Positions 1-59,276 of a stretch of 59,276 bases of DNA are shown here, piece by piece (positions within the stretch are counted from its first letter, which is position 1; each line of letters starts with the position of its first letter). The translations under genes and the position numbers were made by a program. This stretch comes from an uncultured Parabacteroides sp. (lineage in GTDB: Bacteria > Bacteroidota > Bacteroidia > Bacteroidales > Tannerellaceae): the NCBI GenBank assembly GCA_949295065.1, contig CASFJQ010000013.1, positions 1 to 59,276 of the forward strand. The letters run 5' to 3'. The notes beneath the pieces were generated by a model, which worked only from the letters and a program-made list of their open reading frames with translations, did no database searches and was not told where the DNA came from.

Positions 1-498
1 AGGAATAGAACCTTGAAGAGCCTGAGTTACGTTTGGTACAGAACGGTTGTCGAACACTTCGCTTGTTACCTGTTCAACAGCACCGGTCAGGTTGACTTTC
101 TTCTGAGTACCATAACCTACGACAACGACTTCGTCCAAAGCCTGTGAATCTTCTTTAAGAGTAATATTCAGTTTGTTTCCACCTTTTACTGCTATTTCCT
201 GTGAAACATAACCGATGAAAGATACTGTAAGTACAGAATTTTTATTGACTTGAATAGAGAAGTTTCCGTCAAAATCTGTAACAGTTCCGTTAGTAGTTCC
301 TTTTTCAATAACGTTCGCACCAATTACTGGTATTCCATTTTGATCAAGCACTGTACCGGTTAGTGTGTAAGTGTCATTTTGTTGTGCAATGCCAGGAATC
401 GTGTTTGGAACAGAGGCCAAAATAGAAGGTACTCCTTGTAAAGTTCCTGCAACACAGAGCACTCCGGTCATACGGAGAAGTTTACTAGATAATTCCAT
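1..498 (-). CDS. SusC/RagA-family TonB-linked outer-membrane protein (5' end only)
   Basis: The first 166 codons are present and the gene runs off the window. A signal peptide (MELSSKLLRMTGVLCVAGTL) is followed by a carboxypeptidase-D regulatory-like domain at about residues 42-115 (TLTGTVLDQNGIPVIGANV, DFDGNFSI). Then comes the family hallmark DEVVVVGYGTQKKVNLTGAV, where the plug begins. These are outer-membrane beta-barrel porters that work with a SusD lipoprotein to import glycans or peptides using TonB energy. The SusD partner and any glycosidases would lie beyond the left edge, so the substrate cannot be told. The start is the ATG at 498-496, and a candidate promoter lies about 50 bases upstream. 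Confidence 0.95.
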   Translation of the reverse strand, partial: MELSSKLLRMTGVLCVAGTLQGVPSILASVPNTIPGIAQQNDTYTLTGTVLDQNGIPVIGANVIEKGTTNGTVTDFDGNFSIQVNKNSVLTVSFIGYVSQEIAVKGGNKLNITLKEDSQALDEVVVVGYGTQKKVNLTGAVEQVTSEVFDNRSVPNVTQALQGSIP

Positions 499-549
499 TT
501 GTTTGACTAATAATTTTTTGATTACTATAGTTTTTTGCCTTATCTGCTG

Positions 550-557
550 CAAAGTAA
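550..557 (-). promoter_or_regulatory. Candidate -7 element for susC
   Basis: TTACTTTG on the minus strand differs from TAnnTTTG at one position and is followed by GC, as in many Bacteroides promoters. It lies 51 bases upstream of the susC start. No clear -33 TTTG is visible. Confidence 0.4.
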
Positions 558-636
558 TATTATTAATATTATAAAACTGTTTATAAATTATTACATATTT
601 GTTACATCTGGTAAAGGGCTGGTAGAGAATAAAAAA

Positions 637-681
637 ACAGGACAAATAGAGAGAATCTTATTCTTTTTCTATCTGTCCTGT
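637..681 (-). terminator. Hairpin, possible terminator
   Basis: ACAGGACAAATAGA (637-650) pairs with TCTATCTGTCCTGT (668-681) at 13 of 14 positions. On the minus strand the stem is followed by a run of seven T (A run at 631-637). It could end transcripts from the 1.2-6.4 kb operon or a small transcript from the gap. Confidence 0.55.
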
Positions 682-718
682 GTCGAAATTTGCACAATTC
701 CTTTTCAATTTCCTAGAG

Positions 719-781
719 AGGAAGGGCTGTTTAGGCTAATCCTGTAGCGCTGCAAGGTTAATGTAAACAGCCTCACTTCCT
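719..781. repeat. Interrupted inverted repeat
   Basis: AGGAAGGGCTGTTTA (719-733) faces TAAACAGCCTCACTTCCT (764-781). The inner TAAACAGC pairs perfectly and the outer AGGAAG/CTTCCT pairs after a small bulge. No T run follows on either strand, so it looks more like a structured RNA or operator than a terminator. Confidence 0.45.
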
Positions 782-963
782 CGTGTATTTTTGTTATAGA
801 AATAACGTCTTTTCTTTTTACACTGCAAAACTAATGGGTTGATATTATAAAAGTATTTATATGGGGTTACAATTGTGTGAAGATTATGTATTGAGAGTTA
901 CCATCTGTTTTTAATATATTGACAATCTATTATTTATATTTTCAGTAGAATTTTATTGGTTGG

Positions 964-1041
964 AAAACTTTTTTCATATTATATGGAACAAAAATTTCAT
1001 CCAGATGAAAAAATATTTTCACAATATATGAAAAAAGTTTT
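964..1041. repeat. Nested palindrome
   Basis: A perfect 16-base inverted repeat, AAAACTTTTTTCATAT (964-979) and its complement (1026-1041), encloses a second small hairpin TTTCAT-CCAG-ATGAAA (995-1010). The composition is AT-rich. No ORF spans it. Confidence 0.7.
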
Positions 1042-1109
1042 TCATCAGTAAATATTGGGCTGAAACATTATAACCTTGTTTTCTTGTCAAATTGTATACT
1101 AAAAAGAAA

Positions 1110-1218
1110 GAGTTATATGGAGTTAATGTTATGCACTATACATAGCAAATATATTAAAAGCCCATAGTTCTTGTCAACAATATTGGCTTTTAATTACAAT
1201 AACTCCCTATAACTCCCA
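1110..1218. repeat. GGAGTTAT-type palindromic element, copy 1
   Basis: GAGTTATATGGAGTTAATG on the left (1110-1131) matches the reverse complement of the right end (1196-1218, ATAACTCCCTATAACTCC on plus) at about 18 of 22 positions. It encloses the 1153-1194 hairpin. A related copy lies at 25337-25470. Confidence 0.55.
1153..1194 (-). terminator. Hairpin downstream of the phosphatase gene
   Basis: A perfect 10-base inverted repeat, ATTAAAAGCC (1153-1162) and GGCTTTTAAT (1185-1194), with a 22-base loop. It lies 28 bases past the stop of the 1223-2242 gene. There is no long T tract, so it is a weak terminator candidate. Confidence 0.45.
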
Positions 1219-1222
1219 AGGT

Positions 1223-2242
1223 TTATTTTTTTATAGCATATTGATATATACTGTTACCTTCGCTATCCATCAAATAGAATGACAATTCGTTGTCGTTGAC
1301 AGAAAACATTGTGAAGCCTTCTTTGTCACTGCAATACTGAGTTCCATCGATAGATTCAACTTTTCTGGCAAGTGATCCGGAAGAGTTAACAAGATATTCA
1401 ACCTTGCTTCCTGCCGGTTTTATATGCTGGAAATTGTGTATATGTCCACATAGATACATATCGACATTATACTTTTCAAGAATGCTTTCTATTGCATCTC
1501 TCATATCCTGGCGTTCAGTATCTGATTTCTGAGTGAATGCATACAAAGGATGGTGACCAACCACTAGTTTCCATTTAGCTTTTGATGCACTTAGTGATTT
1601 TTCAAGCCATTGGATTTGTTGTTCTTTGCTTTGTTTTGCAGCATCAGCATATTTTTCTGTTTCTTCTCTGTATTTGCTGATTAGCGGAGTTGTGTCGATG
1701 AAGAAAATTTCGAGAGATTCATTTTCTCCGGCTTCAAATAATTTGCTGTAATATCTTGCCGGGGCAATCCATCTTCTGCTTATTTTACTGTAATCCTGAA
1801 CAGCTTGAGTATTGCCTCTATATTCATGGTTACCGTTTATGGCAAACCAGTCGAGCATTAGTTCCGGATGACTGTAAACTAACTCATAGTTGGTCATCCA
1901 TAATGGATCTTGAGTGCTTGCCACGCCGTTGAAATGATGTGTGTCACCGGCGGCAATGATGAATTCGATATCAATTTTTTCTGCAATGTTACCCATTGTT
2001 TCAGCTACGTTTTTCTGTTTGTAGTAGCCGTTTCTTCCAAGGTCACTTACAAGATAAAAATTGAGATTGTCTTCCGGAATCTGAGGTAGATTGCTGATGT
2101 TTGTGCTATTATTGTAAAGTGTATCAGCTTTTTCTGCTCTATTAATAGCCTTTTCTTCTTTGTTGCTGCTTGTGGTGCAACTGCCGAGAGTGGCAGTTGC
2201 AAACAAAGCAGATATTGCTTGTAGATATGTGCGTCGGTTCAT
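1223..2242 (-). CDS. Purple-acid-phosphatase-like (ACP5-type) metallophosphoesterase lipoprotein
   Basis: 339 residues with lipobox LGSC (Cys22), so probably on a periplasmic or outer-membrane lipid anchor. The calcineurin-like motifs are in order: SDLG (Asp67), GD (Asp100), GNHE (Asn138, His139), VVGHHP (His230) and CGHIHNFQ (His267, His269). The stretch GNHEYRGNTQAVQDYSKI resembles mammalian ACP5/uteroferrin closely. The family hydrolyses phosphomonoesters with a dinuclear metal centre. The usual Tyr three residues after Asp100 (GDNFY) is His103 here, so a typical purple Fe-tyrosinate is not expected. It is last of three genes, 31 bases after the beta-helix lipoprotein, which suggests a job in releasing phosphate from a captured ester. 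Substrate is inferred, not shown. Confidence 0.85.
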   Translation of the reverse strand: MNRRTYLQAISALFATATLGSCTTSSNKEEKAINRAEKADTLYNNSTNISNLPQIPEDNLNFYLVSDLGRNGYYKQKNVAETMGNIAEKIDIEFIIAAGDTHHFNGVASTQDPLWMTNYELVYSHPELMLDWFAINGNHEYRGNTQAVQDYSKISRRWIAPARYYSKLFEAGENESLEIFFIDTTPLISKYREETEKYADAAKQSKEQQIQWLEKSLSASKAKWKLVVGHHPLYAFTQKSDTERQDMRDAIESILEKYNVDMYLCGHIHNFQHIKPAGSKVEYLVNSSGSLARKVESIDGTQYCSDKEGFTMFSVNDNELSFYLMDSEGNSIYQYAIKK

Positions 2243-2273
2243 TGTGTTTCAATCAAATAAAATTTGTTGTTTA

Positions 2274-3659
2274 TTATTCACCGTAAGCTCCGAAGTAGTT
2301 CTGAACTGCAGGAGAATTATAAGTCTTACCATTTACAGTCAGTCCGTTAACGAATAGAGGAGTAGCGAAAGCTTCAGTTCCACTGTATGCGCCATTCAAT
2401 GCAGGAGAACCTGATTTTAAGTGGAAATCCCAGCTTGAATCATATACATATTCAGTAAGTCCAACTCCGTTTACATCGTAATTTACAAACATAGGGTCCT
2501 TCAAATCTTTTTCTGTAGCTATTACGCTGTTAGCGTCAACTACACCCTGGTTGTAATCTTCGTGTTCGAAATTGTATCCTTCCCAAGCATAAGCAACACC
2601 ACTTTCTTCTGTAAAGATAATATCACTTTTCTGGCTGCCTGAAGCATAGAAGTTGTAGTCGATAACAGATTTGTTGTCATAACCTTCTTCCGGGTCGTTA
2701 GGAATATCGAAGCTTGGAGTCATGGCACGGAATTTTGCATTTACAATAAGGTTGTTGAATACGTTAGCCAATGCATTCTTTTCAACATAAACGCAACCAC
2801 CTTTTTCTCCGTCTCTTCTCCATCCTGAATTGATGATAGTGTTGTTGTATGCCTGTATTTTAGCCTGTTTTCTGTTTTCGCTCTGACCGGAACTTGACAA
2901 TTTCAATCCGTTAGTGTTAGGGCTGAACATGATATTTCCGGCAATATCAACCTGACATCCGGCTTTAACATTGACAGCTTCTGCACCGTCATATCCGTTT
3001 GCTGCAAAAGTGTTGTTTGCGATGATTGCCTGTCCGCCCATCATATATATACCGTCAGACCATCCATTTCTGATAATAGAGTTTGTAATGATGTATTTAC
3101 CATTGATGTTGTTTGTTGTAATCTGTGGATAAGCATCATCACCGGCAGTGTAGACACCGTTAGTTGCAGCTGGTGAACCTTCGATAACCTGTCCGCCAGT
3201 ATATTCGATAATTGCATGGTCGATAATCATTTCAGCACATTTTTCAGATGCTACAATGCCGCCCCAAAGACCTTTGAAAATGTTATCGCTTGTTCTGTCT
3301 TCTTCTGCTACTGAGAATAATACAGGATTTTCTGCTGTGCCTTCGCAGTAAAGATTTCCGTCAACAGTAAATTCAATTGGTGTATGGTTTGTTCCAACTC
3401 CTTTATCGTCAAAAATAATCTGAACACCTTCTTCGATTGTCAGAGATTCACCTTCCGGAACAACAATGTGTCCTGAAACATTAATAACAGAATTAGCTTC
3501 CCAAGTTCCGGAAACTTCGCCTTCTACAGATTCAACTGATGGCTGTTCTTCCGGTTCCTGATTGTTCTGATTGTTGTCATCCAATAAATCGTCGTTACTG
3601 CAAGCAGCCAATGTCATTGAAGCGATAGCTGCGCTGATTAGATAATAATTAAATTTCAT
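2274..3659 (-). CDS. Right-handed parallel beta-helix lipoprotein
   Basis: 461 residues. The N-terminus is a lipoprotein signal (LAAC, Cys20) followed by an acidic Asn/Gln/Glu-rich linker (about 21-50), typical of a surface-exposed Bacteroides lipoprotein. From about 75 to 330 there are repeated rungs such as IIDHAIIEYTGG, YIITNSIIRNG, AIIANNTFAANG and VDIAGNIMFSPN, the pattern of a parallel beta-helix. It lies between the TonB receptor and the phosphatase, so it probably binds or cleaves the ligand at the cell surface, much as a SusD would. No catalytic motif can be named. Start is the ATG directly before the signal peptide. Confidence 0.8.
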   Translation of the reverse strand: MKFNYYLISAAIASMTLAACSNDDLLDDNNQNNQEPEEQPSVESVEGEVSGTWEANSVINVSGHIVVPEGESLTIEEGVQIIFDDKGVGTNHTPIEFTVDGNLYCEGTAENPVLFSVAEEDRTSDNIFKGLWGGIVASEKCAEMIIDHAIIEYTGGQVIEGSPAATNGVYTAGDDAYPQITTNNINGKYIITNSIIRNGWSDGIYMMGGQAIIANNTFAANGYDGAEAVNVKAGCQVDIAGNIMFSPNTNGLKLSSSGQSENRKQAKIQAYNNTIINSGWRRDGEKGGCVYVEKNALANVFNNLIVNAKFRAMTPSFDIPNDPEEGYDNKSVIDYNFYASGSQKSDIIFTEESGVAYAWEGYNFEHEDYNQGVVDANSVIATEKDLKDPMFVNYDVNGVGLTEYVYDSSWDFHLKSGSPALNGAYSGTEAFATPLFVNGLTVNGKTYNSPAVQNYFGAYGE

Positions 3660-3728
3660 GATGAAAAATAGTTTTATAGTTTATTCAATATTTTATTTCA
3701 AAATAGAATTCAAATCCAATCTGTTTTG

Positions 3729-3760
3729 CCTTGTCAACTTGTCTCTGAAACCTTGTCAAC
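3729..3760. repeat. Palindromic intergenic repeat, copy A (fragment)
   Basis: CCTTGTCAACTTGTCTCTGA followed by AACCTTGTCAAC matches the right half of the full-length copy at 13789-13942. It abuts the TonB receptor stop codon; its last base is the first base of that codon. Confidence 0.8.
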
Positions 3761-6423
3761 TACAATTTATATCTTATACCTAACATAATGGACTGTCCGT
3801 GCCATTCTTTTCTTTCAATTACGTTTCCGTTGTATCTTTCGTAATTGACATTCTCAGTATGCGGACCTTTTTGTATAAAGCGTAATAGGGGAGTGTCAAG
3901 AAGGTTGGATGCTTTTGCATAAATGCTTATGCCGTTTTTGAAACTCTTTTCAAGCGAAGCATCAAGTTGCGCATATCCAGCTTCCCAAATATCATCATCA
4001 AACCAGTTGGAAATGTCGCTTAAGCGTTTGCCTGTGTAACTCATTGCAATCTGACCTTCCCATTTATATTTGCTTTCCTTGAACAAGAGAGACAGATTTG
4101 CAACGTGAGCTGCCTGACCGAACAAAGGTCTGCTTTGTTTGCATGATGTTACTTCTGAACCATCCATAAGTCTCTTGTCAGTTGTGATTCTTGAATGTGT
4201 ATAAGTATAATTGGCTTTTATACCAAACCAGTTGAAATATTTAAGAACGTCAACCTCAACACCCAGGTTGTTTGCGTTACCGAAGTTCATAGGTTTATAA
4301 TAAGTGTCCTGGCCTTCGTTCAGCAATCCGTATTCAATAGGATTAATCAGTCTTTTATAGAACAGACCAACCATGATTTGTTCAGATGTTTTAGGAAAAA
4401 ATTCATATCTCAAATCAATATTGTCGGCTACTGTATGCTTTAGATCAGGATTACCTTTTTCCTTGTAGTCTTCATTGATTATGCTGTAAGGAACAATTTC
4501 GAAAAAGCTAGGTCTGTTTATTGAACGAGCATAAGAAAATCTTACGTTGGCATTCTTATGAATTTCTCTTTTTGCATGGAAACTTGGGAGAATGTCTGTA
4601 TATATCTGTTTGCCTTCAGGGTCAACATCGCGGGCAAATTTCAGTACATATCCTTGGTTTGTATGTTCCACACGAACTCCGGCAGTCAATTCCCATTTGC
4701 CGGAAGTATATTTAACCATACCATAACCAGCTCCAATCTGCTCGGTTGCGTCGTAATTTAGCGGGTCACCAATATTTCCGTACGGACGAGGTTCGAGAAG
4801 AACTTCGTCGAAGTTGTTCCAGTCTTCTCCAATATATTGCGGGTCCTTTGTTCCTGTTGCAGAATCAAAAGTATATTCGTTGAAAAAGCTGTCTCTTTTC
4901 TTGTCTCTGAACATACCGCCGACTGAGAAATCCCAAAAAGACTGGCTGTCGATATTGTGCTTGTAAGATAAATCAACGTAAGCGGCTTTGTCTTTGTCGG
5001 AGTTATGTTCCCATCTTCTGGTTGCAGCGTTTGATGTTTGTATGTGCGAACCCTGCATGAAGATTTCTGTATTGTCCGGAGTTTCGTTGTATGCTTTAGA
5101 AATAACGGCAGACCAGTTTAATTTCAAGGCATTGTTACTTAAAAAGTGATGCTCGCCTTTTAATGTGGAATTTATGATATACTGATGATTCCATTTCATT
5201 CTGACAGAACGCTCTTTGTCATCTTCTCCGTCTCTGACTTCAGCTTCCTGCATATCCATATATCCGTTATACCATGTGAATTTATGCTTTTCGTTTAAAT
5301 GGTAATCCAGTTTTACGTGTGCACCACTTCTTGTCTGTTGTGAAGAGTAGTTGCGGTATTCAATACCGTTGTGTGAAGTTCCCGGCTGATAGTAGAGCAT
5401 ACTTTCTTTACCTCTGTAAGTATTCATGTAGCTTCCAGCTATCATCACACCAAGTTTGTCGCCAAAGAATCTGTCGCCATATGAAACTCCGGCTGTCAAA
5501 TCAGGAAGAGGAGCGTTCCATTTCATTTTCATATTTGAATTGCTGAAATCTTTGGAACTAACCTTGTAGTCTTCCGGTTTGCCTTGAGCCTCGTAAGGAG
5601 ATTGTTTTGTAATGCCACCTTTGTTGAAAGACTGGAAATCTCTGCCGAAATACATTGAATTGTATCCTGTTGAAAGATTGGCAGTGATTTGTCTTTCGGA
5701 TGGAGCATCTTTCATAATAAGATTCACAGCACCACCGATACCATCTCCTTCCATATTTGCTGTAAGAGATTTTGAAACCTCAAGTCTGTCGAGCATTTCA
5801 GAAGGGAAAATATCCAAAGGAACAAATCTGTTTTTATTGTCTGGGCTAGGTATTTTTACTCCGTTTATTAATGTATAATTGTAACGCTTGTCCATACCGC
5901 GAAGTATTGCATATTGTCCTTCGCCGCTACTGTTTCTCTCAATAGTAACGCCGGACATACGCTGAATGACATTTGCTACGGTTATATCCGGTGAAAGTTC
6001 GATGGCTTTGGCACTCATTACGTTTACAACATTCATTGACTGTTTTTCAATGCCGCGTGCACCAGCTTCGGTTCTACCAGGATTATGTGCGATGATTGTT
6101 ACTTCGCCGATATTTTGAGATTCAGCCTCAAGGCTGAAAAGAATTTCATCCGTTGTCTGTGTGTTTATTACTTTCTCAACTGTATGATAACTTAAATAAC
6201 TGCAAACAAGAGTTATCTTTTTGTTTTCGGGTATTTTATTTAATGTGAAAGATCCATCCAGTCCGGTAACAGAACCTATAGTAGGATTTTCTTTTACAAA
6301 AATTGTAGCTCCTATCAGTTCTTCACCTGTTTTTGCGTCTTTAACTTTTCCTTTAAATGTCGCTGCGTTTATAGCTCCGACATATAATGTTGAAATAATA
6401 AACGGAAATATTAACGATTTCAT
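3760..6423 (-). CDS. TonB-dependent outer-membrane receptor (non-SusC type)
   Basis: 887 residues with signal peptide MKSLIFPFIISTLYVGAINA. A carboxypeptidase-D-like domain follows at about 22-110 (FKGKVKDAKTGEELIGATIF), then a plug at about 125-240 (DITVANVIQRMSGVTIERN, YAILRGMDKRYNYTLINGV, GGAVNLIMKDAP) and a barrel ending in the aromatic strand MLGIRYKL. It lacks the SusC signature and has no SusD neighbour, so it resembles the receptors found with phosphatase or phytase genes rather than polysaccharide systems. It is first of three co-oriented genes; the 100-base gap to the next gene holds repeat copy A. Ligand unknown; a phosphorylated compound is inferred from the phosphatase. Confidence 0.92.
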   Translation of the reverse strand: MKSLIFPFIISTLYVGAINAATFKGKVKDAKTGEELIGATIFVKENPTIGSVTGLDGSFTLNKIPENKKITLVCSYLSYHTVEKVINTQTTDEILFSLEAESQNIGEVTIIAHNPGRTEAGARGIEKQSMNVVNVMSAKAIELSPDITVANVIQRMSGVTIERNSSGEGQYAILRGMDKRYNYTLINGVKIPSPDNKNRFVPLDIFPSEMLDRLEVSKSLTANMEGDGIGGAVNLIMKDAPSERQITANLSTGYNSMYFGRDFQSFNKGGITKQSPYEAQGKPEDYKVSSKDFSNSNMKMKWNAPLPDLTAGVSYGDRFFGDKLGVMIAGSYMNTYRGKESMLYYQPGTSHNGIEYRNYSSQQTRSGAHVKLDYHLNEKHKFTWYNGYMDMQEAEVRDGEDDKERSVRMKWNHQYIINSTLKGEHHFLSNNALKLNWSAVISKAYNETPDNTEIFMQGSHIQTSNAATRRWEHNSDKDKAAYVDLSYKHNIDSQSFWDFSVGGMFRDKKRDSFFNEYTFDSATGTKDPQYIGEDWNNFDEVLLEPRPYGNIGDPLNYDATEQIGAGYGMVKYTSGKWELTAGVRVEHTNQGYVLKFARDVDPEGKQIYTDILPSFHAKREIHKNANVRFSYARSINRPSFFEIVPYSIINEDYKEKGNPDLKHTVADNIDLRYEFFPKTSEQIMVGLFYKRLINPIEYGLLNEGQDTYYKPMNFGNANNLGVEVDVLKYFNWFGIKANYTYTHSRITTDKRLMDGSEVTSCKQSRPLFGQAAHVANLSLLFKESKYKWEGQIAMSYTGKRLSDISNWFDDDIWEAGYAQLDASLEKSFKNGISIYAKASNLLDTPLLRFIQKGPHTENVNYERYNGNVIERKEWHGQSIMLGIRYKL

Positions 6424-6449
6424 ATAAGCTGTAATTCATTTTTCGCCTG

Positions 6450-6457
6450 CAAAAGTA
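6450..6457 (-). promoter_or_regulatory. -7 element for the TonB-receptor operon
   Basis: TACTTTTG on the minus strand fits TAnnTTTG exactly, 27 bases before the receptor ATG. Twenty bases further upstream is the dyad ATGAT-nnn-ATCAT (6477-6489), a possible operator. No -33 TTTG at normal spacing. Confidence 0.6.
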
Positions 6458-6507
6458 TGGTGTCTGAATTACGCTTATGATACGATCATTTTACAAATAT
6501 ATTACAA

Positions 6508-7464
6508 TTATGACTGGCTGTTTTCGGCCTTTCTCTTTTTCCAAAGCTGCCAACTGTTGAATGTATTTTGCCACAAAACGTAGCTTCCCGGAGCGACAGA
6601 AGATAGTGGATTAAGATATGTATATGCCATCCATATGGCAAGGACAGTGTTCTTTTGTCCGAGTGCTTGTCCGGCACTTATGCGGTCTCCATATGAAGTT
6701 CCTATTTTTTTCCCTACATAGAACTGAATACAGCATGTGATTAGTCCGGCAAAACATAAACCTATTTCTGCAGAAATGGATGCATCAGCATTTAACAGAG
6801 AACGTACAGTCTGACCGCTGACAATTGCTAATGCTATTCCCCAAAGATAGAAAGCTATGCCGGAATGTTCGAATAACCATTTATGTACCTTAGGCATAAT
6901 CATACGGAGTAGTATAGCCATTATGAATGGAAGAAGAAGAAGTGGAAAGACTTTACTTAATATACGTATGAAAGCAGTGATGAACTCCAGGTTATTTTGT
7001 GACTCCATCAAAGGAAAAACTAATGGAACGATTATGGCTGCAAGTATATTTGACAAAAGTGTGTATGTTGTAAGTGCTGAAACATTTCCTCCAAGTTTAC
7101 CGGTGATTACTGCTGCAGCAGTAGCCGTTGGACAAATCAGGCAAACCATTGCTCCTTCAAGAATATATCTCAATGACTGACTGACTGGCAATATAATTAT
7201 TGCAGCTGCAACAACCAAACATGTCAGTAACTGGAATATCAACAGCCATAAATGCCATTTGGTTGGGATAAGTCCTTTGGGATTTACTTTGCAAAATGTC
7301 AGTAGCAATTGGGCAAAGATTAATGAAGGAGTGGCATATTCTATAATTTTGTGTACTGCCGGTTTTATAGGATTGAGAAATACTGTATTAGCAAATATGA
7401 GATATACCAGCGTGCCGAATATCATGGCAATCGGCAAAGTCCAGTTTTTTAGGAAAGTGAGCAT
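6508..7464 (-). CDS. Bile acid:sodium symporter (BASS) family transporter
   Basis: 318 residues, almost entirely hydrophobic, with about nine or ten membrane segments and no cleavable signal. ICPTATAAAVITGKLGG and GQALGQKNTVLAIWMAYTYL are typical of the two crossover regions of the BASS/ACR3 fold. The family imports organic anions with sodium in the inner membrane. Bacteroidetes members are often labelled bile-acid or transporter proteins, but the substrate cannot be told. It is preceded by its own promoter and its stop is 84 bases before the TonB receptor start, so read-through into that operon is possible. A candidate terminator is not obvious in that gap. Confidence 0.8.
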   Translation of the reverse strand: MLTFLKNWTLPIAMIFGTLVYLIFANTVFLNPIKPAVHKIIEYATPSLIFAQLLLTFCKVNPKGLIPTKWHLWLLIFQLLTCLVVAAAIIILPVSQSLRYILEGAMVCLICPTATAAAVITGKLGGNVSALTTYTLLSNILAAIIVPLVFPLMESQNNLEFITAFIRILSKVFPLLLLPFIMAILLRMIMPKVHKWLFEHSGIAFYLWGIALAIVSGQTVRSLLNADASISAEIGLCFAGLITCCIQFYVGKKIGTSYGDRISAGQALGQKNTVLAIWMAYTYLNPLSSVAPGSYVLWQNTFNSWQLWKKRKAENSQS

Positions 7465-7771
7465 ATTAAATATCGTTTTGTTTTTAGATGGTGCAAAGTA
7501 AATGGTTTTTTATCTTATATAATCTTTTGTGATATCATTTTTTTTATTGCTATTCCTGAATAGCTATATACTTTGATGGATTGTTAAAAAGGTACTTTGC
7601 ATAGCCAAGTACTGTTAAGTGCGGTTAAGCACATTTGTGGTGTCGTTAAAAGTGATAAAAAATGAGTTGGAAAATAGTTAAATCACTAGATTTTGATATT
7701 AATTTGCCGCTGAGAAAAGGTTAAAACAAGAATTTTAGGTTAGAAAAAAACATTTTAAAAACAAATAAAGT
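7465..7771. other. Divergent intergenic region, BASS transporter / htrA
   Basis: Contains the BASS promoter at 7494-7501. On the plus strand there are weak -7-like sequences near 7597 (TACTTTGC) and 7702 (TTAATTTG). GTTAAG or GTTAAA occurs repeatedly (7615, 7625, 7644 and others), which may be an operator array, but this is not established. Confidence 0.4.
7494..7501 (-). promoter_or_regulatory. -7 element for the BASS transporter
   Basis: TTACTTTG on the minus strand, followed by CA. One mismatch to TAnnTTTG, 30 bases before the ATG. Confidence 0.45.
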
Positions 7772-9331
7772 ATGAAACGAATTTGGAAAAATGTAGCAAT
7801 GGTTGTAGTTGTAGCTGCAATCAGTTCGGGTGCAGCAATAGGAACTAGTTCTTATTTGATGCAACAGAAGAATGCAGAGGTTGTAAGTACAGGTGAGTTT
7901 GAAAATACATTTAAGCAGCCGGTTCGTACGGTAGCTTATTCAGCTGTAGCAGCAGAAAACACAGATTTTACAATAGCAGCAGAGAGCGCAGTTCATGGTG
8001 TGGTTCATATCAAGGCTACAACTAATGCTCGTTCTTCATCAGGTGGAGAAAGTTATTTTGACCCTTTTGAATATTTCTTTGGTTTTGGCGGCCGTGGCAA
8101 TTTTCAGCGTCCTACACCTCAACCGAAAGTTGGTTCAGGTTCCGGTGTTATAATTTCAACTGACGGATATATTATTACAAACAATCATGTGGTTGAAGGA
8201 GCAGATGAGCTGGAAGTTACATTGAATGATAACAGAAAATTCACTGCTAAGCTTATAGGAACAGACCCGTCAACTGATATAGCATTGATTAAGATTGAAG
8301 CAGAGAATCTGCCTACTATACCTTTCGGAAATTCTGAAAAGCTGAAAGTTGGAGAATGGGTATTGGCAGTAGGTAACCCGTTTAATCTTACTTCAACTGT
8401 AACTGCTGGAATCGTCAGTGCAAAAGGACGTGGTATTTCTGTAGGTGGTGACAAAACCAAAATTGAATCATTCATTCAGACAGATGCAGCTGTTAACCCA
8501 GGAAACAGTGGTGGAGCATTGGTGAATACAAAAGGTGAATTGGTAGGTATTAACACTGCTATTTATTCTGAAACAGGAAACTTTGCTGGATATTCATTTG
8601 CTGTTCCAATCAGTATCGCCGGAAAAGTAGCAAACGACCTGAAACAGTATGGAACAGTTCAGAGAGCGGTGCTGGGTGTTATGATGCGTAGCGTTGGCGA
8701 CCTGGATGAAATGCTAAGTTATCCAAACCTTCCTGAAGACTTGGAAAAAGACATAAAAGAGCTTAAGGAAATGGTTAAAGTTTCAGAAGGTGCATGCGTA
8801 AGTGATTTCGTAGAACGCAGTTCTGCTAAGGAAGCCGGTTTGGAACGTGGTGACGTTATCATTGCAGTAAATGACGTGAAGGTTAAAAATGCAAATGCTC
8901 TTCAGGAACAGATTAGCAAATATCGTCCTGGTGATAAAGTTCAGATAAAAGTCAACAGAAAAGGAACAGAGAAAGTCTTCACTGTTGAATTGAAGAATGC
9001 ACAAGGAAGTACAAAAGTTGTAGAAAAGACTGACGGTACAGAATTGATGGGTGCAGCTTTCAAAGCTTTGTCAGATAAGGAAAAACGCGAATTGGGAGTA
9101 AGTTATGGTATTGAGGTAACAGGACTTACAAACGGTAAACTGAAAGATGCAGGAATCAAGAAAGGCTTTATAATCATGGTAGTAAACAATCAGAGAATAA
9201 AGACTCCTGAAGATTTCGAAAAGATTGTTGAAAATGCTTTGCAAGGACGTTCTGAAGATCAGGGCTTGTTCATCAAAGGTTTTTATCCTAATGGACGAAC
9301 AAAATATTATGCAATTGATTTGGCAGAATAA
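7772..9331 (+). CDS. htrA: HtrA/DegP-family periplasmic serine protease-chaperone
   Basis: 519 residues. The N-terminal segment MKRIWKNVAMVVVVAAISSG is a signal peptide or anchor. The trypsin-like domain (about 65-300) carries the triad His139 (TNNHVVEGAD), Asp169 (STDIALIKIE) and Ser246 (NPGNSGGAL). Two PDZ domains follow at about 300-415 and 430-515. A Gly/Phe-rich LA loop (about 88-115) is present. The enzyme degrades or refolds damaged envelope proteins. It lies directly upstream of rpoD but is separated from it by a strong hairpin, so the two are likely separate units. Confidence 0.96.
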   Translation: MKRIWKNVAMVVVVAAISSGAAIGTSSYLMQQKNAEVVSTGEFENTFKQPVRTVAYSAVAAENTDFTIAAESAVHGVVHIKATTNARSSSGGESYFDPFEYFFGFGGRGNFQRPTPQPKVGSGSGVIISTDGYIITNNHVVEGADELEVTLNDNRKFTAKLIGTDPSTDIALIKIEAENLPTIPFGNSEKLKVGEWVLAVGNPFNLTSTVTAGIVSAKGRGISVGGDKTKIESFIQTDAAVNPGNSGGALVNTKGELVGINTAIYSETGNFAGYSFAVPISIAGKVANDLKQYGTVQRAVLGVMMRSVGDLDEMLSYPNLPEDLEKDIKELKEMVKVSEGACVSDFVERSSAKEAGLERGDVIIAVNDVKVKNANALQEQISKYRPGDKVQIKVNRKGTEKVFTVELKNAQGSTKVVEKTDGTELMGAAFKALSDKEKRELGVSYGIEVTGLTNGKLKDAGIKKGFIIMVVNNQRIKTPEDFEKIVENALQGRSEDQGLFIKGFYPNGRTKYYAIDLAE

Positions 9332-9339
9332 ATATTATT

Positions 9340-9402
9340 CAAGTTTCTCAATCTTAACTTTCAGTTAACGAGTTGATACGAAAACAAGTTGACAAGAGTT
9401 TT
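9340..9402. repeat. Palindromic intergenic repeat, copy B (left half)
   Basis: AAGTTTCTCAATCTTAACTT followed by TCAGTTAACGAGTTGATACG and ACAAGTTGACAAG aligns with the left half of the full copies. It is closest to the reverse complement of copy H (38711-38777). It lies just after the htrA stop. Confidence 0.75.
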
Positions 9403-9435
9403 ATAGATTCGGACTAAATTTTTGTTAAAAGATTT

Positions 9436-9470
9436 GAACAAGCTGAACATATATTCTGTTCAGCTTGTTC
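9436..9470 (+). terminator. htrA terminator hairpin overlapping the rpoD promoter
   Basis: A perfect 14-base inverted repeat GAACAAGCTGAACA (9436-9449) / TGTTCAGCTTGTTC (9457-9470) with a 7-base loop, followed by TCTTTAT. Its right arm contains the CTTG that would be the -33 element of rpoD. Confidence 0.8.
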
Positions 9471-9496
9471 TCTTTATCAGAAAATAGTTAATTTTG
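9464..9496 (+). promoter_or_regulatory. rpoD promoter (-33 and -7)
   Basis: CTTG (9464-9467), a 21-base gap, then TAATTTTG (9489-9496), an exact TAnnTTTG. It is 30 bases before the rpoD ATG. Confidence 0.7.
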
Positions 9497-9526
9497 CAAC
9501 CTGTATTTTTCAATTAAAATCGTTGG

Positions 9527-10387
9527 ATGAGACAATTAAAGATAACTAAGTCCATTACCAATCGCGAAAGCGCTTCTTTGGATAAGTATCTTCAGGAAAT
9601 CGGTCGTGAAGATCTTATTACTGTAGAAGAGGAAGTTGAATTGGCACAGGCCATCAAAAGAGGTGACCGTAGAGCGTTAGAGAAGTTGACAAGAGCCAAC
9701 TTGCGTTTCGTAGTATCTGTGGCTAAACAGTATCAGAACCAGGGATTAAGTTTGCCTGACTTGATTAACGAAGGAAACTTAGGTCTGATAAAAGCAGCTG
9801 AAAAATTTGACGAAACTCGAGGTTTTAAGTTTATTTCTTATGCTGTATGGTGGATTCGTCAGTCAATCCTGCAAGCTTTGGCAGAGCAGTCACGTATTGT
9901 TCGCTTGCCTTTGAATCAGGTAGGTTCGCTCAACAAAATCAGTAAGGCGTTCTCTAAATTTGAGCAGGAAAACGAGCGTCGTCCGTCTCCGGAGGAGTTG
10001 GCAGATGAATTGGAAATCCCTGTAGATAAGATTTCCGATACGTTGAAAGTATCAGGACGTCATATTTCAGTTGATGCACCTTTTGTTGAAGGCGAAGACA
10101 ACAGTTTGCTGGATGTGCTTGTGAACGATGATGCTCCAATTGCTGACCGGTCGTTAATGAATGAATCGTTGGCGAAGGAAATTGATAGAGCACTTGCTAC
10201 ACTGACCGAAAGAGAATGTGAAATTATCAAAATGTTTTTCGGTATTGGCTGTCAGGAGATGACATTGGAAGAGATTGGCGACAAGTTTGGACTCACACGT
10301 GAGCGTGTCCGCCAGATCAAGGAAAAAGCAATCAGAAGATTAAGACAAGGTACTCGTAGCAAGCTTTTGAAATCTTATTTAGGTTAA
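9527..10387 (+). CDS. rpoD: Primary sigma factor (Bacteroidetes RpoD/SigA type)
   Basis: 286 residues, the usual length in Bacteroidetes, where region 1.1 and the non-conserved insert are missing. Region 1.2 is [15 protein letters not shown]. Region 2 is [21 protein letters not shown] through [14 protein letters not shown]. Region 3 begins near [10 protein letters not shown], and region 4 has the helix-turn-helix [20 protein letters not shown]. It directs RNA polymerase to housekeeping promoters with the -33 TTTG / -7 TAnnTTTG elements, which recur throughout this window. It has its own promoter and a strong terminator, so it is probably monocistronic. Confidence 0.97.
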
Positions 10388-10421
10388 CTCTTTGTGAAAA
10401 AGAGTATTTTTGAAAGAATTA

Positions 10422-10467
10422 TTAGGCTTTCTTCTCTGTTATTTTGAGTTGAAAGCCTAACTTTTTT
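10422..10467 (+). terminator. rpoD terminator
   Basis: A perfect stem TTAGGCTTTC (10422-10431) / GAAAGCCTAA (10451-10460) followed by CTTTTTT. The T tract lies where the -33 of the next promoter would be. Confidence 0.9.
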
Positions 10468-10488
10468 ATAAGATTTCCAGGAAAATAG

Positions 10489-10496
10489 TATATTTG
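10489..10496 (+). promoter_or_regulatory. -7 element for the GH125 gene
   Basis: TATATTTG, an exact match, followed by CA, 31 bases before the ATG. The -33 position falls at TTTA (10465-10468) in the rpoD terminator T tract. Confidence 0.65.
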
Positions 10497-10527
10497 CATC
10501 GAAATATAGATTTTTAAATATTTTTCC

Positions 10528-12003
10528 ATGACAACACGACGTAATTTCTTGAGAACGGGAGCAGCTTCTGTTGCAGGCTTGCTTGCCGGAAAAGATTTGT
10601 ATGCAACTGTAACTTCAATCGACAAGACTACAACGGCAAATTTCTTTGCTGAAACACAAAGTGCAACCAATTTTACATGTAAACGCCCGGCTCTTTCTGC
10701 ACGTAAATTCACTTCTGAAGCTGTAGAAAAGAAAATAGCTGCAGTGAAATCACGCATTAAAGACCAGAAATTAGCCTGGATGTTTGAAAACTGTTATCCT
10801 AATACATTGGATACAACTTGCGAACATAAAATGAAAGACGGAAAACCTGATACATTTGTTATCACAGGTGATATTCACGCAATGTGGCTGCGCGATTCTT
10901 CTGCTCAGGTTTATCCATATGTCGTTTTGGCTAAAGAAGATAAGAAATTGCAGACTATGCTTGAAGGTGTTATCCGCCGTCAGACAGATTGTATTCTTAT
11001 CGATCCATATGCAAACGGTTTTAATGAAGGTCCGACTGGCAGCGAGTGGGAAAGTGACCATACTGACATGAAAAAAGAACTTCATGAACGTAAATGGGAA
11101 ATTGACTCACTTTGTTATCCTATCCGCCTTGCTTACCATTATTGGAAAGAAACAGGTGATACTACTCCATTTGATGATAAATGGGTGAAAGCAATTGAAA
11201 CAACATACTCTACTTTCATTGAACAGCAGCGTAAAGACGGTCTAGGCCCGTATAAATTTACTCGTACAACTAACCGTCAGGGTGATACATTGTTAAATGA
11301 TGGATATGGAAGTCCTGTTAATCCGGTCGGATTGATTGTTTCTTCATTCCGCCCTTCTGACGACGCTTCTTTGTTCGGATTCCTGATTCCGTCGAACTTC
11401 TTTGCTGTGACATCTCTTCGCCAGGCTTCTGAAATGTTGAGAACAATAAAGAATAATTCTGCATTGGCTGAGAAATGTGAAGCTTTGGCAAATGAGGTTG
11501 AGGCTGCAATTAAGAAATATGCAATTGTTGAGCATCCTAAATTCGGTAAGATTTATGCATTTGAAGTAGATGGTTTCGGTAGTGTAAACTTGATGGATGA
11601 TGCTAACGTTCCTAGCCTTCTTGCTTTGCCGTTCCTGGGTTGTATTGATGTTAACGATCCGATTTATCAAAATACACGTAATTTCGTGTTGAGCACTTCT
11701 AACCCATACTTCTTCAAAGGAAAAGCAGGAGAGGGAATCGGCGGTCCTCATATCGGTTTTGACTTTGTATGGCCTATGAGTATTGTGATGCGTGCTCATA
11801 CTTCACAGGACGAAAAAGAAACCAGAACATGTATTGAGATGCTTCGCGACACTGACGCTGATACTGGATTCATGCATGAATCATTCCATAAGGATGATCC
11901 TAAGAAGTTCACACGTTCATGGTTTGCCTGGGCAAATACATTGTTCGGTGAATTGATTATCCGTTTGCAGTCTGAAGGTAAGTTGAAAGATTTGCTTGGA
12001 TAA
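10528..12003 (+). CDS. GH125 exo-alpha-1,6-mannosidase (metal-independent)
   Basis: 491 residues. [20 protein letters not shown] is a Tat-like signal peptide, so the enzyme is exported. The rest is one (alpha/alpha)6 GH125 domain, formerly DUF1237: [69 protein letters not shown]. By comparison with the Clostridium perfringens enzyme, Asp193 (WEIDSL) is the likely acid and Glu451 (MHESF) the likely base. It removes terminal alpha-1,6-mannose from N-glycans or yeast mannan. It stands alone, outside a polysaccharide utilisation locus, between rpoD and a cyclophilin, with its own promoter and terminator. Confidence 0.93.
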
Positions 12004-12079
12004 GATTTGAAAGTAAGAATCAAGAGAAAAAATAGATTCGTATATATTGCAATTTGGGGCCGAACCTAAATTTTATTGG

Positions 12080-12125
12080 GGCCGTATATATTTGGAATTG
12101 CTTCCGGATATATTCGGCCTTATTT
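12080..12125 (+). terminator. GH125 terminator
   Basis: GGCCGTATATAT (12080-12091) pairs with ATATATTCGGCC (12108-12119) at 11 of 12 positions, followed by TTATTTT. Confidence 0.8.
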
Positions 12126-12199
12126 TATGATATATTCATCCATATAGCCAAAAGTTTTACTTTTTTATTTGACCTTCTTTTAAATCAAAGAGTTTTATG

Positions 12200-12207
12200 T
12201 ATTTTTG
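12200..12207 (+). promoter_or_regulatory. -7 element that decides the start of the first cyclophilin
   Basis: TATTTTTG, an exact TAnnTTTG match. It overlaps or closely precedes the ATGs at 12197 and 12212. Transcription should begin near 12214, so the ATG at 12239 is the usable start. Confidence 0.65.
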
Positions 12208-12238
12208 TCGAATGAAAAACAAACTAATTATCTGTAAT

Positions 12239-12916
12239 ATGAAATATATTTTTTCCTCATTGCTCATTTCTTTTGTGATGATTTTTGCTGTGGCGTCTGA
12301 TGTGAGAGCACAGGAAGCAGAAACTATTGTTTTGATTGATACCGATATGGGTAAAGTTAAGGTTAAATTGTTTAATGATACACCCAAACACCGTGATAAT
12401 TTCATTAAGAACGTTAACGAAAAACTTTATGACGGTTTGCTCTTTCATCGCGTTATAAAACAGTTTATGATTCAGGCTGGCGATGTTAATTCAAAGGATG
12501 CTCCGATGGATAAACATCTGGGAGATGGAGATTTGGATTATACTATTCCTGCGGAAATTGTTTATCCTAAATATTTTCATAAAGCAGGAATGCTTTGTGC
12601 AGCACGTACCGGTGATGATGTAAACCCTGAAAGAGCATCATCTGCAACACAGTTCTATATTGTTACCGGTAACTTCTTTACCGAAATGGAATTGGATAAG
12701 ATGGAAAAGGAGAAGAACATAACTCTCACTCCTGAACAGAAACAGGCTTACATGCTTGAAGGCGGTGCTCCTCACCTTGATGGTAAATATACTATTTTCG
12801 GCGAAGTGATAAGTGGAATGAAAACTGTCATGAAAATTCAGTTGGTTGAAACTAATGAGGATGACCGTCCGCTTAAGAATATTAAGATTAAATCAATGAA
12901 GATAGTAAAGAAGTGA
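12239..12916 (+). CDS. Cyclophilin-type peptidyl-prolyl isomerase, exported
   Basis: 225 residues from the chosen ATG. MKYIFSSLLISFVMIFAVAS..VRAQ is a clean signal peptide, so it acts in the periplasm. The cyclophilin domain covers most of the rest (TDMGKVKVKLFNDTPKHRDN, LLFHRVIKQFMIQAGD, SATQFYIVTG, GKYTIFGEVISGM). Such enzymes speed cis-trans isomerisation of proline bonds in exported proteins. Earlier in-frame ATGs at 12197 and 12212 would put a hydrophilic, Cys-containing stretch before the signal and fall at or before the predicted transcript start. The next gene is a cytoplasmic paralogue, 94 bases downstream beyond repeat copy C. Confidence 0.9.
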   Translation: MKYIFSSLLISFVMIFAVASDVRAQEAETIVLIDTDMGKVKVKLFNDTPKHRDNFIKNVNEKLYDGLLFHRVIKQFMIQAGDVNSKDAPMDKHLGDGDLDYTIPAEIVYPKYFHKAGMLCAARTGDDVNPERASSATQFYIVTGNFFTEMELDKMEKEKNITLTPEQKQAYMLEGGAPHLDGKYTIFGEVISGMKTVMKIQLVETNEDDRPLKNIKIKSMKIVKK

Positions 12917-12920
12917 TTCT

Positions 12921-12984
12921 GCTGACAAAGTTTCGGAGACAAGTTGACAAGGTTTTTCCCTCGTCAACTTGTCAACTCGTCCCC
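12921..12984. repeat. Palindromic intergenic repeat, copy C
   Basis: AAGTTTCGGAGACAAGTTGA and GTCAACTTGTCAACTCGTCC are its two halves. The inner arms GACAAGTTGAC (12938-12948) and GTCAACTTGTC (12963-12973) pair perfectly. It lies between the two cyclophilin genes. Confidence 0.85.
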
Positions 12985-13010
12985 TAATATATTAATCTAA
13001 AAAAACTATC

Positions 13011-13781
13011 ATGACAAATTTATCAGAAACAAAAGTTGTTATGCACACAACTCTTGGAGACATAACTTTGAAGTTATATAACGAAACTCCAAAACATCGT
13101 GACAATTTCCTCAAATTGGTTAACGACGGAACTTATAACGGACTTTTATTTCATCGAGTGATAAAGGAATTTATGGTTCAGGGTGGTGATGTGACATCAA
13201 AAGATGCGCCTATGAACAAACAACTTGGAGCCGGTGATCTTGGTTACACAGTGCCAGCTGAGTTTGTTTATCCTAAATATTTCCATAAGAAAGGTGCTTT
13301 GTGCGCTGCTCGTACAGGTGATGAGGTGAATCCGGAAAAGGCATCTTCAGCTTCACAGTTCTATATCGTGACAGGAAAGAAATACAGTGACAGTGAATTG
13401 AAGCAGATGGAAAAACAATTGGAGAATCGTCTGAAACAATCCATTTTTGCTCGTTTGCAGGCAGAAAATAAGTCTAAGATTATGGAATTATATCGTTCAG
13501 GAGATAAGGCTGAATTGGCAATTTTGCGTGACACCTTGATTGGCAAGACTGAAATCGAAGCTGAAAAACGTAAGGATGAAGCAAAACTTACAGAGGAACA
13601 GAAAGAAGTTTACAAAACAGTAGGTGGTGTTCCTTTCCTTGACAATCAATACACTGTGTATGGTGAGGTTGTTGATGGAATGGAAGTTGTTGAGAAAATT
13701 GAGAATTCAAAAACTAACAGACAAGATCGTCCGACAGAGAATATTTCAATTATATCAGTTGAAGTGTTGTCGCAGGAATAA
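13011..13781 (+). CDS. Cyclophilin-type peptidyl-prolyl isomerase, cytoplasmic
   Basis: 256 residues without a signal peptide. It shares most of its core with the preceding gene (ETPKHRDNF, LLFHRVIKEFMVQGGDVTSK, SASQFYIVTG), so the two are paralogues. The difference is a charged insert at about 125-200 rich in Lys/Glu (QMEKQLENRLKQSIFARL, EIEAEKRKDEAKLTEEQK) that looks helical or coiled-coil and may bind client proteins. It presumably acts in protein folding in the cytoplasm. The gene is flanked on both sides by palindromic repeats C and D, which could mark an old duplication or only the usual repeat placement. Confidence 0.92.
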   Translation: MTNLSETKVVMHTTLGDITLKLYNETPKHRDNFLKLVNDGTYNGLLFHRVIKEFMVQGGDVTSKDAPMNKQLGAGDLGYTVPAEFVYPKYFHKKGALCAARTGDEVNPEKASSASQFYIVTGKKYSDSELKQMEKQLENRLKQSIFARLQAENKSKIMELYRSGDKAELAILRDTLIGKTEIEAEKRKDEAKLTEEQKEVYKTVGGVPFLDNQYTVYGEVVDGMEVVEKIENSKTNRQDRPTENISIISVEVLSQE

Positions 13782-13788
13782 ATAACTT

Positions 13789-13942
13789 AAGTTTCGCAGG
13801 CCCAACTTACAGATAACAAGTTAACAAGGAGACAAGTCAACAAGGTTTTCAGATGATAAATTGTAAAGTTACAGTTGTTTTGACCTTGTCAACTTGTCTC
13901 TGAAGCCTTGTTGACCTTTATGTTGAGCAACTTGCGAAACTT
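13789..13942. repeat. Palindromic intergenic repeat, copy D (full length, 154 bases)
   Basis: Bounded by a perfect 10-base terminal inverted repeat AAGTTTCGCA (13789-13798) / TGCGAAACTT (13933-13942). Inside are AACAAGTTAACAAGGAGACA on the left and CCTTGTCAACTTGTCTCTGA on the right, so the whole element can fold on itself. It begins 8 bases after the cyclophilin stop and ends 18 bases before the MATE gene. Confidence 0.9.
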
Positions 13943-13960
13943 GAATAATATAATACATAC

Positions 13961-15271
13961 ATGAGTCACTACAAAGAAACTATTCGTCTTGGAGTGCCAA
14001 TCATGCTTGGTCAGCTTGGAATAATTATTGTTGGCTTTGCCGACAATATAATGGTGGGTCACCACAGCACTCAGGAACTGGCGGCAGCTTCGTTTGTGAA
14101 CAATTTCTTCAATTTGGCTTTTATTTTCGGAATGGGCTTTTCATATGGGCTTACTCCGATAATTGGAGGACTTTTCTCTCAGAAGAAATTCACAGAAATA
14201 GGAGGAGTATTGAAAAACAGCCTTTTTATAAATCTTATTGTAGGCATCATATTGAGCCTGCTTATGTTCCTTCTCCTTCTGAACATTGACTATCTCAATC
14301 AGCCTAAGGAATTGTATCCGTATATAATTCCTTATTACTGTCTCCAGTTGGTTTCTGTGATTTTCACAATGTTGTTCAACTCTTTCAAGCAGTTCAGCGA
14401 TGGAACAACCGATACCGTCACACCAATGTGCATAATGCTGAGTGCCAATGTGCTGAACATTATTGGAAATTACATATTGATATATGGAAATTTCGGAGCT
14501 CCTGAAATGGGACTTACAGGTGCCGGTATATCAACACTGGCGAGCCGAATAATAACATTGCTGGCTTTTATATGGCTATTTACCCGCAAAGCAAAATATC
14601 GTAATTACTGGGAAGGTTTCAAACAGTCCAAAATCAACAGAAATTCTATTTCTCATCTTTGCAGACTCGGATTGCCTGTAGGATTCCAAATGGGAGTTGA
14701 AACAGGTTCTTTCAGCCTCAGTGTGATAATGATAGGTTGGATTGGAAGTAATGCTCTTGCCGCCTATCAGATTGCAGGAGTAATAACTACTTTGGGATTT
14801 ATGCTTTATTATGGTGTTGGAGCTGCCGTTACTATCCGTGTAAGCGGATTCAACGGGAAGGGAAGTAAGAGCGACATCCGTGAGGCTGCAAAAGCCGGAT
14901 TGAATATAATAATGAGCAGTGCTATAGTATTTATTATATTCTTACTTATTTTCAGAACACAAATTGGCTATTTGTTCACTAGTGAAAAAGCAGTAGTGGA
15001 CCTTGTTGCCCTATATTGCTGGTTCGTTATTCTTTATCAGTTTGGCGACGGACTTCAGATTGTTTTTGCGAACGCTCTTCGAGGTTTGACTGATGTTAAA
15101 TATATGGCTCGAGCAGCTTTTTTCTGTCATATTTGCCTTGCATTGCCTATCGGATATATTTGCGGTTTTGTGCTGGACTTGGGCTCTGTGGGTGTGTGGT
15201 GCGGTTTTCCTGTGAGTTTGACAACTCTGGGACTTTTGCTGTGGCACCGTTTCAGACTTCTTACAAAATAA
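13961..15271 (+). CDS. MATE-family efflux transporter
   Basis: 436 residues with 12 predicted membrane segments in two homologous halves. The first half contains GQLGIIIVGFADNIMVGHHS, the usual MATE N-terminal signature, and the second GLPVGFQMGVETGSFSLSVI. MATE proteins exchange sodium or protons for cationic drugs or metabolites across the inner membrane. It is probably cotranscribed with the cyclophilin or driven by a promoter within repeat copy D, since no good -7 element was found in the 18 bases left. A strong hairpin follows the stop. Confidence 0.93.
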   Translation: MSHYKETIRLGVPIMLGQLGIIIVGFADNIMVGHHSTQELAAASFVNNFFNLAFIFGMGFSYGLTPIIGGLFSQKKFTEIGGVLKNSLFINLIVGIILSLLMFLLLLNIDYLNQPKELYPYIIPYYCLQLVSVIFTMLFNSFKQFSDGTTDTVTPMCIMLSANVLNIIGNYILIYGNFGAPEMGLTGAGISTLASRIITLLAFIWLFTRKAKYRNYWEGFKQSKINRNSISHLCRLGLPVGFQMGVETGSFSLSVIMIGWIGSNALAAYQIAGVITTLGFMLYYGVGAAVTIRVSGFNGKGSKSDIREAAKAGLNIIMSSAIVFIIFLLIFRTQIGYLFTSEKAVVDLVALYCWFVILYQFGDGLQIVFANALRGLTDVKYMARAAFFCHICLALPIGYICGFVLDLGSVGVWCGFPVSLTTLGLLLWHRFRLLTK

Positions 15272-15283
15272 GAAAATTATATT

Positions 15284-15342
15284 ATACGGAGATAGAAGGT
15301 TAAGTCTTTTATTTATAGACTATTCCTGTCTCCGTATTTTTA
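15284..15342 (+). terminator. MATE gene terminator
   Basis: ATACGGAGA (15284-15292) pairs with TCTCCGTAT (15329-15337), with an inner AAGTCT/AGACT stem, followed by TTTTTA. Confidence 0.85.
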
Positions 15343-15462
15343 TTTGTAGTAGCATGTAGGTTAACAAATCATACCTATTTATTTATCAAAATATACTATA
15401 CTTTGGAACAAATAAGCGTTTGTTCTTTAACATTTTATATGAAGTTTTTAATTATTGCATAA

Positions 15463-15470
15463 TAATTTTG
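15463..15470 (+). promoter_or_regulatory. -7 element for the GH31-GH2 operon
   Basis: TAATTTTG, exact match, followed by CA, 43 bases before the ATG. Confidence 0.65.
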
Positions 15471-15513
15471 CACCGTTTCCAATGCGATAATTTTAATCAT
15501 ATAATATAAAAGA

Positions 15514-18363
15514 ATGAAGAACTCACATTTTTATTTGTTGGCAAGTTTATTGTTAGCCTCATGTTCGTCATCGAACATCGAAAACATCGGAAATGGTATA
15601 GTTGTTAATGTTCCGGCTACCGATACTACTTCAGCTCAGAAAGTACGCCTTGAAGTTTTGGGCGAAAAGCTTATTCATGTTTCTGCAACTCCGGATAAGC
15701 AATTCTCTACAGAAAAAAGTCTGGTTGTAATTCCTCAGGACAGAAAAGTGGAATATACAATTGAAGAGACAGACAAGAGTGTATCTTTAAAAACTTCTGA
15801 AATCATAGCAACTCTCTCAAAAAACACAGGAGAAATAAAATTCTTTGATAAGAATGGAAACGTAATTCTTGAGGAAGAACATGGCGGAGGAAGAACTTTC
15901 ACCCCAATTGAAGTTGAAGGAACAAAAGGATATTCAATCCGTCAGGTATTTGAATCTCCGGCTGATGAAGCTTTCTATGGCCTTGGACAGCATCAGGCAG
16001 ACGAATTCAACTACAAAGGAAAAAATGAAGAGTTGTTTCAGTATAATACCAAAGTTTCTGTTCCTTTCATTGTTTCCAATAAGAATTACGGAATTTTGCT
16101 CGACAGCTATTCATTGTGCCGTTTCGGTAATCCTAATGACTATTCCCAGCTGAACAGACTGTTCAAATTATATGACAAAGAAGGAAAAGAAGGAAGTCTG
16201 ACAGGAACATATGTGCCGGCAAGCGGAAATCCTCTGGTCAGAAGCGAAGATTCTATATATTTCGAAAATCTTAAAACAATAAAGAATTTCCCGGAGAATT
16301 TCCCTTTGATGGGTTCGCATGTCACATACGAAGGTGAAATAGAACCGTCGGAAAGCGGTGAATACAAATTCATCCTTTACTATGCAGGTTATACAAAAGT
16401 TTATATTGATGGAAAACTAGTTGTTCCTGAACGCTGGCGCACAGCATGGAATCCGAACAGTTATAAATTCTCTGTAAACCTGGAAGCAGGTAAAAGAGTT
16501 CCTCTCAAAATTGACTGGAAACCGGATGGCGGCGTTTCCTATTGCGGTTTGCGTGCCTTGGCTCCGGTTCCGGCTGAAGCACAGGGACAGCAGTCATGGT
16601 GGAGCGAAATGAGCAAGCAGCTTGACTATTACTTCGTTGCCGGCGAAAATATGGATGAGGTAATCAGTGGTTACAGAACTCTTACCGGAAAAGCTCAGGT
16701 AATGCCAAAATGGGCGATGGGATTCTGGCAAAGCCGTGAGAAATATCAGTCTCAGGAGCAGATTCTGGATGTTATGAATGAATTCCGTGAACGTCGCATT
16801 CCAATTGACAATATCGTACAGGACTGGTTCTATTGGAAAGAAGACCAGTGGGGAAGTCATGAGTTTGACCCGACTCGTTTCCCTGACCCTAAAGCTATGA
16901 TAGATTCAATCCATGCTATGAACGCTCATTATATGATTTCTGTATGGCCTAAGTTCTATATGAATACAGAGCATTACAAGGAATTCGACAAGAACGGATG
17001 GATGTATCAGCAGGCAATCAAAGACAGCATTCGCGACTGGGTTGGTCCTGGTTATGTGGGTTCTTTCTATGATGCATACAGTGCTGATGCCCGTAAATTG
17101 TTCTGGAATCAGATGTACGAACATCTTTATCCTCTTGGAATAGATGCATGGTGGATGGATGCCAGCGAACCTAATGTGCGTGACTGTACGGATATGGATT
17201 ACAGAAAAGCACTTTGCGGCCCGACAGCGCTCGGTTCGTCAACAGAATATTTCAATGCATATGCTCTTATGAATGCCGAGGCCATATATGACGGACAGCG
17301 CAGCGTTGATGACAACAAACGTGTGTTCCTGCTTACACGTTCAGGTTTTGCCGGTTTGCAGAGATATTCAACTGCTACATGGAGTGGCGATATCGGAACA
17401 AGATGGGAAGATATGAAAGCCCAGATTTCAGCCGGATTGAACTTCGCCGTAAGTGGAATTCCATATTGGACAATGGATATTGGCGGATTCTGTGTGGAAA
17501 ACAGATATGTTGAGGGTCAGAATCAATGGGATAAGAATAAGGTTGAAACAGCTGACTATAAAGAATGGCGCGAGCTCAACACACGCTGGTATCAGTTCGG
17601 TGCTTTCGCTCCATTGTTCAGAGCTCACGGTCAGTTCCCGTTGAGAGAAGTATGGAATATTGCACCTGAAAACCATCCGGCATATAAATCAATCGTATAT
17701 TACAACAAGCTGAGATATAACCTTATGCCATACGTTTATACAATGGCTGGAATGACTCATTTCAACGACTATACGATTATGCGTCCTCTTGTAATGGACT
17801 ATGGCAAAGATACGAATGTGAACAATATCGGAGACCAGTTCATGTTCGGCCCTTCAATCATGGTTTGCCCTGTATATGAATATCAGGCACGTGAAAGAGA
17901 AGTTTATCTTCCGGAAACAACAGGATGGTTTGATTTCTACACTGGCAAGGCTGTTCCTTCAGGAAAACAGACTGTTGATGCACCGTATGAAAAGATACCT
18001 CTTTTCGTCCCGGAAGGAGCAATCATTCCATTTGGTCCGGATTTGCAGTATTCCGACGAAAAACAGCCTGAAAACATAACTCTTTATGTATATCAGGGCG
18101 CTGACGGTTCGTTTACTCTTTATGAAGACGAAGATGTGAACTATAATTACGAAAAAGGCAAATATGCACAGATACCGTTTGAATATAATGACGAATCTAA
18201 GACTCTGAAAATAGGAAAACGCACCGGAAAATTTGACGGAATGCTTGAAAACCGTACCTTTACGGTTGTCACAGTGAGCAAGGACAAACCTCAACCTTTC
18301 AACCTGGAGGCAAAAGGCGTGACCGTTCACTATGACGGAAACGAACAAGTAATAAATTTATAA
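15514..18363 (+). CDS. GH31 lipoprotein with PA14 domain, probable alpha-xylosidase
   Basis: 949 residues. A lipoprotein signal (Cys17) is followed by the GH31 N-terminal beta-sandwich, into which a PA14 domain is inserted at about 229-365 (GSHVTYEGEIEPSESGEYKF, KVYIDGKLV). The TIM barrel runs from about 400 to 730. The nucleophile is Asp549 (WWMDASEPN) and the likely acid/base is Asp626 (TWSGDIG). C-terminal beta domains complete it. This architecture is that of Bacteroides xyloglucan alpha-xylosidases such as BoGH31A, which remove non-reducing xylose from xyloglucan oligosaccharides. The next gene, 5 bases downstream, is a GH2, supporting that role. Alpha-glucosidase activity cannot be excluded. 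Confidence 0.92.
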   Translation: MKNSHFYLLASLLLASCSSSNIENIGNGIVVNVPATDTTSAQKVRLEVLGEKLIHVSATPDKQFSTEKSLVVIPQDRKVEYTIEETDKSVSLKTSEIIATLSKNTGEIKFFDKNGNVILEEEHGGGRTFTPIEVEGTKGYSIRQVFESPADEAFYGLGQHQADEFNYKGKNEELFQYNTKVSVPFIVSNKNYGILLDSYSLCRFGNPNDYSQLNRLFKLYDKEGKEGSLTGTYVPASGNPLVRSEDSIYFENLKTIKNFPENFPLMGSHVTYEGEIEPSESGEYKFILYYAGYTKVYIDGKLVVPERWRTAWNPNSYKFSVNLEAGKRVPLKIDWKPDGGVSYCGLRALAPVPAEAQGQQSWWSEMSKQLDYYFVAGENMDEVISGYRTLTGKAQVMPKWAMGFWQSREKYQSQEQILDVMNEFRERRIPIDNIVQDWFYWKEDQWGSHEFDPTRFPDPKAMIDSIHAMNAHYMISVWPKFYMNTEHYKEFDKNGWMYQQAIKDSIRDWVGPGYVGSFYDAYSADARKLFWNQMYEHLYPLGIDAWWMDASEPNVRDCTDMDYRKALCGPTALGSSTEYFNAYALMNAEAIYDGQRSVDDNKRVFLLTRSGFAGLQRYSTATWSGDIGTRWEDMKAQISAGLNFAVSGIPYWTMDIGGFCVENRYVEGQNQWDKNKVETADYKEWRELNTRWYQFGAFAPLFRAHGQFPLREVWNIAPENHPAYKSIVYYNKLRYNLMPYVYTMAGMTHFNDYTIMRPLVMDYGKDTNVNNIGDQFMFGPSIMVCPVYEYQAREREVYLPETTGWFDFYTGKAVPSGKQTVDAPYEKIPLFVPEGAIIPFGPDLQYSDEKQPENITLYVYQGADGSFTLYEDEDVNYNYEKGKYAQIPFEYNDESKTLKIGKRTGKFDGMLENRTFTVVTVSKDKPQPFNLEAKGVTVHYDGNEQVINL

Positions 18364-18368
18364 ATGTT

Positions 18369-20882
18369 ATGACGAAATCACTTCTTAGAATTTCCGTCTG
18401 TCTGTTTATGGTTCTTCTTCTTTCCGGATGCGGGAAAGAAGAAGGACGCGAGCGGATAAATTTCGACCGGGACTGGACATTCCATCTCGGTGATGTTACG
18501 GATGCGGCATCTCTTTCGTTTGATGATTCCGATTGGAGAAAACTCTCCCTGCCTCACGACTGGGCTATTGAGGGAGACTTCAGTAAAGACAATCCTTCTG
18601 GTACAGGCGGTGGAGCGTTACCCGGAGGAATTGGTTGGTACAGAAAGGTGTTTGAGGTTCACAAACAGGACCAGAATCGTAAACTCTATATCGACTTCGA
18701 CGGAGTTTATATGAATTCTGAAGTGTTTATCAACGGAAAGTCTCTCGGTAAACGTCCATATGGCTATATTTCTTTCCGTTATGACCTTACTCCTCATATC
18801 CTTTGGGGTGAGAAGAATGTAATTGCCGTAAGAGTTGACAACAGCGAACAGCCAAACTCCAGATGGTATTCCGGATGTGGAATTTATCGCCACGTATGGC
18901 TTACAAAAGTAAATCCTCTTCATTTCGATTTGTGGGGAACATATGCTGTTGCTGAAGATGTTTCTTCTTCGAAGGCAACCATATCCGTATCTACAACAAT
19001 ACGCAATGACTTCGGAAAGTCAAAAGATTTCCGTCTTATTACCCGCGTATTATCGAAAGATGGAAAAGAAGTAGCTTCTGCAGAATCTGCGGTAAATATT
19101 CTTTCAGAGTCAGATTCCACATGGCAACAGAAACTTGTAGTTGAAAATCCTACATTGTGGTCAATCGACTATCCTTATTTGTATGATATAGAATCCCGTA
19201 TATTGGCGGGCAACGATACTGTTGACGTTTATCACACTCCATTTGGTATAAGAACATTCCGTTTTGATGTATCCAACGGATTCTATCTTAACGGCGAGCA
19301 TATGAAAATCAACGGAGTTTGTATGCACCACGATTTGGGATGTCTCGGAGCTGCAGTAAACACTAGAGCTTTGGAGCGTCAGCTAGAGATATTGAAAGAA
19401 ATGGGATGCAACGGTATAAGATGCTCTCATAATCCACCTGCGCCTGAATTGCTCGACCTGTGCGACAAAATGGGATTCATTGTTATGGACGAGGCATTTG
19501 ATATGTGGAGAAAGAAAAAGACTTCGCATGACTATTCCCGCTATTTCGACGAATGGCATGAGCGTGACCTTACTGACTTGGTTAAGCGCGACCGTAATCA
19601 TCCGTCCATTTTTATGTGGAGCATAGGAAATGAAGTCCTCGAACAATGGTTGCATGCAGATGCTGACACTCTTTCGCTTGAAGAAGCTAATCTTATCCTG
19701 AACTTCGGTCATGATGCCAAGCAGCTTGCAAGTGAAGAAGGAAAGATGAGTGTGAATTCTCTTCTGTGTGCTAAGCTTGCCGGAATGGTCAAGAAGTTGG
19801 ACTCGACTCGCCCTATAACTTCAGGATGTAATGAACCTGACCCGAATAATCATCTTTTCCGTTCCGGAGCTCTTGATATTATAGGATATAACTATCATGA
19901 TGCTTGGTTTAAGGATGTGCCGGAAAAATTCCCGGGCAAACCATTCCTTGTAACGGAAAGTGTTTCCGGACTTATGACGCGCGGTTACTATCGCATGCCG
20001 TCCGACAAGATGTATATCTGGCCAGACCGTTGGGACAAGCCTTTCTATGATGAATCCCTTTCATGCTCGTCATACGACAATTGTCATGTTCCATGGGGAA
20101 ATCATCACGAAGGTACATGGCATCTTGTGAAAAACAATCCGTTTATCAGTGGTCAGTATATTTGGACTGGATTTGATTATATCGGCGAACCTACACCTTA
20201 CGGATGGCCGGCACGAAGCTCATATTTCGGAGTTATTGACCTTGCCGGATTTCCTAAGGATGTATATTATATGTATCAGTCCGAATGGACAGACAAGGAC
20301 GTTCTCCATCTGTTCCCGCACTGGAATTGGAAAGAAGGTCAGAGCATAGATATGTGGGCATACTATAATAACGCTGATGAGGTTGAGTTATTTGTTAACG
20401 GTAAATCTCAGGGCGTACGCAAAAAAGGCGGTGACAAATATCATGCAGCATGGCGTGTGAAATATCAGCCTGGAACGGTTGAAGTGGTGGCTCGCAAATC
20501 CGGTAAAATTGTCCGTAAGAAACAAATCAACACTGCCGGCGAACCTGCAAAAATACGTCTTGTGGCTGACCGCAAGAATATCAGTGCTGATGGATATGAT
20601 TTGAGTTTCGTGACAGTTGAGATTGTCGATAAAGACGGAAACTTATGCCCTTGGGCAGATAATCTTGTTCACTTCAATGTTGAAGGACCAGCTTTCATTG
20701 CCGGTGTTGACAATGGATGTCAGACGTCAATGGAACGATTCAAGGACAATAAGCGTAAAGCTTTCTACGGAAAATGCCTTGTTGTTATTCAGAATAATGG
20801 AAAGAGTGGTAATATTCGTCTGACTGCAAGTTCTGAAGGACTTCCGGATACAACTTGCTTGTTGCAAGCGGATATTAATTAA
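18369..20882 (+). CDS. GH2 lipoprotein, probable beta-galactosidase
   Basis: 837 residues with lipobox LSGC (Cys21). The order is sugar-binding jelly roll (about 30-210), immunoglobulin-like domain (about 215-310), TIM barrel (about 315-620) and C-terminal beta domains including a DUF4982-like region (QSIDMWAYYNNADEVELFVN). The acid/base is Glu422 (WSIGNEV) and the nucleophile Glu530 (VTESVS). Pairing with a GH31 as in the Bacteroides ovatus xyloglucan locus suggests it removes beta-galactose from xyloglucan side chains before the xylosidase acts. No SusCD genes are adjacent, so this is an orphan two-gene operon. Other beta-glycosides remain possible. Confidence 0.93.
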   Translation: MTKSLLRISVCLFMVLLLSGCGKEEGRERINFDRDWTFHLGDVTDAASLSFDDSDWRKLSLPHDWAIEGDFSKDNPSGTGGGALPGGIGWYRKVFEVHKQDQNRKLYIDFDGVYMNSEVFINGKSLGKRPYGYISFRYDLTPHILWGEKNVIAVRVDNSEQPNSRWYSGCGIYRHVWLTKVNPLHFDLWGTYAVAEDVSSSKATISVSTTIRNDFGKSKDFRLITRVLSKDGKEVASAESAVNILSESDSTWQQKLVVENPTLWSIDYPYLYDIESRILAGNDTVDVYHTPFGIRTFRFDVSNGFYLNGEHMKINGVCMHHDLGCLGAAVNTRALERQLEILKEMGCNGIRCSHNPPAPELLDLCDKMGFIVMDEAFDMWRKKKTSHDYSRYFDEWHERDLTDLVKRDRNHPSIFMWSIGNEVLEQWLHADADTLSLEEANLILNFGHDAKQLASEEGKMSVNSLLCAKLAGMVKKLDSTRPITSGCNEPDPNNHLFRSGALDIIGYNYHDAWFKDVPEKFPGKPFLVTESVSGLMTRGYYRMPSDKMYIWPDRWDKPFYDESLSCSSYDNCHVPWGNHHEGTWHLVKNNPFISGQYIWTGFDYIGEPTPYGWPARSSYFGVIDLAGFPKDVYYMYQSEWTDKDVLHLFPHWNWKEGQSIDMWAYYNNADEVELFVNGKSQGVRKKGGDKYHAAWRVKYQPGTVEVVARKSGKIVRKKQINTAGEPAKIRLVADRKNISADGYDLSFVTVEIVDKDGNLCPWADNLVHFNVEGPAFIAGVDNGCQTSMERFKDNKRKAFYGKCLVVIQNNGKSGNIRLTASSEGLPDTTCLLQADIN

Positions 20883-20906
20883 TATTCAAAAATATACTTC
20901 CTTAAT

Positions 20907-20992
20907 TTAAAACTGAGCCTTAGTTTTTATAAATCAAGCTTTAGTTTTTGCAAACTCAAACTTAGTTTATAAAAACTAAGGCTTAGTTTTAA
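20907..20992. repeat. Tandem and palindromic CTTAGTTTTTATAAA element
   Basis: TTAAAACTGAGCCTTAG-TTTTTATAAA (20907-20933) pairs with 20966-20992 at 26 of 27 positions. Inside, AGTTT-TTGC-AAACT forms a second hairpin. The unit CTTAGTTT or CTTTAGTTT also occurs four times in direct orientation at about 20-24 base spacing. It lies between the convergent GH2 and thioredoxin genes and probably works as a two-way terminator. Confidence 0.85.
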
Positions 20993-21002
20993 GAATAAAT
21001 AG

Positions 21003-21368
21003 TTACTTTCCTGATAATAATACATTATTTATCGCTTCTTTCAGACTGTGTTTTGGCATTGCGCCCTGTGCCATCTGAGGAGTTCCAGTCATTGGAACGA
21101 ACAGCAGACTTGGTACACTTCTGATGCCGAAAACTGATGCCAATTCTTCTTCCTGGTCAACATTTACCTTGTAGATATCAACTTTTCCGTCATATTCTTC
21201 AGCAAGCTCGTCAAGGACGGGAGCCAGCATTTTACAAGGTCCGCACCATGTCGCATAGAAATCAATCAAAGCAGGTTTGTCTCCCAGGAATTTCCATTCC
21301 GATGGATTAGCTTCATAATTAGCCACTTTATTCAAGAACTCTGATTTTGTCAATTGGATTGTTTTCAT
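21003..21368 (-). CDS. trxA: Thioredoxin
   Basis: 121 residues, a single cytoplasmic thioredoxin fold with active site WCGPC (Cys42, Cys45) and the cis-Pro in RSVPSLLF. It reduces protein disulphides using electrons from thioredoxin reductase. It follows the small membrane protein gene by 54 bases, with AGGAG ten bases before its ATG, unusual in Bacteroidetes. The operon is divergent from oxyR and shares the region holding an OxyR-type operator, so peroxide control is likely (inference). Confidence 0.95.
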   Translation of the reverse strand: MKTIQLTKSEFLNKVANYEANPSEWKFLGDKPALIDFYATWCGPCKMLAPVLDELAEEYDGKVDIYKVNVDQEEELASVFGIRSVPSLLFVPMTGTPQMAQGAMPKHSLKEAINNVLLSGK

Positions 21369-21422
21369 ATTATATTCTCCTATTTTTATTATTATTCTTA
21401 TTTTTATTTTTCCCGGATTTCT

Positions 21423-21662
21423 TTATTTACCGTTTGCCTTATATTCTTTTATTACATCTTTATATAGTTGCTTGTCTTCCTTTCCGGTATCACAGTTTCC
21501 ACATGCGCAACACGACAGATTAAGAATTGCCTGAAGCATCAGCAAAGCGCCCGGAAGAGCCAGTATATATTCTTTGCTCCAAAAGGCATAGGCGCTGATT
21601 GCTATTCCCAATGCCATACGAATTATGCGGACTGAATCCCAGTTTTTCAATAAGCTTTCCAT
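21423..21662 (-). CDS. Small Cys-rich membrane protein (DUF2892/YgaP-like)
   Basis: 79 residues. Two hydrophobic segments (about 12-28 and 32-48, RIIRMALGIAISAYAFW and YILALPGALLMLQAIL) are followed by CCACGNC and a charged tail. The helical hairpin resembles DUF2892 proteins, which are often linked to rhodanese or thioredoxin. Four cysteines next to the membrane could bind a metal or form disulphides. It is first in an operon with trxA, so it is plausibly a redox partner or acceptor. The assignment to DUF2892 is by general pattern only. Confidence 0.75.
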   Translation of the reverse strand: MESLLKNWDSVRIIRMALGIAISAYAFWSKEYILALPGALLMLQAILNLSCCACGNCDTGKEDKQLYKDVIKEYKANGK

Positions 21663-21687
21663 ATCTTGTTTTGTTTTTGTTACACTG

Positions 21688-21695
21688 CAAAATTA
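21688..21695 (-). promoter_or_regulatory. -7 element for the membrane protein-trxA operon
   Basis: TAATTTTG on the minus strand, exact match, followed by CA, 25 bases before the ATG. TTG of GTTGACAATTG lies about 17-18 bases upstream as a possible -33. Confidence 0.65.
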
Positions 21696-21717
21696 TATAA
21701 CCACTCAATTGTCAACA

Positions 21718-21753
21718 ACAGCTTTTTTCTATCTTTGTATAGATAAAATCTAT
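21718..21753. promoter_or_regulatory. OxyR-type operator
   Basis: ACAG (21718-21721), 7 bases, CTAT (21729-21732), 6 bases, ATAG (21739-21742), 7 bases, CTAT (21750-21753). The known OxyR site is ATAG-n7-CTAT-n7-ATAG-n7-CTAT, so this has one base mismatch and one spacer short by a base. It covers the oxyR -7 element and leader. Confidence 0.65.
21730..21737 (+). promoter_or_regulatory. oxyR promoter -7 element
   Basis: TATCTTTG, exact match. ATTG (21708-21711) 18 bases upstream is a possible -33. The oxyR ATG at 21761 is 23 bases downstream. Confidence 0.7.
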
Positions 21754-21760
21754 ATTGCTT

Positions 21761-22693
21761 ATGACGCTTCAACAGATGGAATATATATTGGCGTTGGACA
21801 AATACCGCCATTTTGTACTTGCTGCTGAATCTTGCGGAGTGACTCAGCCAACTCTGAGCGCGATGATACAGAAACTGGAGGAGGAACTGGACGTAAAGAT
21901 ATTCAACCGTGACAAGAAAGGCATAACGCCAACTTCGGTAGGCGAGAAAATAATCCGCCAGGCAAGGATTGCCCTCAATGAATCAAACAGAATAAAGGAA
22001 GTTGTTGCCGATGAGGTGGGCACTATGAGTGGTTCGCTGCATATCGGGATAATTCCGACAATTGCTCCATATATCGTCCCGGATTTTATCTATCATTTCC
22101 GTAATGATTATCCGGAAATGAAACTTGTGGTAGATGAAAGAGCCAATAATACGCTCTTGAATGAGTTGAAATTCGGAAATATAGACATGGCAATAACTAC
22201 ATCGCCGGGAAGCGGTTCCGAGTTCCTGGAAATACCTATTTATATAGAACATTTTGTTGCTTATTTTTCAGAGAAATGCAATTCCGGCAGAAATTTGTTT
22301 GACGACGGAAATATTCCGACTGAACACATGTGGATTCTGAAAGAAGGCCATTGCATACAAGGCGACAGTTTCAGTTTTTGCAAAAATAAGGAGGAAGGAA
22401 ATCACATATATGAAGCAGGAAGTATTGACACATTGGTGAGAATTGTGGACAGAAACGGTGGCTACACGATTATTCCTGAGTTGCATTTGGCATTTCTTAC
22501 GGAACAGCAGAAAAAGAATACCAAAGTTCTAAGCAATCTGAAACAACCGGCGCAACGGTGCGTTTCGATACTGATAAAGGAAGATTTTGTACGTGAGCGT
22601 GTTCTGAATGCCGTGCGCGAAGTGATATCCAAAATCATACCTTCGTATATGATGGAGGAGAGATTCAGGAAATATAATATCAGATTAAGATAA
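21761..22693 (+). CDS. oxyR: OxyR, LysR-type peroxide-sensing regulator
   Basis: 310 residues. An N-terminal winged helix-turn-helix (MTLQQMEYILALDK, CGVTQPTLSAMIQKLEEEL) is joined to a LysR substrate-like domain. Cys198 (EGHC) and Cys207 (SFC) are nine residues apart, exactly as Cys199 and Cys208 of E. coli OxyR, so the peroxide switch is conserved. Oxidised OxyR activates catalase, alkyl hydroperoxide reductase, Dps and thioredoxin genes in Bacteroides. The ATG at 21761 is preferred over an in-frame TTG at 21755. The neighbours trxA and yaaA fit its regulon. The operator over its own promoter suggests autoregulation. Confidence 0.95.
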   Translation: MTLQQMEYILALDKYRHFVLAAESCGVTQPTLSAMIQKLEEELDVKIFNRDKKGITPTSVGEKIIRQARIALNESNRIKEVVADEVGTMSGSLHIGIIPTIAPYIVPDFIYHFRNDYPEMKLVVDERANNTLLNELKFGNIDMAITTSPGSGSEFLEIPIYIEHFVAYFSEKCNSGRNLFDDGNIPTEHMWILKEGHCIQGDSFSFCKNKEEGNHIYEAGSIDTLVRIVDRNGGYTIIPELHLAFLTEQQKKNTKVLSNLKQPAQRCVSILIKEDFVRERVLNAVREVISKIIPSYMMEERFRKYNIRLR

Positions 22694-22698
22694 AAAAG

Positions 22699-22739
22699 GC
22701 AGGCAGATGGATTTATGCCATGAAAATCCATCTGTCTGC
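22699..22739 (-). terminator. yaaA terminator embedded in the coding end
   Basis: GCAGGCAGATGGATT (22699-22713) pairs with AATCCATCTGTCTGC (22725-22739) at 14 of 15 positions. On the minus strand a run of six T follows (A run at 22693-22698). One arm encodes the last residues of YaaA; the other begins at its stop. On the plus strand it also sits just after oxyR. Confidence 0.85.
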
Positions 22740-23474
22740 ATCCGACATTTCCGGGCGGAAATAGAAACCTTCCCATTCGAAGGTCTTGAGCAATTCCGGA
22801 TCGGATATTTTGTTCTTTATAATGAAGCGGCTCATTTGTCCGCGAAGCATTTTGGCATAAATCACCACAGTTTTAGGCTTCCCGTTTTTGTTTACTAGAA
22901 ACTCAGGAGTGATAACTCTAACTTCTTTACAAACTTTTTTCCAGTCGAACGAAGGCTGAACATCTTTGCTGGCAAGATTCACAAGAATACCGTCGTCATT
23001 CTTTATCTCGTCGATAAAACAATCTGTCTGTCTGTTTTTCCAGAAATTATAAAGAGAACCATCTTCCAGTTCTGGAAGTTTAACGTCATATTCCAGGCGA
23101 TAAGGTCTGATTCCATCTAATGCACGGAGAAGTCCGTATGCTACGGATACGATTCTCAGATTATCCTGCGCGAACAGGAAATCTTCAGCTGTAAAATCTT
23201 TTGGGGACATATTCTTGAAAACAACTCCAGTGTAAGCAAGTATGGCCGGAATATCAGCAACGTCGGGCGAAAAGAAAGAACGCAGCCTTTCCATACTTTC
23301 AAGAGCGAGTTTCGGACTTAATTTCAAAACAGACTTCAGCTCATCTGCCGGAAATTTCAGCAATTCGCGGATAATCATATCCGCTTCGTTCTTGAATTGT
23401 GGAATTGTCACCGTCGGAGTCGTAGCCGAAGGAACAGAACTCATTGTTTTTGCCGGAGAAATCAGGAATTTCAT
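22713..23474 (-). CDS. yaaA: YaaA peroxide-stress protein
   Basis: 253 residues, the whole of a DUF328/YaaA domain: MKFLISPAKTM at the start, YTGVVFKNMSPKDF, LRIVSVAYGLLRALDGIRPYRL, NLASKDV and the C-terminal RWIFMA. In E. coli YaaA limits intracellular free iron during hydrogen peroxide stress and belongs to the OxyR regulon. Here it converges on oxyR with 19 bases between them, consistent with that link. Upstream is the full-length repeat copy E and then the FKBP gene on the same strand. Confidence 0.95.
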   Translation of the reverse strand: MKFLISPAKTMSSVPSATTPTVTIPQFKNEADMIIRELLKFPADELKSVLKLSPKLALESMERLRSFFSPDVADIPAILAYTGVVFKNMSPKDFTAEDFLFAQDNLRIVSVAYGLLRALDGIRPYRLEYDVKLPELEDGSLYNFWKNRQTDCFIDEIKNDDGILVNLASKDVQPSFDWKKVCKEVRVITPEFLVNKNGKPKTVVIYAKMLRGQMSRFIIKNKISDPELLKTFEWEGFYFRPEMSDADRWIFMA

Positions 23475-23488
23475 ATTATAAAATATTT

Positions 23489-23605
23489 AAGTTTCGCAAG
23501 CTGCTCAACTTAAAAGTTAACAAGGCTTCAGAGGCAAGTTTACAAGGTCAATTAACTTATCATCTTGTCAACTTGTTATCTGTGGAAGTTGAGTTTGCGA
23601 AACTT
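23489..23605. repeat. Palindromic intergenic repeat, copy E (full length, 117 bases)
   Basis: Perfect 11-base terminal inverted repeat AAGTTTCGCAA (23489-23499) / TTGCGAAACTT (23595-23605). Inside are GTTAACAAGGCTTCAGAGGC and ATCTTGTCAACTTGTTATCT. It fills the 144-base gap between the FKBP gene and yaaA. Confidence 0.9.
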
Positions 23606-23618
23606 GAGTTATGTATAT

Positions 23619-24020
23619 TTAGGCAATGCCTAGAAGTTCCACTTCGAAAATAAGAGTTGAGAAACCGGGAATAGGACCGGAAGTTCTTGTGCCATATCCC
23701 AGAGTGTAAGGAATATAAATAATCCACTTGTCGCCTACGTGCATTTGCTGCAAGGCTTGTTGCCAACCTTCGATAACCTGGTTCAGGCGGAAAGCTTCAG
23801 GGCAATTTCTTTTGTATGAGTTGTCGAATTCTCTGCCGTTGATTAATGTTCCGCGATAGTGCACCGAAACAACACTGCTCAAAGTCGGTGATTTTGTTCC
23901 GTTTCCTTCGTTTATTACTTTATACAATACGCCGCATGGCAGACTTTTTATATCTTCATTTGCAGCCAGTTCAGCGAGGAATTCCTCGTTCTTCAATTTA
24001 TATTCTTCTTTTCTTGACAT
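23619..24020 (-). CDS. FKBP-type peptidyl-prolyl isomerase
   Basis: 133 residues without a signal peptide. After a charged helix (1-28) comes one FKBP domain: VVSVHYRGTLINGREFDNSY, VIEGWQQALQQMHVGDKWIIYIP, LGYGTRTSGPIPGFSTLIFEVELL. These residues line the usual FK506/proline pocket. It assists protein folding in the cytoplasm. The ATG follows the delta' stop by one base, so it is translationally coupled to that gene. Confidence 0.93.
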   Translation of the reverse strand: MSRKEEYKLKNEEFLAELAANEDIKSLPCGVLYKVINEGNGTKSPTLSSVVSVHYRGTLINGREFDNSYKRNCPEAFRLNQVIEGWQQALQQMHVGDKWIIYIPYTLGYGTRTSGPIPGFSTLIFEVELLGIA

Positions 24021-24021
24021 A

Positions 24022-25146
24022 TTATTTTCTGATTAGAACAGTTATTTTAAGCGCAAGGTCGAACAGCACTATTTTAGCGTTGACATTTTGAGTGATATGC
24101 ATTTCGGCTTTTTCCAGTTCTTCCATCAATCCGAAGACATTTCTTTCGTTGACGAAAGGAGAGAACTTGACGGAAAAAGAAGCCTCTTCCATATTCAGAT
24201 AATTCATTTCCGGAGCCTGGAAACGATAGATAAAGTTTTCTCTGATAAGATGCTGGCAATAGGCGAGGAAATTCTTTTGTTTTTCTCGTCCTATGGTTGC
24301 AAGCATTTCAGCCTGTTCCTTCATTCCTTTTACGTTTCTTGCCCATGAATTTCTCATTATGGTTTTGAATTGTTCGAGGTAGAACATATTCTCTTCGTTG
24401 GTGCTGATAAGTTCGGTAGCTTTCAGATAACTTCCTTGTGATAAATGTGCAATATATTCGGCATCGTTTTCCGAGAGCATATATTTGCTCATCAAAGTGC
24501 TTTTCAGACTTTCTTCTTTTAGAGGAGAAACATTTATCATTTGTGAGCGTGAAATAATAGTTCCCAGCACCAAATCCGGGATTTCCGAAACCATCAGAAT
24601 GATAGTGTTTGCAGGCGGTTCCTCAATTAGCTTCAGTAATTTGTTGGCACATGAGGGATGGAGTTTTTCAGGAAGCCATATCATAAGTATTCTGTATTTG
24701 GCTTCAGAAATTCTCAGGCTGACCTTATGCATAATTTCATCGCTTTCGCGGGCATATATTATTGGCTGGGAATTTCCTGCGTCGATATATTCCATCCATT
24801 CATTTAGTCCGAAATAAATATTTTCTTTCAGGAAACATCTCCATTCCGGCAGATAATCATCGCATATTTCCTTTTTTTTGTCTTTTTTCTGGACAATAGG
24901 AAACACAAAATGCAAATCTGGGTGAGCAAGCTGGTCAAATTTTATACAGGAAGAACAATGGCCGCACGAATCATTATCTTTTCTGTCCAAGCAATTCAAA
25001 TATCTTGCATAAGCCAAAGCCAAAGGGAAAGCTCCAGTTCCTCCTTTTTCGGTGAATATTTGTGAATGAGGGACAAATCCTATATTTGCAGATCTTATAA
25101 GTCTGGCTTTCAGTTCGTCCTGTCCTATGATATCCTTGAAATACAT
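24022..25146 (-). CDS. holB: DNA polymerase III delta' subunit
   Basis: 374 residues. An AAA+ fold without a working Walker A (EKGGTGAF replaces GxxxxGKT), as expected for delta'. A zinc knuckle is formed by Cys52, Cys61, Cys64 and Cys67 (SCGHCSSC). KLLKLIEEPPANTIILMVSE and TIISRSQMI correspond to the conserved LLKxLEEPP and SRC-like motifs. The subunit is a static part of the clamp loader that places the sliding clamp on DNA. It is first in the order holB, FKBP, yaaA on the minus strand. Confidence 0.93.
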   Translation of the reverse strand: MYFKDIIGQDELKARLIRSANIGFVPHSQIFTEKGGTGAFPLALAYARYLNCLDRKDNDSCGHCSSCIKFDQLAHPDLHFVFPIVQKKDKKKEICDDYLPEWRCFLKENIYFGLNEWMEYIDAGNSQPIIYARESDEIMHKVSLRISEAKYRILMIWLPEKLHPSCANKLLKLIEEPPANTIILMVSEIPDLVLGTIISRSQMINVSPLKEESLKSTLMSKYMLSENDAEYIAHLSQGSYLKATELISTNEENMFYLEQFKTIMRNSWARNVKGMKEQAEMLATIGREKQKNFLAYCQHLIRENFIYRFQAPEMNYLNMEEASFSVKFSPFVNERNVFGLMEELEKAEMHITQNVNAKIVLFDLALKITVLIRK

Positions 25147-25336
25147 AAATTATTGTTTAGTTGACAAACTCATTGGAAACAAATGACAATGAGTTTATAT
25201 CATTGAATAGGGAAAATACAAATCTTAATTCTGTATATCCGTAAATTATACGGACAAATATAGCGAAAAGGAGAGAGCAGAGCAAAATAAAAAATTTGTT
25301 TTTGGTTTTGGTATGATTAGCCGAATCCTGCATTAC

Positions 25337-25470
25337 TTAAATTTCACAAGTGCCATAACTTATGGAGTTACAGGAGTAAAAAATGGTGTTGTAGGAGATA
25401 AAGGCCAATACTATTAGTGTATAAAATCTATCGGATAACTCCTTATAACTTCTTTAACTATGAAAGTTGA
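25337..25470. repeat. GGAGTTAT-type palindromic element, copy 2
   Basis: Outer ends CTTAAATTTCACAAG (25336-25350) and CTATGAAAGTTGAG (25458-25471) are imperfect inverted copies and resemble the AAGTTTCGCA terminus of the other repeat family. Internal units AACTTATGGAGTTACAGG and GGATAACTCCTTATAACTTC resemble those at 1110-1218. Confidence 0.5.
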
Positions 25471-25494
25471 GCTGATACATATATATATATAACA

Positions 25495-25522
25495 AAAGTA
25501 GCTTTCTCACGAAAGCTACTTT
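25495..25522. repeat. Perfect 12-base hairpin
   Basis: AAAGTAGCTTTC (25495-25506) and GAAAGCTACTTT (25511-25522) with loop TCAC. Neither side has a long T run, so terminator function is uncertain. It lies between divergent genes. Confidence 0.6.
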
Positions 25523-25884
25523 CCATTGTGTGTGTGCAGACTTAATCAAAAAAAACCTCTTTAAACTTACTTTTTTATCTCTTTAAAAAACAACCTAAAT
25601 CTTTAAGTTTCATCTACGGATAAATGTAGAAACACATTTTTAATCATTCTCACATATATATGTGCTAAATCCGTGCCAAAACATATGCTATTTTCATTGT
25701 GTCTGTATAAAAGGTTGTTTTATAGTTGATTGTGTTTCCTCATATATTTTGGTGTTTCCCAAAATATTGGGGATTATTGTGGAATATGTGTATTTTGTTG
25801 TGGAATATTTCCACATTTTGATTCTACATATTCTTTATTTTTCACAAACTTAACCATTTTATATTGTATAAACAATAATTTCAG

Positions 25885-25892
25885 TATATTTG
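25885..25892 (+). promoter_or_regulatory. -7 element that decides the aminotransferase start
   Basis: TATATTTG, exact match. It covers an in-frame TTG at 25890, so the ATG at 25920 is the start. Confidence 0.65.
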
Positions 25893-25919
25893 TTTAAACA
25901 AAAACAAAAAAATAATATT

Positions 25920-27236
25920 ATGAGAAATACACCTATTGATTATAATACCGCCAGCAAGGTAATCGCATCATATAATCTTGCTGATTTTGGAAAAGCAACT
26001 ATTCGTGAGGTTGTAGCTATTTCGTCTCAATTGGAACAAGAGACAGGTGTGGAATTTATCCATATGGAAATGGGAATACCAGGATTGAAAGCATCTCAGG
26101 TTGGTGTTGATGCAGAAATAAAGGCATTGCAAAGTGGCGTTGCTTCAATTTATCCCAATATTAATGGTATTCCGGAGTTGAAGAAAGAAGCCTCCCGTTT
26201 TATTAAAGCATTTATTGATATTGATATTGATGAAGAGTGCTGTGTCCCGGTTACAGGCTCAATGCAGGGAACATTTGCTTCTTTCCTTACTTGTGGACAA
26301 TGTGATGAGAAAAAAGACACAATTCTGTTTATTGACCCGGGTTTTCCGGTTCAGAAACAGCAATTGGTTGTAATGGGTTATAAATACGAATCTTTCGATG
26401 TCTATGAATATCGTGGAGAAAAGCTGCGCGAGAAACTGGAAGAATATCTTTCAAAAGGAAATGTTGCAGCAATGACATATTCAAATCCGAATAATCCTGC
26501 ATGGTTCTGTCTGACAGAAGACGAACTGAAAATAATAGGAGAAATGGCTAATAAATATGATGTCATTGTAATTGAAGATTTGGCTTATTTTGCTATGGAT
26601 TTCCGCAAGGATTTGAGTAAACCGTTTGTCGCTCCGTTCCAGGTATCGGTTGCACGATATACAGATAATTATATTATGCAGATTTCCGGCTCTAAAGCAT
26701 TCAGTTATGCCGGACAGCGTATAGCAGTAACTGCAATTTCAAATAAGTTGTATCATCGGGCTTATCCGGGATTGACAAAACGATATGGCGGAGGAACATT
26801 TGGTACGGTTTATATTCATCGTGTATTGTATGCTCTTTCTTCCGGAACTTCACATTCTGCGCAGTATGCATTGGCGGCAATGTTTAAGGCAGCGTCTGAC
26901 GGAACATATGATTTTATTTCAGAAATAAAGGAATATGGAAGACGTGCCAACAAAATGAAGTCTATATTCATAAACCACGGATTCAAGCTTGTTTATGATC
27001 ATGATTTGTCGGAACCGGTTGCCGACGGATTCTATTTTACTATAACTTATCCGGGAATGGATAGCAGTACGCTGATGAAAGAGCTGATATATTATGGAAT
27101 AAGCGCAATTTCTCTGAAAACCACAGGTAGTCATCAGGAAGGTTTACGTATTTGTACTTCCTTTATTAAGGATCATCAGTATGATTTGCTTGACGAACGT
27201 CTTGCTGCATTTGAAATGAATCATCCGATAGCCTGA
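25920..27236 (+). CDS. PLP-dependent class I/II aminotransferase
   Basis: 438 residues. Fold-type I aminotransferase with YPNINGIPELKKEASRF, the SNPNNPAW motif, Asp220 (VIEDLAY) contacting the pyridine nitrogen and Lys259 (SGSKAFSYAGQRI) as the Schiff-base lysine. It transfers an amino group between an amino acid and a 2-oxo acid; the substrate is not clear from the sequence. It stands alone between a large non-coding gap and a strong terminator. It has its own promoter. Confidence 0.88.
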   Translation: MRNTPIDYNTASKVIASYNLADFGKATIREVVAISSQLEQETGVEFIHMEMGIPGLKASQVGVDAEIKALQSGVASIYPNINGIPELKKEASRFIKAFIDIDIDEECCVPVTGSMQGTFASFLTCGQCDEKKDTILFIDPGFPVQKQQLVVMGYKYESFDVYEYRGEKLREKLEEYLSKGNVAAMTYSNPNNPAWFCLTEDELKIIGEMANKYDVIVIEDLAYFAMDFRKDLSKPFVAPFQVSVARYTDNYIMQISGSKAFSYAGQRIAVTAISNKLYHRAYPGLTKRYGGGTFGTVYIHRVLYALSSGTSHSAQYALAAMFKAASDGTYDFISEIKEYGRRANKMKSIFINHGFKLVYDHDLSEPVADGFYFTITYPGMDSSTLMKELIYYGISAISLKTTGSHQEGLRICTSFIKDHQYDLLDERLAAFEMNHPIA

Positions 27237-27287
27237 ATAGAAATAGATGTAGAGTTTTGCCATTTGGCTCAAATATTTAATAATAAG

Positions 27288-27338
27288 ACAGTTTTGGTGT
27301 TATCTTTTTTAGGGAAATACCAAAACTGTTTCTTTTTG
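27288..27338 (+). terminator. Aminotransferase terminator
   Basis: Perfect stem ACAGTTTTGGT (27288-27298) / ACCAAAACTGT (27319-27329) followed by TTCTTTTT. Confidence 0.88.
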
Positions 27339-27424
27339 TACTATTTTTATTGTAAAATTTGCTTATATAGTTTTTTCTGTATATTTTTCATCCGATAAGA
27401 CAAACCTTTATTAAGAATGTAAAG

Positions 27425-28024
27425 ATGGCAATAGATAAAGACGTACATGCAATAAAACATAAAGGTATTTTGCCAAAACAAGGCAGAATATTAATTTCTG
27501 AGCCTTTGCTCAGTAATCCTTATTTTCAACGTTCCGTTGTTTTACTGGTTGATCATTCTCAATCAGGAAGTATGGGATTTGTAGTAAACAAGAAATTAGA
27601 TCTTACAGTAAATGAGTTTTTCCCTGAGCTGGAAAACAAGGAAGAGCTTCCTATATTTATTGGAGGACCGGTTTCATCCAACCGGCTGTTTTTCATTCAT
27701 TCGTTGGGCGATTTGATAATACCTGATTCTGTTAAAATAACGGATAACTTGTATTTTGACGGAGATTTTGAGGTGTTGAAGAATTTTATAATGGCAGGAA
27801 ATTCTGTTGAAGGAAATGTCCGTTTTTTCCTTGGCTATTCCGGATGGGAAAAAGGACAGCTGATGCGGGAAATAAAAGAGGATTCATGGGTGGTGAATTA
27901 TATGAAGGAACCTAAGAATATATTTTTTGCTGACGGTGAAGATTTTTGGAAGAATTCGGTATCAGAACTTGGTAATAATTATAATGGATGGATAAGATAT
28001 CCGAGAGAAGCTAATTTGAATTGA
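27425..28024 (+). CDS. yqgE: YqgE/AlgH family protein (DUF179)
   Basis: 199 residues covering one DUF179 domain: KGILPKQGRILISEPLLSNP, RSVVLLVDHSQSGSMGFVVN, FIGGPVSSNRLFFIHS and the C-terminal FFLGYSGWEKGQL. The family is widespread and of unclear biochemical role. No signal peptide, so cytoplasmic. A TATATTTTTC just upstream near 27380 is a poor promoter match. The gap to mdh is 192 bases. Confidence 0.93.
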   Translation: MAIDKDVHAIKHKGILPKQGRILISEPLLSNPYFQRSVVLLVDHSQSGSMGFVVNKKLDLTVNEFFPELENKEELPIFIGGPVSSNRLFFIHSLGDLIIPDSVKITDNLYFDGDFEVLKNFIMAGNSVEGNVRFFLGYSGWEKGQLMREIKEDSWVVNYMKEPKNIFFADGEDFWKNSVSELGNNYNGWIRYPREANLN

Positions 28025-28216
28025 ATTTCAGGATTATTGCTTGTATAGTTTTGTTGCTATAACTTGATGTTATGTCTTATTCCAAAATCTGATATACAGT
28101 TTATTATATTCTTGTCTATATTTGCTGGTGTAAAGGAAATAAAATATAAAGGTTGTTTATGAACTAATTTTATTTCATATTGTTTTACAGATAGACACAA
28201 TTTAAATTATAACATT

Positions 28217-29218
28217 ATGAAAGCATTGACAAATGAAAAGCTGACTATAGTTGGCGCAGCAGGTATGATCGGTTCAAACATGGCACAGACAGCATTGATG
28301 ATGAATTTGACTTCTGAACTTTGTTTGTATGATCCATTCGCTCCGGCATTGGAAGGTGTAGCTGAAGAAATGTTCCATTGTGGATTTGATTCTACTCATA
28401 TTACATTCACTTCTGATATAAAAGAAGCATTGACTGGTGCTAAATACGTTGTATCTTCCGGAGGTGCTGCACGTAAGGCAGGCATGACTCGTGAGGACTT
28501 GCTTAAAGGAAATGCTTTGATTGCAGAACATTTCGGTCGTGATATAAAAACTTATTGCCCGGACGTAAAACATGTAGTAGTTATTTTCAATCCTGCAGAT
28601 ATTACAGGTTTGATAACTCTCTTGTATTCTGGCTTGAAACCTTCTCAGGTAACTACTTTGGCTGCATTGGATAGTACACGTTTGCAAAGTGCATTGGCTA
28701 AGCATTTTGGCGTTCCACAGTGTGAAGTTAAGAACTGCCGTACATTTGGTGGTCATGGTGAACAGATGGCAGTATTTGCTTCAACTGCAACTGTTGCCGG
28801 AACTCCATTGCTGGATTTGATTGGAACAGATAAGTTGACAAACGAACAGTGGGAATCAATCCGCCATGATGTTGTTCAGGGTGGTAAGAAAATCATCGAT
28901 TTGCGTGGACGTTCTTCATTCCAGAGCCCGGCATACATTTCTATTGAAATGATTCGTGCAGCAATGGGTGGTGAAGCTTTCCGTTGGCCTGCTGGAACTT
29001 ATGTGCATTCTAATGGTTTCGATCATATTATGATGGCTATGGAAACAACAATCGATGCTAATGGCGTAAGCTATGCAGATGTTAAGGGAACAGATGCTGA
29101 AAAAGCTGAACTTCAGAAGAGCTACGAACATTTGTGCAAGCTTCGTGATGAGGTTATAGAAATGGGTGTTCTTCCTGCAATCAGTGAGTGGAATAAGCTT
29201 AATCCTAATATTAAATAA
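28217..29218 (+). CDS. mdh: Malate dehydrogenase
   Basis: 333 residues. Rossmann motif GAAGMIGS near residue 13. Substrate-binding Arg86 and Arg92 (RKAGMTR), Asp152 and Arg155 (LDSTRLQ), catalytic His180 (GGHGEQM). It interconverts malate and oxaloacetate with NAD. In Bacteroides it works in the reductive branch to fumarate and succinate. The sequence is the somewhat divergent Bacteroidetes type and lacks the Arg residue order of lactate dehydrogenases. A strong terminator follows. Confidence 0.94.
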   Translation: MKALTNEKLTIVGAAGMIGSNMAQTALMMNLTSELCLYDPFAPALEGVAEEMFHCGFDSTHITFTSDIKEALTGAKYVVSSGGAARKAGMTREDLLKGNALIAEHFGRDIKTYCPDVKHVVVIFNPADITGLITLLYSGLKPSQVTTLAALDSTRLQSALAKHFGVPQCEVKNCRTFGGHGEQMAVFASTATVAGTPLLDLIGTDKLTNEQWESIRHDVVQGGKKIIDLRGRSSFQSPAYISIEMIRAAMGGEAFRWPAGTYVHSNGFDHIMMAMETTIDANGVSYADVKGTDAEKAELQKSYEHLCKLRDEVIEMGVLPAISEWNKLNPNIK

Positions 29219-29230
29219 ATATTTATTGAA

Positions 29231-29275
29231 TACATCCGAATCCGATTCAGTTTGGGTTCGGATGTATATTTTTTT
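29231..29275 (+). terminator. mdh terminator
   Basis: Perfect stem TACATCCGAA (29231-29240) / TTCGGATGTA (29257-29266), followed by TATTTTTTT. Confidence 0.9.
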
Positions 29276-29551
29276 ACGTTCGGACCAAAACTAGTTTACT
29301 TCCGTATATATTGAGAATTACTTTCGGATATGATTTCTTCTCAATTATTAATAATCATTCTAGAGTTGAGAGACAGATGGATGTTTGATTATTGGTTTTG
29401 TAAGTTTCTGAAAATTATATACCCGGAAATTGCGTGTAAAAGTATAAAAAGATGATACGACGGGTAAAATAATAAACTTGTTTTTCCTCTAAACGCGTAA
29501 ATTAAAGTTTAGTTTACAAAAGATGAGTATGTGTTTTCTGAGAAATTATTG

Positions 29552-29559
29552 TATTTTTG
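29552..29559 (+). promoter_or_regulatory. -7 element that decides the GH78 start
   Basis: TATTTTTG, exact match, downstream of the first in-frame ATG at 29523. The transcript should start near 29566, so the ATG at 29589 is used. Confidence 0.65.
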
Positions 29560-29588
29560 TTTGTCTAACCAATAAATCATTACGAAAT

Positions 29589-32168
29589 ATGAAAATCGGA
29601 CTAATCAAAAAAATCGTTCCCTGCCTGATTGCTGCGGGGATGCTTTTCACTCTGTCCTGTTCGACGAAGCAGGAAAAACAAGGAATACACAAGACTGAGG
29701 CTTTGGATAACCAGGCATGGAATTCATCGACATGGATTTCTGTCGTTGATGCTCCGGTGGTGACTGGACCAGTATATGACGGAACAAGAGCTGCCGATGG
29801 TGCCAGTTGGTTTGTATCGACGGTGAAGAACAGCCGGAAGGTGAGCAGCGCGCGGTGGATGACTTCGGCTCTTGGGGTGTATGATATATATGTGAACGGA
29901 AAACTTATCGGTGATGAAATTCTGAAACCGGGGTTCACACATTATGAGAAGACTAAACTTTCTTTCACTTATGATATAACTGATGCTTTCAACACTGAGG
30001 CGGAGGCTGAGAATGTGCTGTCGGCACAGGTCACTCCGGGATGGTGGGCGGACAAGATTATTACTCCGGGAAACCATGATGGAATGGTTGGCAAGAAATG
30101 TGCTTTCCGCGGCGTGCTTGAGCTTACTTATTCCGACGGTAGCAAGGAGCTGTTTGGCACGGACACTAAGAACTGGAAGGCGGGTATTGCCGGCCCGGTG
30201 ACTCATGCGGCTATTTTTGACGGTGAGGAATATGATGCCAGAATTCTTCCGGGTTATGAAACTCCTGAGAAATTGTCGGCTCCGGAAGTGAACAGCGAGT
30301 TCAAGGGCGAGCTGGTGCCGTCGGAAGGTGCTGAGATTTATTTCCGCCACGATTTGACTCTTTCGCCTGTGAAGGCTTATGTGTGGGAAGGCGTAAGTGG
30401 CGAGAGCAAGGATGAATTTGGAAAAATCATTGTCAAGAAGGAATATAAGGCGGGTGAGCCGATGACGGTGAAGCCGGGCGAGAAACTGGTGGTTGACTTC
30501 GGTCAGAATTGTGCGGGTGTGCCGTCATTTGTGTTCAATGCTGCTGAGGGAACTGTTATGGAGTGTATCACTTCGGAATTGCTGAATGACGGAAACGGGG
30601 CTAAGAGTCGCGGTATGGATGGTCCGGAGGGAAGTGTTCACCGCCTGAATCTGAGAATCCCGGATAGCGGAATGATTTTGAAATATACTTTTGCCAATTC
30701 AGCTGAGGATGTAAGTTATATTCCGAGATGCACTTTCTTCGGTTATCGCTATGTTTCAATTACTGCTTCTGCCGAGGTTAATATCAGTAAGATTGAATCT
30801 GTGCCTGTCACTTCAATTACGAAGGAAATGGAATGTGGAAGTATTACTACGGGAAATGATATGGTGAACAAGCTGATATCAAATACTCTTTGGGGACAGC
30901 GCTCAAATTATCTTTCTGTTCCGACTGACTGCCCGCAGAGAAATGAGAGGTTGGGCTGGACTGCGGATACTCAGGTGTTCACTGAAACTGGTTCGTTCTT
31001 TGCAAACACTTCTTCTTTCTTCCATAAGTGGATGCGTGATATGATGGACAGCCAGAGTGAGCTGGGCGGTTTCCCGGGTGTTGCTCCTTTGGCTCAATAT
31101 GGAAATGAGATGATGCGTCTGGGATGGGCGGATGCAGGTATAATCGTGCCTTGGACTATATGGAAGCAGTTTGGCGACACTAAGATTATCGACCAGTGCT
31201 GGGACTCGATGGATAAATTCATGAATCATATCAACGACACGAAGTATGACCACAAGACTCTGGTGAATGAGAATATGAATTATCAGTGGGCGGACTGGTT
31301 GAGCTATGAGCCGCTGGAAAGCTGTGGTGGCGGTGCTTTCGACAAGAAAGGTCCTCTGCCTGAGGCTGTGGATTACTGGAATTATCTGAGTGCATCATAT
31401 TGGGTGATTGATGCAGGAATGATGCGTGATATGGCTGCCGCAAGCGGAAGAGATGCTTCGAAATATGAGAAAATGGTTGCCGATGCTAAGGCTTATATAA
31501 AGGAGAATTTCTTCACTGCTGATGGAAAGTTCAAGACTGAGATTCTGAACACTATGCAGACTCCGGCTTTGTTTGCCCTGAAGAATGAGATTTGGGATGG
31601 CAAGGCTAAGGAGAATATGATTTCACGATTGAGAAAGAATTTTGAGGAGCATGACAATTGCTTGCAGACCGGTTTCCTTGGAACTTCAATACTTATGCCT
31701 ACGCTTACTGAAAACGGCATGTCGGATATTGCATGGGAATTGTTGTTGCAGCGTAAGAATCCGAGCTGGCTGTATTCAATCGACAACGGTGCCACCACTA
31801 TATGGGAAAGATGGAATAGTTATATGATTGAAAGCGGAATGGGACCTAAGGGTATGAACAGTTTCAATCATTATGCTTATGGCGTGGTTTGCGAATGGAT
31901 TTGGGAGAGTGTTGCCGGCATTGCTTCGGATACGGCTAATCCTGGTTTCAAGCATATCATAATGAAGCCTGTTCCGGACAAGAGACTGGGCCATGTGGAT
32001 GCTGTTTATGATTCTGCTTCCGGACGTATCAAGAGTTCATGGAGATATGAGGGTGATACGTGGATATGGAATTTCTCTGTTCCGGAAGGATGTACGGCAT
32101 CGGTTACTCTTCCAGGAGAAATTGAGGCTAAGGTTTATGAGGCAGGTGAGTATGAGGTGAGGAGATAA
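29589..32168 (+). CDS. GH78 alpha-L-rhamnosidase lipoprotein
   Basis: 859 residues from the chosen ATG, with lipobox TLSC (Cys24). N-terminal beta-sandwich domains (about 80-380, including WMTSALGVYDIYVNGKLIGD and TPGWWADK) precede an (alpha/alpha)6 barrel with the hallmark PTDCPQRNERLGWTADTQVF and MRDMMDSQSELGGFPGVAP. A C-terminal beta domain follows. The enzyme removes terminal alpha-L-rhamnose from glycans, pectin RG-I/II or flavonoid glycosides. It has its own promoter and no SusCD neighbours. The start at 29523 was rejected because it adds 22 residues before the signal peptide and precedes the promoter. Confidence 0.9.
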   Translation: MKIGLIKKIVPCLIAAGMLFTLSCSTKQEKQGIHKTEALDNQAWNSSTWISVVDAPVVTGPVYDGTRAADGASWFVSTVKNSRKVSSARWMTSALGVYDIYVNGKLIGDEILKPGFTHYEKTKLSFTYDITDAFNTEAEAENVLSAQVTPGWWADKIITPGNHDGMVGKKCAFRGVLELTYSDGSKELFGTDTKNWKAGIAGPVTHAAIFDGEEYDARILPGYETPEKLSAPEVNSEFKGELVPSEGAEIYFRHDLTLSPVKAYVWEGVSGESKDEFGKIIVKKEYKAGEPMTVKPGEKLVVDFGQNCAGVPSFVFNAAEGTVMECITSELLNDGNGAKSRGMDGPEGSVHRLNLRIPDSGMILKYTFANSAEDVSYIPRCTFFGYRYVSITASAEVNISKIESVPVTSITKEMECGSITTGNDMVNKLISNTLWGQRSNYLSVPTDCPQRNERLGWTADTQVFTETGSFFANTSSFFHKWMRDMMDSQSELGGFPGVAPLAQYGNEMMRLGWADAGIIVPWTIWKQFGDTKIIDQCWDSMDKFMNHINDTKYDHKTLVNENMNYQWADWLSYEPLESCGGGAFDKKGPLPEAVDYWNYLSASYWVIDAGMMRDMAAASGRDASKYEKMVADAKAYIKENFFTADGKFKTEILNTMQTPALFALKNEIWDGKAKENMISRLRKNFEEHDNCLQTGFLGTSILMPTLTENGMSDIAWELLLQRKNPSWLYSIDNGATTIWERWNSYMIESGMGPKGMNSFNHYAYGVVCEWIWESVAGIASDTANPGFKHIIMKPVPDKRLGHVDAVYDSASGRIKSSWRYEGDTWIWNFSVPEGCTASVTLPGEIEAKVYEAGEYEVRR

Positions 32169-32236
32169 GGAGATAAGTTGACGAGTTGACAAGGTTTATT
32201 ACTTAGTCTTGTCAACTCGTCTCTGAAGCCTTGTTC
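32169..32236. repeat. Palindromic intergenic repeat, copy F
   Basis: ACGAGTTGACAAG (32181-32193) pairs perfectly with CTTGTCAACTCGT (32208-32220) over a 14-base loop; flanks AGATAAGTTG and CTCTGAAGCCTTGTTCCC match the family. It starts directly after the GH78 stop and may act as its terminator. Confidence 0.88.
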
Positions 32237-32255
32237 CCTGAAAGAAAACTTTCAC

Positions 32256-32263
32256 TATATTTG
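32256..32263 (+). promoter_or_regulatory. -7 element for the GldB-like gene
   Basis: TATATTTG, exact match, only 17 bases before the ATG, so the leader is very short. CTTG of repeat copy F (32230-32233) lies 22 bases upstream as a possible -33. Confidence 0.6.
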
Positions 32264-32279
32264 TCCCAAAAAGAACCAT

Positions 32280-33284
32280 ATGATACAACGATTTATTATT
32301 CTGATAACCTTGTTTGTTATGAGCCTTCCGGCATGTAGCAGCCAGACTCAGAACGCTTCGGGATATAAGGATGCACCGGCGGTGGAGATACACCGTTTTG
32401 ACAAGGCTCTGCTGCAATGGCTGGAAAGTGGAGATGACGCGCAGAAAAAGGTGTTGACGGATGATTATTATCAGATGCTGGACCTTACGGGGAAAGGAAT
32501 ATTGAATGTTCAGACTCCGGAACGTGAGGATTTCTTCACTAAGCTTTCTTCTTATTATTCGGAACCGACGTTGCGCGGGCTTTATCGTGACGCCGTATCA
32601 AATTTTGAGAATACGGATGATATGGAGAAGACATTGGGGAAGGCTTTTGCTTTTTTGAAGGATGTTTTCCCGCAGAGCCAGATTCCGGCATTGTATATGC
32701 ACGTTTCGGGATTCAATCAGAATGTGCTTGTGGGCGACAGTGCTCTCTCTTTGTCGATAGATAAATATCTTGGCTCTGAATATCCGCTTTACACAGAGTT
32801 TTTCCCTGATTATGACAGGCGGAAGATGAGCAGGGAATTTGCTGTTGTGGATTATATTGCCGGATGGTTGATGAGTGAGTTCCCGTTTTCAGGAAAGGAG
32901 AATGTTCTGCTTGACCAGATGATTTATTACGGGAAAATATATTATATCGTTTCGCTGGCGTTGCCCGAAGTTTCCATGGCAGATATTCTGGGATATACTG
33001 CAGAGGACTGGCAGTGGTGCGTGGACAACGAGAAAATTCTGTGGAAAAATATAATAACAAGGAAGCATCTTTATACGCCGGATAATACGACTACACAGAA
33101 ATATTTCAGTAACCGTCCGTGTACTTTCCTTGCCGACAAAGCTCCTGGAAATCTGGGAATATGGGTTGGAATACAGATTGTGGAGAAATATATCGGTGAA
33201 ACAAAGGCTTCGCCTTCGGCTTTGATGAACGCAATGCCTGAAGCCGCTCAGGAATTTCTTTCGGCTTCGAAATACAGGCCGTGA
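32280..33284 (+). CDS. GldB-like lipoprotein
   Basis: 334 residues, lipobox LPAC (Cys19). IHRFDKALL at the start of the mature protein and FPQSQIPALYMHVSGFNQNV, KYLGSEYPLY and AGWLMSEFPF fit the GldB family (related to DUF2268). GldB is needed for gliding in Flavobacterium, but homologues occur throughout non-gliding Bacteroidales, where the role is unknown, possibly in envelope assembly or type IX secretion. Monocistronic: own promoter and strong terminator. Confidence 0.7.
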   Translation: MIQRFIILITLFVMSLPACSSQTQNASGYKDAPAVEIHRFDKALLQWLESGDDAQKKVLTDDYYQMLDLTGKGILNVQTPEREDFFTKLSSYYSEPTLRGLYRDAVSNFENTDDMEKTLGKAFAFLKDVFPQSQIPALYMHVSGFNQNVLVGDSALSLSIDKYLGSEYPLYTEFFPDYDRRKMSREFAVVDYIAGWLMSEFPFSGKENVLLDQMIYYGKIYYIVSLALPEVSMADILGYTAEDWQWCVDNEKILWKNIITRKHLYTPDNTTTQKYFSNRPCTFLADKAPGNLGIWVGIQIVEKYIGETKASPSALMNAMPEAAQEFLSASKYRP

Positions 33285-33301
33285 CGTAAGAAAACAAAAA
33301 A

Positions 33302-33387
33302 CCGTCCTATCCTCGCGAACCGGACGGCTTGAATCTTAACCTAACTTAATTCTAATACCATGAAAAACACTATATAATGGGAACAAG
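33302..33387 (+). ncRNA. Candidate small RNA or leader with 5-codon micro-ORF
   Basis: Hairpin CCGTCC (33302-33307) / GGACGG (33322-33327) is followed by an unpaired stretch CTTAACCTAACTTAATTC and a micro-ORF ATG-AAA-AAC-ACT-ATA-TAA (33360-33377). A very strong terminator comes at once after (33388-33424). The layout resembles a short transcript, but no promoter was identified, so this is tentative. Confidence 0.35.
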
Positions 33388-33430
33388 AAAAGCGGAGATT
33401 TTGTTGATGAAAATCTCCGCTTTTTTATAT
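33388..33430. terminator. Bidirectional terminator between GldB-like and C11 genes
   Basis: Perfect 15-base stem AAAAGCGGAGATTTT (33388-33402) / AAAATCTCCGCTTTT (33410-33424) with a 7-base loop, T run on the plus side and A-rich on the other. Confidence 0.93.
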
Positions 33431-33453
33431 TTATTTTGATTCTGTCGCATTTT

Positions 33454-34581
33454 TTATTTAGAGACGTAGGTTGCCCATTCCAACTGGTCGTACCAGTCGT
33501 TGAGCTTGGGATAGTTTTTCTGGTATGCGTAGATTGAGAGTCCGCTGAATTTATCTATTGTTATTGAGCCGCATTTGGCGAAGTAGTTTTCAGGAGTGCA
33601 TGCCTTGTAGATTATGGCTTTGTCCATTGCTGTTTTCAGGTTGGTATATTCTTCATTGTTTGCAATTTGGGACAGATAATCTTCCATGTCATAGAGTTTG
33701 TGGTTATTCCATGTCAGATATTCTAGGGCCTGCACCTGATATAAATCTATATTGTATAGAGATTCTTCAGTCTGTTTGCTGAGAATATTCCGGCAGGCAT
33801 CGGCAAGATTGTCAATCTCGCTTGTTTTTACGACTGATACTGATGCTGAGCGTGATATTCCCGAGTATTGGTTATAGTGATTGTAGAATGAGTCGGCTAT
33901 TCCCGTAACGTCGGCATTCAGCAGCATTGGGGTGATTTCATTATAAGGAAAACCTTCTGCAAGGATTTCTGTTGCCGAACCGATGATATAGTCTGTGCAG
34001 TTTCGCAGAGCATAAACTACTTCCACGCTTGCCATGTAGCAGGCGTCGAAGAGGATAAAGTCGAAATGGAAATCGTTGAGGACGTAGTTCAGGTCGTCGA
34101 GTTCCATATGATTGTTTCCGTCCTGTCCGAACGAGCGCAGATAGGAATCGAGATTTGAGGGAAACCATGCCGTACCATGGCTCCACAGAACTAGGCCCAT
34201 ACTTTCAGAAGGAAACTGCTCCTTTACGGTTGTTATCACCGAGCGGAGATTTTCCGGCGAGGCGGAGTTTTCCTCTTCATATTCTTTTATGAGGATTCTT
34301 GAAACAGAGCCATTCTTGTCTTTCCGGAACTGGTATAATCCCGGTGTCGCATTTATCGTGTCGATATATGCTATAATGTTTCCATTATCCAAATCTGCAT
34401 CTTTGCAGCCTTCTTCTATCATTTTCATATTATCTTCCACAAAAGAGCTGAGGCTGTTGTCGCCAGCCATATAAATCAGTACAGTCCGTTGTGGCAAAGT
34501 CTTTTCCTCGTTCTTGTTACAGCTTAGGAGGAAAGAGAGACATAGAACTGACAGTATTGATAAGAGGAGTTTTGTTTTCAT
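33454..34581 (-). CDS. C11 (clostripain-family) cysteine protease lipoprotein
   Basis: 375 residues from the ATG at 34581, which begins the lipoprotein signal MKTKLLLSILSVLCLSFLLSC (Cys21). The caspase-like fold has catalytic His135 (LWSHGTAW) and Cys181 (FDACYMASVE). Family members cleave after Lys or Arg and mature by self-cleavage; Bacteroides fragilis fragipain is one. An upstream ATG at 34692 was rejected since it would translate repeat copy G and add 37 residues before the signal. It follows the PagL-like gene on the same strand. Confidence 0.9.
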   Translation of the reverse strand: MKTKLLLSILSVLCLSFLLSCNKNEEKTLPQRTVLIYMAGDNSLSSFVEDNMKMIEEGCKDADLDNGNIIAYIDTINATPGLYQFRKDKNGSVSRILIKEYEEENSASPENLRSVITTVKEQFPSESMGLVLWSHGTAWFPSNLDSYLRSFGQDGNNHMELDDLNYVLNDFHFDFILFDACYMASVEVVYALRNCTDYIIGSATEILAEGFPYNEITPMLLNADVTGIADSFYNHYNQYSGISRSASVSVVKTSEIDNLADACRNILSKQTEESLYNIDLYQVQALEYLTWNNHKLYDMEDYLSQIANNEEYTNLKTAMDKAIIYKACTPENYFAKCGSITIDKFSGLSIYAYQKNYPKLNDWYDQLEWATYVSK

Positions 34582-34618
34582 AAATATGGTTTGAGTTTTT
34601 AAGTTTTTAAGTTTAATT

Positions 34619-34683
34619 GGGGACGATGTGGCGAGTTGACGAGGCTGAAAGTCTTGTTTCCTTGTCTCTGAATCCTTGTCCCC
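34619..34683. repeat. Palindromic intergenic repeat, copy G
   Basis: GGGGACGATGTGGCGAGTTG and CCTTGTCTCTGAATCCTTGT are the two halves, bounded by GGGGAC / GTCCCC. Unit GAGTTGACGAGG matches the family core. It lies between the PagL-like and C11 genes. Confidence 0.75.
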
Positions 34684-34736
34684 TTTATCCATGCAAATAT
34701 CCTAAAATATTTCATAGTAACCAACTGAAGGGAATC

Positions 34737-35957
34737 TTATCGTGCGTTGAATCTTATTCCCAAGCCAAGCATAAGGTTGTTCGGGTTCTTGAATTTATAA
34801 AGCTGATAGCCGGTGTGGATGAATACATTCTTGGTTATATCGGTTTTCAGCACAAAAATCTGATAGAAAGAATTTGTGTCTCTTCCTTTGCACAGGAAGT
34901 TTTTGCCAATACCAATATTAATGGAGAAAATAGGCATTACTATTTCCGCTCTGAGAGAAAGGCCGGAAGAGAACTGTTCCCGGAATGGTGGGCGATAGAA
35001 CTTCAAATCCTTTGACTCAGAAGGAATGAAATCGTTGGCTATATGGTCAACTATGTTGGCGCTTTCGTCGTACTGCAAATCCAGGGAAACACCGGCACGA
35101 AAATATTGGCTGAAATTATACAGAGGATTGAAGTTAAGACCAAGAACACCGAATGAGCCGGGAGCAAGAACCGGGTCGTGATCTTCCGGGAAGATACCTT
35201 TTCTCTTGACTGCGCCATATACAATAAGGTCATAATTTATATAAGGCGAGAATATGGAGCCGGCAGAAGCTGCCGGGGAAAATCTCTTTTCGGCTTTTCT
35301 GCCCAAATAGCGGGTGATTTCTACGGATGCGCCGATTGAATTTACTCCGGCATTGGGATAGCTGGTGTTTCCGTTGGAATAGTGAGTAAGTCCGATTCCT
35401 GCACGGATATTGGTGTTGGGCGCAACTTCCCAGTTCAGTAGGAAGCCCAGGTTTATATAGGCATTTGTGCTTGAGCCGACTACTCTGTTTTTCGGATTTG
35501 TTTCGCTGTCATATTTCTTCCATCCGAAAGATGCGCCGAAATTCCATTCATAATCAAATGAAAGATTACGGGAGATTGTGGCAATCCTTGATGTTTGGAA
35601 TGCATAAAGGGCAATAGGATTTCCTATTTCAGCAGAATTGAAAAAAGTGTTGTAGGCAAGTCCTACACCCTGTATGGCATAAGGATATAATTCCCCGAAT
35701 TTTGAATCAGGGGAAAACTGGAATCCATATTTAAGATGACCGGAAAGAGTGGTGCTTATTTCCTTTTGTGCATTATTATCTCCTTTGAAAAAATCGTGGG
35801 AAGGAAACACATAGGCGGGTCTGAAATCTAAACCAAACAGATGTGAAATCTTATTGGAGGTGGAATCTTTATCTGAGGCTGACACGTTGCATATGAATGA
35901 AAGGCATATGAATATGCATAATGTAGTTTTTATTAAAGTTCTATTAGTCATCATCAC
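34737..35957 (-). CDS. PagL-like acyloxyacyl hydrolase, outer-membrane barrel
   Basis: 406 residues with signal peptide (cleavage near SASDKD) and many amphipathic strands ending in LGLGIRFNAR. THYSNGNTSYPN at His192-Ser194-Asn195 matches the H-x-S-N-G active site of PagL enzymes, which remove the 3-position acyl chain from lipid A. At about 400 residues it is far longer than the roughly 150-190 residues of Pseudomonas PagL, having a larger barrel, as is usual for Bacteroidetes members. Lipid A as substrate is inferred. Multiple ATGs at the start leave a 1-2 residue uncertainty. Confidence 0.78.
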   Translation of the reverse strand: MMMTNRTLIKTTLCIFICLSFICNVSASDKDSTSNKISHLFGLDFRPAYVFPSHDFFKGDNNAQKEISTTLSGHLKYGFQFSPDSKFGELYPYAIQGVGLAYNTFFNSAEIGNPIALYAFQTSRIATISRNLSFDYEWNFGASFGWKKYDSETNPKNRVVGSSTNAYINLGFLLNWEVAPNTNIRAGIGLTHYSNGNTSYPNAGVNSIGASVEITRYLGRKAEKRFSPAASAGSIFSPYINYDLIVYGAVKRKGIFPEDHDPVLAPGSFGVLGLNFNPLYNFSQYFRAGVSLDLQYDESANIVDHIANDFIPSESKDLKFYRPPFREQFSSGLSLRAEIVMPIFSINIGIGKNFLCKGRDTNSFYQIFVLKTDITKNVFIHTGYQLYKFKNPNNLMLGLGIRFNAR

Positions 35958-36129
35958 TCTAATCTCTCTCTCTTAAAATAATAGTCCGTTATTTCGTTAT
36001 CAAGTTTATGCAATATTAATCAAAGTCTTTTACTAAAAAGAGTTTTTAAGAATCTTTTTGTGAAAGTGTTATTCTTTTTTTTGTATAATTGTGTCATATA
36101 ATATACTATTTGATTAAAAAAGAAAAAGT

Positions 36130-36981
36130 ATGAACAGAAGAACATGGATGCGCAGTGTTGCTTGTACCGCAATGCTGCTTATGGCTGCTCCAAATCGTTA
36201 CAACCGTTTGTTTGGTGCGGAAAATTCAGTGAAAGGCCTTAATGGTAAAATAGAAACCCGCAGTTTCGGTGATTTTAAGATTACATGGATAAGAGATAAT
36301 GCAAAGGATGGATTTATGAAAAACAGCCTTTACAGTGATTTTGACCAGGAAATCTTGTTGCGCGTATCTCCGGATGGAAAAATGCCTTCGACAGTGAGCT
36401 GCTATCTTTTACAGACCGAAGGAAAAAATATCCTGTTTGATACAGGAAACGGAGCTGAGGACAGTTTGCTGTTGAAAGCTTTGGAATCACTTTCTGTTAC
36501 TCCTAATGACATTAATGCTATTTTCCTTACGCATCTGCATGGCGACCATATCGGAGGGCTGGTAAAGGATGGAAAGCCTGTTTTTGAAAAGGCGTCCATT
36601 TTTATTTCATCTCCGGAATATGATGGCTGGATGAATATGGATGGTGACCGGAAAAATAAAACGGTGTCTATTTTGGAAACATATAAAAATAAAATACATT
36701 TGTTCGGATTTTCAGACACTCTTCCATATGGAATCGTTGCTTTGGACGCTTCGGGGCATACACCTGGACATACTGTTTATCGTGTTGGTAATTGTATGAT
36801 TGTCGGTGATTTGCTTCATGCTGTTGCATTGCAGCTTGAATATCCTGATGCCTGTGCAGCTTATGATATGGATAAAGAGAAGGCTATTGAGTCGAGAAAG
36901 AAATATCTGCAATATGTAAAGGATGAGAATCTGGTGTTTGCAGGAATGCATTTTCCGGCTCCGGTGTTCAGGGAGTTTTAG
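36130..36981 (+). CDS. Metallo-beta-lactamase-fold hydrolase, exported
   Basis: 283 residues. A signal peptide or Tat-like start (MNRRTWMRSVACTAMLLMAA) is followed by an MBL domain: LTHLHGDHIGG (His135, His137, Asp139, His140), LDASGHTPGHT, GDLLH and a final GMHF. All metal ligands are present, so it should be an active hydrolase of an ester, lactone or lactam. SGHTPGHT is typical of the lactonase-like group rather than true beta-lactamases. Divergent from the PagL-like gene. The CaCA exchanger starts 37 bases downstream and may be cotranscribed. Confidence 0.88.
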   Translation: MNRRTWMRSVACTAMLLMAAPNRYNRLFGAENSVKGLNGKIETRSFGDFKITWIRDNAKDGFMKNSLYSDFDQEILLRVSPDGKMPSTVSCYLLQTEGKNILFDTGNGAEDSLLLKALESLSVTPNDINAIFLTHLHGDHIGGLVKDGKPVFEKASIFISSPEYDGWMNMDGDRKNKTVSILETYKNKIHLFGFSDTLPYGIVALDASGHTPGHTVYRVGNCMIVGDLLHAVALQLEYPDACAAYDMDKEKAIESRKKYLQYVKDENLVFAGMHFPAPVFREF

Positions 36982-37018
36982 AAATTCTGATTCTTATAAT
37001 AACTTAAAAACTTGAAAT

Positions 37019-37981
37019 ATGCTCAATATCATTTTCCTTCTTGCTGGATTAGTTTTAATATTGCTTGGAGCAAATATTCTGACAGACGGTGCGGCTTCGG
37101 TTGCCAAGCGTTTTAATATTTCCGACCTTGTGATAGGTCTTACTATAGTAGCTTTTGGTACTTCTGCGCCGGAATTGGTTATTAGCGTCCTTTCATCATT
37201 GAAAGGCAGTGCAGAGATGGCAATAGGAAATGTTGTTGGTAGCAATATATTCAATATACTTATGATTATAGGCTGTACAGCCTTGGTTATGCCAATGAAG
37301 GTAGGCGAGGGGACAATGAGTAAGGAAATTCCGCTTGTTATCCTTTCGTCTTTTGTATTGGCTGCTTTTGCCAATGATGTTTTATTGGATGGGGAAGAAG
37401 TTAATGTGATAAGCCGTATTGATGGCATGGTTCTACTCGGATTCTTCCTGATATTCATGCGTTATACGTTTGCGATAGCTCGGAATGGTGGAGAAACGCA
37501 AGATGAGTCCCAAGAGATAAAGCTGATGCCGGTATGGAAATCAGCAGTATTTATATTGGGCGGACTGGTGGGATTGATAGGCGGTGGCCAGCTATTTGTT
37601 GAAGGAGCAAGCGGTGTTGCACGAAGTTTGGGCGTGAGCGAATCAATCATTGGCTTGACTCTCGTTGCTGGAGGAACATCACTTCCGGAACTGGCAACTT
37701 CGGTGACTGCTGCTTTGAAAAAGAATCCGGGAATAGCAATAGGAAATGTGATTGGCAGCAATTTGTTTAATATTTTCTTTGTTTTGGGATGCAGTGCTTC
37801 GATTGCTCCGCTGCCAATGGGAAATATAAACAATATGGATATGGCTGTTCTTATAGGCTCTTCTGTTCTGTTCTGGCTTGTAGGGTGGTTTTTCCGTAAA
37901 CGTACGATAACACGTCCGGAAGGAGCATTGCTTGTTCTATGTTATGTCGCATATACAACTTGGCTGATATTGCAGCAATAA
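37019..37981 (+). CDS. Calcium/sodium antiporter (CaCA, YrbG-like)
   Basis: 320 residues with about ten membrane segments in two inverted halves. The alpha repeats are VAFGTSAPELVISVLSSL and VAGGTSLPELATSVTAAL, each followed by AIGNVVGSNIFNI or AIGNVIGSNLFNI. Those motifs bind cations in the sodium/calcium exchanger fold. It sits in the inner membrane and probably exports calcium. Between the MBL gene and a YczE-like gene on the same strand. Confidence 0.94.
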   Translation: MLNIIFLLAGLVLILLGANILTDGAASVAKRFNISDLVIGLTIVAFGTSAPELVISVLSSLKGSAEMAIGNVVGSNIFNILMIIGCTALVMPMKVGEGTMSKEIPLVILSSFVLAAFANDVLLDGEEVNVISRIDGMVLLGFFLIFMRYTFAIARNGGETQDESQEIKLMPVWKSAVFILGGLVGLIGGGQLFVEGASGVARSLGVSESIIGLTLVAGGTSLPELATSVTAALKKNPGIAIGNVIGSNLFNIFFVLGCSASIAPLPMGNINNMDMAVLIGSSVLFWLVGWFFRKRTITRPEGALLVLCYVAYTTWLILQQ

Positions 37982-38018
37982 AGGCAGAAAATGAGTATCG
38001 GAGAAATGCAGTATTCTG

Positions 38019-38026
38019 TAATTTTG
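38019..38026 (+). promoter_or_regulatory. -7 element that decides the YczE-like start
   Basis: TAATTTTG, exact match, followed by CA. It lies within the longest reading frame (ATG 37991), so the ATG at 38042 is used. Confidence 0.65.
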
Positions 38027-38041
38027 CAAAAAAAAATTGAG

Positions 38042-38710
38042 ATGAATATTGTAGAGTTGACGGAACGGTATTCCGTGTTTATTTTGGGGTTGTTTTTGAT
38101 GGCGTTGGGAATCGCCTTTTGTGTTCATGCTGATTTGGGGATAACGCCTATTTCTTGCCCTCCATATGTTTTGAGTTTGGGATTGAAGCCAACAGTAGGC
38201 CAGTTTACGATTGCAATGCACGTAATTCTTGTACTTATCCAGGTAGCAATTTTGAAGAAAGATTTTCCAAAGTTGCAATATATGCAGTTGGTTACCGGTT
38301 TTTTGTTTGGCTTTTTTATTGATTTCGCAATTTGGCTGACTGGTTCGTTTTTGCCCGAATCATATATGATGCGTATGTTTTATGTAGTGTTTGGCTCTGC
38401 TATTCTGGCTGTCGGAATCTTGTTTGAAGTTACTCCTAAAGTGATGCTTATCGCTGGCGAAGGGCTTATGCTGGTGCTGGCAAATAAGTGGAACAAGCCG
38501 TTTGGCAAGGTTAAGGTTGGTTTTGATTGCACATTGATACTTATAAGTCTGATTTTCTCCGTATATTTGTTCGGCGAAATACGAGGTGTCCGTGAAGGGA
38601 CAATTTTATCGGCATTTCTGGTGGGATTCTTTGTGAGCCGTTTCCAGCCGCATTTGCGCTGGCTGACAAAATGGCTAAACAGGAGAGAGGACGGGAAACC
38701 GATGTGCTGA
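38042..38710 (+). CDS. YczE/YyaS-like integral membrane protein
   Basis: 222 residues with five or six membrane segments. RYSVFILGLFLMALGIAFCV and ADLGITPISCPPYVLS recall the YitT/YczE family (DUF6198). The function of the family is not established; some members are linked to export of small molecules. The start follows from the promoter at 38019-38026. The gap to the DUF4105 gene is filled by repeat copy H. Confidence 0.8.
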   Translation: MNIVELTERYSVFILGLFLMALGIAFCVHADLGITPISCPPYVLSLGLKPTVGQFTIAMHVILVLIQVAILKKDFPKLQYMQLVTGFLFGFFIDFAIWLTGSFLPESYMMRMFYVVFGSAILAVGILFEVTPKVMLIAGEGLMLVLANKWNKPFGKVKVGFDCTLILISLIFSVYLFGEIRGVREGTILSAFLVGFFVSRFQPHLRWLTKWLNRREDGKPMC

Positions 38711-38777
38711 AGTTGTAGCTCCTGCGAACAACTTGTTTCCTTGCCAACTCGCAATCTGAGAGTTAAGATTGCGAAAC
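38711..38777. repeat. Palindromic intergenic repeat, copy H
   Basis: Read on the minus strand it gives GTTTCGCAATCTTAACTCTC, CGAGTTGGCAAGGAAACAAG, close to copy B. It begins at the base after the YczE stop and its terminal TTGCGAAAC ends at the base before the DUF4105 ATG, filling the gap exactly. Confidence 0.82.
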
Positions 38778-39995
38778 ATGATTAATTTAATATTTAGAGG
38801 CGTGAAGCGAGTAGCATCTATATTGTTTTTGTGTTTTTTGTCGTTGGCAATGTCATGGGCACGTCCTTTGACCGAAAGGGCAAAAGTAAGTCTGTTAACA
38901 AGTTCTCCATACGAGGCGGAGGTTTTCACTGTGTATGGTCATGCAGCTTTAAGGATAAATGACCCTGGGCAGAGAATCGACATTGTATTCAACTACGGAC
39001 TGTTCAGTTTCAATAAACCGTTTTTTGTTTACCGTTTTGCCAGCGGTGAGACTGACTATATGCTTGGCGCAATCAATTATTCTGATTATATCGTGGAATA
39101 TCAGATGCGAGGAAGCACAGTAACGGAGCAGATATTGAATCTGACAGCTGAAGAGAAAGAAGCAATATGGCTTGCTTTGCAGGAAAACTATAAACCGGAG
39201 AACAGGGAATATCGTTATAATTTCTTCTTTGACAATTGCGCGACACGACCTGTTGCTTTAATAGAAAAGAATGTGGCCGGGAATGTGGATTATTCAGGAT
39301 GGAAAGCCGATAGTCTGTCTTTTCGTGATATGATTAATGATTGTACCCGCAATAAGCCGTGGCTTACATTTGGATGTGATTTGGCTTTGGGAAGTCCGAC
39401 AGACCGGATGGCAACAAAGCATGAGATGATGTTTCTTCCCATGTTTCTTAAAGATGCTTTTGCAAAGGCTGAGATAGTGGGTGAAGACGGAACAAGAAGG
39501 AAACTGGTGGAAGAAACCATCGTTTTGCCTTCCGAGCCGGATGAAGCAGAGAAAACTATTATTACTCCGCTTGTGGCTGCGATATTACTGCTAGTTTTCT
39601 TCGTTGCGATTTCTCTGTTGGAATTAAGGACGAAAAAATATTTTGCTGTGGTGGACGGAATGCTGTTTTTTGTTGCGGGAATTGGTGGATGTGTATTGTT
39701 TTTCTTGTGCTTTGTTTCGGAACATCCCTGCACTTGCCCTAACTGGAATCTGATATGGATTCAACCTTTGCATCTTCTGTCTCCAATATTATATGCAGTA
39801 AAAAAATGGAGAAAAGTCTTTTATTATTATCATTTTATTAACTTTGTGGCGATTTTGCTGTTTGTGCTGTGTTGCAGTTTTATTCCGCAATACTTCAATA
39901 TGGCAGTTATTCCGTTGGCATTTAGCTTGTTGTTACGTAGCGGAATGGTGTTGTCCAAAGTGAAATCAGTAAATAAGACGTTGGCTGATCGTTGA
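38778..39995 (+). CDS. DUF4105 membrane-anchored protein
   Basis: 405 residues. Signal or anchor at about 12-30 (VASILFLCFLSLAMSWA). The DUF4105 domain, at about 35-200, has YGHAALRINDPGQ and YNFFFDNCATRP; the conserved His, Asn and Cys recall the papain-like NlpC group but catalysis is not established. Four or five membrane segments make up the C-terminal third (about 260-390). An in-frame TTG at 38769 lies within repeat copy H and was rejected. Function unknown. Confidence 0.82.
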   Translation: MINLIFRGVKRVASILFLCFLSLAMSWARPLTERAKVSLLTSSPYEAEVFTVYGHAALRINDPGQRIDIVFNYGLFSFNKPFFVYRFASGETDYMLGAINYSDYIVEYQMRGSTVTEQILNLTAEEKEAIWLALQENYKPENREYRYNFFFDNCATRPVALIEKNVAGNVDYSGWKADSLSFRDMINDCTRNKPWLTFGCDLALGSPTDRMATKHEMMFLPMFLKDAFAKAEIVGEDGTRRKLVEETIVLPSEPDEAEKTIITPLVAAILLLVFFVAISLLELRTKKYFAVVDGMLFFVAGIGGCVLFFLCFVSEHPCTCPNWNLIWIQPLHLLSPILYAVKKWRKVFYYYHFINFVAILLFVLCCSFIPQYFNMAVIPLAFSLLLRSGMVLSKVKSVNKTLADR

Positions 39996-40021
39996 ACAAT
40001 TAATACAAATATTAGGAACAA

Positions 40022-40047
40022 TACATTTGTGTCGGCTTGAAAAGCCG
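40022..40047 (+). promoter_or_regulatory. Promoter and 5' hairpin of the PafA-like gene
   Basis: TACATTTG (40022-40029) is an exact -7 element. Transcription should begin near 40033-40036, where CGGCTT-GAA-AAGCCG (40033-40047) forms a hairpin at the 5' end of the message. Confidence 0.55.
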
Positions 40048-40061
40048 GGAAAAAATAATAA

Positions 40062-41672
40062 ATGGATAAAAAAGTACGAAAAATATTATCATCACTGATA
40101 GCTATATTGGCAGTTACAAATATGGAGGCACAACAGCAGTCTCCAAAACTAGTGGTATGCATAACTGTCGACCAGTTGAGAGGTGATTATATAGAGTACT
40201 TTTATAATACTTTCGGTGAGCGCGGTTTCAAGCGCCTTATGAATGACGGTGTCTTCTATAAGAATATCCGTTTTGAATTCTCCAATATAGATGAGGCAAG
40301 TGCTTTTGCCACTATTTTCACTGGCTCAAATCCTTGTTTTTCCGGTATAACAGGAAATAAGAAATATGATTTCGATAATGAAAAGGAAATCTCTATCCTT
40401 AATGACCCGGATTATTTGGGAAATTACACCAAGGAGAATTATTCACCTAATGCACTTATAAGCTCAACAATAGGAGATGAGCTGAAAATAGCTTCAAAGG
40501 GAAGAAGTGATGTTTATTCTATTGCTCCTAATCCGGAAAGTGCACTTATTTCTGCAGGACATGCTGCTAATGGTGCTTTTTGGATAGACAACCAGAATGG
40601 TAAATGGGCAACTACCACCTATTATAAAGGTGTGCCTTGGTATGTTGACAGATATAACAGTGGAAACGAATCTCTTTCAGCGCGTCTTAACCAGATGGTT
40701 TGGACACCGTCTTTGTCAATGGAGAAGTATAATGCTTTTCCATATGTGCTTGATGATATTCCTTTCCGTTATACTTTCAGTGAAAATGAGAGATATTGCT
40801 ATCAGAATCTGAAAACAACTCCTTTTGTCAATAAGGAGATAAATCGTCTTGCCATACAGTTCCTCGAATATGGGGGATTTGGAAAACGCTCGTGTCCAGA
40901 TATGCTTTCGGTGACTTATTATGCCGGAAACTATCGTGGCAATATGAACAAGGAATACACTCGTGAAATACAAGATACTTATTATCAGCTAGATCAGGAT
41001 ATAGCAAGCTTGCTTGATGCAATTGATAAGAAAGTCGGGCTCGACAAAACTTTGGTGGTCTTTACAGGCTCGGGCTATTATAAGAGCGAGGAGGAATATG
41101 CTGACGGTTTACATGTTAACCGTGGAGAGTTTCATCCTAAGAGATGTGTTGCCTTGCTCAATATGTATATGATGGCTTTGTATGGCCAGCAGACTAAATG
41201 GGTGACTGGTTATTATAACAACCAGATATTTCTCAACCGAAAAGCTATTGAAGATGCCAAGCTTGATTTGGCTGAGATACAAAACAAGGCGGCACGATTT
41301 GTACAGGAATTTACCGGTGTGCAGTCTGTTACAACAGCAACTGCGCTGATGACTGGCGACTGGAACGAATCAACAGCCTCATTCAGACACGGAACTCATC
41401 ACTTGAAACGTGGCGATTTGATTATTGAACTTCAGCCTGGATGGCAGTTGAATTATGATAATCCTAATGAAAAAGTAAAAGTTATCAGAAATAACGCTGT
41501 TATAACTCCTCTTATATTTTTCGGTAATGGAATGAAGCCGGAGCGTATCTACCGTGAGGTTAAAGCAACGGAAATAGCTCCATCTATTACTTACATACTA
41601 AGAATTCGTCCACCTAATGCATCACAGTCCTTGCCATTGTGGGAGCTGACTGTGAACAAGACTGTGCAATAA
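40062..41672 (+). CDS. PafA-like alkaline phosphatase superfamily protein, probably inactive
   Basis: 536 residues with a signal peptide ending near NMEAQ. KLVVCITVDQLRGDYI, GITGNKKYDFD, ISAGHAANGAFWID and QLDQDIASLLDAIDKKVGLD align well with PafA-type phosphatases. However, the usual metal ligands are missing. The Asp...His motif is YYAGNYRG, the Asp-His pair is TGSGYY, the last His is lost, and the Lys-x-Arg of the active site is replaced (APNPESALI). Only the first Asp (VDQLRGD) and the GN Asn remain. It is probably a periplasmic pseudoenzyme used as a binding or scaffold protein. It lies 184 bases upstream of secA. Confidence 0.8.
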   Translation: MDKKVRKILSSLIAILAVTNMEAQQQSPKLVVCITVDQLRGDYIEYFYNTFGERGFKRLMNDGVFYKNIRFEFSNIDEASAFATIFTGSNPCFSGITGNKKYDFDNEKEISILNDPDYLGNYTKENYSPNALISSTIGDELKIASKGRSDVYSIAPNPESALISAGHAANGAFWIDNQNGKWATTTYYKGVPWYVDRYNSGNESLSARLNQMVWTPSLSMEKYNAFPYVLDDIPFRYTFSENERYCYQNLKTTPFVNKEINRLAIQFLEYGGFGKRSCPDMLSVTYYAGNYRGNMNKEYTREIQDTYYQLDQDIASLLDAIDKKVGLDKTLVVFTGSGYYKSEEEYADGLHVNRGEFHPKRCVALLNMYMMALYGQQTKWVTGYYNNQIFLNRKAIEDAKLDLAEIQNKAARFVQEFTGVQSVTTATALMTGDWNESTASFRHGTHHLKRGDLIIELQPGWQLNYDNPNEKVKVIRNNAVITPLIFFGNGMKPERIYREVKATEIAPSITYILRIRPPNASQSLPLWELTVNKTVQ

Positions 41673-41856
41673 AAACTGGAAAGACGGATTTTGTTTCCTT
41701 CCTTAAAATTTACTGTTTTATCAAGTGGGGACTATTGTCTTTATGTGATTTCTTGTTTGCAGGGGATAATGCTTCTGTATCAGACATTTTTTGTCTTTAT
41801 ATAAGAGATAAGAAATCAAATACTTAATTAAAGAATAAAATAAAAACAAATATATT

Positions 41857-44800
41857 ATGGGATTTAATGAATTTTTGACGAAGTTATTCGGCAACAAATC
41901 ACAGCGTGACTTGAAGGAAATCACGCCTTATGTAGAAAAAGTGAAGGCGGTTTATCCTTCTATTCAGGCTCTATCGAATGATGAATTGCGTGCCAAAACA
42001 GACGAAATCAAACAACGTATCCAGGATTTCGTAGCTGATGAACGTGCGAAAGTAGAACAGCTTCGTGCCGGTATCGAAGACAAAGAGCTGGAAGAACGTG
42101 AAGCTCTTTGGGCTGAAATCGATAAGATTGAGAAAGCTATTACAGACAAGATGGAGGTGGTGCTTGAGCAGTCATTGCCAGAAGTGTTCGCAATTGTGAA
42201 AGATACAGCCCGCCGTTTTACTGAAAATGCTGAAGTGGTTGTTACAGCAAATGATTTTGACCGTGAATTGGCTACTCGTTTTGACTTTGTGAGAATAGAA
42301 GGTGATAAGGCGATTTATGCAAATCATTGGATTGCCGGTGGAAATGAGATTACTTGGAACATGATTCACTATGATGTGCAGTTGTTCGGTGGTGTCGTTT
42401 TGCACAAGGGTAAAATCGCTGAAATGCAGACTGGTGAAGGTAAAACGTTGGTTGCTACATTACCAGTATTCCTGAATGCGTTGACTCGTAACGGTGTTCA
42501 CGTAGTAACAGTGAATGACTATTTGTCAAAACGTGACTCAGAATGGATGGGTCCGCTTTATATGTTCCATGGTTTGTCTGTTGACTGTATTGATAAGCAC
42601 CAGCCGAACTCGGATGCCCGTCGTCGTGCTTATAATGCTGATATCACTTTCGGTACTAACAATGAATTTGGTTTCGATTATTTGCGTGACAACATGGCTA
42701 CAAATCCTAAAGATTTGGTGCAGCGCAAGCATAACTATGCAATTGTCGATGAGGTGGACTCAGTGTTGATTGATGATGCTCGTACTCCGTTGATTATCTC
42801 TGGTCCTGTTCCTCGTGGCGAACAGCAGTTGTTTGAATTGTTCCGTCCGAACGTGGAAATTGTGGTAAATGCCCAAAGAAATCTTTGTTCCCAGTTGCTT
42901 ATTGAGGCTAAGAAGAAAATGGCAAGCAACGACCCTAAAGTTGTTGAAGAAGGAACAGTTCAGTTGTATCGTTCATTCAAAGGTTTCCCACGCAACAAGG
43001 CTTTGATTAAGTTCTTGAGCGAACAGGGAGTTAAAGCTCAGATGTTGAAGACTGAGGAATATTTCATGTCGGAAAATATGCGTCATATGCATGAAGCAAC
43101 AGACGAGCTTTATTTTATAATTGATGAAAAGAATAATAGCGTTGAGCTTACTGATAAAGGTATCGACTTGCTTACTGGTAATGCAGGCGACCCGACATTC
43201 TTCGTTTTGCCTGATATCACAACCGAACTTTCCCAGTTGGAAAACATGGAAGGTACAGCAGAAGAAAAGCAGGCAAAGAAAGATGAAATCCTTGCAAACT
43301 ATTCTGTGAAGAGCGAACGTGTTCATACTGTGAACCAGTTGTTGAAAGCATATACTTTGTTTGAGAAAGATGATGAATATGTTGTTATCGACAACAAGGT
43401 AATGATCGTTGACGAACAGACAGGCCGTATCATGGATGGACGCCGATATTCTGACGGTTTGCACCAGGCTATCGAGGCTAAGGAACGTGTGAAAGTTGAG
43501 GCTGCTACTCAGACATTCGCAACTATTACTTTGCAGAACTATTTCCGTATGTATCACAAACTTGCCGGTATGACAGGTACAGCTGAAACTGAAGCTGGTG
43601 AATTCTGGGATATATACAAATTGGATGTCGTAGCTATTCCAACAAACCGTCCTATCGCACGTAAAGACTTGAATGACCGAATCTACAAGACTAAGCGTGA
43701 AAAATATGCGGCTGTTATTGAGGAAATAGTAAGATTGACTGAAGCTGGCCGTCCTGTTCTGGTTGGTACAACTTCTGTAGAAATCTCTGAATTGTTGAGC
43801 CGAATGCTAACTTTGCGTAAGATCAAGCATAACGTGTTGAATGCTAAGTTACATCAGAAAGAAGCTGAGATTGTTGCGTTGGCTGGTCAAAGCAGTACGG
43901 TTACTATTGCAACCAACATGGCAGGTCGTGGTACGGATATCAAGCTTTCGAAAGAAGTTAAGGATGCCGGTGGTTTGGCAATTATCGGTACAGAGCGTCA
44001 TGAGAGCCGTCGTGTTGACCGTCAGTTGCGTGGTCGTTCAGGTCGTCAGGGTGACCCGGGTTCTTCTGTATTCTATGTTTCTCTGGAAGATGACTTGATG
44101 CGTCTGTTTGCTTCTGAAAAGATTGCAGGCTTGATGGACAAGCTTGGATTCAAAGAAGGAGAAGTTTTGGAACACAGCATGCTGAGCAAGTCTGTGGAAC
44201 GTGCACAGAAGAAAGTCGAAGAAAATAACTTCGGTATCCGTAAACGCTTGCTTGAGTATGATGATGTGATGAACTCTCAGCGTAATGTGATTTATACTCG
44301 ACGCCGCCATGCGTTGATGGGTGAACGTGTAGGTCTTGATGTCCTTAATACCATCTATGATACTTCTAATGCTATAATAGAAGAATATTCAATTGGAGGC
44401 TCTTATGAAGATTTGAAGATGGAAGTGTTCAAGACATTTGCAATGGAATGCCCGATTTCTGAAGATGAATTCAAGAATTTGAAAGCTGAAAACATGGCTG
44501 AGAAGTTGTTTGACGCTGCACTTGATATGTTTAAACGCAGAATGGAACGTATGACTCAGATTGCTTATCCGGTAATCAAACAAGTGTTTGAACAGCAGGG
44601 TGCAAGATTTGAGAATATTATGATTCCTATTACTGACGGAAAACGAATGTTCAATGTTTCTTGTAATCTCAAAGAAGCTTATGACACAGAATGCAAGTCT
44701 GTGACAAAATCTTTCCAGAAACTTATTCTTCTTCATACAATTGATGAGGCTTGGAAAGAACATTTGCGCGAAATGGACGAATTGCGTCATTCTGTACAGA

Positions 44801-45237
44801 ATGCAAGCTACGAAAATAAAGATCCTCTGTTGATTTATAAGCTTGAATCTTATAATCTGTTCAAGAGTATGGTTGACACAATGAATAGAAAGACTGTTTC
44901 TATTTTGATGCGTGGCCAGATTCCTGTTCACGAGCCAACTGAAGAAGAACGCCGTGCTGCTGAAGCTCGCCGTGCTGCAATGGAAGCGGCAAGTCAGCAG
45001 GCTGCAGCTTTGGAAGCTGAGGCACGCCAGAGAATCCAGATTCAAAGAGCACGAGAAGAACAGCATGAGGATATGAGCAAATATCGTGCTGAAAAAGCTG
45101 GAATTAATGGCGAAGGTGTTTCAAGCGCAGCCGCTCCTCAAGAACCGATTAGAGGTGAAAAGCGAGTAGGACGTAATGACCCTTGTCCATGCGGAAGCGG
45201 TAAGAAGTATAAGAATTGTCATGGCGAAGGATTATAA
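41857..45237 (+). CDS. secA: SecA preprotein translocase ATPase
   Basis: 1126 residues, long as usual for Bacteroidetes, with an N-terminal insert (about 30-105). Walker A is MQTGEGKT (Lys196), Walker [11 protein letters not shown], the second nucleotide fold [11 protein letters not shown] and the arginine finger region [16 protein letters not shown]. The C-terminus has an Ala/Glu/Arg linker and the zinc SEC-C motif [17 protein letters not shown]. SecA drives secretory proteins through SecYEG. A clear hairpin follows the stop. Confidence 0.98.
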
Positions 45238-45263
45238 ATAATTTGTCATTGATGTCATATAAA

Positions 45264-45299
45264 AAGGTCGGCATATTATTTTAGAAATATGCTGACCTT
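45264..45299 (+). terminator. secA terminator
   Basis: AAGGTCGGCATAT (45264-45276) pairs with ATATGCTGACCTT (45287-45299) at 12 of 13 positions. The T run is weak (TAAATATT). Confidence 0.75.
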
Positions 45300-45389
45300 A
45301 AATATTAATCTTGTTTGAATGTTTTTTTGATGTCCCGATCTGTCGGCGAAATGTCACAACGGCCATTACATTATCCAATTGTTTTGTTG

Positions 45390-46098
45390 GGAACCTCTTT
45401 TCTTACGTAGGCATCACGTACAGCAGTTATTTTCCCCCTTTCCCTTTAATCCTTTTTCCTTTGCCTGTTTTTCTATCTTGTCTGCTATTTCACGTGCTTC
45501 TTCAATATATATTCGACATGTCTCTGCGTATCTTTGTCTTCTGCAATACCGTCTTCAACCTGCGCAAGCAGGTCTTTTATTCCGTTCTGTATATCATTAT
45601 TTGCTGATATGCTGAATCTTTCAGCACTGCTACGCCATTTTATCCTACGGCGGGATGCCCGCGAACGGATTGTAGTTTCGTCAATATACAGATCATCGGC
45701 AAGGGTTATCTCGTCACGATTTACAAGGACAGAAACCTGCCTGAAAATATGTTCTTGATATGGGGTATGCAGCGTGTCTTGAATCTGTTTATGGTCGTAT
45801 GGTCCGGAAACTGATATGATGACAGCCAAATAATGTGGGCATCCCTACGCATGGCTTCCTCGAGTCCTCTGGTTGAATATATATTGTTCATGTAACCGAA
45901 CAATATTACCTTAAGAAGCATTACCGGATAATATGCCGGACGATCGTCTCTCGCATTAGAATAACTTTTTCGGACTTCTGACAAATCCAGAAGATCTACA
46001 ATATCATATATAAGACGCACGGGAGCATCTTTGGGTATAAAATCTCCCAAGTTGGGAGGAAAAATATTATTTTCGTTGAAATTGTAATCTTTAAATAT
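45390..46098 (-). pseudogene. Decayed IS1182-family transposase
   Basis: Reading from 46098, ATA (probably a lost ATG) leads into IFKDYNFNENNIFPPNLGDF, PKDAPVRLIYDIVDLLDLSE, STRGLEEAMRRDAHIIWLSS and YQFPDHTTINRFK, the N-terminal DUF772 part. Near 45750-45770 the frame shifts and continues as RQVSVLVNRDEITLADDLYI and TIRSRASRRRIKWRSSAERF. Near 45505 it shifts again into EEAREIADKIEKQAKEKGLK before dying out around 45400. The DDE catalytic C-terminus is missing. Lost start, two frameshifts and truncation show it is not functional. Coordinates are approximate. Confidence 0.85.
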
Positions 46099-46155
46099 TA
46101 TATTTGCATATTATTTTGTTGTATACCATAAAGTTACAAAATTTTATGGAAATAA

Positions 46156-46195
46156 AAAAGCCTCAGCTTGGGAAAGTTGGGGCTTTTGCTATTTT
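46156..46195 (+). terminator. Hairpin with T run upstream of coaW
   Basis: AAAAGCCTCAGCTT (46156-46169) pairs with AAGTTGGGGCTTTT (46174-46187), allowing GU pairs, followed by GCTATTTTTT. It may belong to the IS remnant. Confidence 0.6.
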
Positions 46196-46208
46196 TTGAA
46201 AAGAGAGA

Positions 46209-46251
46209 TTTTGCAACACCCACGGAACTCATTTAAGAGGGTATTGCAAAA
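46209..46251. repeat. Inverted repeat resembling an IS1182 end
   Basis: TTTTGCAACACCC (46209-46221) pairs with GGGTATTGCAAAA (46239-46251) at 12 of 13 positions. TTTTGCAA ends are common in Bacteroides IS1182 elements; the matching far end past the transposase is not visible. Confidence 0.5.
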
Positions 46252-46388
46252 CTAAATATTGAATTTAGAAAACTTACAATTTGAAATTTATCAATAAGTT
46301 TCAGCCAATATTTAGATAGAAATATAGCTTTCGATATAAATTAATATTGAACTGTTTCTTAATATTAAATTCCTGTTTCTTAAAACAA

Positions 46389-46420
46389 GTTGATTTTTTA
46401 TTATGTAATTATTAATTTTG
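46389..46420 (+). promoter_or_regulatory. coaW promoter (-33 and -7)
   Basis: GTTG (46389-46392), 20-base gap, TAATTTTG (46413-46420). It overlaps an in-frame TTG at 46418, so the ATG at 46448 is the start. Confidence 0.7.
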
Positions 46421-46447
46421 CGAAATTCAACAAATAACGATAGAACT

Positions 46448-47284
46448 ATGATAATAGGTATTGATGTAGGAGGTAGCACTACCAAAATAGTGGGAATAGA
46501 AGGTAATAAGGTTAAGTATCCGATGTTTGTCAAGGCTAACGACCCGGTTACATCGTTGTTTGGAGCTTTCGGTAAGTATATTTATGATAATTCCATATCC
46601 TTGTCTGAAATAGAACAGGTTGTATTGACTGGAGTTGGCAGTTCTTATATAAAACAGCCTTTGTACGGTTTGCCTACAGCTTGTACCGATGAATTTATAG
46701 CAAACGGATTAGGTGCCCAGTATGTGACTGATTTGGAAAAACTAATAGTTGTAAGTATGGGAACTGGTACTTCATTCGTTCAGGTTGAAGGTGATGACAT
46801 CCAGCATATAGGAGGAATAGGAATTGGGGGAGGGACTTTGATTGGTTTGTCAACTCTTCTCCTTCAGTCGCATGATATACTTTGGGTTTCCGAACTGGCA
46901 ATGAAAGGAAACATTAATAATATAGACCTTCAGATACAGGATATATGTAAAACGTCTTTGCCAGGACTTCCTTTGGATGCTACTGCTTCTTTGTTTGGTA
47001 AAGTTGACAATAATGCCCAGCCTGAAGACGTGGCGTGTGGGTTGTTCCATATGGTTATGCAATCAATAGGGCAGGCGGCTATATTGGCAGCCTTGAATAC
47101 AAGCATTAAAGATTTTGTCCTTATAGGAAACCTTACTCAATTGCCTCAATGCAAACCGGTTTTTCAGTCTATAGGTGATATGTATGGTGTTAATTTTCAT
47201 ATACCAGAATATGCTGAATATAGAACAGCAATTGGTGCTGCTTTTACATATATAAAACAAAGGTCGGTGAAGCCTATAGGCTAG
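46448..47284 (+). CDS. coaW: Type II pantothenate kinase
   Basis: 278 residues. The ASKHA ATPase fold is seen in MIIGIDVGGSTTKIVGI (phosphate 1 loop), VVSMGTGTSFVQV and GGIGIGGGTLIGLSTLL. The overall order and length match eukaryote/Staphylococcus type II PanK rather than bacterial CoaA or CoaX. It phosphorylates pantothenate, the first step to coenzyme A, and this type is usually not inhibited by CoA in Staphylococcus. A CPA1 antiporter gene starts 48 bases downstream and may be cotranscribed. Confidence 0.85.
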   Translation: MIIGIDVGGSTTKIVGIEGNKVKYPMFVKANDPVTSLFGAFGKYIYDNSISLSEIEQVVLTGVGSSYIKQPLYGLPTACTDEFIANGLGAQYVTDLEKLIVVSMGTGTSFVQVEGDDIQHIGGIGIGGGTLIGLSTLLLQSHDILWVSELAMKGNINNIDLQIQDICKTSLPGLPLDATASLFGKVDNNAQPEDVACGLFHMVMQSIGQAAILAALNTSIKDFVLIGNLTQLPQCKPVFQSIGDMYGVNFHIPEYAEYRTAIGAAFTYIKQRSVKPIG

Positions 47285-47332
47285 TACTGTAAAAACAAAG
47301 TATTAACGAGTATAGTATTATTTGCTTAGCGT

Positions 47333-49438
47333 ATGGAAACAGATTATTTATTGGCACCTTTATTTTTTGTTGTTTTTGGTTTGGTTGCGGGTGCAGTGCT
47401 GAAATCATTGTTAAAGAAATCCAGTTTGCCCTATACTGTTGTTTTGTTTTGTGTGGGGATTATACTAGGTTTGCTGGATCGATTTGGTATTTTGTCAGAC
47501 TATGAAATGTTTAAGTCTGCGATTGATTTTGCGGGAAATTTAAATCCGGACTTGATTCTTTATCTATTTCTTCCTGTCCTGATTTTTGATGGGGCGTATG
47601 AGTTGGATTTGCATGTATTTAAGAAGTCGTTGTTTAATTCAACTTTGCTAGCCGGTCCGGGTATAGCTATATCAATGTTTATCATGGCTGCTTTTGTTAT
47701 GGGTTTGGCCATGTTTGTTCCGGAGTGTAAGGAATGGAATTGGAATTATGCTCTGATGTTTGGAGCTTTGATTGGTGCAACCGACCCGGTGGCGGTAGTA
47801 GCTCTATTGAAGGAATTGGGAACAAGTAAGCGATTCTCAACATTGGTGGACGCAGAATCAATGCTTAATGATGGAACTGGCATTGTTCTGTTTATGCTGT
47901 TCTTCAGTGCATACACAGCAATGGGTGGGGACACATCTTCACCGCTGATGCGTATTTTGATAGTGGTTGTTGGCGGAACAGTTCTTGGATGGGCTTTGGC
48001 AAGATTTACGATTTGGTCTCTTGGTCAGGTTGGAGGAGATGAATCTGTCCAGAATAGTGCCATAATAGTTGGAGCTTATATAACTTTTATCGTGGCACAG
48101 AGTTTCTTGAATGTTTCCGGTGTTATTGCTTTGGTTGCTTTTGGTCTTACTATATCATATGTTGGCCGACCTCAGCTTAAACCGGAGGTTCACAGATTTA
48201 TGCAGTCCTTCTGGGAATTGGCTGCTTATATGGCTAATACCTTAATATTTATTATAGTAGGTGTGGTTATTGCGTTGAAGGTAGATGTTACGTGGACAAA
48301 TTTGTTGTTACTGATAGCCGTATATGTTGGTGTTAATTTGGCTCGTGCAGCTATGGTTCTTCTGCTTTATCCTATTATGAAGAAATGCGGTTATGGCTTG
48401 ACTATGCGTGAATCAGTTATTTTGGTTTGGGGCGGGCTTCGCGGTGCATTGTGTATGACATTGGCCCTTATGGTTTCATATACTCCTGCTATTCCGGAAG
48501 AAATACGTCGCCAGATATTGTTCTTTACAGCTGGTATAGTAACACTTACACTTACAATCAATGCAACAACAATGCGTTGGCTTTTGCTTAAACTCGGTTT
48601 GACTAAGATTCCGTCTGCAAAAATGTTACTGGATTATACTATCAGACAGAGTTTGGCCGATAACAGCGAAAAGTATTTGGAATCATTAAAGAAGCGTGAA
48701 GCTTTGGAGATTTCAGACTGGAAACTTGTTGAAAATTTTATGCCAAAGAAAGACAAAGCGCCGGATGTAAGCTTCAAGCCTGAAGATATGTTGGCTGATA
48801 TACGTTTGCGAGTTCTGAATAAAGAAAGAGCTTTATGCTGGAATATGTATGATGAAGGTATAGTTTCGTTTGTGACTTTGCGCTGTCTTACTGCTTCAAT
48901 AGACGAGCTGTATGATCACAGTGGAAGATTGCCTCTTTCATACAGAAAACGAATTTTTGAATACTATGAGAGTAGTTTTTATATTCGTTTAATCAAAAAA
49001 CTGCCAATTGCCAGAAAATGGCTTGATGTATATTTTCATGACCGTGTAGTTACGGGTTATGATTTGGCTCGAGGTTTTGCAATCGTACAGAAAAAATCTA
49101 TAGAGCTTATAAAAGAATTTGAGAATTCAGATGTCCTGACGGCTCAAGAGAAAGAACAGTTGGTTGTTTTAAAAGATGAAATTAATTCTAATCTTCTTAA
49201 GATTACAGAGATTATGGATTATTTGTCAACAAACTACCCTGTTTCGTTCAGATGCGGAGTAACTAGAAAATCAATTCGTATGTTACTTGCAAATGAGCAT
49301 CGCCAGATAGAAAGTTTTCAGAATGAAGGATTACTTACAGCAAAAGAAGCTAAAGCTATGATTGATGATTTGGACGAGCGTCATGCTTCGATAAGCGATT
49401 TGACAACTGTCTGGAAAAATAAAGTAAAGGCTGAATAA
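47333..49438 (+). CDS. Sodium/proton antiporter, CPA1 (NhaP-like) family
   Basis: 701 residues. About 12 membrane segments occupy residues 1-430. The ion-binding motifs are GATDPVAVVALLKELG and DAESMLNDGTGIVLF, and VWGGLRGALCMTLAL is the usual late motif. The 270-residue cytoplasmic C-terminus is helical and charged (about 440-701), probably regulatory. It exchanges sodium or potassium for protons to control pH and salt. No terminator is obvious before purH. Confidence 0.92.
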   Translation: METDYLLAPLFFVVFGLVAGAVLKSLLKKSSLPYTVVLFCVGIILGLLDRFGILSDYEMFKSAIDFAGNLNPDLILYLFLPVLIFDGAYELDLHVFKKSLFNSTLLAGPGIAISMFIMAAFVMGLAMFVPECKEWNWNYALMFGALIGATDPVAVVALLKELGTSKRFSTLVDAESMLNDGTGIVLFMLFFSAYTAMGGDTSSPLMRILIVVVGGTVLGWALARFTIWSLGQVGGDESVQNSAIIVGAYITFIVAQSFLNVSGVIALVAFGLTISYVGRPQLKPEVHRFMQSFWELAAYMANTLIFIIVGVVIALKVDVTWTNLLLLIAVYVGVNLARAAMVLLLYPIMKKCGYGLTMRESVILVWGGLRGALCMTLALMVSYTPAIPEEIRRQILFFTAGIVTLTLTINATTMRWLLLKLGLTKIPSAKMLLDYTIRQSLADNSEKYLESLKKREALEISDWKLVENFMPKKDKAPDVSFKPEDMLADIRLRVLNKERALCWNMYDEGIVSFVTLRCLTASIDELYDHSGRLPLSYRKRIFEYYESSFYIRLIKKLPIARKWLDVYFHDRVVTGYDLARGFAIVQKKSIELIKEFENSDVLTAQEKEQLVVLKDEINSNLLKITEIMDYLSTNYPVSFRCGVTRKSIRMLLANEHRQIESFQNEGLLTAKEAKAMIDDLDERHASISDLTTVWKNKVKAE

Positions 49439-49502
49439 AATATTATTGTTGTTAAAAAGTGCTTTTACGGTAAATATTAAGAGGTTTAATTGAAATAATC
49501 AT

Positions 49503-49510
49503 TAATTTTG
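49503..49510 (+). promoter_or_regulatory. -7 element for purH and the mre cluster
   Basis: TAATTTTG, exact match, followed by CA, 30 bases before the purH ATG. No purine riboswitch or PurR-like palindrome is visible. Confidence 0.65.
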
Positions 49511-49540
49511 CACTTTAAAAACTAATAAAATACGGATAAA

Positions 49541-51064
49541 ATGACTGCAACGAAACGAATTAAGCGTGCATTGGTTTCAGTGTACCACAAAGATGGTTTA
49601 GATGAGATATTGAGAAAACTTAATAATGAGGGTGTTACTTTTGTTTCAACAGGCGGAACTCAGACTTTTATCGAGTCTTTGGGTATTCCTTGTGATGCGG
49701 TGGAAGATTTGACAGGTTATCCTTCTATTTTGGGAGGACGAGTAAAGACTTTGCATCCAAAAGTATTTGGAGGTATTCTTGCCCGTCGTGAAAACGAAGG
49801 AGACCGTCAGCAGTTGGCTCAATATGAGATTCCTGAAATTGACTTGGTAATCGTTGATTTATATCCGTTCGAAGAAACTGTTGCTTCAGGAGCGGAAGAG
49901 CAGGCAATTATCGAAAAGATTGATATAGGCGGTATTTCTCTTATTCGTGGTGCTGCCAAAAACTTCAAGGATGTTGTTATTGTTGCATCAAAGAATCAAT
50001 ACAAGCCTCTGTTGAATCTGTTGAATGAAAAAGGTGCAGAAACAACATTGGAAGATCGTAAATGGTTCGCAAAAGAAGCATTTGCTGTATCATCAGGTTA
50101 TGATTCTGCTATTTTCAACTATTTTGACGCACGCGAAGGTTCATATTTCCGTGCAACAGTTGATACTCCTATGCACTTGCGCTATGGTGAAAATCCTCAT
50201 CAGTCAGCTAAGTTCTACGGCAAATTCAACGATATGTTCGAACAGTTGCATGGTAAAGAAATTTCATACAACAATTTGCTTGATATAGATGCAGCTGTTA
50301 ATTTGATTGACGAATTTGACGAATTGACATTTGCAGTTTTGAAACATAATAATGCTTGTGGAATCGCATCTCGTCCAACTGTATTGGAAGCTTGGAAAGA
50401 TGCTTTGGCTTGTGATCCTCTTTCTGCTTTTGGTGGAATTTTGATTACAAATACAACAATTGATAAAGAAACTGCAGAAGAAATAAATAAGATTTTCTTT
50501 GAAGTTGTAATTGCTCCTGCTTATGATGCAGAAGCTTTGGAAGTATTGCAGCAGAAAAAGAACAGAATAATTTTAATCCGTAAGGAATGTAAGACTTGTC
50601 CAATGCAGTTCCGTTCTCTTTTGAATGGTGTGTTGCTCCAGGAAAAAGACTTGAGCATTCAGAAAGAATCTGATTTGGTTCCAATGACAGAAAAACAACC
50701 AACAGCTTCAGAAATTGAAGATTTGTTGTTTGCTAATAAGATTGTTAAGAACAGCAAGTCAAATGCAATAACATTGGTTAAAAACAAACAGCTTTGCGCA
50801 AGTGGTATTGGACAGACTTCTCGTGTTGATTCTTTGAAACAGGCTATAGAAAAGGCTAAGTCATTTAATTTCGATTTGAATGGTGCTGTAATGGCTTCAG
50901 ATGCATTCTTCCCATTCCCTGATTGCGTTGAAATTGCTGACAAAGCTGGGATTACTGCAGTTATTCAGCCTGGTGGCTCAATCAAAGATGATTTGTCTGT
51001 AGCTTATTGCAATGAGCACAATATTGCAATGGTGAAGACAGGTGTTCGTCACTTTAAACATTAA
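49541..51064 (+). CDS. purH: Bifunctional AICAR transformylase / IMP cyclohydrolase
   Basis: 507 residues. The N-terminal MGS-like cyclohydrolase domain (about 1-150) has RALVSVYHKDGL, STGGTQTFIESL and GGRVKTLHPKVFGGI. The C-terminal AICAR transformylase domain has LRYGENPHQSAKFYG, VLKHNNACGIA, CDPLSAFGGI and AVIQPGGSIKDD. Together they make the last two steps to IMP. mreB starts 16 bases after its stop, so purine synthesis and cell shape share a transcript, as often in Bacteroides. Confidence 0.97.
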   Translation: MTATKRIKRALVSVYHKDGLDEILRKLNNEGVTFVSTGGTQTFIESLGIPCDAVEDLTGYPSILGGRVKTLHPKVFGGILARRENEGDRQQLAQYEIPEIDLVIVDLYPFEETVASGAEEQAIIEKIDIGGISLIRGAAKNFKDVVIVASKNQYKPLLNLLNEKGAETTLEDRKWFAKEAFAVSSGYDSAIFNYFDAREGSYFRATVDTPMHLRYGENPHQSAKFYGKFNDMFEQLHGKEISYNNLLDIDAAVNLIDEFDELTFAVLKHNNACGIASRPTVLEAWKDALACDPLSAFGGILITNTTIDKETAEEINKIFFEVVIAPAYDAEALEVLQQKKNRIILIRKECKTCPMQFRSLLNGVLLQEKDLSIQKESDLVPMTEKQPTASEIEDLLFANKIVKNSKSNAITLVKNKQLCASGIGQTSRVDSLKQAIEKAKSFNFDLNGAVMASDAFFPFPDCVEIADKAGITAVIQPGGSIKDDLSVAYCNEHNIAMVKTGVRHFKH

Positions 51065-51080
51065 AATCTAACGTTTTAAA

Positions 51081-52100
51081 ATGGGATTATTTTCTTTTAC
51101 ACAAGAAGTGGCTATGGATTTGGGAACTGCCAATACCATTGTAATATGCAATGGTAAAATGGTAGTTGACGAACCTTCCATGGTCGCTTTGGATAGACGA
51201 ACCGACAAAGTTCTGGCTGTAGGTCAGAAGGCTCGCGAAATGCATGGAAAGGCTCATGAAAATATCCGTACTGTGCGTCCGTTGCGTGAAGGAGTTATAG
51301 CGGACTTCTATGCAGCAGAGCAGATGATGCGTGGATTGATTAAAATGGCCAGTTCAAAGAGCCGTTGGTTTACGCCTTCTTTGCGTATGGTTATTGGAAT
51401 ACCTTCTGGTAGTACAGAAGTGGAGATCCGTGCTGTGCGTGATTCTGCCGAGCATGCAGGTGGACGTGATGTGTATATGATATTTGAACCTATGGCAGCT
51501 GCTTTAGGTATAGGTATAGATGTACAGGCTCCTGAAGGAAACATGATTGTTGATATAGGTGGCGGTACAACAGAAATTGCTGTTATTTCATTAGGCGGTA
51601 TTGTTTCTAATAAATCTATACGTATTGCAGGAGATGACCTGACTGCTGATATAATGGATTATATGCGTCGTCAGCATAATGTTAAAGTTGGAGAGAGAAC
51701 TGCTGAACAGATTAAGATTCATGTAGGTTCTGCATTGACAACGTTGGATAATCCTCCTGAAGATTATGTAGTGCATGGCCCAAACCAAATGACAGCTCTT
51801 CCAATGGAAGTTCCCGTTTCATATCAGGAAATTGCGCATTGTCTTGATCGTACAATTTCAAAGATGGAAGCTGCGATTCTTAGTGCTTTGGAACAGACTC
51901 CTCCTGAATTATATGCTGATATTGTGCGCAACGGTATCTATCTCACAGGTGGTGGAGCATTAATGAGAGGTTTGGATAAAAGATTGTCTGATAAGATGAA
52001 CATAGTTTTCCATGTATCAGAGGATCCTTTGCATGCAGTTGCCCGAGGTACGGGTGTTGCTCTTAAGAATATCGATAAATTTAATTTCCTTATCCGTTAA
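51081..52100 (+). CDS. mreB: MreB actin-like cell-shape protein
   Basis: 339 residues, full length. ATP-binding phosphate loops are AMDLGTANTIV and VDIGGGTTEIAVISLGG, with YLTGGGALMRGL as the adenosine motif. The short amphipathic start GLFSFTQEV fits membrane binding. MreB filaments guide the elongation machine of the cell wall. First of the five genes mreB-mreC-mreD-mrdA-rodA. The 159-base gap to mreC contains a long hairpin, which may lower expression downstream. Confidence 0.98.
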   Translation: MGLFSFTQEVAMDLGTANTIVICNGKMVVDEPSMVALDRRTDKVLAVGQKAREMHGKAHENIRTVRPLREGVIADFYAAEQMMRGLIKMASSKSRWFTPSLRMVIGIPSGSTEVEIRAVRDSAEHAGGRDVYMIFEPMAAALGIGIDVQAPEGNMIVDIGGGTTEIAVISLGGIVSNKSIRIAGDDLTADIMDYMRRQHNVKVGERTAEQIKIHVGSALTTLDNPPEDYVVHGPNQMTALPMEVPVSYQEIAHCLDRTISKMEAAILSALEQTPPELYADIVRNGIYLTGGGALMRGLDKRLSDKMNIVFHVSEDPLHAVARGTGVALKNIDKFNFLIR

Positions 52101-52142
52101 GAGCAAGATAAGGACTGCTGTTGTTTTTAGTACATAATAAAA

Positions 52143-52211
52143 GCAAAGCGTATGACGTAGATTGCACGGAGAAATTTTATGTCCGATGTGCTCTGCGTCA
52201 TTCGTGTTTGC
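52143..52211 (+). promoter_or_regulatory. Long hairpin between mreB and mreC
   Basis: GCAAAGCGTATGACG (52143-52157) pairs imperfectly with CGTCATTCGTGTTTGC (52196-52211). Inside, GCAC-GGA (52164-52170) pairs with TCC-gat-GTGC (52182-52191). No T run follows, so it is not a standard terminator; it may stabilise the mreB message or tune read-through. Confidence 0.6.
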
Positions 52212-52259
52212 ATATATGTATGATTGATTATACTCTCAGATTTATATTATTCCTGAAAT

Positions 52260-53117
52260 ATGCGCAAGCTCCTAGACTTCTTGTTGAATAAAAGGCATTG
52301 GTTTCTTTTTATATTGCTGGAAATAATTTCTTTGGTATTTGTTTATCGCAATAATAATTATCAGAGAAATGTGATGTTGAGTTCTGCTAATTACATTACT
52401 GGTTATCTGTCTTCTTTGTCATATTCGTTTGTTTCATACCTTAATTTAAAGGAAGAGAATAAGGCTCTTTTGGAGAAAAACGGCTATCTGGAAATGGAAA
52501 TACTCCGTTTGCAGGATCAGATAGAAGTTATGATGGCTGATACGGCTTTATTCAAAGGATATGTTAAGGATTCCTTAATTCCGGATTTCAAATATGATTT
52601 TGTAGTGGCAGAAGTTGTTAGTAACAGCGTGTCGCATCTTTCAAATTACATAACATTGAATAAAGGAAAATCCGATGGAGTTATGCCCGATATGGGAGTC
52701 GTTTCTGATAATGGTGTTGTCGGTATAGTTGTTTCAGCTTCCGATAAATATTCAGTTGTAATACCTTTGCTCAATCCCAAATCACGTCTTAGCTGTAAAG
52801 TTCTTGGAAGTAATTATTTCGGAACATTAAGTTGGAATGGCAGAGATGCAACATCCGCAACATTGGAAGAAATGCCTCGTCATGTTGAGTTTGAAAAGGG
52901 AGATACAATAGTGACAAGTGGTTATTCTGCTATTTTCCCTGCAGGAATAATTGTTGGAACAATATATGATTACAAGAAACAGCATGATGATAACTTCTAC
53001 GCATTGGATATAAAATTAGCTACAGATTTTACATCTTTACATAATGTTAGGGTTATCAGAAACTTTAATCAGTCTGAACAGAAAACTTTGGAGAAGGAGG
53101 TGAATAGCAATGATTAA
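52260..53117 (+). CDS. mreC: MreC cell-shape protein
   Basis: 285 residues. One N-terminal membrane segment (about 14-30, WFLFILLEIISLVFVY), then a coiled coil (about 58-92, LKEENKALLEKNGYLEMEIL) and two beta domains (about 110-265, NSVSHLSNYITLNKGKSDGV, VISGYSAIFPAG-like). MreC assembles around the periplasmic side of the elongasome and activates PBP2. It overlaps mreD by 8 bases. Confidence 0.95.
   Translation: MRKLLDFLLNKRHWFLFILLEIISLVFVYRNNNYQRNVMLSSANYITGYLSSLSYSFVSYLNLKEENKALLEKNGYLEMEILRLQDQIEVMMADTALFKGYVKDSLIPDFKYDFVVAEVVSNSVSHLSNYITLNKGKSDGVMPDMGVVSDNGVVGIVVSASDKYSVVIPLLNPKSRLSCKVLGSNYFGTLSWNGRDATSATLEEMPRHVEFEKGDTIVTSGYSAIFPAGIIVGTIYDYKKQHDDNFYALDIKLATDFTSLHNVRVIRNFNQSEQKTLEKEVNSND
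53094..53103 (+). promoter_or_regulatory. Strong Shine-Dalgarno for mreD
   Basis: AAGGAGGTGA, complementary to the 16S 3' end over its length, six bases before the mreD ATG. Such sites are rare in Bacteroidetes; it lies in the mreC coding end. Confidence 0.8.
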
Positions 53118-53631
53118 TAATATCATAAGAGGTCTGATTTATTTTATAGTGTTTTTGTTCATACAGATTGCTGTGTTGAATAATATTCACTTTCTTCGTA
53201 TTGCAACGCCATTTCTATATTTGTATATAATATTGAAAATGCCGGTCGGAATGTCCAGAAGCCTTATATTGCTATTAGCCTTTTTTATAGGACTAATTAT
53301 GGATATGTTTTCCAATACAGCCGGAATGCACGCCTCTGCCTGCACATTTGCTGCATTATGCAGAGTTCCGTTGATAAATTTTCTGGTAGGCAAAGATCAG
53401 GTTGAAGGCAGTTATCCTTCTTTCAACACTTTCGGTTATTCTTCATTTTTCAGATATGTTTTGTTTTTTGTATTATTACATCATATAACTTTGTTCTTGG
53501 TCGAATCATTGAGTTTTTATGACCCATTGTTTATGGTTTTAAGAATATCAGCAAGTGTTGTTTTGACTTCTCTTCTTATTTTTATAGTAGAATCGTTCAA
53601 TATCGTTGTTCGGGAAATTGGAGGCAAATAA
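53110..53631 (+). CDS. mreD: MreD cell-shape membrane protein
   Basis: 173 residues with five or six membrane segments (LIYFIVFLFIQIAVLNNIHF, LILLLAFFIGLIMDMFSNTA, FVLLHHITLFLVESL). The pattern GLIMDMFSNTAGMHASACTF is characteristic of MreD in Bacteroidetes. It links MreC and the enzymes of the elongasome. It starts within mreC and its end overlaps mrdA by 14 bases, so the three are translationally coupled. Confidence 0.92.
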   Translation: MINNIIRGLIYFIVFLFIQIAVLNNIHFLRIATPFLYLYIILKMPVGMSRSLILLLAFFIGLIMDMFSNTAGMHASACTFAALCRVPLINFLVGKDQVEGSYPSFNTFGYSSFFRYVLFFVLLHHITLFLVESLSFYDPLFMVLRISASVVLTSLLIFIVESFNIVVREIGGK

Positions 53632-55477
53632 TAAATATGAATTTGAGAACAGGAAGTATGTTCTGATTGCATCAGTACTTCTTGTATTATTGATCTTTAT
53701 AATCCGTTTATTTTCACTTCAAATATTAAATAATGATTATAAGGCTTGGGCTGATAGTAATGCTTTTCTGAAAAGGACAATTTATCCTGCCAGAGGAATA
53801 ATTTATGACCGAAACGGCAAACTTCTTGTTTACAATCAGCCTACGTATGATGTCATGATAATAATGCGCGAAGTTCAGGAGTTTGACACTTTGGACTTCT
53901 GCAATATCGTTGGTATAACCAAAGACCAGTTCCTTAACAGAGTAAAGGATGTGAAAAACAAAAGACTTAATCCTGGATATTCATCCTATGTTCCTCAAGT
54001 ATTTATATCTCAACTTTCAGCTCAGGAATGTGGAGTATTGCAGGAAAAACTATATAAATTCCCCGGATTTTATATACAAAATAGAACTATCCGCGAATAC
54101 AATTATCCTAATGGCGCATTGTTGCTTGGCGATTTAGGTGAAGTAAGTGTAAGTGATTTGAAAGCTGATGATTATTATGTTCGTGGAGATTACTCCGGAC
54201 GTTCAGGAATAGAAAAATCATATGAAAAGGAATTACGAGGAATCAAAGGTATGGAAATTCTTCTTCGTGACGCTCATGGCCGTATTAAGGGCAAATATGA
54301 AGAAGGAAAGCATGATTTGCCTCCGATTTCCGGCAAGAACCTAACTCTGTCAATTGACATGGACTTGCAGGCTTATGGAGAGAAACTCATGCAAAACAAG
54401 TTGGGCGGAATTGTAATGATTGAGCCGTCAACAGGCGAGGTCTTATGTATGGTTTCATCACCTACATTCGACCCAAATTTACTCGTTGGAAGATTACGAG
54501 GCAAGCATCATGGCGAACTTGAGAAGAATCCTTTGAAGCCTTTGTTTAACCGACCTTTAATGGCACAATATCCTCCGGGCTCAACATTCAAGCCAACGCA
54601 GGGACTTATCTTTCTGCAAGAAGGTGTCATCACTCCAGATACTCGTTTTACTTGTGCGCATGGATATACGTTTAGAGGAGGAAAACCTGCCTGTCACGGA
54701 CATCCTTCTCCGATTAATCTGACTGGAGCGATTTCTACTTCTTGTAATTCCTTTTTCCCATGGGGATTACATTATATGCTTGACGACAGAAAATATTACA
54801 AATCTGTTCAGGAAGCTTTTGATGTATGGAAGGACTATATGGTTTCTATGGGATATGGTTATAAATTAGGTATAGATTTGCCGGGAGAGAAACGTGGTTA
54901 TATTCCAAACAGCAAAGTCTATGATAAAATCTACCGTGGCAGATGGAATTCAAGTACAATTATTTCAATAGCTATCGGGCAGGGAGAAATACTTGCCACT
55001 CCTTTGCAAATATGTAATCTTGCAGCAACAGTGGCAAATCAAGGATATTTCATAACTCCTCATGTTGTAAAGGACATTCAAGGTTCATCTTTAGATAGTA
55101 CATATACTGAGAAGAGATACACAAATGTTGATTCCAAATACTATTCTTATATAGCAGAAGGAATGCGTGGAGCCGTTGCCGGTTCTGATTATGGAGCGAC
55201 TTGTAGAGGAGCAAATCTTCCAGACATTGAAGTTTGTGGGAAAACCGGAACAGCAGAGAATCCCCATGGAAAGGACCATTCTATTTTTATGGGTTACGCT
55301 CCATACAAGGAACCCAAAGTTGCCATAGCAGTGTTTGTTGAGAATGCCGGTTTTGGTGCAACTTATGCGGTTCCAATCGGCAGACTGATGATAGAAAAAT
55401 ATCTGAGAGGAAATATATTGCCCGAAAGTGAATCTATTGAGGAATATATTGTAAATTCTGTTATTTTGCCGGAATAG
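53618..55477 (+). CDS. mrdA: Penicillin-binding protein 2 (elongasome transpeptidase)
   Basis: 619 residues if translation starts at the TTG of 53618; another in-frame TTG is at 53606. No in-frame ATG lies near the N-terminus, so the start is non-ATG. One membrane segment (about 17-36) is followed by the dimerisation domain (RTIYPARGIIYDRNGKLLVYN) and a transpeptidase with Ser322 (SxxK: STFK), SCN (STSCNS) and Lys542 (KTG). It cross-links peptidoglycan during elongation with RodA, encoded 36 bases downstream. GGAGG lies inside the first codons, not before them. Confidence 0.95.
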   Translation: MEANNKYEFENRKYVLIASVLLVLLIFIIRLFSLQILNNDYKAWADSNAFLKRTIYPARGIIYDRNGKLLVYNQPTYDVMIIMREVQEFDTLDFCNIVGITKDQFLNRVKDVKNKRLNPGYSSYVPQVFISQLSAQECGVLQEKLYKFPGFYIQNRTIREYNYPNGALLLGDLGEVSVSDLKADDYYVRGDYSGRSGIEKSYEKELRGIKGMEILLRDAHGRIKGKYEEGKHDLPPISGKNLTLSIDMDLQAYGEKLMQNKLGGIVMIEPSTGEVLCMVSSPTFDPNLLVGRLRGKHHGELEKNPLKPLFNRPLMAQYPPGSTFKPTQGLIFLQEGVITPDTRFTCAHGYTFRGGKPACHGHPSPINLTGAISTSCNSFFPWGLHYMLDDRKYYKSVQEAFDVWKDYMVSMGYGYKLGIDLPGEKRGYIPNSKVYDKIYRGRWNSSTIISIAIGQGEILATPLQICNLAATVANQGYFITPHVVKDIQGSSLDSTYTEKRYTNVDSKYYSYIAEGMRGAVAGSDYGATCRGANLPDIEVCGKTGTAENPHGKDHSIFMGYAPYKEPKVAIAVFVENAGFGATYAVPIGRLMIEKYLRGNILPESESIEEYIVNSVILPE

Positions 55478-55513
55478 TACATATTTTTATTAGCGAAACA
55501 GTTTTATCCGTAT

Positions 55514-56956
55514 ATGATTTATAAGAATAACATATTGAAGTCTGTTGACTGGGTGATAATATTGCTTTATGTGTTTATGCTTGTTGCCGGATGGTTCAGC
55601 ATCTGTGGTGCGAGTTATGAATTTGATATGGCAAAATTATTTGAACCTTCAGGACGACCGATGACTCAGCTGCAATGGATAGGAATATCCTTTTTCGTCA
55701 TTTTCGTTATTCTGATGCTCGAAAGTGATTTGTTTGACATGTTCGCCAATATAATATATGCAGCAACAATAGCTCTTCTTGTTGTGACTATATTTATTGC
55801 GCCCGATGTCAAAGGTTCACATTCATGGCTGGTTCTTGGACCTATAAGACTTCAGCCCGCTGAATTTGCCAAGTTCTCGACGGCATTGATGGTCTCGCAT
55901 GTAATGAGTCAATATGGCTTTAAACTTACTCAGCCAACGAATTTTTTCAAGGTTCTTGGACTGATATTTCTTCCAATGATATGTATTCTGCTGCAAAAGG
56001 AAACTGGCTCAGCTTTGGTTTATTTTGCTTTCTTCCTTATGCTTTATCGTGAGGGAATGTCTGGCTATTTTCTGCTTGCAGGAATATGCGCAGTAGTGTT
56101 CTTTGTCACCGGTATGAAATATTCCGGAGTTATGCTGGGAATGACGCCTTTGGGAGAATTTATCGTATCGCTGATGATATTGGCAATATCAATCGGATTG
56201 ATATATGTTGAAAGCAAGAATAAGCTGGCATTGCGCATCGTTTCCTATGTGTCTGCTCCTTCATTGTTTATTAGCTATATAGTATCATTTTTTATCCCGG
56301 TAAATTTTGCCCATATAACTATAGGCCTAATCATTCTTTCCATAATTTATCTCGTATATCTTTCCATATATCATTGGGTATGGAATTATGTAATGATAGC
56401 ATTGTTTTCAATAATATCATTAGGATTTCTTTTTTCGGTGGATTATGTGTTTAACGATATTCTCGAACCTCATCAGCAGATTCGTATAAAAGTATCGTTA
56501 GGTTTGGAAGATGACCCAAGCGGAGCCGGATACAACGTAAACCAGTCGAAGATTGCGATTGGCTCAGGTGGATTTCTGGGAAAAGGTTTCTTGAATGGAA
56601 CACAAACCAAGTTGAAATATGTTCCTGAACAGGAAACGGATTTTATATTCTGTACCGTAGGCGAGGAGCAAGGTTTTGTCGGAGCAACACTTGTACTGGT
56701 AGTCTTTTCTATATTTATAATCAGGCTTATATTATTGGCAGAAAGGCAGGATAATATTTTCAGCCGGGTTTATGGCTATTGTGTGGCTTCCATATTTCTG
56801 TTTCATCTTATTATTAATATAGGCATGGTAACGGGACTTACGCCCGTTATCGGAATCCCGCTACCATTCTTCAGCTATGGAGGTTCTTCATTGCTTGGAT
56901 TCACAATCCTCCTTTTCATTTTCATACGTCTTGATGCTTCAAGGAAGGAGAGATGA
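55514..56956 (+). CDS. rodA: RodA SEDS-family peptidoglycan glycosyltransferase
   Basis: 480 residues with at least ten membrane segments. HSWLVLGPIRLQPAEFAKF, YNVNQSKIAIGSGGFLGKGF, VPEQETDFIFCTVGEEQG (with the catalytic Asp) and GIPLPFFSYGGSS are SEDS hallmarks. It is longer than E. coli RodA (370) because of extra loops or segments in the middle (about 205-310), usual for Bacteroidetes. It polymerises lipid II with PBP2. The last 18 bases overlap the end of gldH on the other strand. Confidence 0.96.
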   Translation: MIYKNNILKSVDWVIILLYVFMLVAGWFSICGASYEFDMAKLFEPSGRPMTQLQWIGISFFVIFVILMLESDLFDMFANIIYAATIALLVVTIFIAPDVKGSHSWLVLGPIRLQPAEFAKFSTALMVSHVMSQYGFKLTQPTNFFKVLGLIFLPMICILLQKETGSALVYFAFFLMLYREGMSGYFLLAGICAVVFFVTGMKYSGVMLGMTPLGEFIVSLMILAISIGLIYVESKNKLALRIVSYVSAPSLFISYIVSFFIPVNFAHITIGLIILSIIYLVYLSIYHWVWNYVMIALFSIISLGFLFSVDYVFNDILEPHQQIRIKVSLGLEDDPSGAGYNVNQSKIAIGSGGFLGKGFLNGTQTKLKYVPEQETDFIFCTVGEEQGFVGATLVLVVFSIFIIRLILLAERQDNIFSRVYGYCVASIFLFHLIINIGMVTGLTPVIGIPLPFFSYGGSSLLGFTILLFIFIRLDASRKER

Positions 56957-57460
56957 TTCCTGAACCTGCAGGCCTATTTCCTGTATTCCGATTATGCAGG
57001 AATCTCTCATTGCCTGTTTGACGGCAAAAGTATATTGACCTTTGTGCGGAAAACGATATCCCGTTTTTATCGGAAAACTCATTTCGTATAAAGAAATTCC
57101 ATGTCCATACCATTTCCCGAAGTCATCGGCGAGCATACATTCAATTGTATCTCGCTCAATTCCGCCTATAGGCTTTTCCTCTTGCAGAAATAACCAGATA
57201 TTCTGATAAGGATATTTGTTGTTGTTTCGTATCTGCAGGGAAACATCATAGGTTTTCGACGGGTCATCAATATTGAAAGTGAAATAATATTCCTTATTCT
57301 TGTCCCACATTGTTTTATCTATGATTCTGTATTGCTCGTAGGTAAAATCCTGTTTGCAGGAAAAGAATAAGGATATTATTGCAGACAAACCCAAAACATT
57401 AAGCTTCCGAGTTATTTGAAGGCTTGGGCGCTTTGTTGTTGTTTTGTTGTTTGTTGTCAT
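56939..57460 (-). CDS. gldH: GldH lipoprotein
   Basis: 173 residues. A long basic start leads into a lipoprotein signal (LFFSC, Cys35). The mature part (YEQYRIIDKTMWDKNKEYYF, NKYPYQNIWLFLQEEKP, FPHKGQYTFAVKQAMR) fits the GldH family, needed for Flavobacterium gliding and conserved in non-gliding Bacteroides. The ATG lies 62 bases inside ricT, so the two are coupled. The start is uncertain since the next codon options are TTG. Confidence 0.85.
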   Translation of the reverse strand: MTTNNKTTTKRPSLQITRKLNVLGLSAIISLFFSCKQDFTYEQYRIIDKTMWDKNKEYYFTFNIDDPSKTYDVSLQIRNNNKYPYQNIWLFLQEEKPIGGIERDTIECMLADDFGKWYGHGISLYEMSFPIKTGYRFPHKGQYTFAVKQAMRDSCIIGIQEIGLQVQESSLLP

Positions 57461-58799
57461 TGTTGGCTTTTGCTTTGGGGCGAGGACGATTATTGTTGTT
57501 TCTGTTGTTGTTCTGATTGTTGTTGTTTCTCGCCTTATTTTTGTTGTTTGTATTGTTTACCTTGTTGTCTTGATTAGCATTAGGCTTTTCTGCAGAATTG
57601 TTGTTTTCTGCCGCAACTTCATTCACTTTGCTTTGGTTCTGCTGTGTGTTTGGTTGCTGAGCCTGCTGCACCTGTTGCTGCTTGTTGTTGTTTTCTGCAA
57701 CATTGTTTGCGCTTTTCTTTTTCTTCTTTTTCTTCAGATTATTGTCGAAACGAGTAACGCTGTCCTGGCCAAGTATATCTTGCGCATCCCTTTTCGGAGC
57801 AGAAGTCTTGTTGTCTGCCTCAAGCGAAACAGGCTTAATGCCTTTCTTATTCATATTTATCACATCAAAAGCTCTTGAGGCATTGATGGTGACAAGATTT
57901 GCAGCAATAGTCTTGTCTGTTGAATAAGTAATTTCGCGTTTGAAAATATCAGTCTTGAAATGATAATAGCTGTTATCTTTCGTTTCAAGAACGATTTCTC
58001 TCGACGGAAGACGTTTCTGAGCCTCAACGTAAGCATCAACCTCATAATTTATACAACATTTCAGCTTTGCGCACTGTCCGGCAAGTTTTTGAGGATTCAT
58101 TGATATATCCTGATATCTTGCAGCACCGGTTGCAACCGAAACGAAGCTAGTCATCCAGCTTGAGCAGCACAACTCTCTTCCGCAAGGACCGATTCCTCCG
58201 ATTCTTCCGGCTTCCTGTCGTGCTCCAATCTGTTTCATTTCTATGCGCACACGGAAAGTCTCAGCCAGCACCTTAATCAGCTGTCTGAAGTCAACCCTTT
58301 CATCTGCGATATAATAGAAGATAGCCTTATTACCGTCGCCCTGATATTCCACATCACCGATTTTCATGTCCAGTCCCAGTTTTGCGGCAATCTGGCGGGA
58401 ACGAATCATAGTGTCATGTTCCTTAGCTTTAGCCTCTTCATATTTTTCCATATCTCCGGGACGAGCTTTTCTGTAAACCTTCTTTGGTTCAAGGTCATAT
58501 CTGTAGTTGTTCTTCTTCATTTGCAGGAGAACAAGTTTTCCGGTAAGCGTAACCGTTCCGATATCATGACCTGGCGAAGCTTCAACAGCAACTATATCAC
58601 CTTTCTCCAAAGGTATTTTTGTGTTGTTCAAATAATAACCTTTTCGAGTGTTCTTAAACTGAACTTCCACAAAATCTGTGGCTCCTTCGGCATCCGGAAC
58701 GCCACAAAGCCAGTCGTATGTGTTTAATTTATTGTTTTGTATTTTGCTGCAGCCTTTAGCCTTCATGCAGCAACTTCCTTTATTTAGTTTAAAATCCAT
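57399..58799 (-). CDS. ricT: PSP1-domain protein, RicT/YaaT family
   Basis: 466 residues from the ATG at 58799. An N-terminal Cys cluster (SCCMKAKGC) precedes the PSP1 domain (about 35-260) with GIGPCGRELCCSSW and GQCAKLKCCINYE, the family's Cys motifs, which bind iron-sulphur in Bacillus RicT. The last 135 residues are disordered: a poly-Lys run KKKKKKK, then Asn/Gln-rich sequence. In Bacillus RicT acts in RNA processing and development; in Bacteroidetes the role is unknown. An ATG at 58862 was rejected because it coincides with the predicted transcript start. Confidence 0.85.
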   Translation of the reverse strand: MDFKLNKGSCCMKAKGCSKIQNNKLNTYDWLCGVPDAEGATDFVEVQFKNTRKGYYLNNTKIPLEKGDIVAVEASPGHDIGTVTLTGKLVLLQMKKNNYRYDLEPKKVYRKARPGDMEKYEEAKAKEHDTMIRSRQIAAKLGLDMKIGDVEYQGDGNKAIFYYIADERVDFRQLIKVLAETFRVRIEMKQIGARQEAGRIGGIGPCGRELCCSSWMTSFVSVATGAARYQDISMNPQKLAGQCAKLKCCINYEVDAYVEAQKRLPSREIVLETKDNSYYHFKTDIFKREITYSTDKTIAANLVTINASRAFDVINMNKKGIKPVSLEADNKTSAPKRDAQDILGQDSVTRFDNNLKKKKKKKSANNVAENNNKQQQVQQAQQPNTQQNQSKVNEVAAENNNSAEKPNANQDNKVNNTNNKNKARNNNNQNNNRNNNNRPRPKAKANNDNKQQNNNKAPKPSNNSEA

Positions 58800-58868
58800 T
58801 ACAATTTTTGTTTGTGTATTATTGATAATGTCATTCGCTACATCAGTTTCGAATATCGACATTTAATG

Positions 58869-58876
58869 CAAAAATA
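58869..58876 (-). promoter_or_regulatory. -7 element that decides the ricT start
   Basis: TATTTTTG on the minus strand, exact match, followed by CA. Transcription should start near 58862, favouring the ATG at 58799. Confidence 0.65.
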
Positions 58877-58955
58877 ACGAAATAAACTGATAGATTCGGC
58901 ATTTATGAGGATTTTTATATGCTTGACTTAAGACTTGAATACCTATTACTTCTCA

Positions 58956-59027
58956 CTTGATTATCTGAGAACTCTTCTCGACTTGTTTTCTTGTCACCCC
59001 GTTAACTGAAAATTTAGTTCAGCGAAG
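58956..59027. repeat. Palindromic intergenic repeat, copy I
   Basis: On the minus strand it reads CTTCGCTGAACTAAATTTTC, AGTTAACGGGGTGACAAGAA, AACAAGTCGAGAAGAGTTCT, a diverged left half close to copies B and E. Confidence 0.65.
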
Positions 59028-59236
59028 CTCATATAAAATTATTAATCTGTAAAATAGGTATAAACATCAAGTTTATTGATACAAAATTGTTTGTCCGTGG
59101 TTACTAATTTTGTGTTATTAATATCAGAATATTATTTCTAAATATGCGAATATCTGTTTTTTGAATATTTAAGTAAGCCAGGGCAAACGCATTAGAAAAA
59201 TATATATCTTTAAAGTCTTAAATCAAGAATTGTATC

Positions 59237-59276
59237 ATGAAAAAGACAGCCGTTTCATTATTATTGGAATTTACTC
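59237..59276 (+). CDS. Start of an unidentified gene (partial)
   Basis: Thirteen codons, MKKTAVSLLLEFT, remain before the window ends. The Lys-Lys start and hydrophobic run could be a signal peptide, but the stretch is too short to name. Confidence 0.35.
   Translation, partial: MKKTAVSLLLEFT

Follow-up and report, generated by a model that had tools for sequence, protein, structure and literature searches.

The window analysed in this study is a 59,276-nucleotide stretch of one contig (CASFJQ010000013.1, assembly GCA_949295065.1) of an uncultured Parabacteroides sp. It contains the adjacent paralogous genes 12197-12916 and 13011-13781, the latter of which matches cyclophilin-type peptidyl-prolyl isomerases in a PDB search, and gene 53606-55477, which matches penicillin-binding protein MrdA in the same kind of search. 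Palindromic repeats lie between its genes. One of them, on the plus strand at 13786..13945 (element 13789-13942, 154 bp, with three border bases per side; the span of its profile match is also given as 13787-13944), is a two-ended copy matched by the family profile with E=1.8e-47, being itself a training-set copy. Its perfect 10-base terminal inverted repeats, AAGTTTCGCA at 13789..13798 on the plus strand and the same 10-mer on the minus strand at 13933..13942, were placed from the sequence and an alignment of thirty copies. The hairpin core between them (13810..13920, plus strand, approximately model positions 25-135), delimited by the alignment and by the core boundaries of copies that lack ends, consists of octamer-built arms, an A+T-rich loop, and a conserved internal bulge, YCTGAAGC. 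No open reading frame of 100 amino acids or more runs across 13789-13942 (about 154 bp). A second two-ended copy is located on the minus strand at 23486..23608 (element 23489-23605, 117 bp); its loop is deleted, its inverted repeats are perfect over 11 bases, and its profile match (E=5.2e-30) is also that of a training-set copy. Both copies fold from end to end, as the sequence-only reading had described, with RNA.fold energies of -58.2 kcal/mol for 13789-13942 and -45.5 kcal/mol for 23489-23605 when 10 flanking bases per side are included.

Left-end fragments are found at 9339..9405 on the plus strand (E=1.6e-12, model positions 2-68), 7 bp behind the stop codon of 7772-9331, and at 38729..38781 on the minus strand (E=5.3e-9, model 2-54), and a left end with part of the core lies on the minus strand at 58930..59029 (E=1.3e-12, model 5-102). 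There are two end-less core hairpins, one on the minus strand at 12922..12985 (E=3.6e-6, model 26-129), 5 bp behind the stop codon of 12197-12916, and the other on the plus strand at 32168..32239 (E=7.1e-10, model 34-131), abutting the stop codon of 29523-32168. An arm fragment at 3723..3761 on the plus strand (E=2.2e-6, model 92-131) overlaps the stop codon of the minus-strand gene 3760-6423. A hairpin with a similar arm motif, CTTGTCTCTGAATCCTTGT, at 34619..34683 (no strand assigned) falls below the profile threshold of E<=1e-3 and is a probable but unproven member of the family. The nine related elements first reported are therefore recovered by the profile in eight cases, 34619-34683 being the exception, and the full, both-ended form described for 13789-13942 and 23489-23605 holds for these two of the nine.

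The consensus comprises 160 positions with the ends YTYAAGTTTCGCAAG...CTTGCGAAACTTRAR and the layout CTCAAGTTTCGCAAGCTCAACTT / core / AAGTTGAGCAACTTGCGAAACTTAAA. In the core, two arm units per side (RAGTTRACRAG and CTYGTYAACTY) surround the A+T-rich loop, and the conserved YCTGAAGC is unpaired on the right. Identity to the consensus averages 0.92-0.93 for the ends, 0.90 for the arms, and 0.82 for the loop. The inner units do recur at 8-base steps, as had been proposed, and above chance frequency, since (RAGTTRAC)2 occurs 230 times in the genome and its reversed pattern 0 times. AGTT triples at exactly 8-bp spacing number 119 in 427 kb of chosen stretches (overlapping, both strands); the seven other spacings tried (5-7, 9-12) give 0-2 apiece. 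Within the whole window a single 8-bp triple occurs, at 34594, immediately beyond an element. Further octamer runs, TTTTAAGT, TTTTGAGT, and CTACTTAA, adjoin elements (at 34590-34614 and in the flanks of many copies), some of them in the element's 8-base phase with AGTT kept. A second repeat, with arms AAACACAGAG...CTCTGTGTTT and a potential hairpin of its own, is seen in stretches L029, L080, L039, and L259, and is nested in MITE copies in the first two.

Copy number and marks of transposition

The genome of the window (2.80 Mb, 70 contigs, 86.8% complete) contains the 10-mer AAGTTTCGCA 46+57 = 103 times, against 6+7 = 13 for the reversed control, and the 12-mer AAGTTTCGCAAG 72 times, against 1 for the control. 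BLAST with the 154-bp copy gave at least 44 matches with E<=0.01, at least 40 of them with E<1e-21 (40 of 309 candidates scored). A sequence-only profile of thirty copies, including 13789-13942 and 23489-23605, gave at least 151 genome matches with E<=0.01 (150 of 2539 candidates scored), some palindromic places being counted on both strands. When applied to about 427 kb, i.e. 95 merged stretches picked for holding copies, whose densities are not an unbiased sample of the genome, the profile marked 160 distinct places: 48 with both ends, 30 with the left end only, 26 with the right end only, and 56 with neither. These places, together with the shared ends of the thirty aligned copies, are far more than a handful of repeats lacking common boundaries. 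The repeats are a real, amplified, and abundant MITE family of the lineage of one species. Pairwise identity among the thirty aligned copies is 0.63-0.96 (median 0.825), so nothing in this sample points to very recent movement.

Target duplications were first compared with an expectation obtained by pairing the flanks of different copies. Of 75 BLAST-distinct copies, 34 have two recognisable ends, and among these 34 exact flanking repeats of at least 8 bp are present in 10 (0.8 expected) and of at least 9 bp in 6 (0.3 expected), such as TTCACTTAT, AATTAATAA, and TGATGATTA. No exact flanking repeat reaches 8 bp in the remaining 24; at the window copy 13789-13942 the repeat is only 5 bp long. 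In a second test, duplications were found in 11 of 48 two-ended copies (1.8 expected), 2 of 24 left-only copies (0.1), 1 of 20 right-only copies (0.25), and 1 of 25 end-less copies (0.2). Pooling the copies without an end gives 4 of 69 against approximately 0.55, and therefore some few of these may still carry duplications.

Two of the nine window sites were covered by a comparison with 29 stretches from relatives, 23 of them readable at each junction, in which gene starts were placed by alignment to the window proteins, so that gap lengths are approximate by a few codons. The three genes around these two elements are syntenic in relatives. At 12916/13011 the window has a gap of 94 bp, and all 23 of the 23 relatives that could be read have one of -5 to 26 bp. 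At 13781/13961 the window gap is 179 bp long; of 19 true comparisons, 15 give 2-37 bp, 4 of the 23 rows having been dropped because the match to g2 was its paralogue g1 (45-68% identity). The remaining 4 of the 19 hold 92-286 bp of other sequence. The element is absent from both junctions in the relatives, which are empty sites. The differing inserts at 13781/13961 (congener stretches L169, L170, L172, and L174) appear partly palindromic by eye, and this gap looks as if it attracts inserts.

Spread among relatives and source of the ends

In a consensus search of the order (393 genomes, two candidates scored per genome), matches with E<=1e-5 were obtained only in the genome of the window, and in nine chosen genomes (six congeners and three MAGs) the full-length element gave matches of 21-31 bases only. 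The (RAGTTRAC)2 pattern occurs 3-9 times in each of the congener genomes G008, G010, G030, and G036, and 0 times in 33 other congeners. Fourteen stretches from these four genomes were inspected. In G010 there are two cores, one of them with a CTGAAGC bulge, and a two-ended copy that is degenerate (E 3.8e-16); G008 holds hairpin cores, G030 octamer runs, and G036 a different inverted repeat with octamer arms, two copies of which (L254, L255) have the same arms around a CGCGTATGCG-containing stretch. Since copies and cores occur in congeners while the abundance is found here, the MITE family is probably older than the species and was amplified in its lineage. A scan of public genomes added six MAG stretches, titled Prevotellaceae or Bacteroidaceae, that share one end (four from RUG242, one from UBA4359, and one from Reindeer_1_mag_61). 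Four of the six (L091, L093, L095, L096) have the same left end and an interior of GGAGTTAAA-like units, and in L093, from one of these named MAGs, the right end differs from that of the MITE where it could be read.

Of the 37 other genomes in the genus, 9 contain the 12-mer AAGTTTCGCAAG, in 1-9 copies each; some of these lie in coding sequence, and in G018 and G025 several of the sites are the ends of insertion sequences. Agreement with AAGTTTCGCAAG is complete, at 12 of 12 bases, for the ends in L107, L108, and L109 and on the left of L116, whereas the right end of L116 is one base off and then matches the right end of the MITE through AGTTGCT. Thus YTYAAGTTTCGCAAG stands at both ends of L116, with one base changed on the right. 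In every pairing, 30-base alignments of the ends of these four elements with those of the MITE score 11.5-20 against shuffle maxima of 7.5-12. L116, an element of G025, runs from TTCAAGTTTCGCAAG to CTTGTGAAACTTGAA; L108 of G018, taken as an insertion-sequence end from its sequence and its position at a contig end, reads TTCAAGTTTCGCAAGTTCAACTT, near the left end of the MITE.

Transposase pieces from this group of insertion sequences fit NCBIfam transpos_IS4_4 (NF049925), namely the second piece of L116 (E 8.8e-32) and pieces of its relatives L117 (1.8e-38) and L118 (4.8e-39), with scores of 110-134 bits that are under the curated cut-off of 250. In Pfam the first two transposase pieces have no match and three others give only DDE matches below the cut-off. 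The gene start of L109 resembles that of L116 (37% over 60 amino acids, E 1.2e-4). Other, more distant members of the group end in AAGTTTCGGATT (L117, L119) or AAGTTTCCCACC (L128); the ends of L119 and L128 agree with that of the MITE at 9 of 12 bases and over 30 bases are not above shuffle maxima. A 9-bp duplication, GTAAATAAC, flanks L128 by eye, and L116, which has the best-fitting ends, shows no clear one by eye. A target duplication of about 9 bp and IS4-group ends are therefore both present in the MITE, distant members of the group sharing only part of the end. Unlike these insertion sequences, the MITE has no transposase gene, and its interior is unlike theirs by eye.

The congener insertion sequences that share the MITE ends (G018, G025) are broken or cut by contig ends. 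In the genome of the window, at 86.8% completeness, searches with transpos_IS4_4 (E<=0.01), the L118 piece (E<=1e-10), and the L087 piece (E<=0.001) found nothing. The remark that no transposase is seen nearby agrees with these searches of the whole assembly, which covered Y1 and this IS4 group. A phage origin was rejected after two scans of viral contigs, in which the core motif had no hit and the single stretch returned, L196, resembles the end of an insertion sequence.

Since the ends YTYAAGTTTCGCAAG are common to IS4-family elements of congeners, an IS4-type transposase acting in trans is the most likely mover of the element. Overall, it is very probable that the family is a non-autonomous MITE with IS4-type ends, mobilised in trans by such a transposase, which was first amplified and is now decaying. 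In the proposed mechanism, an IS4-type (DDE) transposase would move a palindromic core, with arms of 8-bp units (RAGTTRAC), lying between IS4-type YTYAAGTTTCGCAAG ends, and each insertion would create an A+T-rich target duplication of 8-10 bp. The element would have multiplied in the lineage of the species, from which the autonomous partner may since have been lost. The family appears to be decaying now, because its copies differ, many are without one or both ends, and the assembly has no such transposase. The MITE half of the initial "REP- or MITE-like" reading is thus supported by shared boundaries, terminal inverted repeats, 8-10 bp duplications in part of the copies, and many copies, as well as by empty sites in relatives and by congener insertion sequences with the same ends.

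Boundary of the core and placement relative to stop codons

Among the copies that lack an end, model positions 129-143 are the stopping point for 40 of the 49 without a right end, and positions 17-34 the starting point for 35 of the 45 without a left end (117 of the 160 places, score of at least 40; both ranges were picked after viewing the data). The lost end was found within 60 bp outside (0-2 mismatches) in 3 of 94 cases, against 0 in shuffled flanks. It therefore appears that the ends were lost, or were never present, at a fixed joint, and the fixed point of loss suggests that the octamer-built hairpin core is a second unit. Simple transposition does not explain the end-less cores, which may stem either from decay at a favoured point of breakage or from a composite origin.

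One alternative proposes two layers, in which an octamer hairpin of greater age, able to spread by a route of its own, came to be surrounded by IS4-type ends. We consider it a minority reading, albeit the strongest of the rivals, and it is compatible with the MITE explanation for two-ended copies, so that the likelihoods assigned to the two are not shares of one whole. The narrow break ranges and the rarity of a lost end nearby are in its favour, as are G008 and G030, which have octamer arrays without AAGTTTCGCAAG, with hairpin cores in the former. However, the end-less cores show little sign of target duplication (the 1 of 25 against 0.2 above), G010 holds its degenerate two-ended copy together with cores, and the losses of left and right ends are only moderately linked (odds ratio 2.5, p 0.02), which might equally result from decay. 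A more specific form, in which the mobile unit is a composite of an octamer hairpin from sister species that was wrapped in IS4-type ends in one lineage and then spread, is slightly more doubtful still.

The elements are biased in position. None lies more than 60 bp inside a called gene. Of 153 places with a score above 20, 131 were counted between two called genes: tandem gaps hold 97 of them (67.5 expected by intergenic length), divergent gaps 21 (41.3 expected), and convergent gaps 13 (22.2 expected), the length control coming from stretches chosen for copies, which are not an unbiased sample. Genes were called by a simple script, with exact stops and approximate starts. Of the 97 elements in tandem gaps, 46 overlap the stop codon or start no more than 12 bp from it, where uniform placement predicts 19.8; by class, the figures are 17 of 32 for two-ended (6.4 expected), 9 of 31 for one-ended (5.1), and 20 of 34 for end-less copies (8.3). 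In gaps of at least 100 bp the excess near the stop codon holds for two-ended copies (8 of 19 against 1.2) and is not clear for end-less copies (2 of 13 against 0.7). Orientation relative to the genes is near even, with same/opposite counts of 20/12, 16/15, and 19/15 for two-ended, one-ended, and end-less copies, respectively.

Such crowding behind stop codons, including that of the end-less cores, and the depletion of divergent gaps would be expected of an RNA or DNA hairpin selected by the host as a transcription terminator or a protector of mRNA 3' ends. We regard this as improbable. Arm mismatches are as frequent within copies as in shuffled pairings (158 against 154.4 for the inner arms, 186 against 182.3 for the outer arms; 87 of 160 places with recognisable motifs on both sides, the 73 others being dropped, a sample that leans to consensus-like copies), no class of copies has significantly fewer, and only 1 of 29 consensus pairs shows a two-sided change. 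The two covariation tests of the arms support no compensatory base changes, and a selected RNA structure is not supported. Moreover, copies are missing from both tested junctions in relatives, and the single terminator-like site in 13700-14050 falls outside the element. A known Rfam RNA was also rejected, since window positions 9000-39000 gave no match at gathering score. Because the arms do not co-vary, the position behind stop codons is read not as a function but as reflecting an A+T-rich, TAA-like target, together with selective removal of insertions that strike genes or promoters.

REP-like elements, the other half of the initial reading, in which a RAYT (Y1) transposase would do the spreading, would also be palindromic, intergenic, high in copy number, and close behind genes, but they are largely refuted and very unlikely here, as no Y1_Tnp is found in the genome of the window by a search that was positive in 5 of 14 control genomes, and two-ended copies are mostly about 150 bp long with terminal inverted repeats and target duplications, and by eye lack the tag of the GTAG/CGTC-tagged 20-40 bp form given in the portion of PMC3733652 consulted.

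Related repeat families and significance

The family is a known kind of element that is unusually abundant and has a built-in hairpin. Among titles and the beginnings of abstracts, no description of this MITE family was found. The closest comparisons are with BrickBuilt of Porphyromonas gingivalis and with pneumococcal BOX. The excerpt of its report describes BrickBuilt as an intergenic MITE with an internal tandem repeat of 23-nt units; one strain carries 19 copies, the nearest genes lie 49-591 nt away, and 3 of 4 examined copies have target duplications (PMC4596501). The present family is likewise an intergenic MITE with an inner tandem repeat and target duplications; going by that excerpt, it differs in its 8-bp units in inverted arms, its far larger number of copies, and its frequent abutment on stop codons. 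BOX of Streptococcus pneumoniae is modular, and some of its copies supply the stop codon of the preceding gene, according to the excerpted part of PMC3049150; some copies here do the same in a repeat that is also modular. The same excerpt states that pneumococcal repeats are over-represented between convergent genes, whereas tandem gaps are over-represented here, and that gaps between cotranscribed genes are argued to tolerate insertions poorly. REP sequences with RAYT are intergenic palindromes, some providing or adjoining stop codons (PMC3733652, in the portion consulted), which is a likeness to the present elements, while the length, the ends, the target duplications, and the absence of a Y1 transposase set these apart from what that portion describes.

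The fixed joint and the crowding behind stop codons are the two features that are new in this finding. The sharp joint between ends and core allows tests of how miniature elements gain or lose their ends. If the composite origin were true, the hairpin would seek stop codons by its own targeting and exist without transposon ends, its octamers would be phase-locked with AGTT kept and the other four bases drifting, and the layers would part at a precise joint; such a unit would have spread to well over a hundred intergenic gaps, many of them within tight gene pairs. Because a family of such abundance has settled within closely spaced, conserved gene pairs, right after the stop codon, the genome offers many natural insertions in which the effect of a hairpin on downstream expression may be measured.
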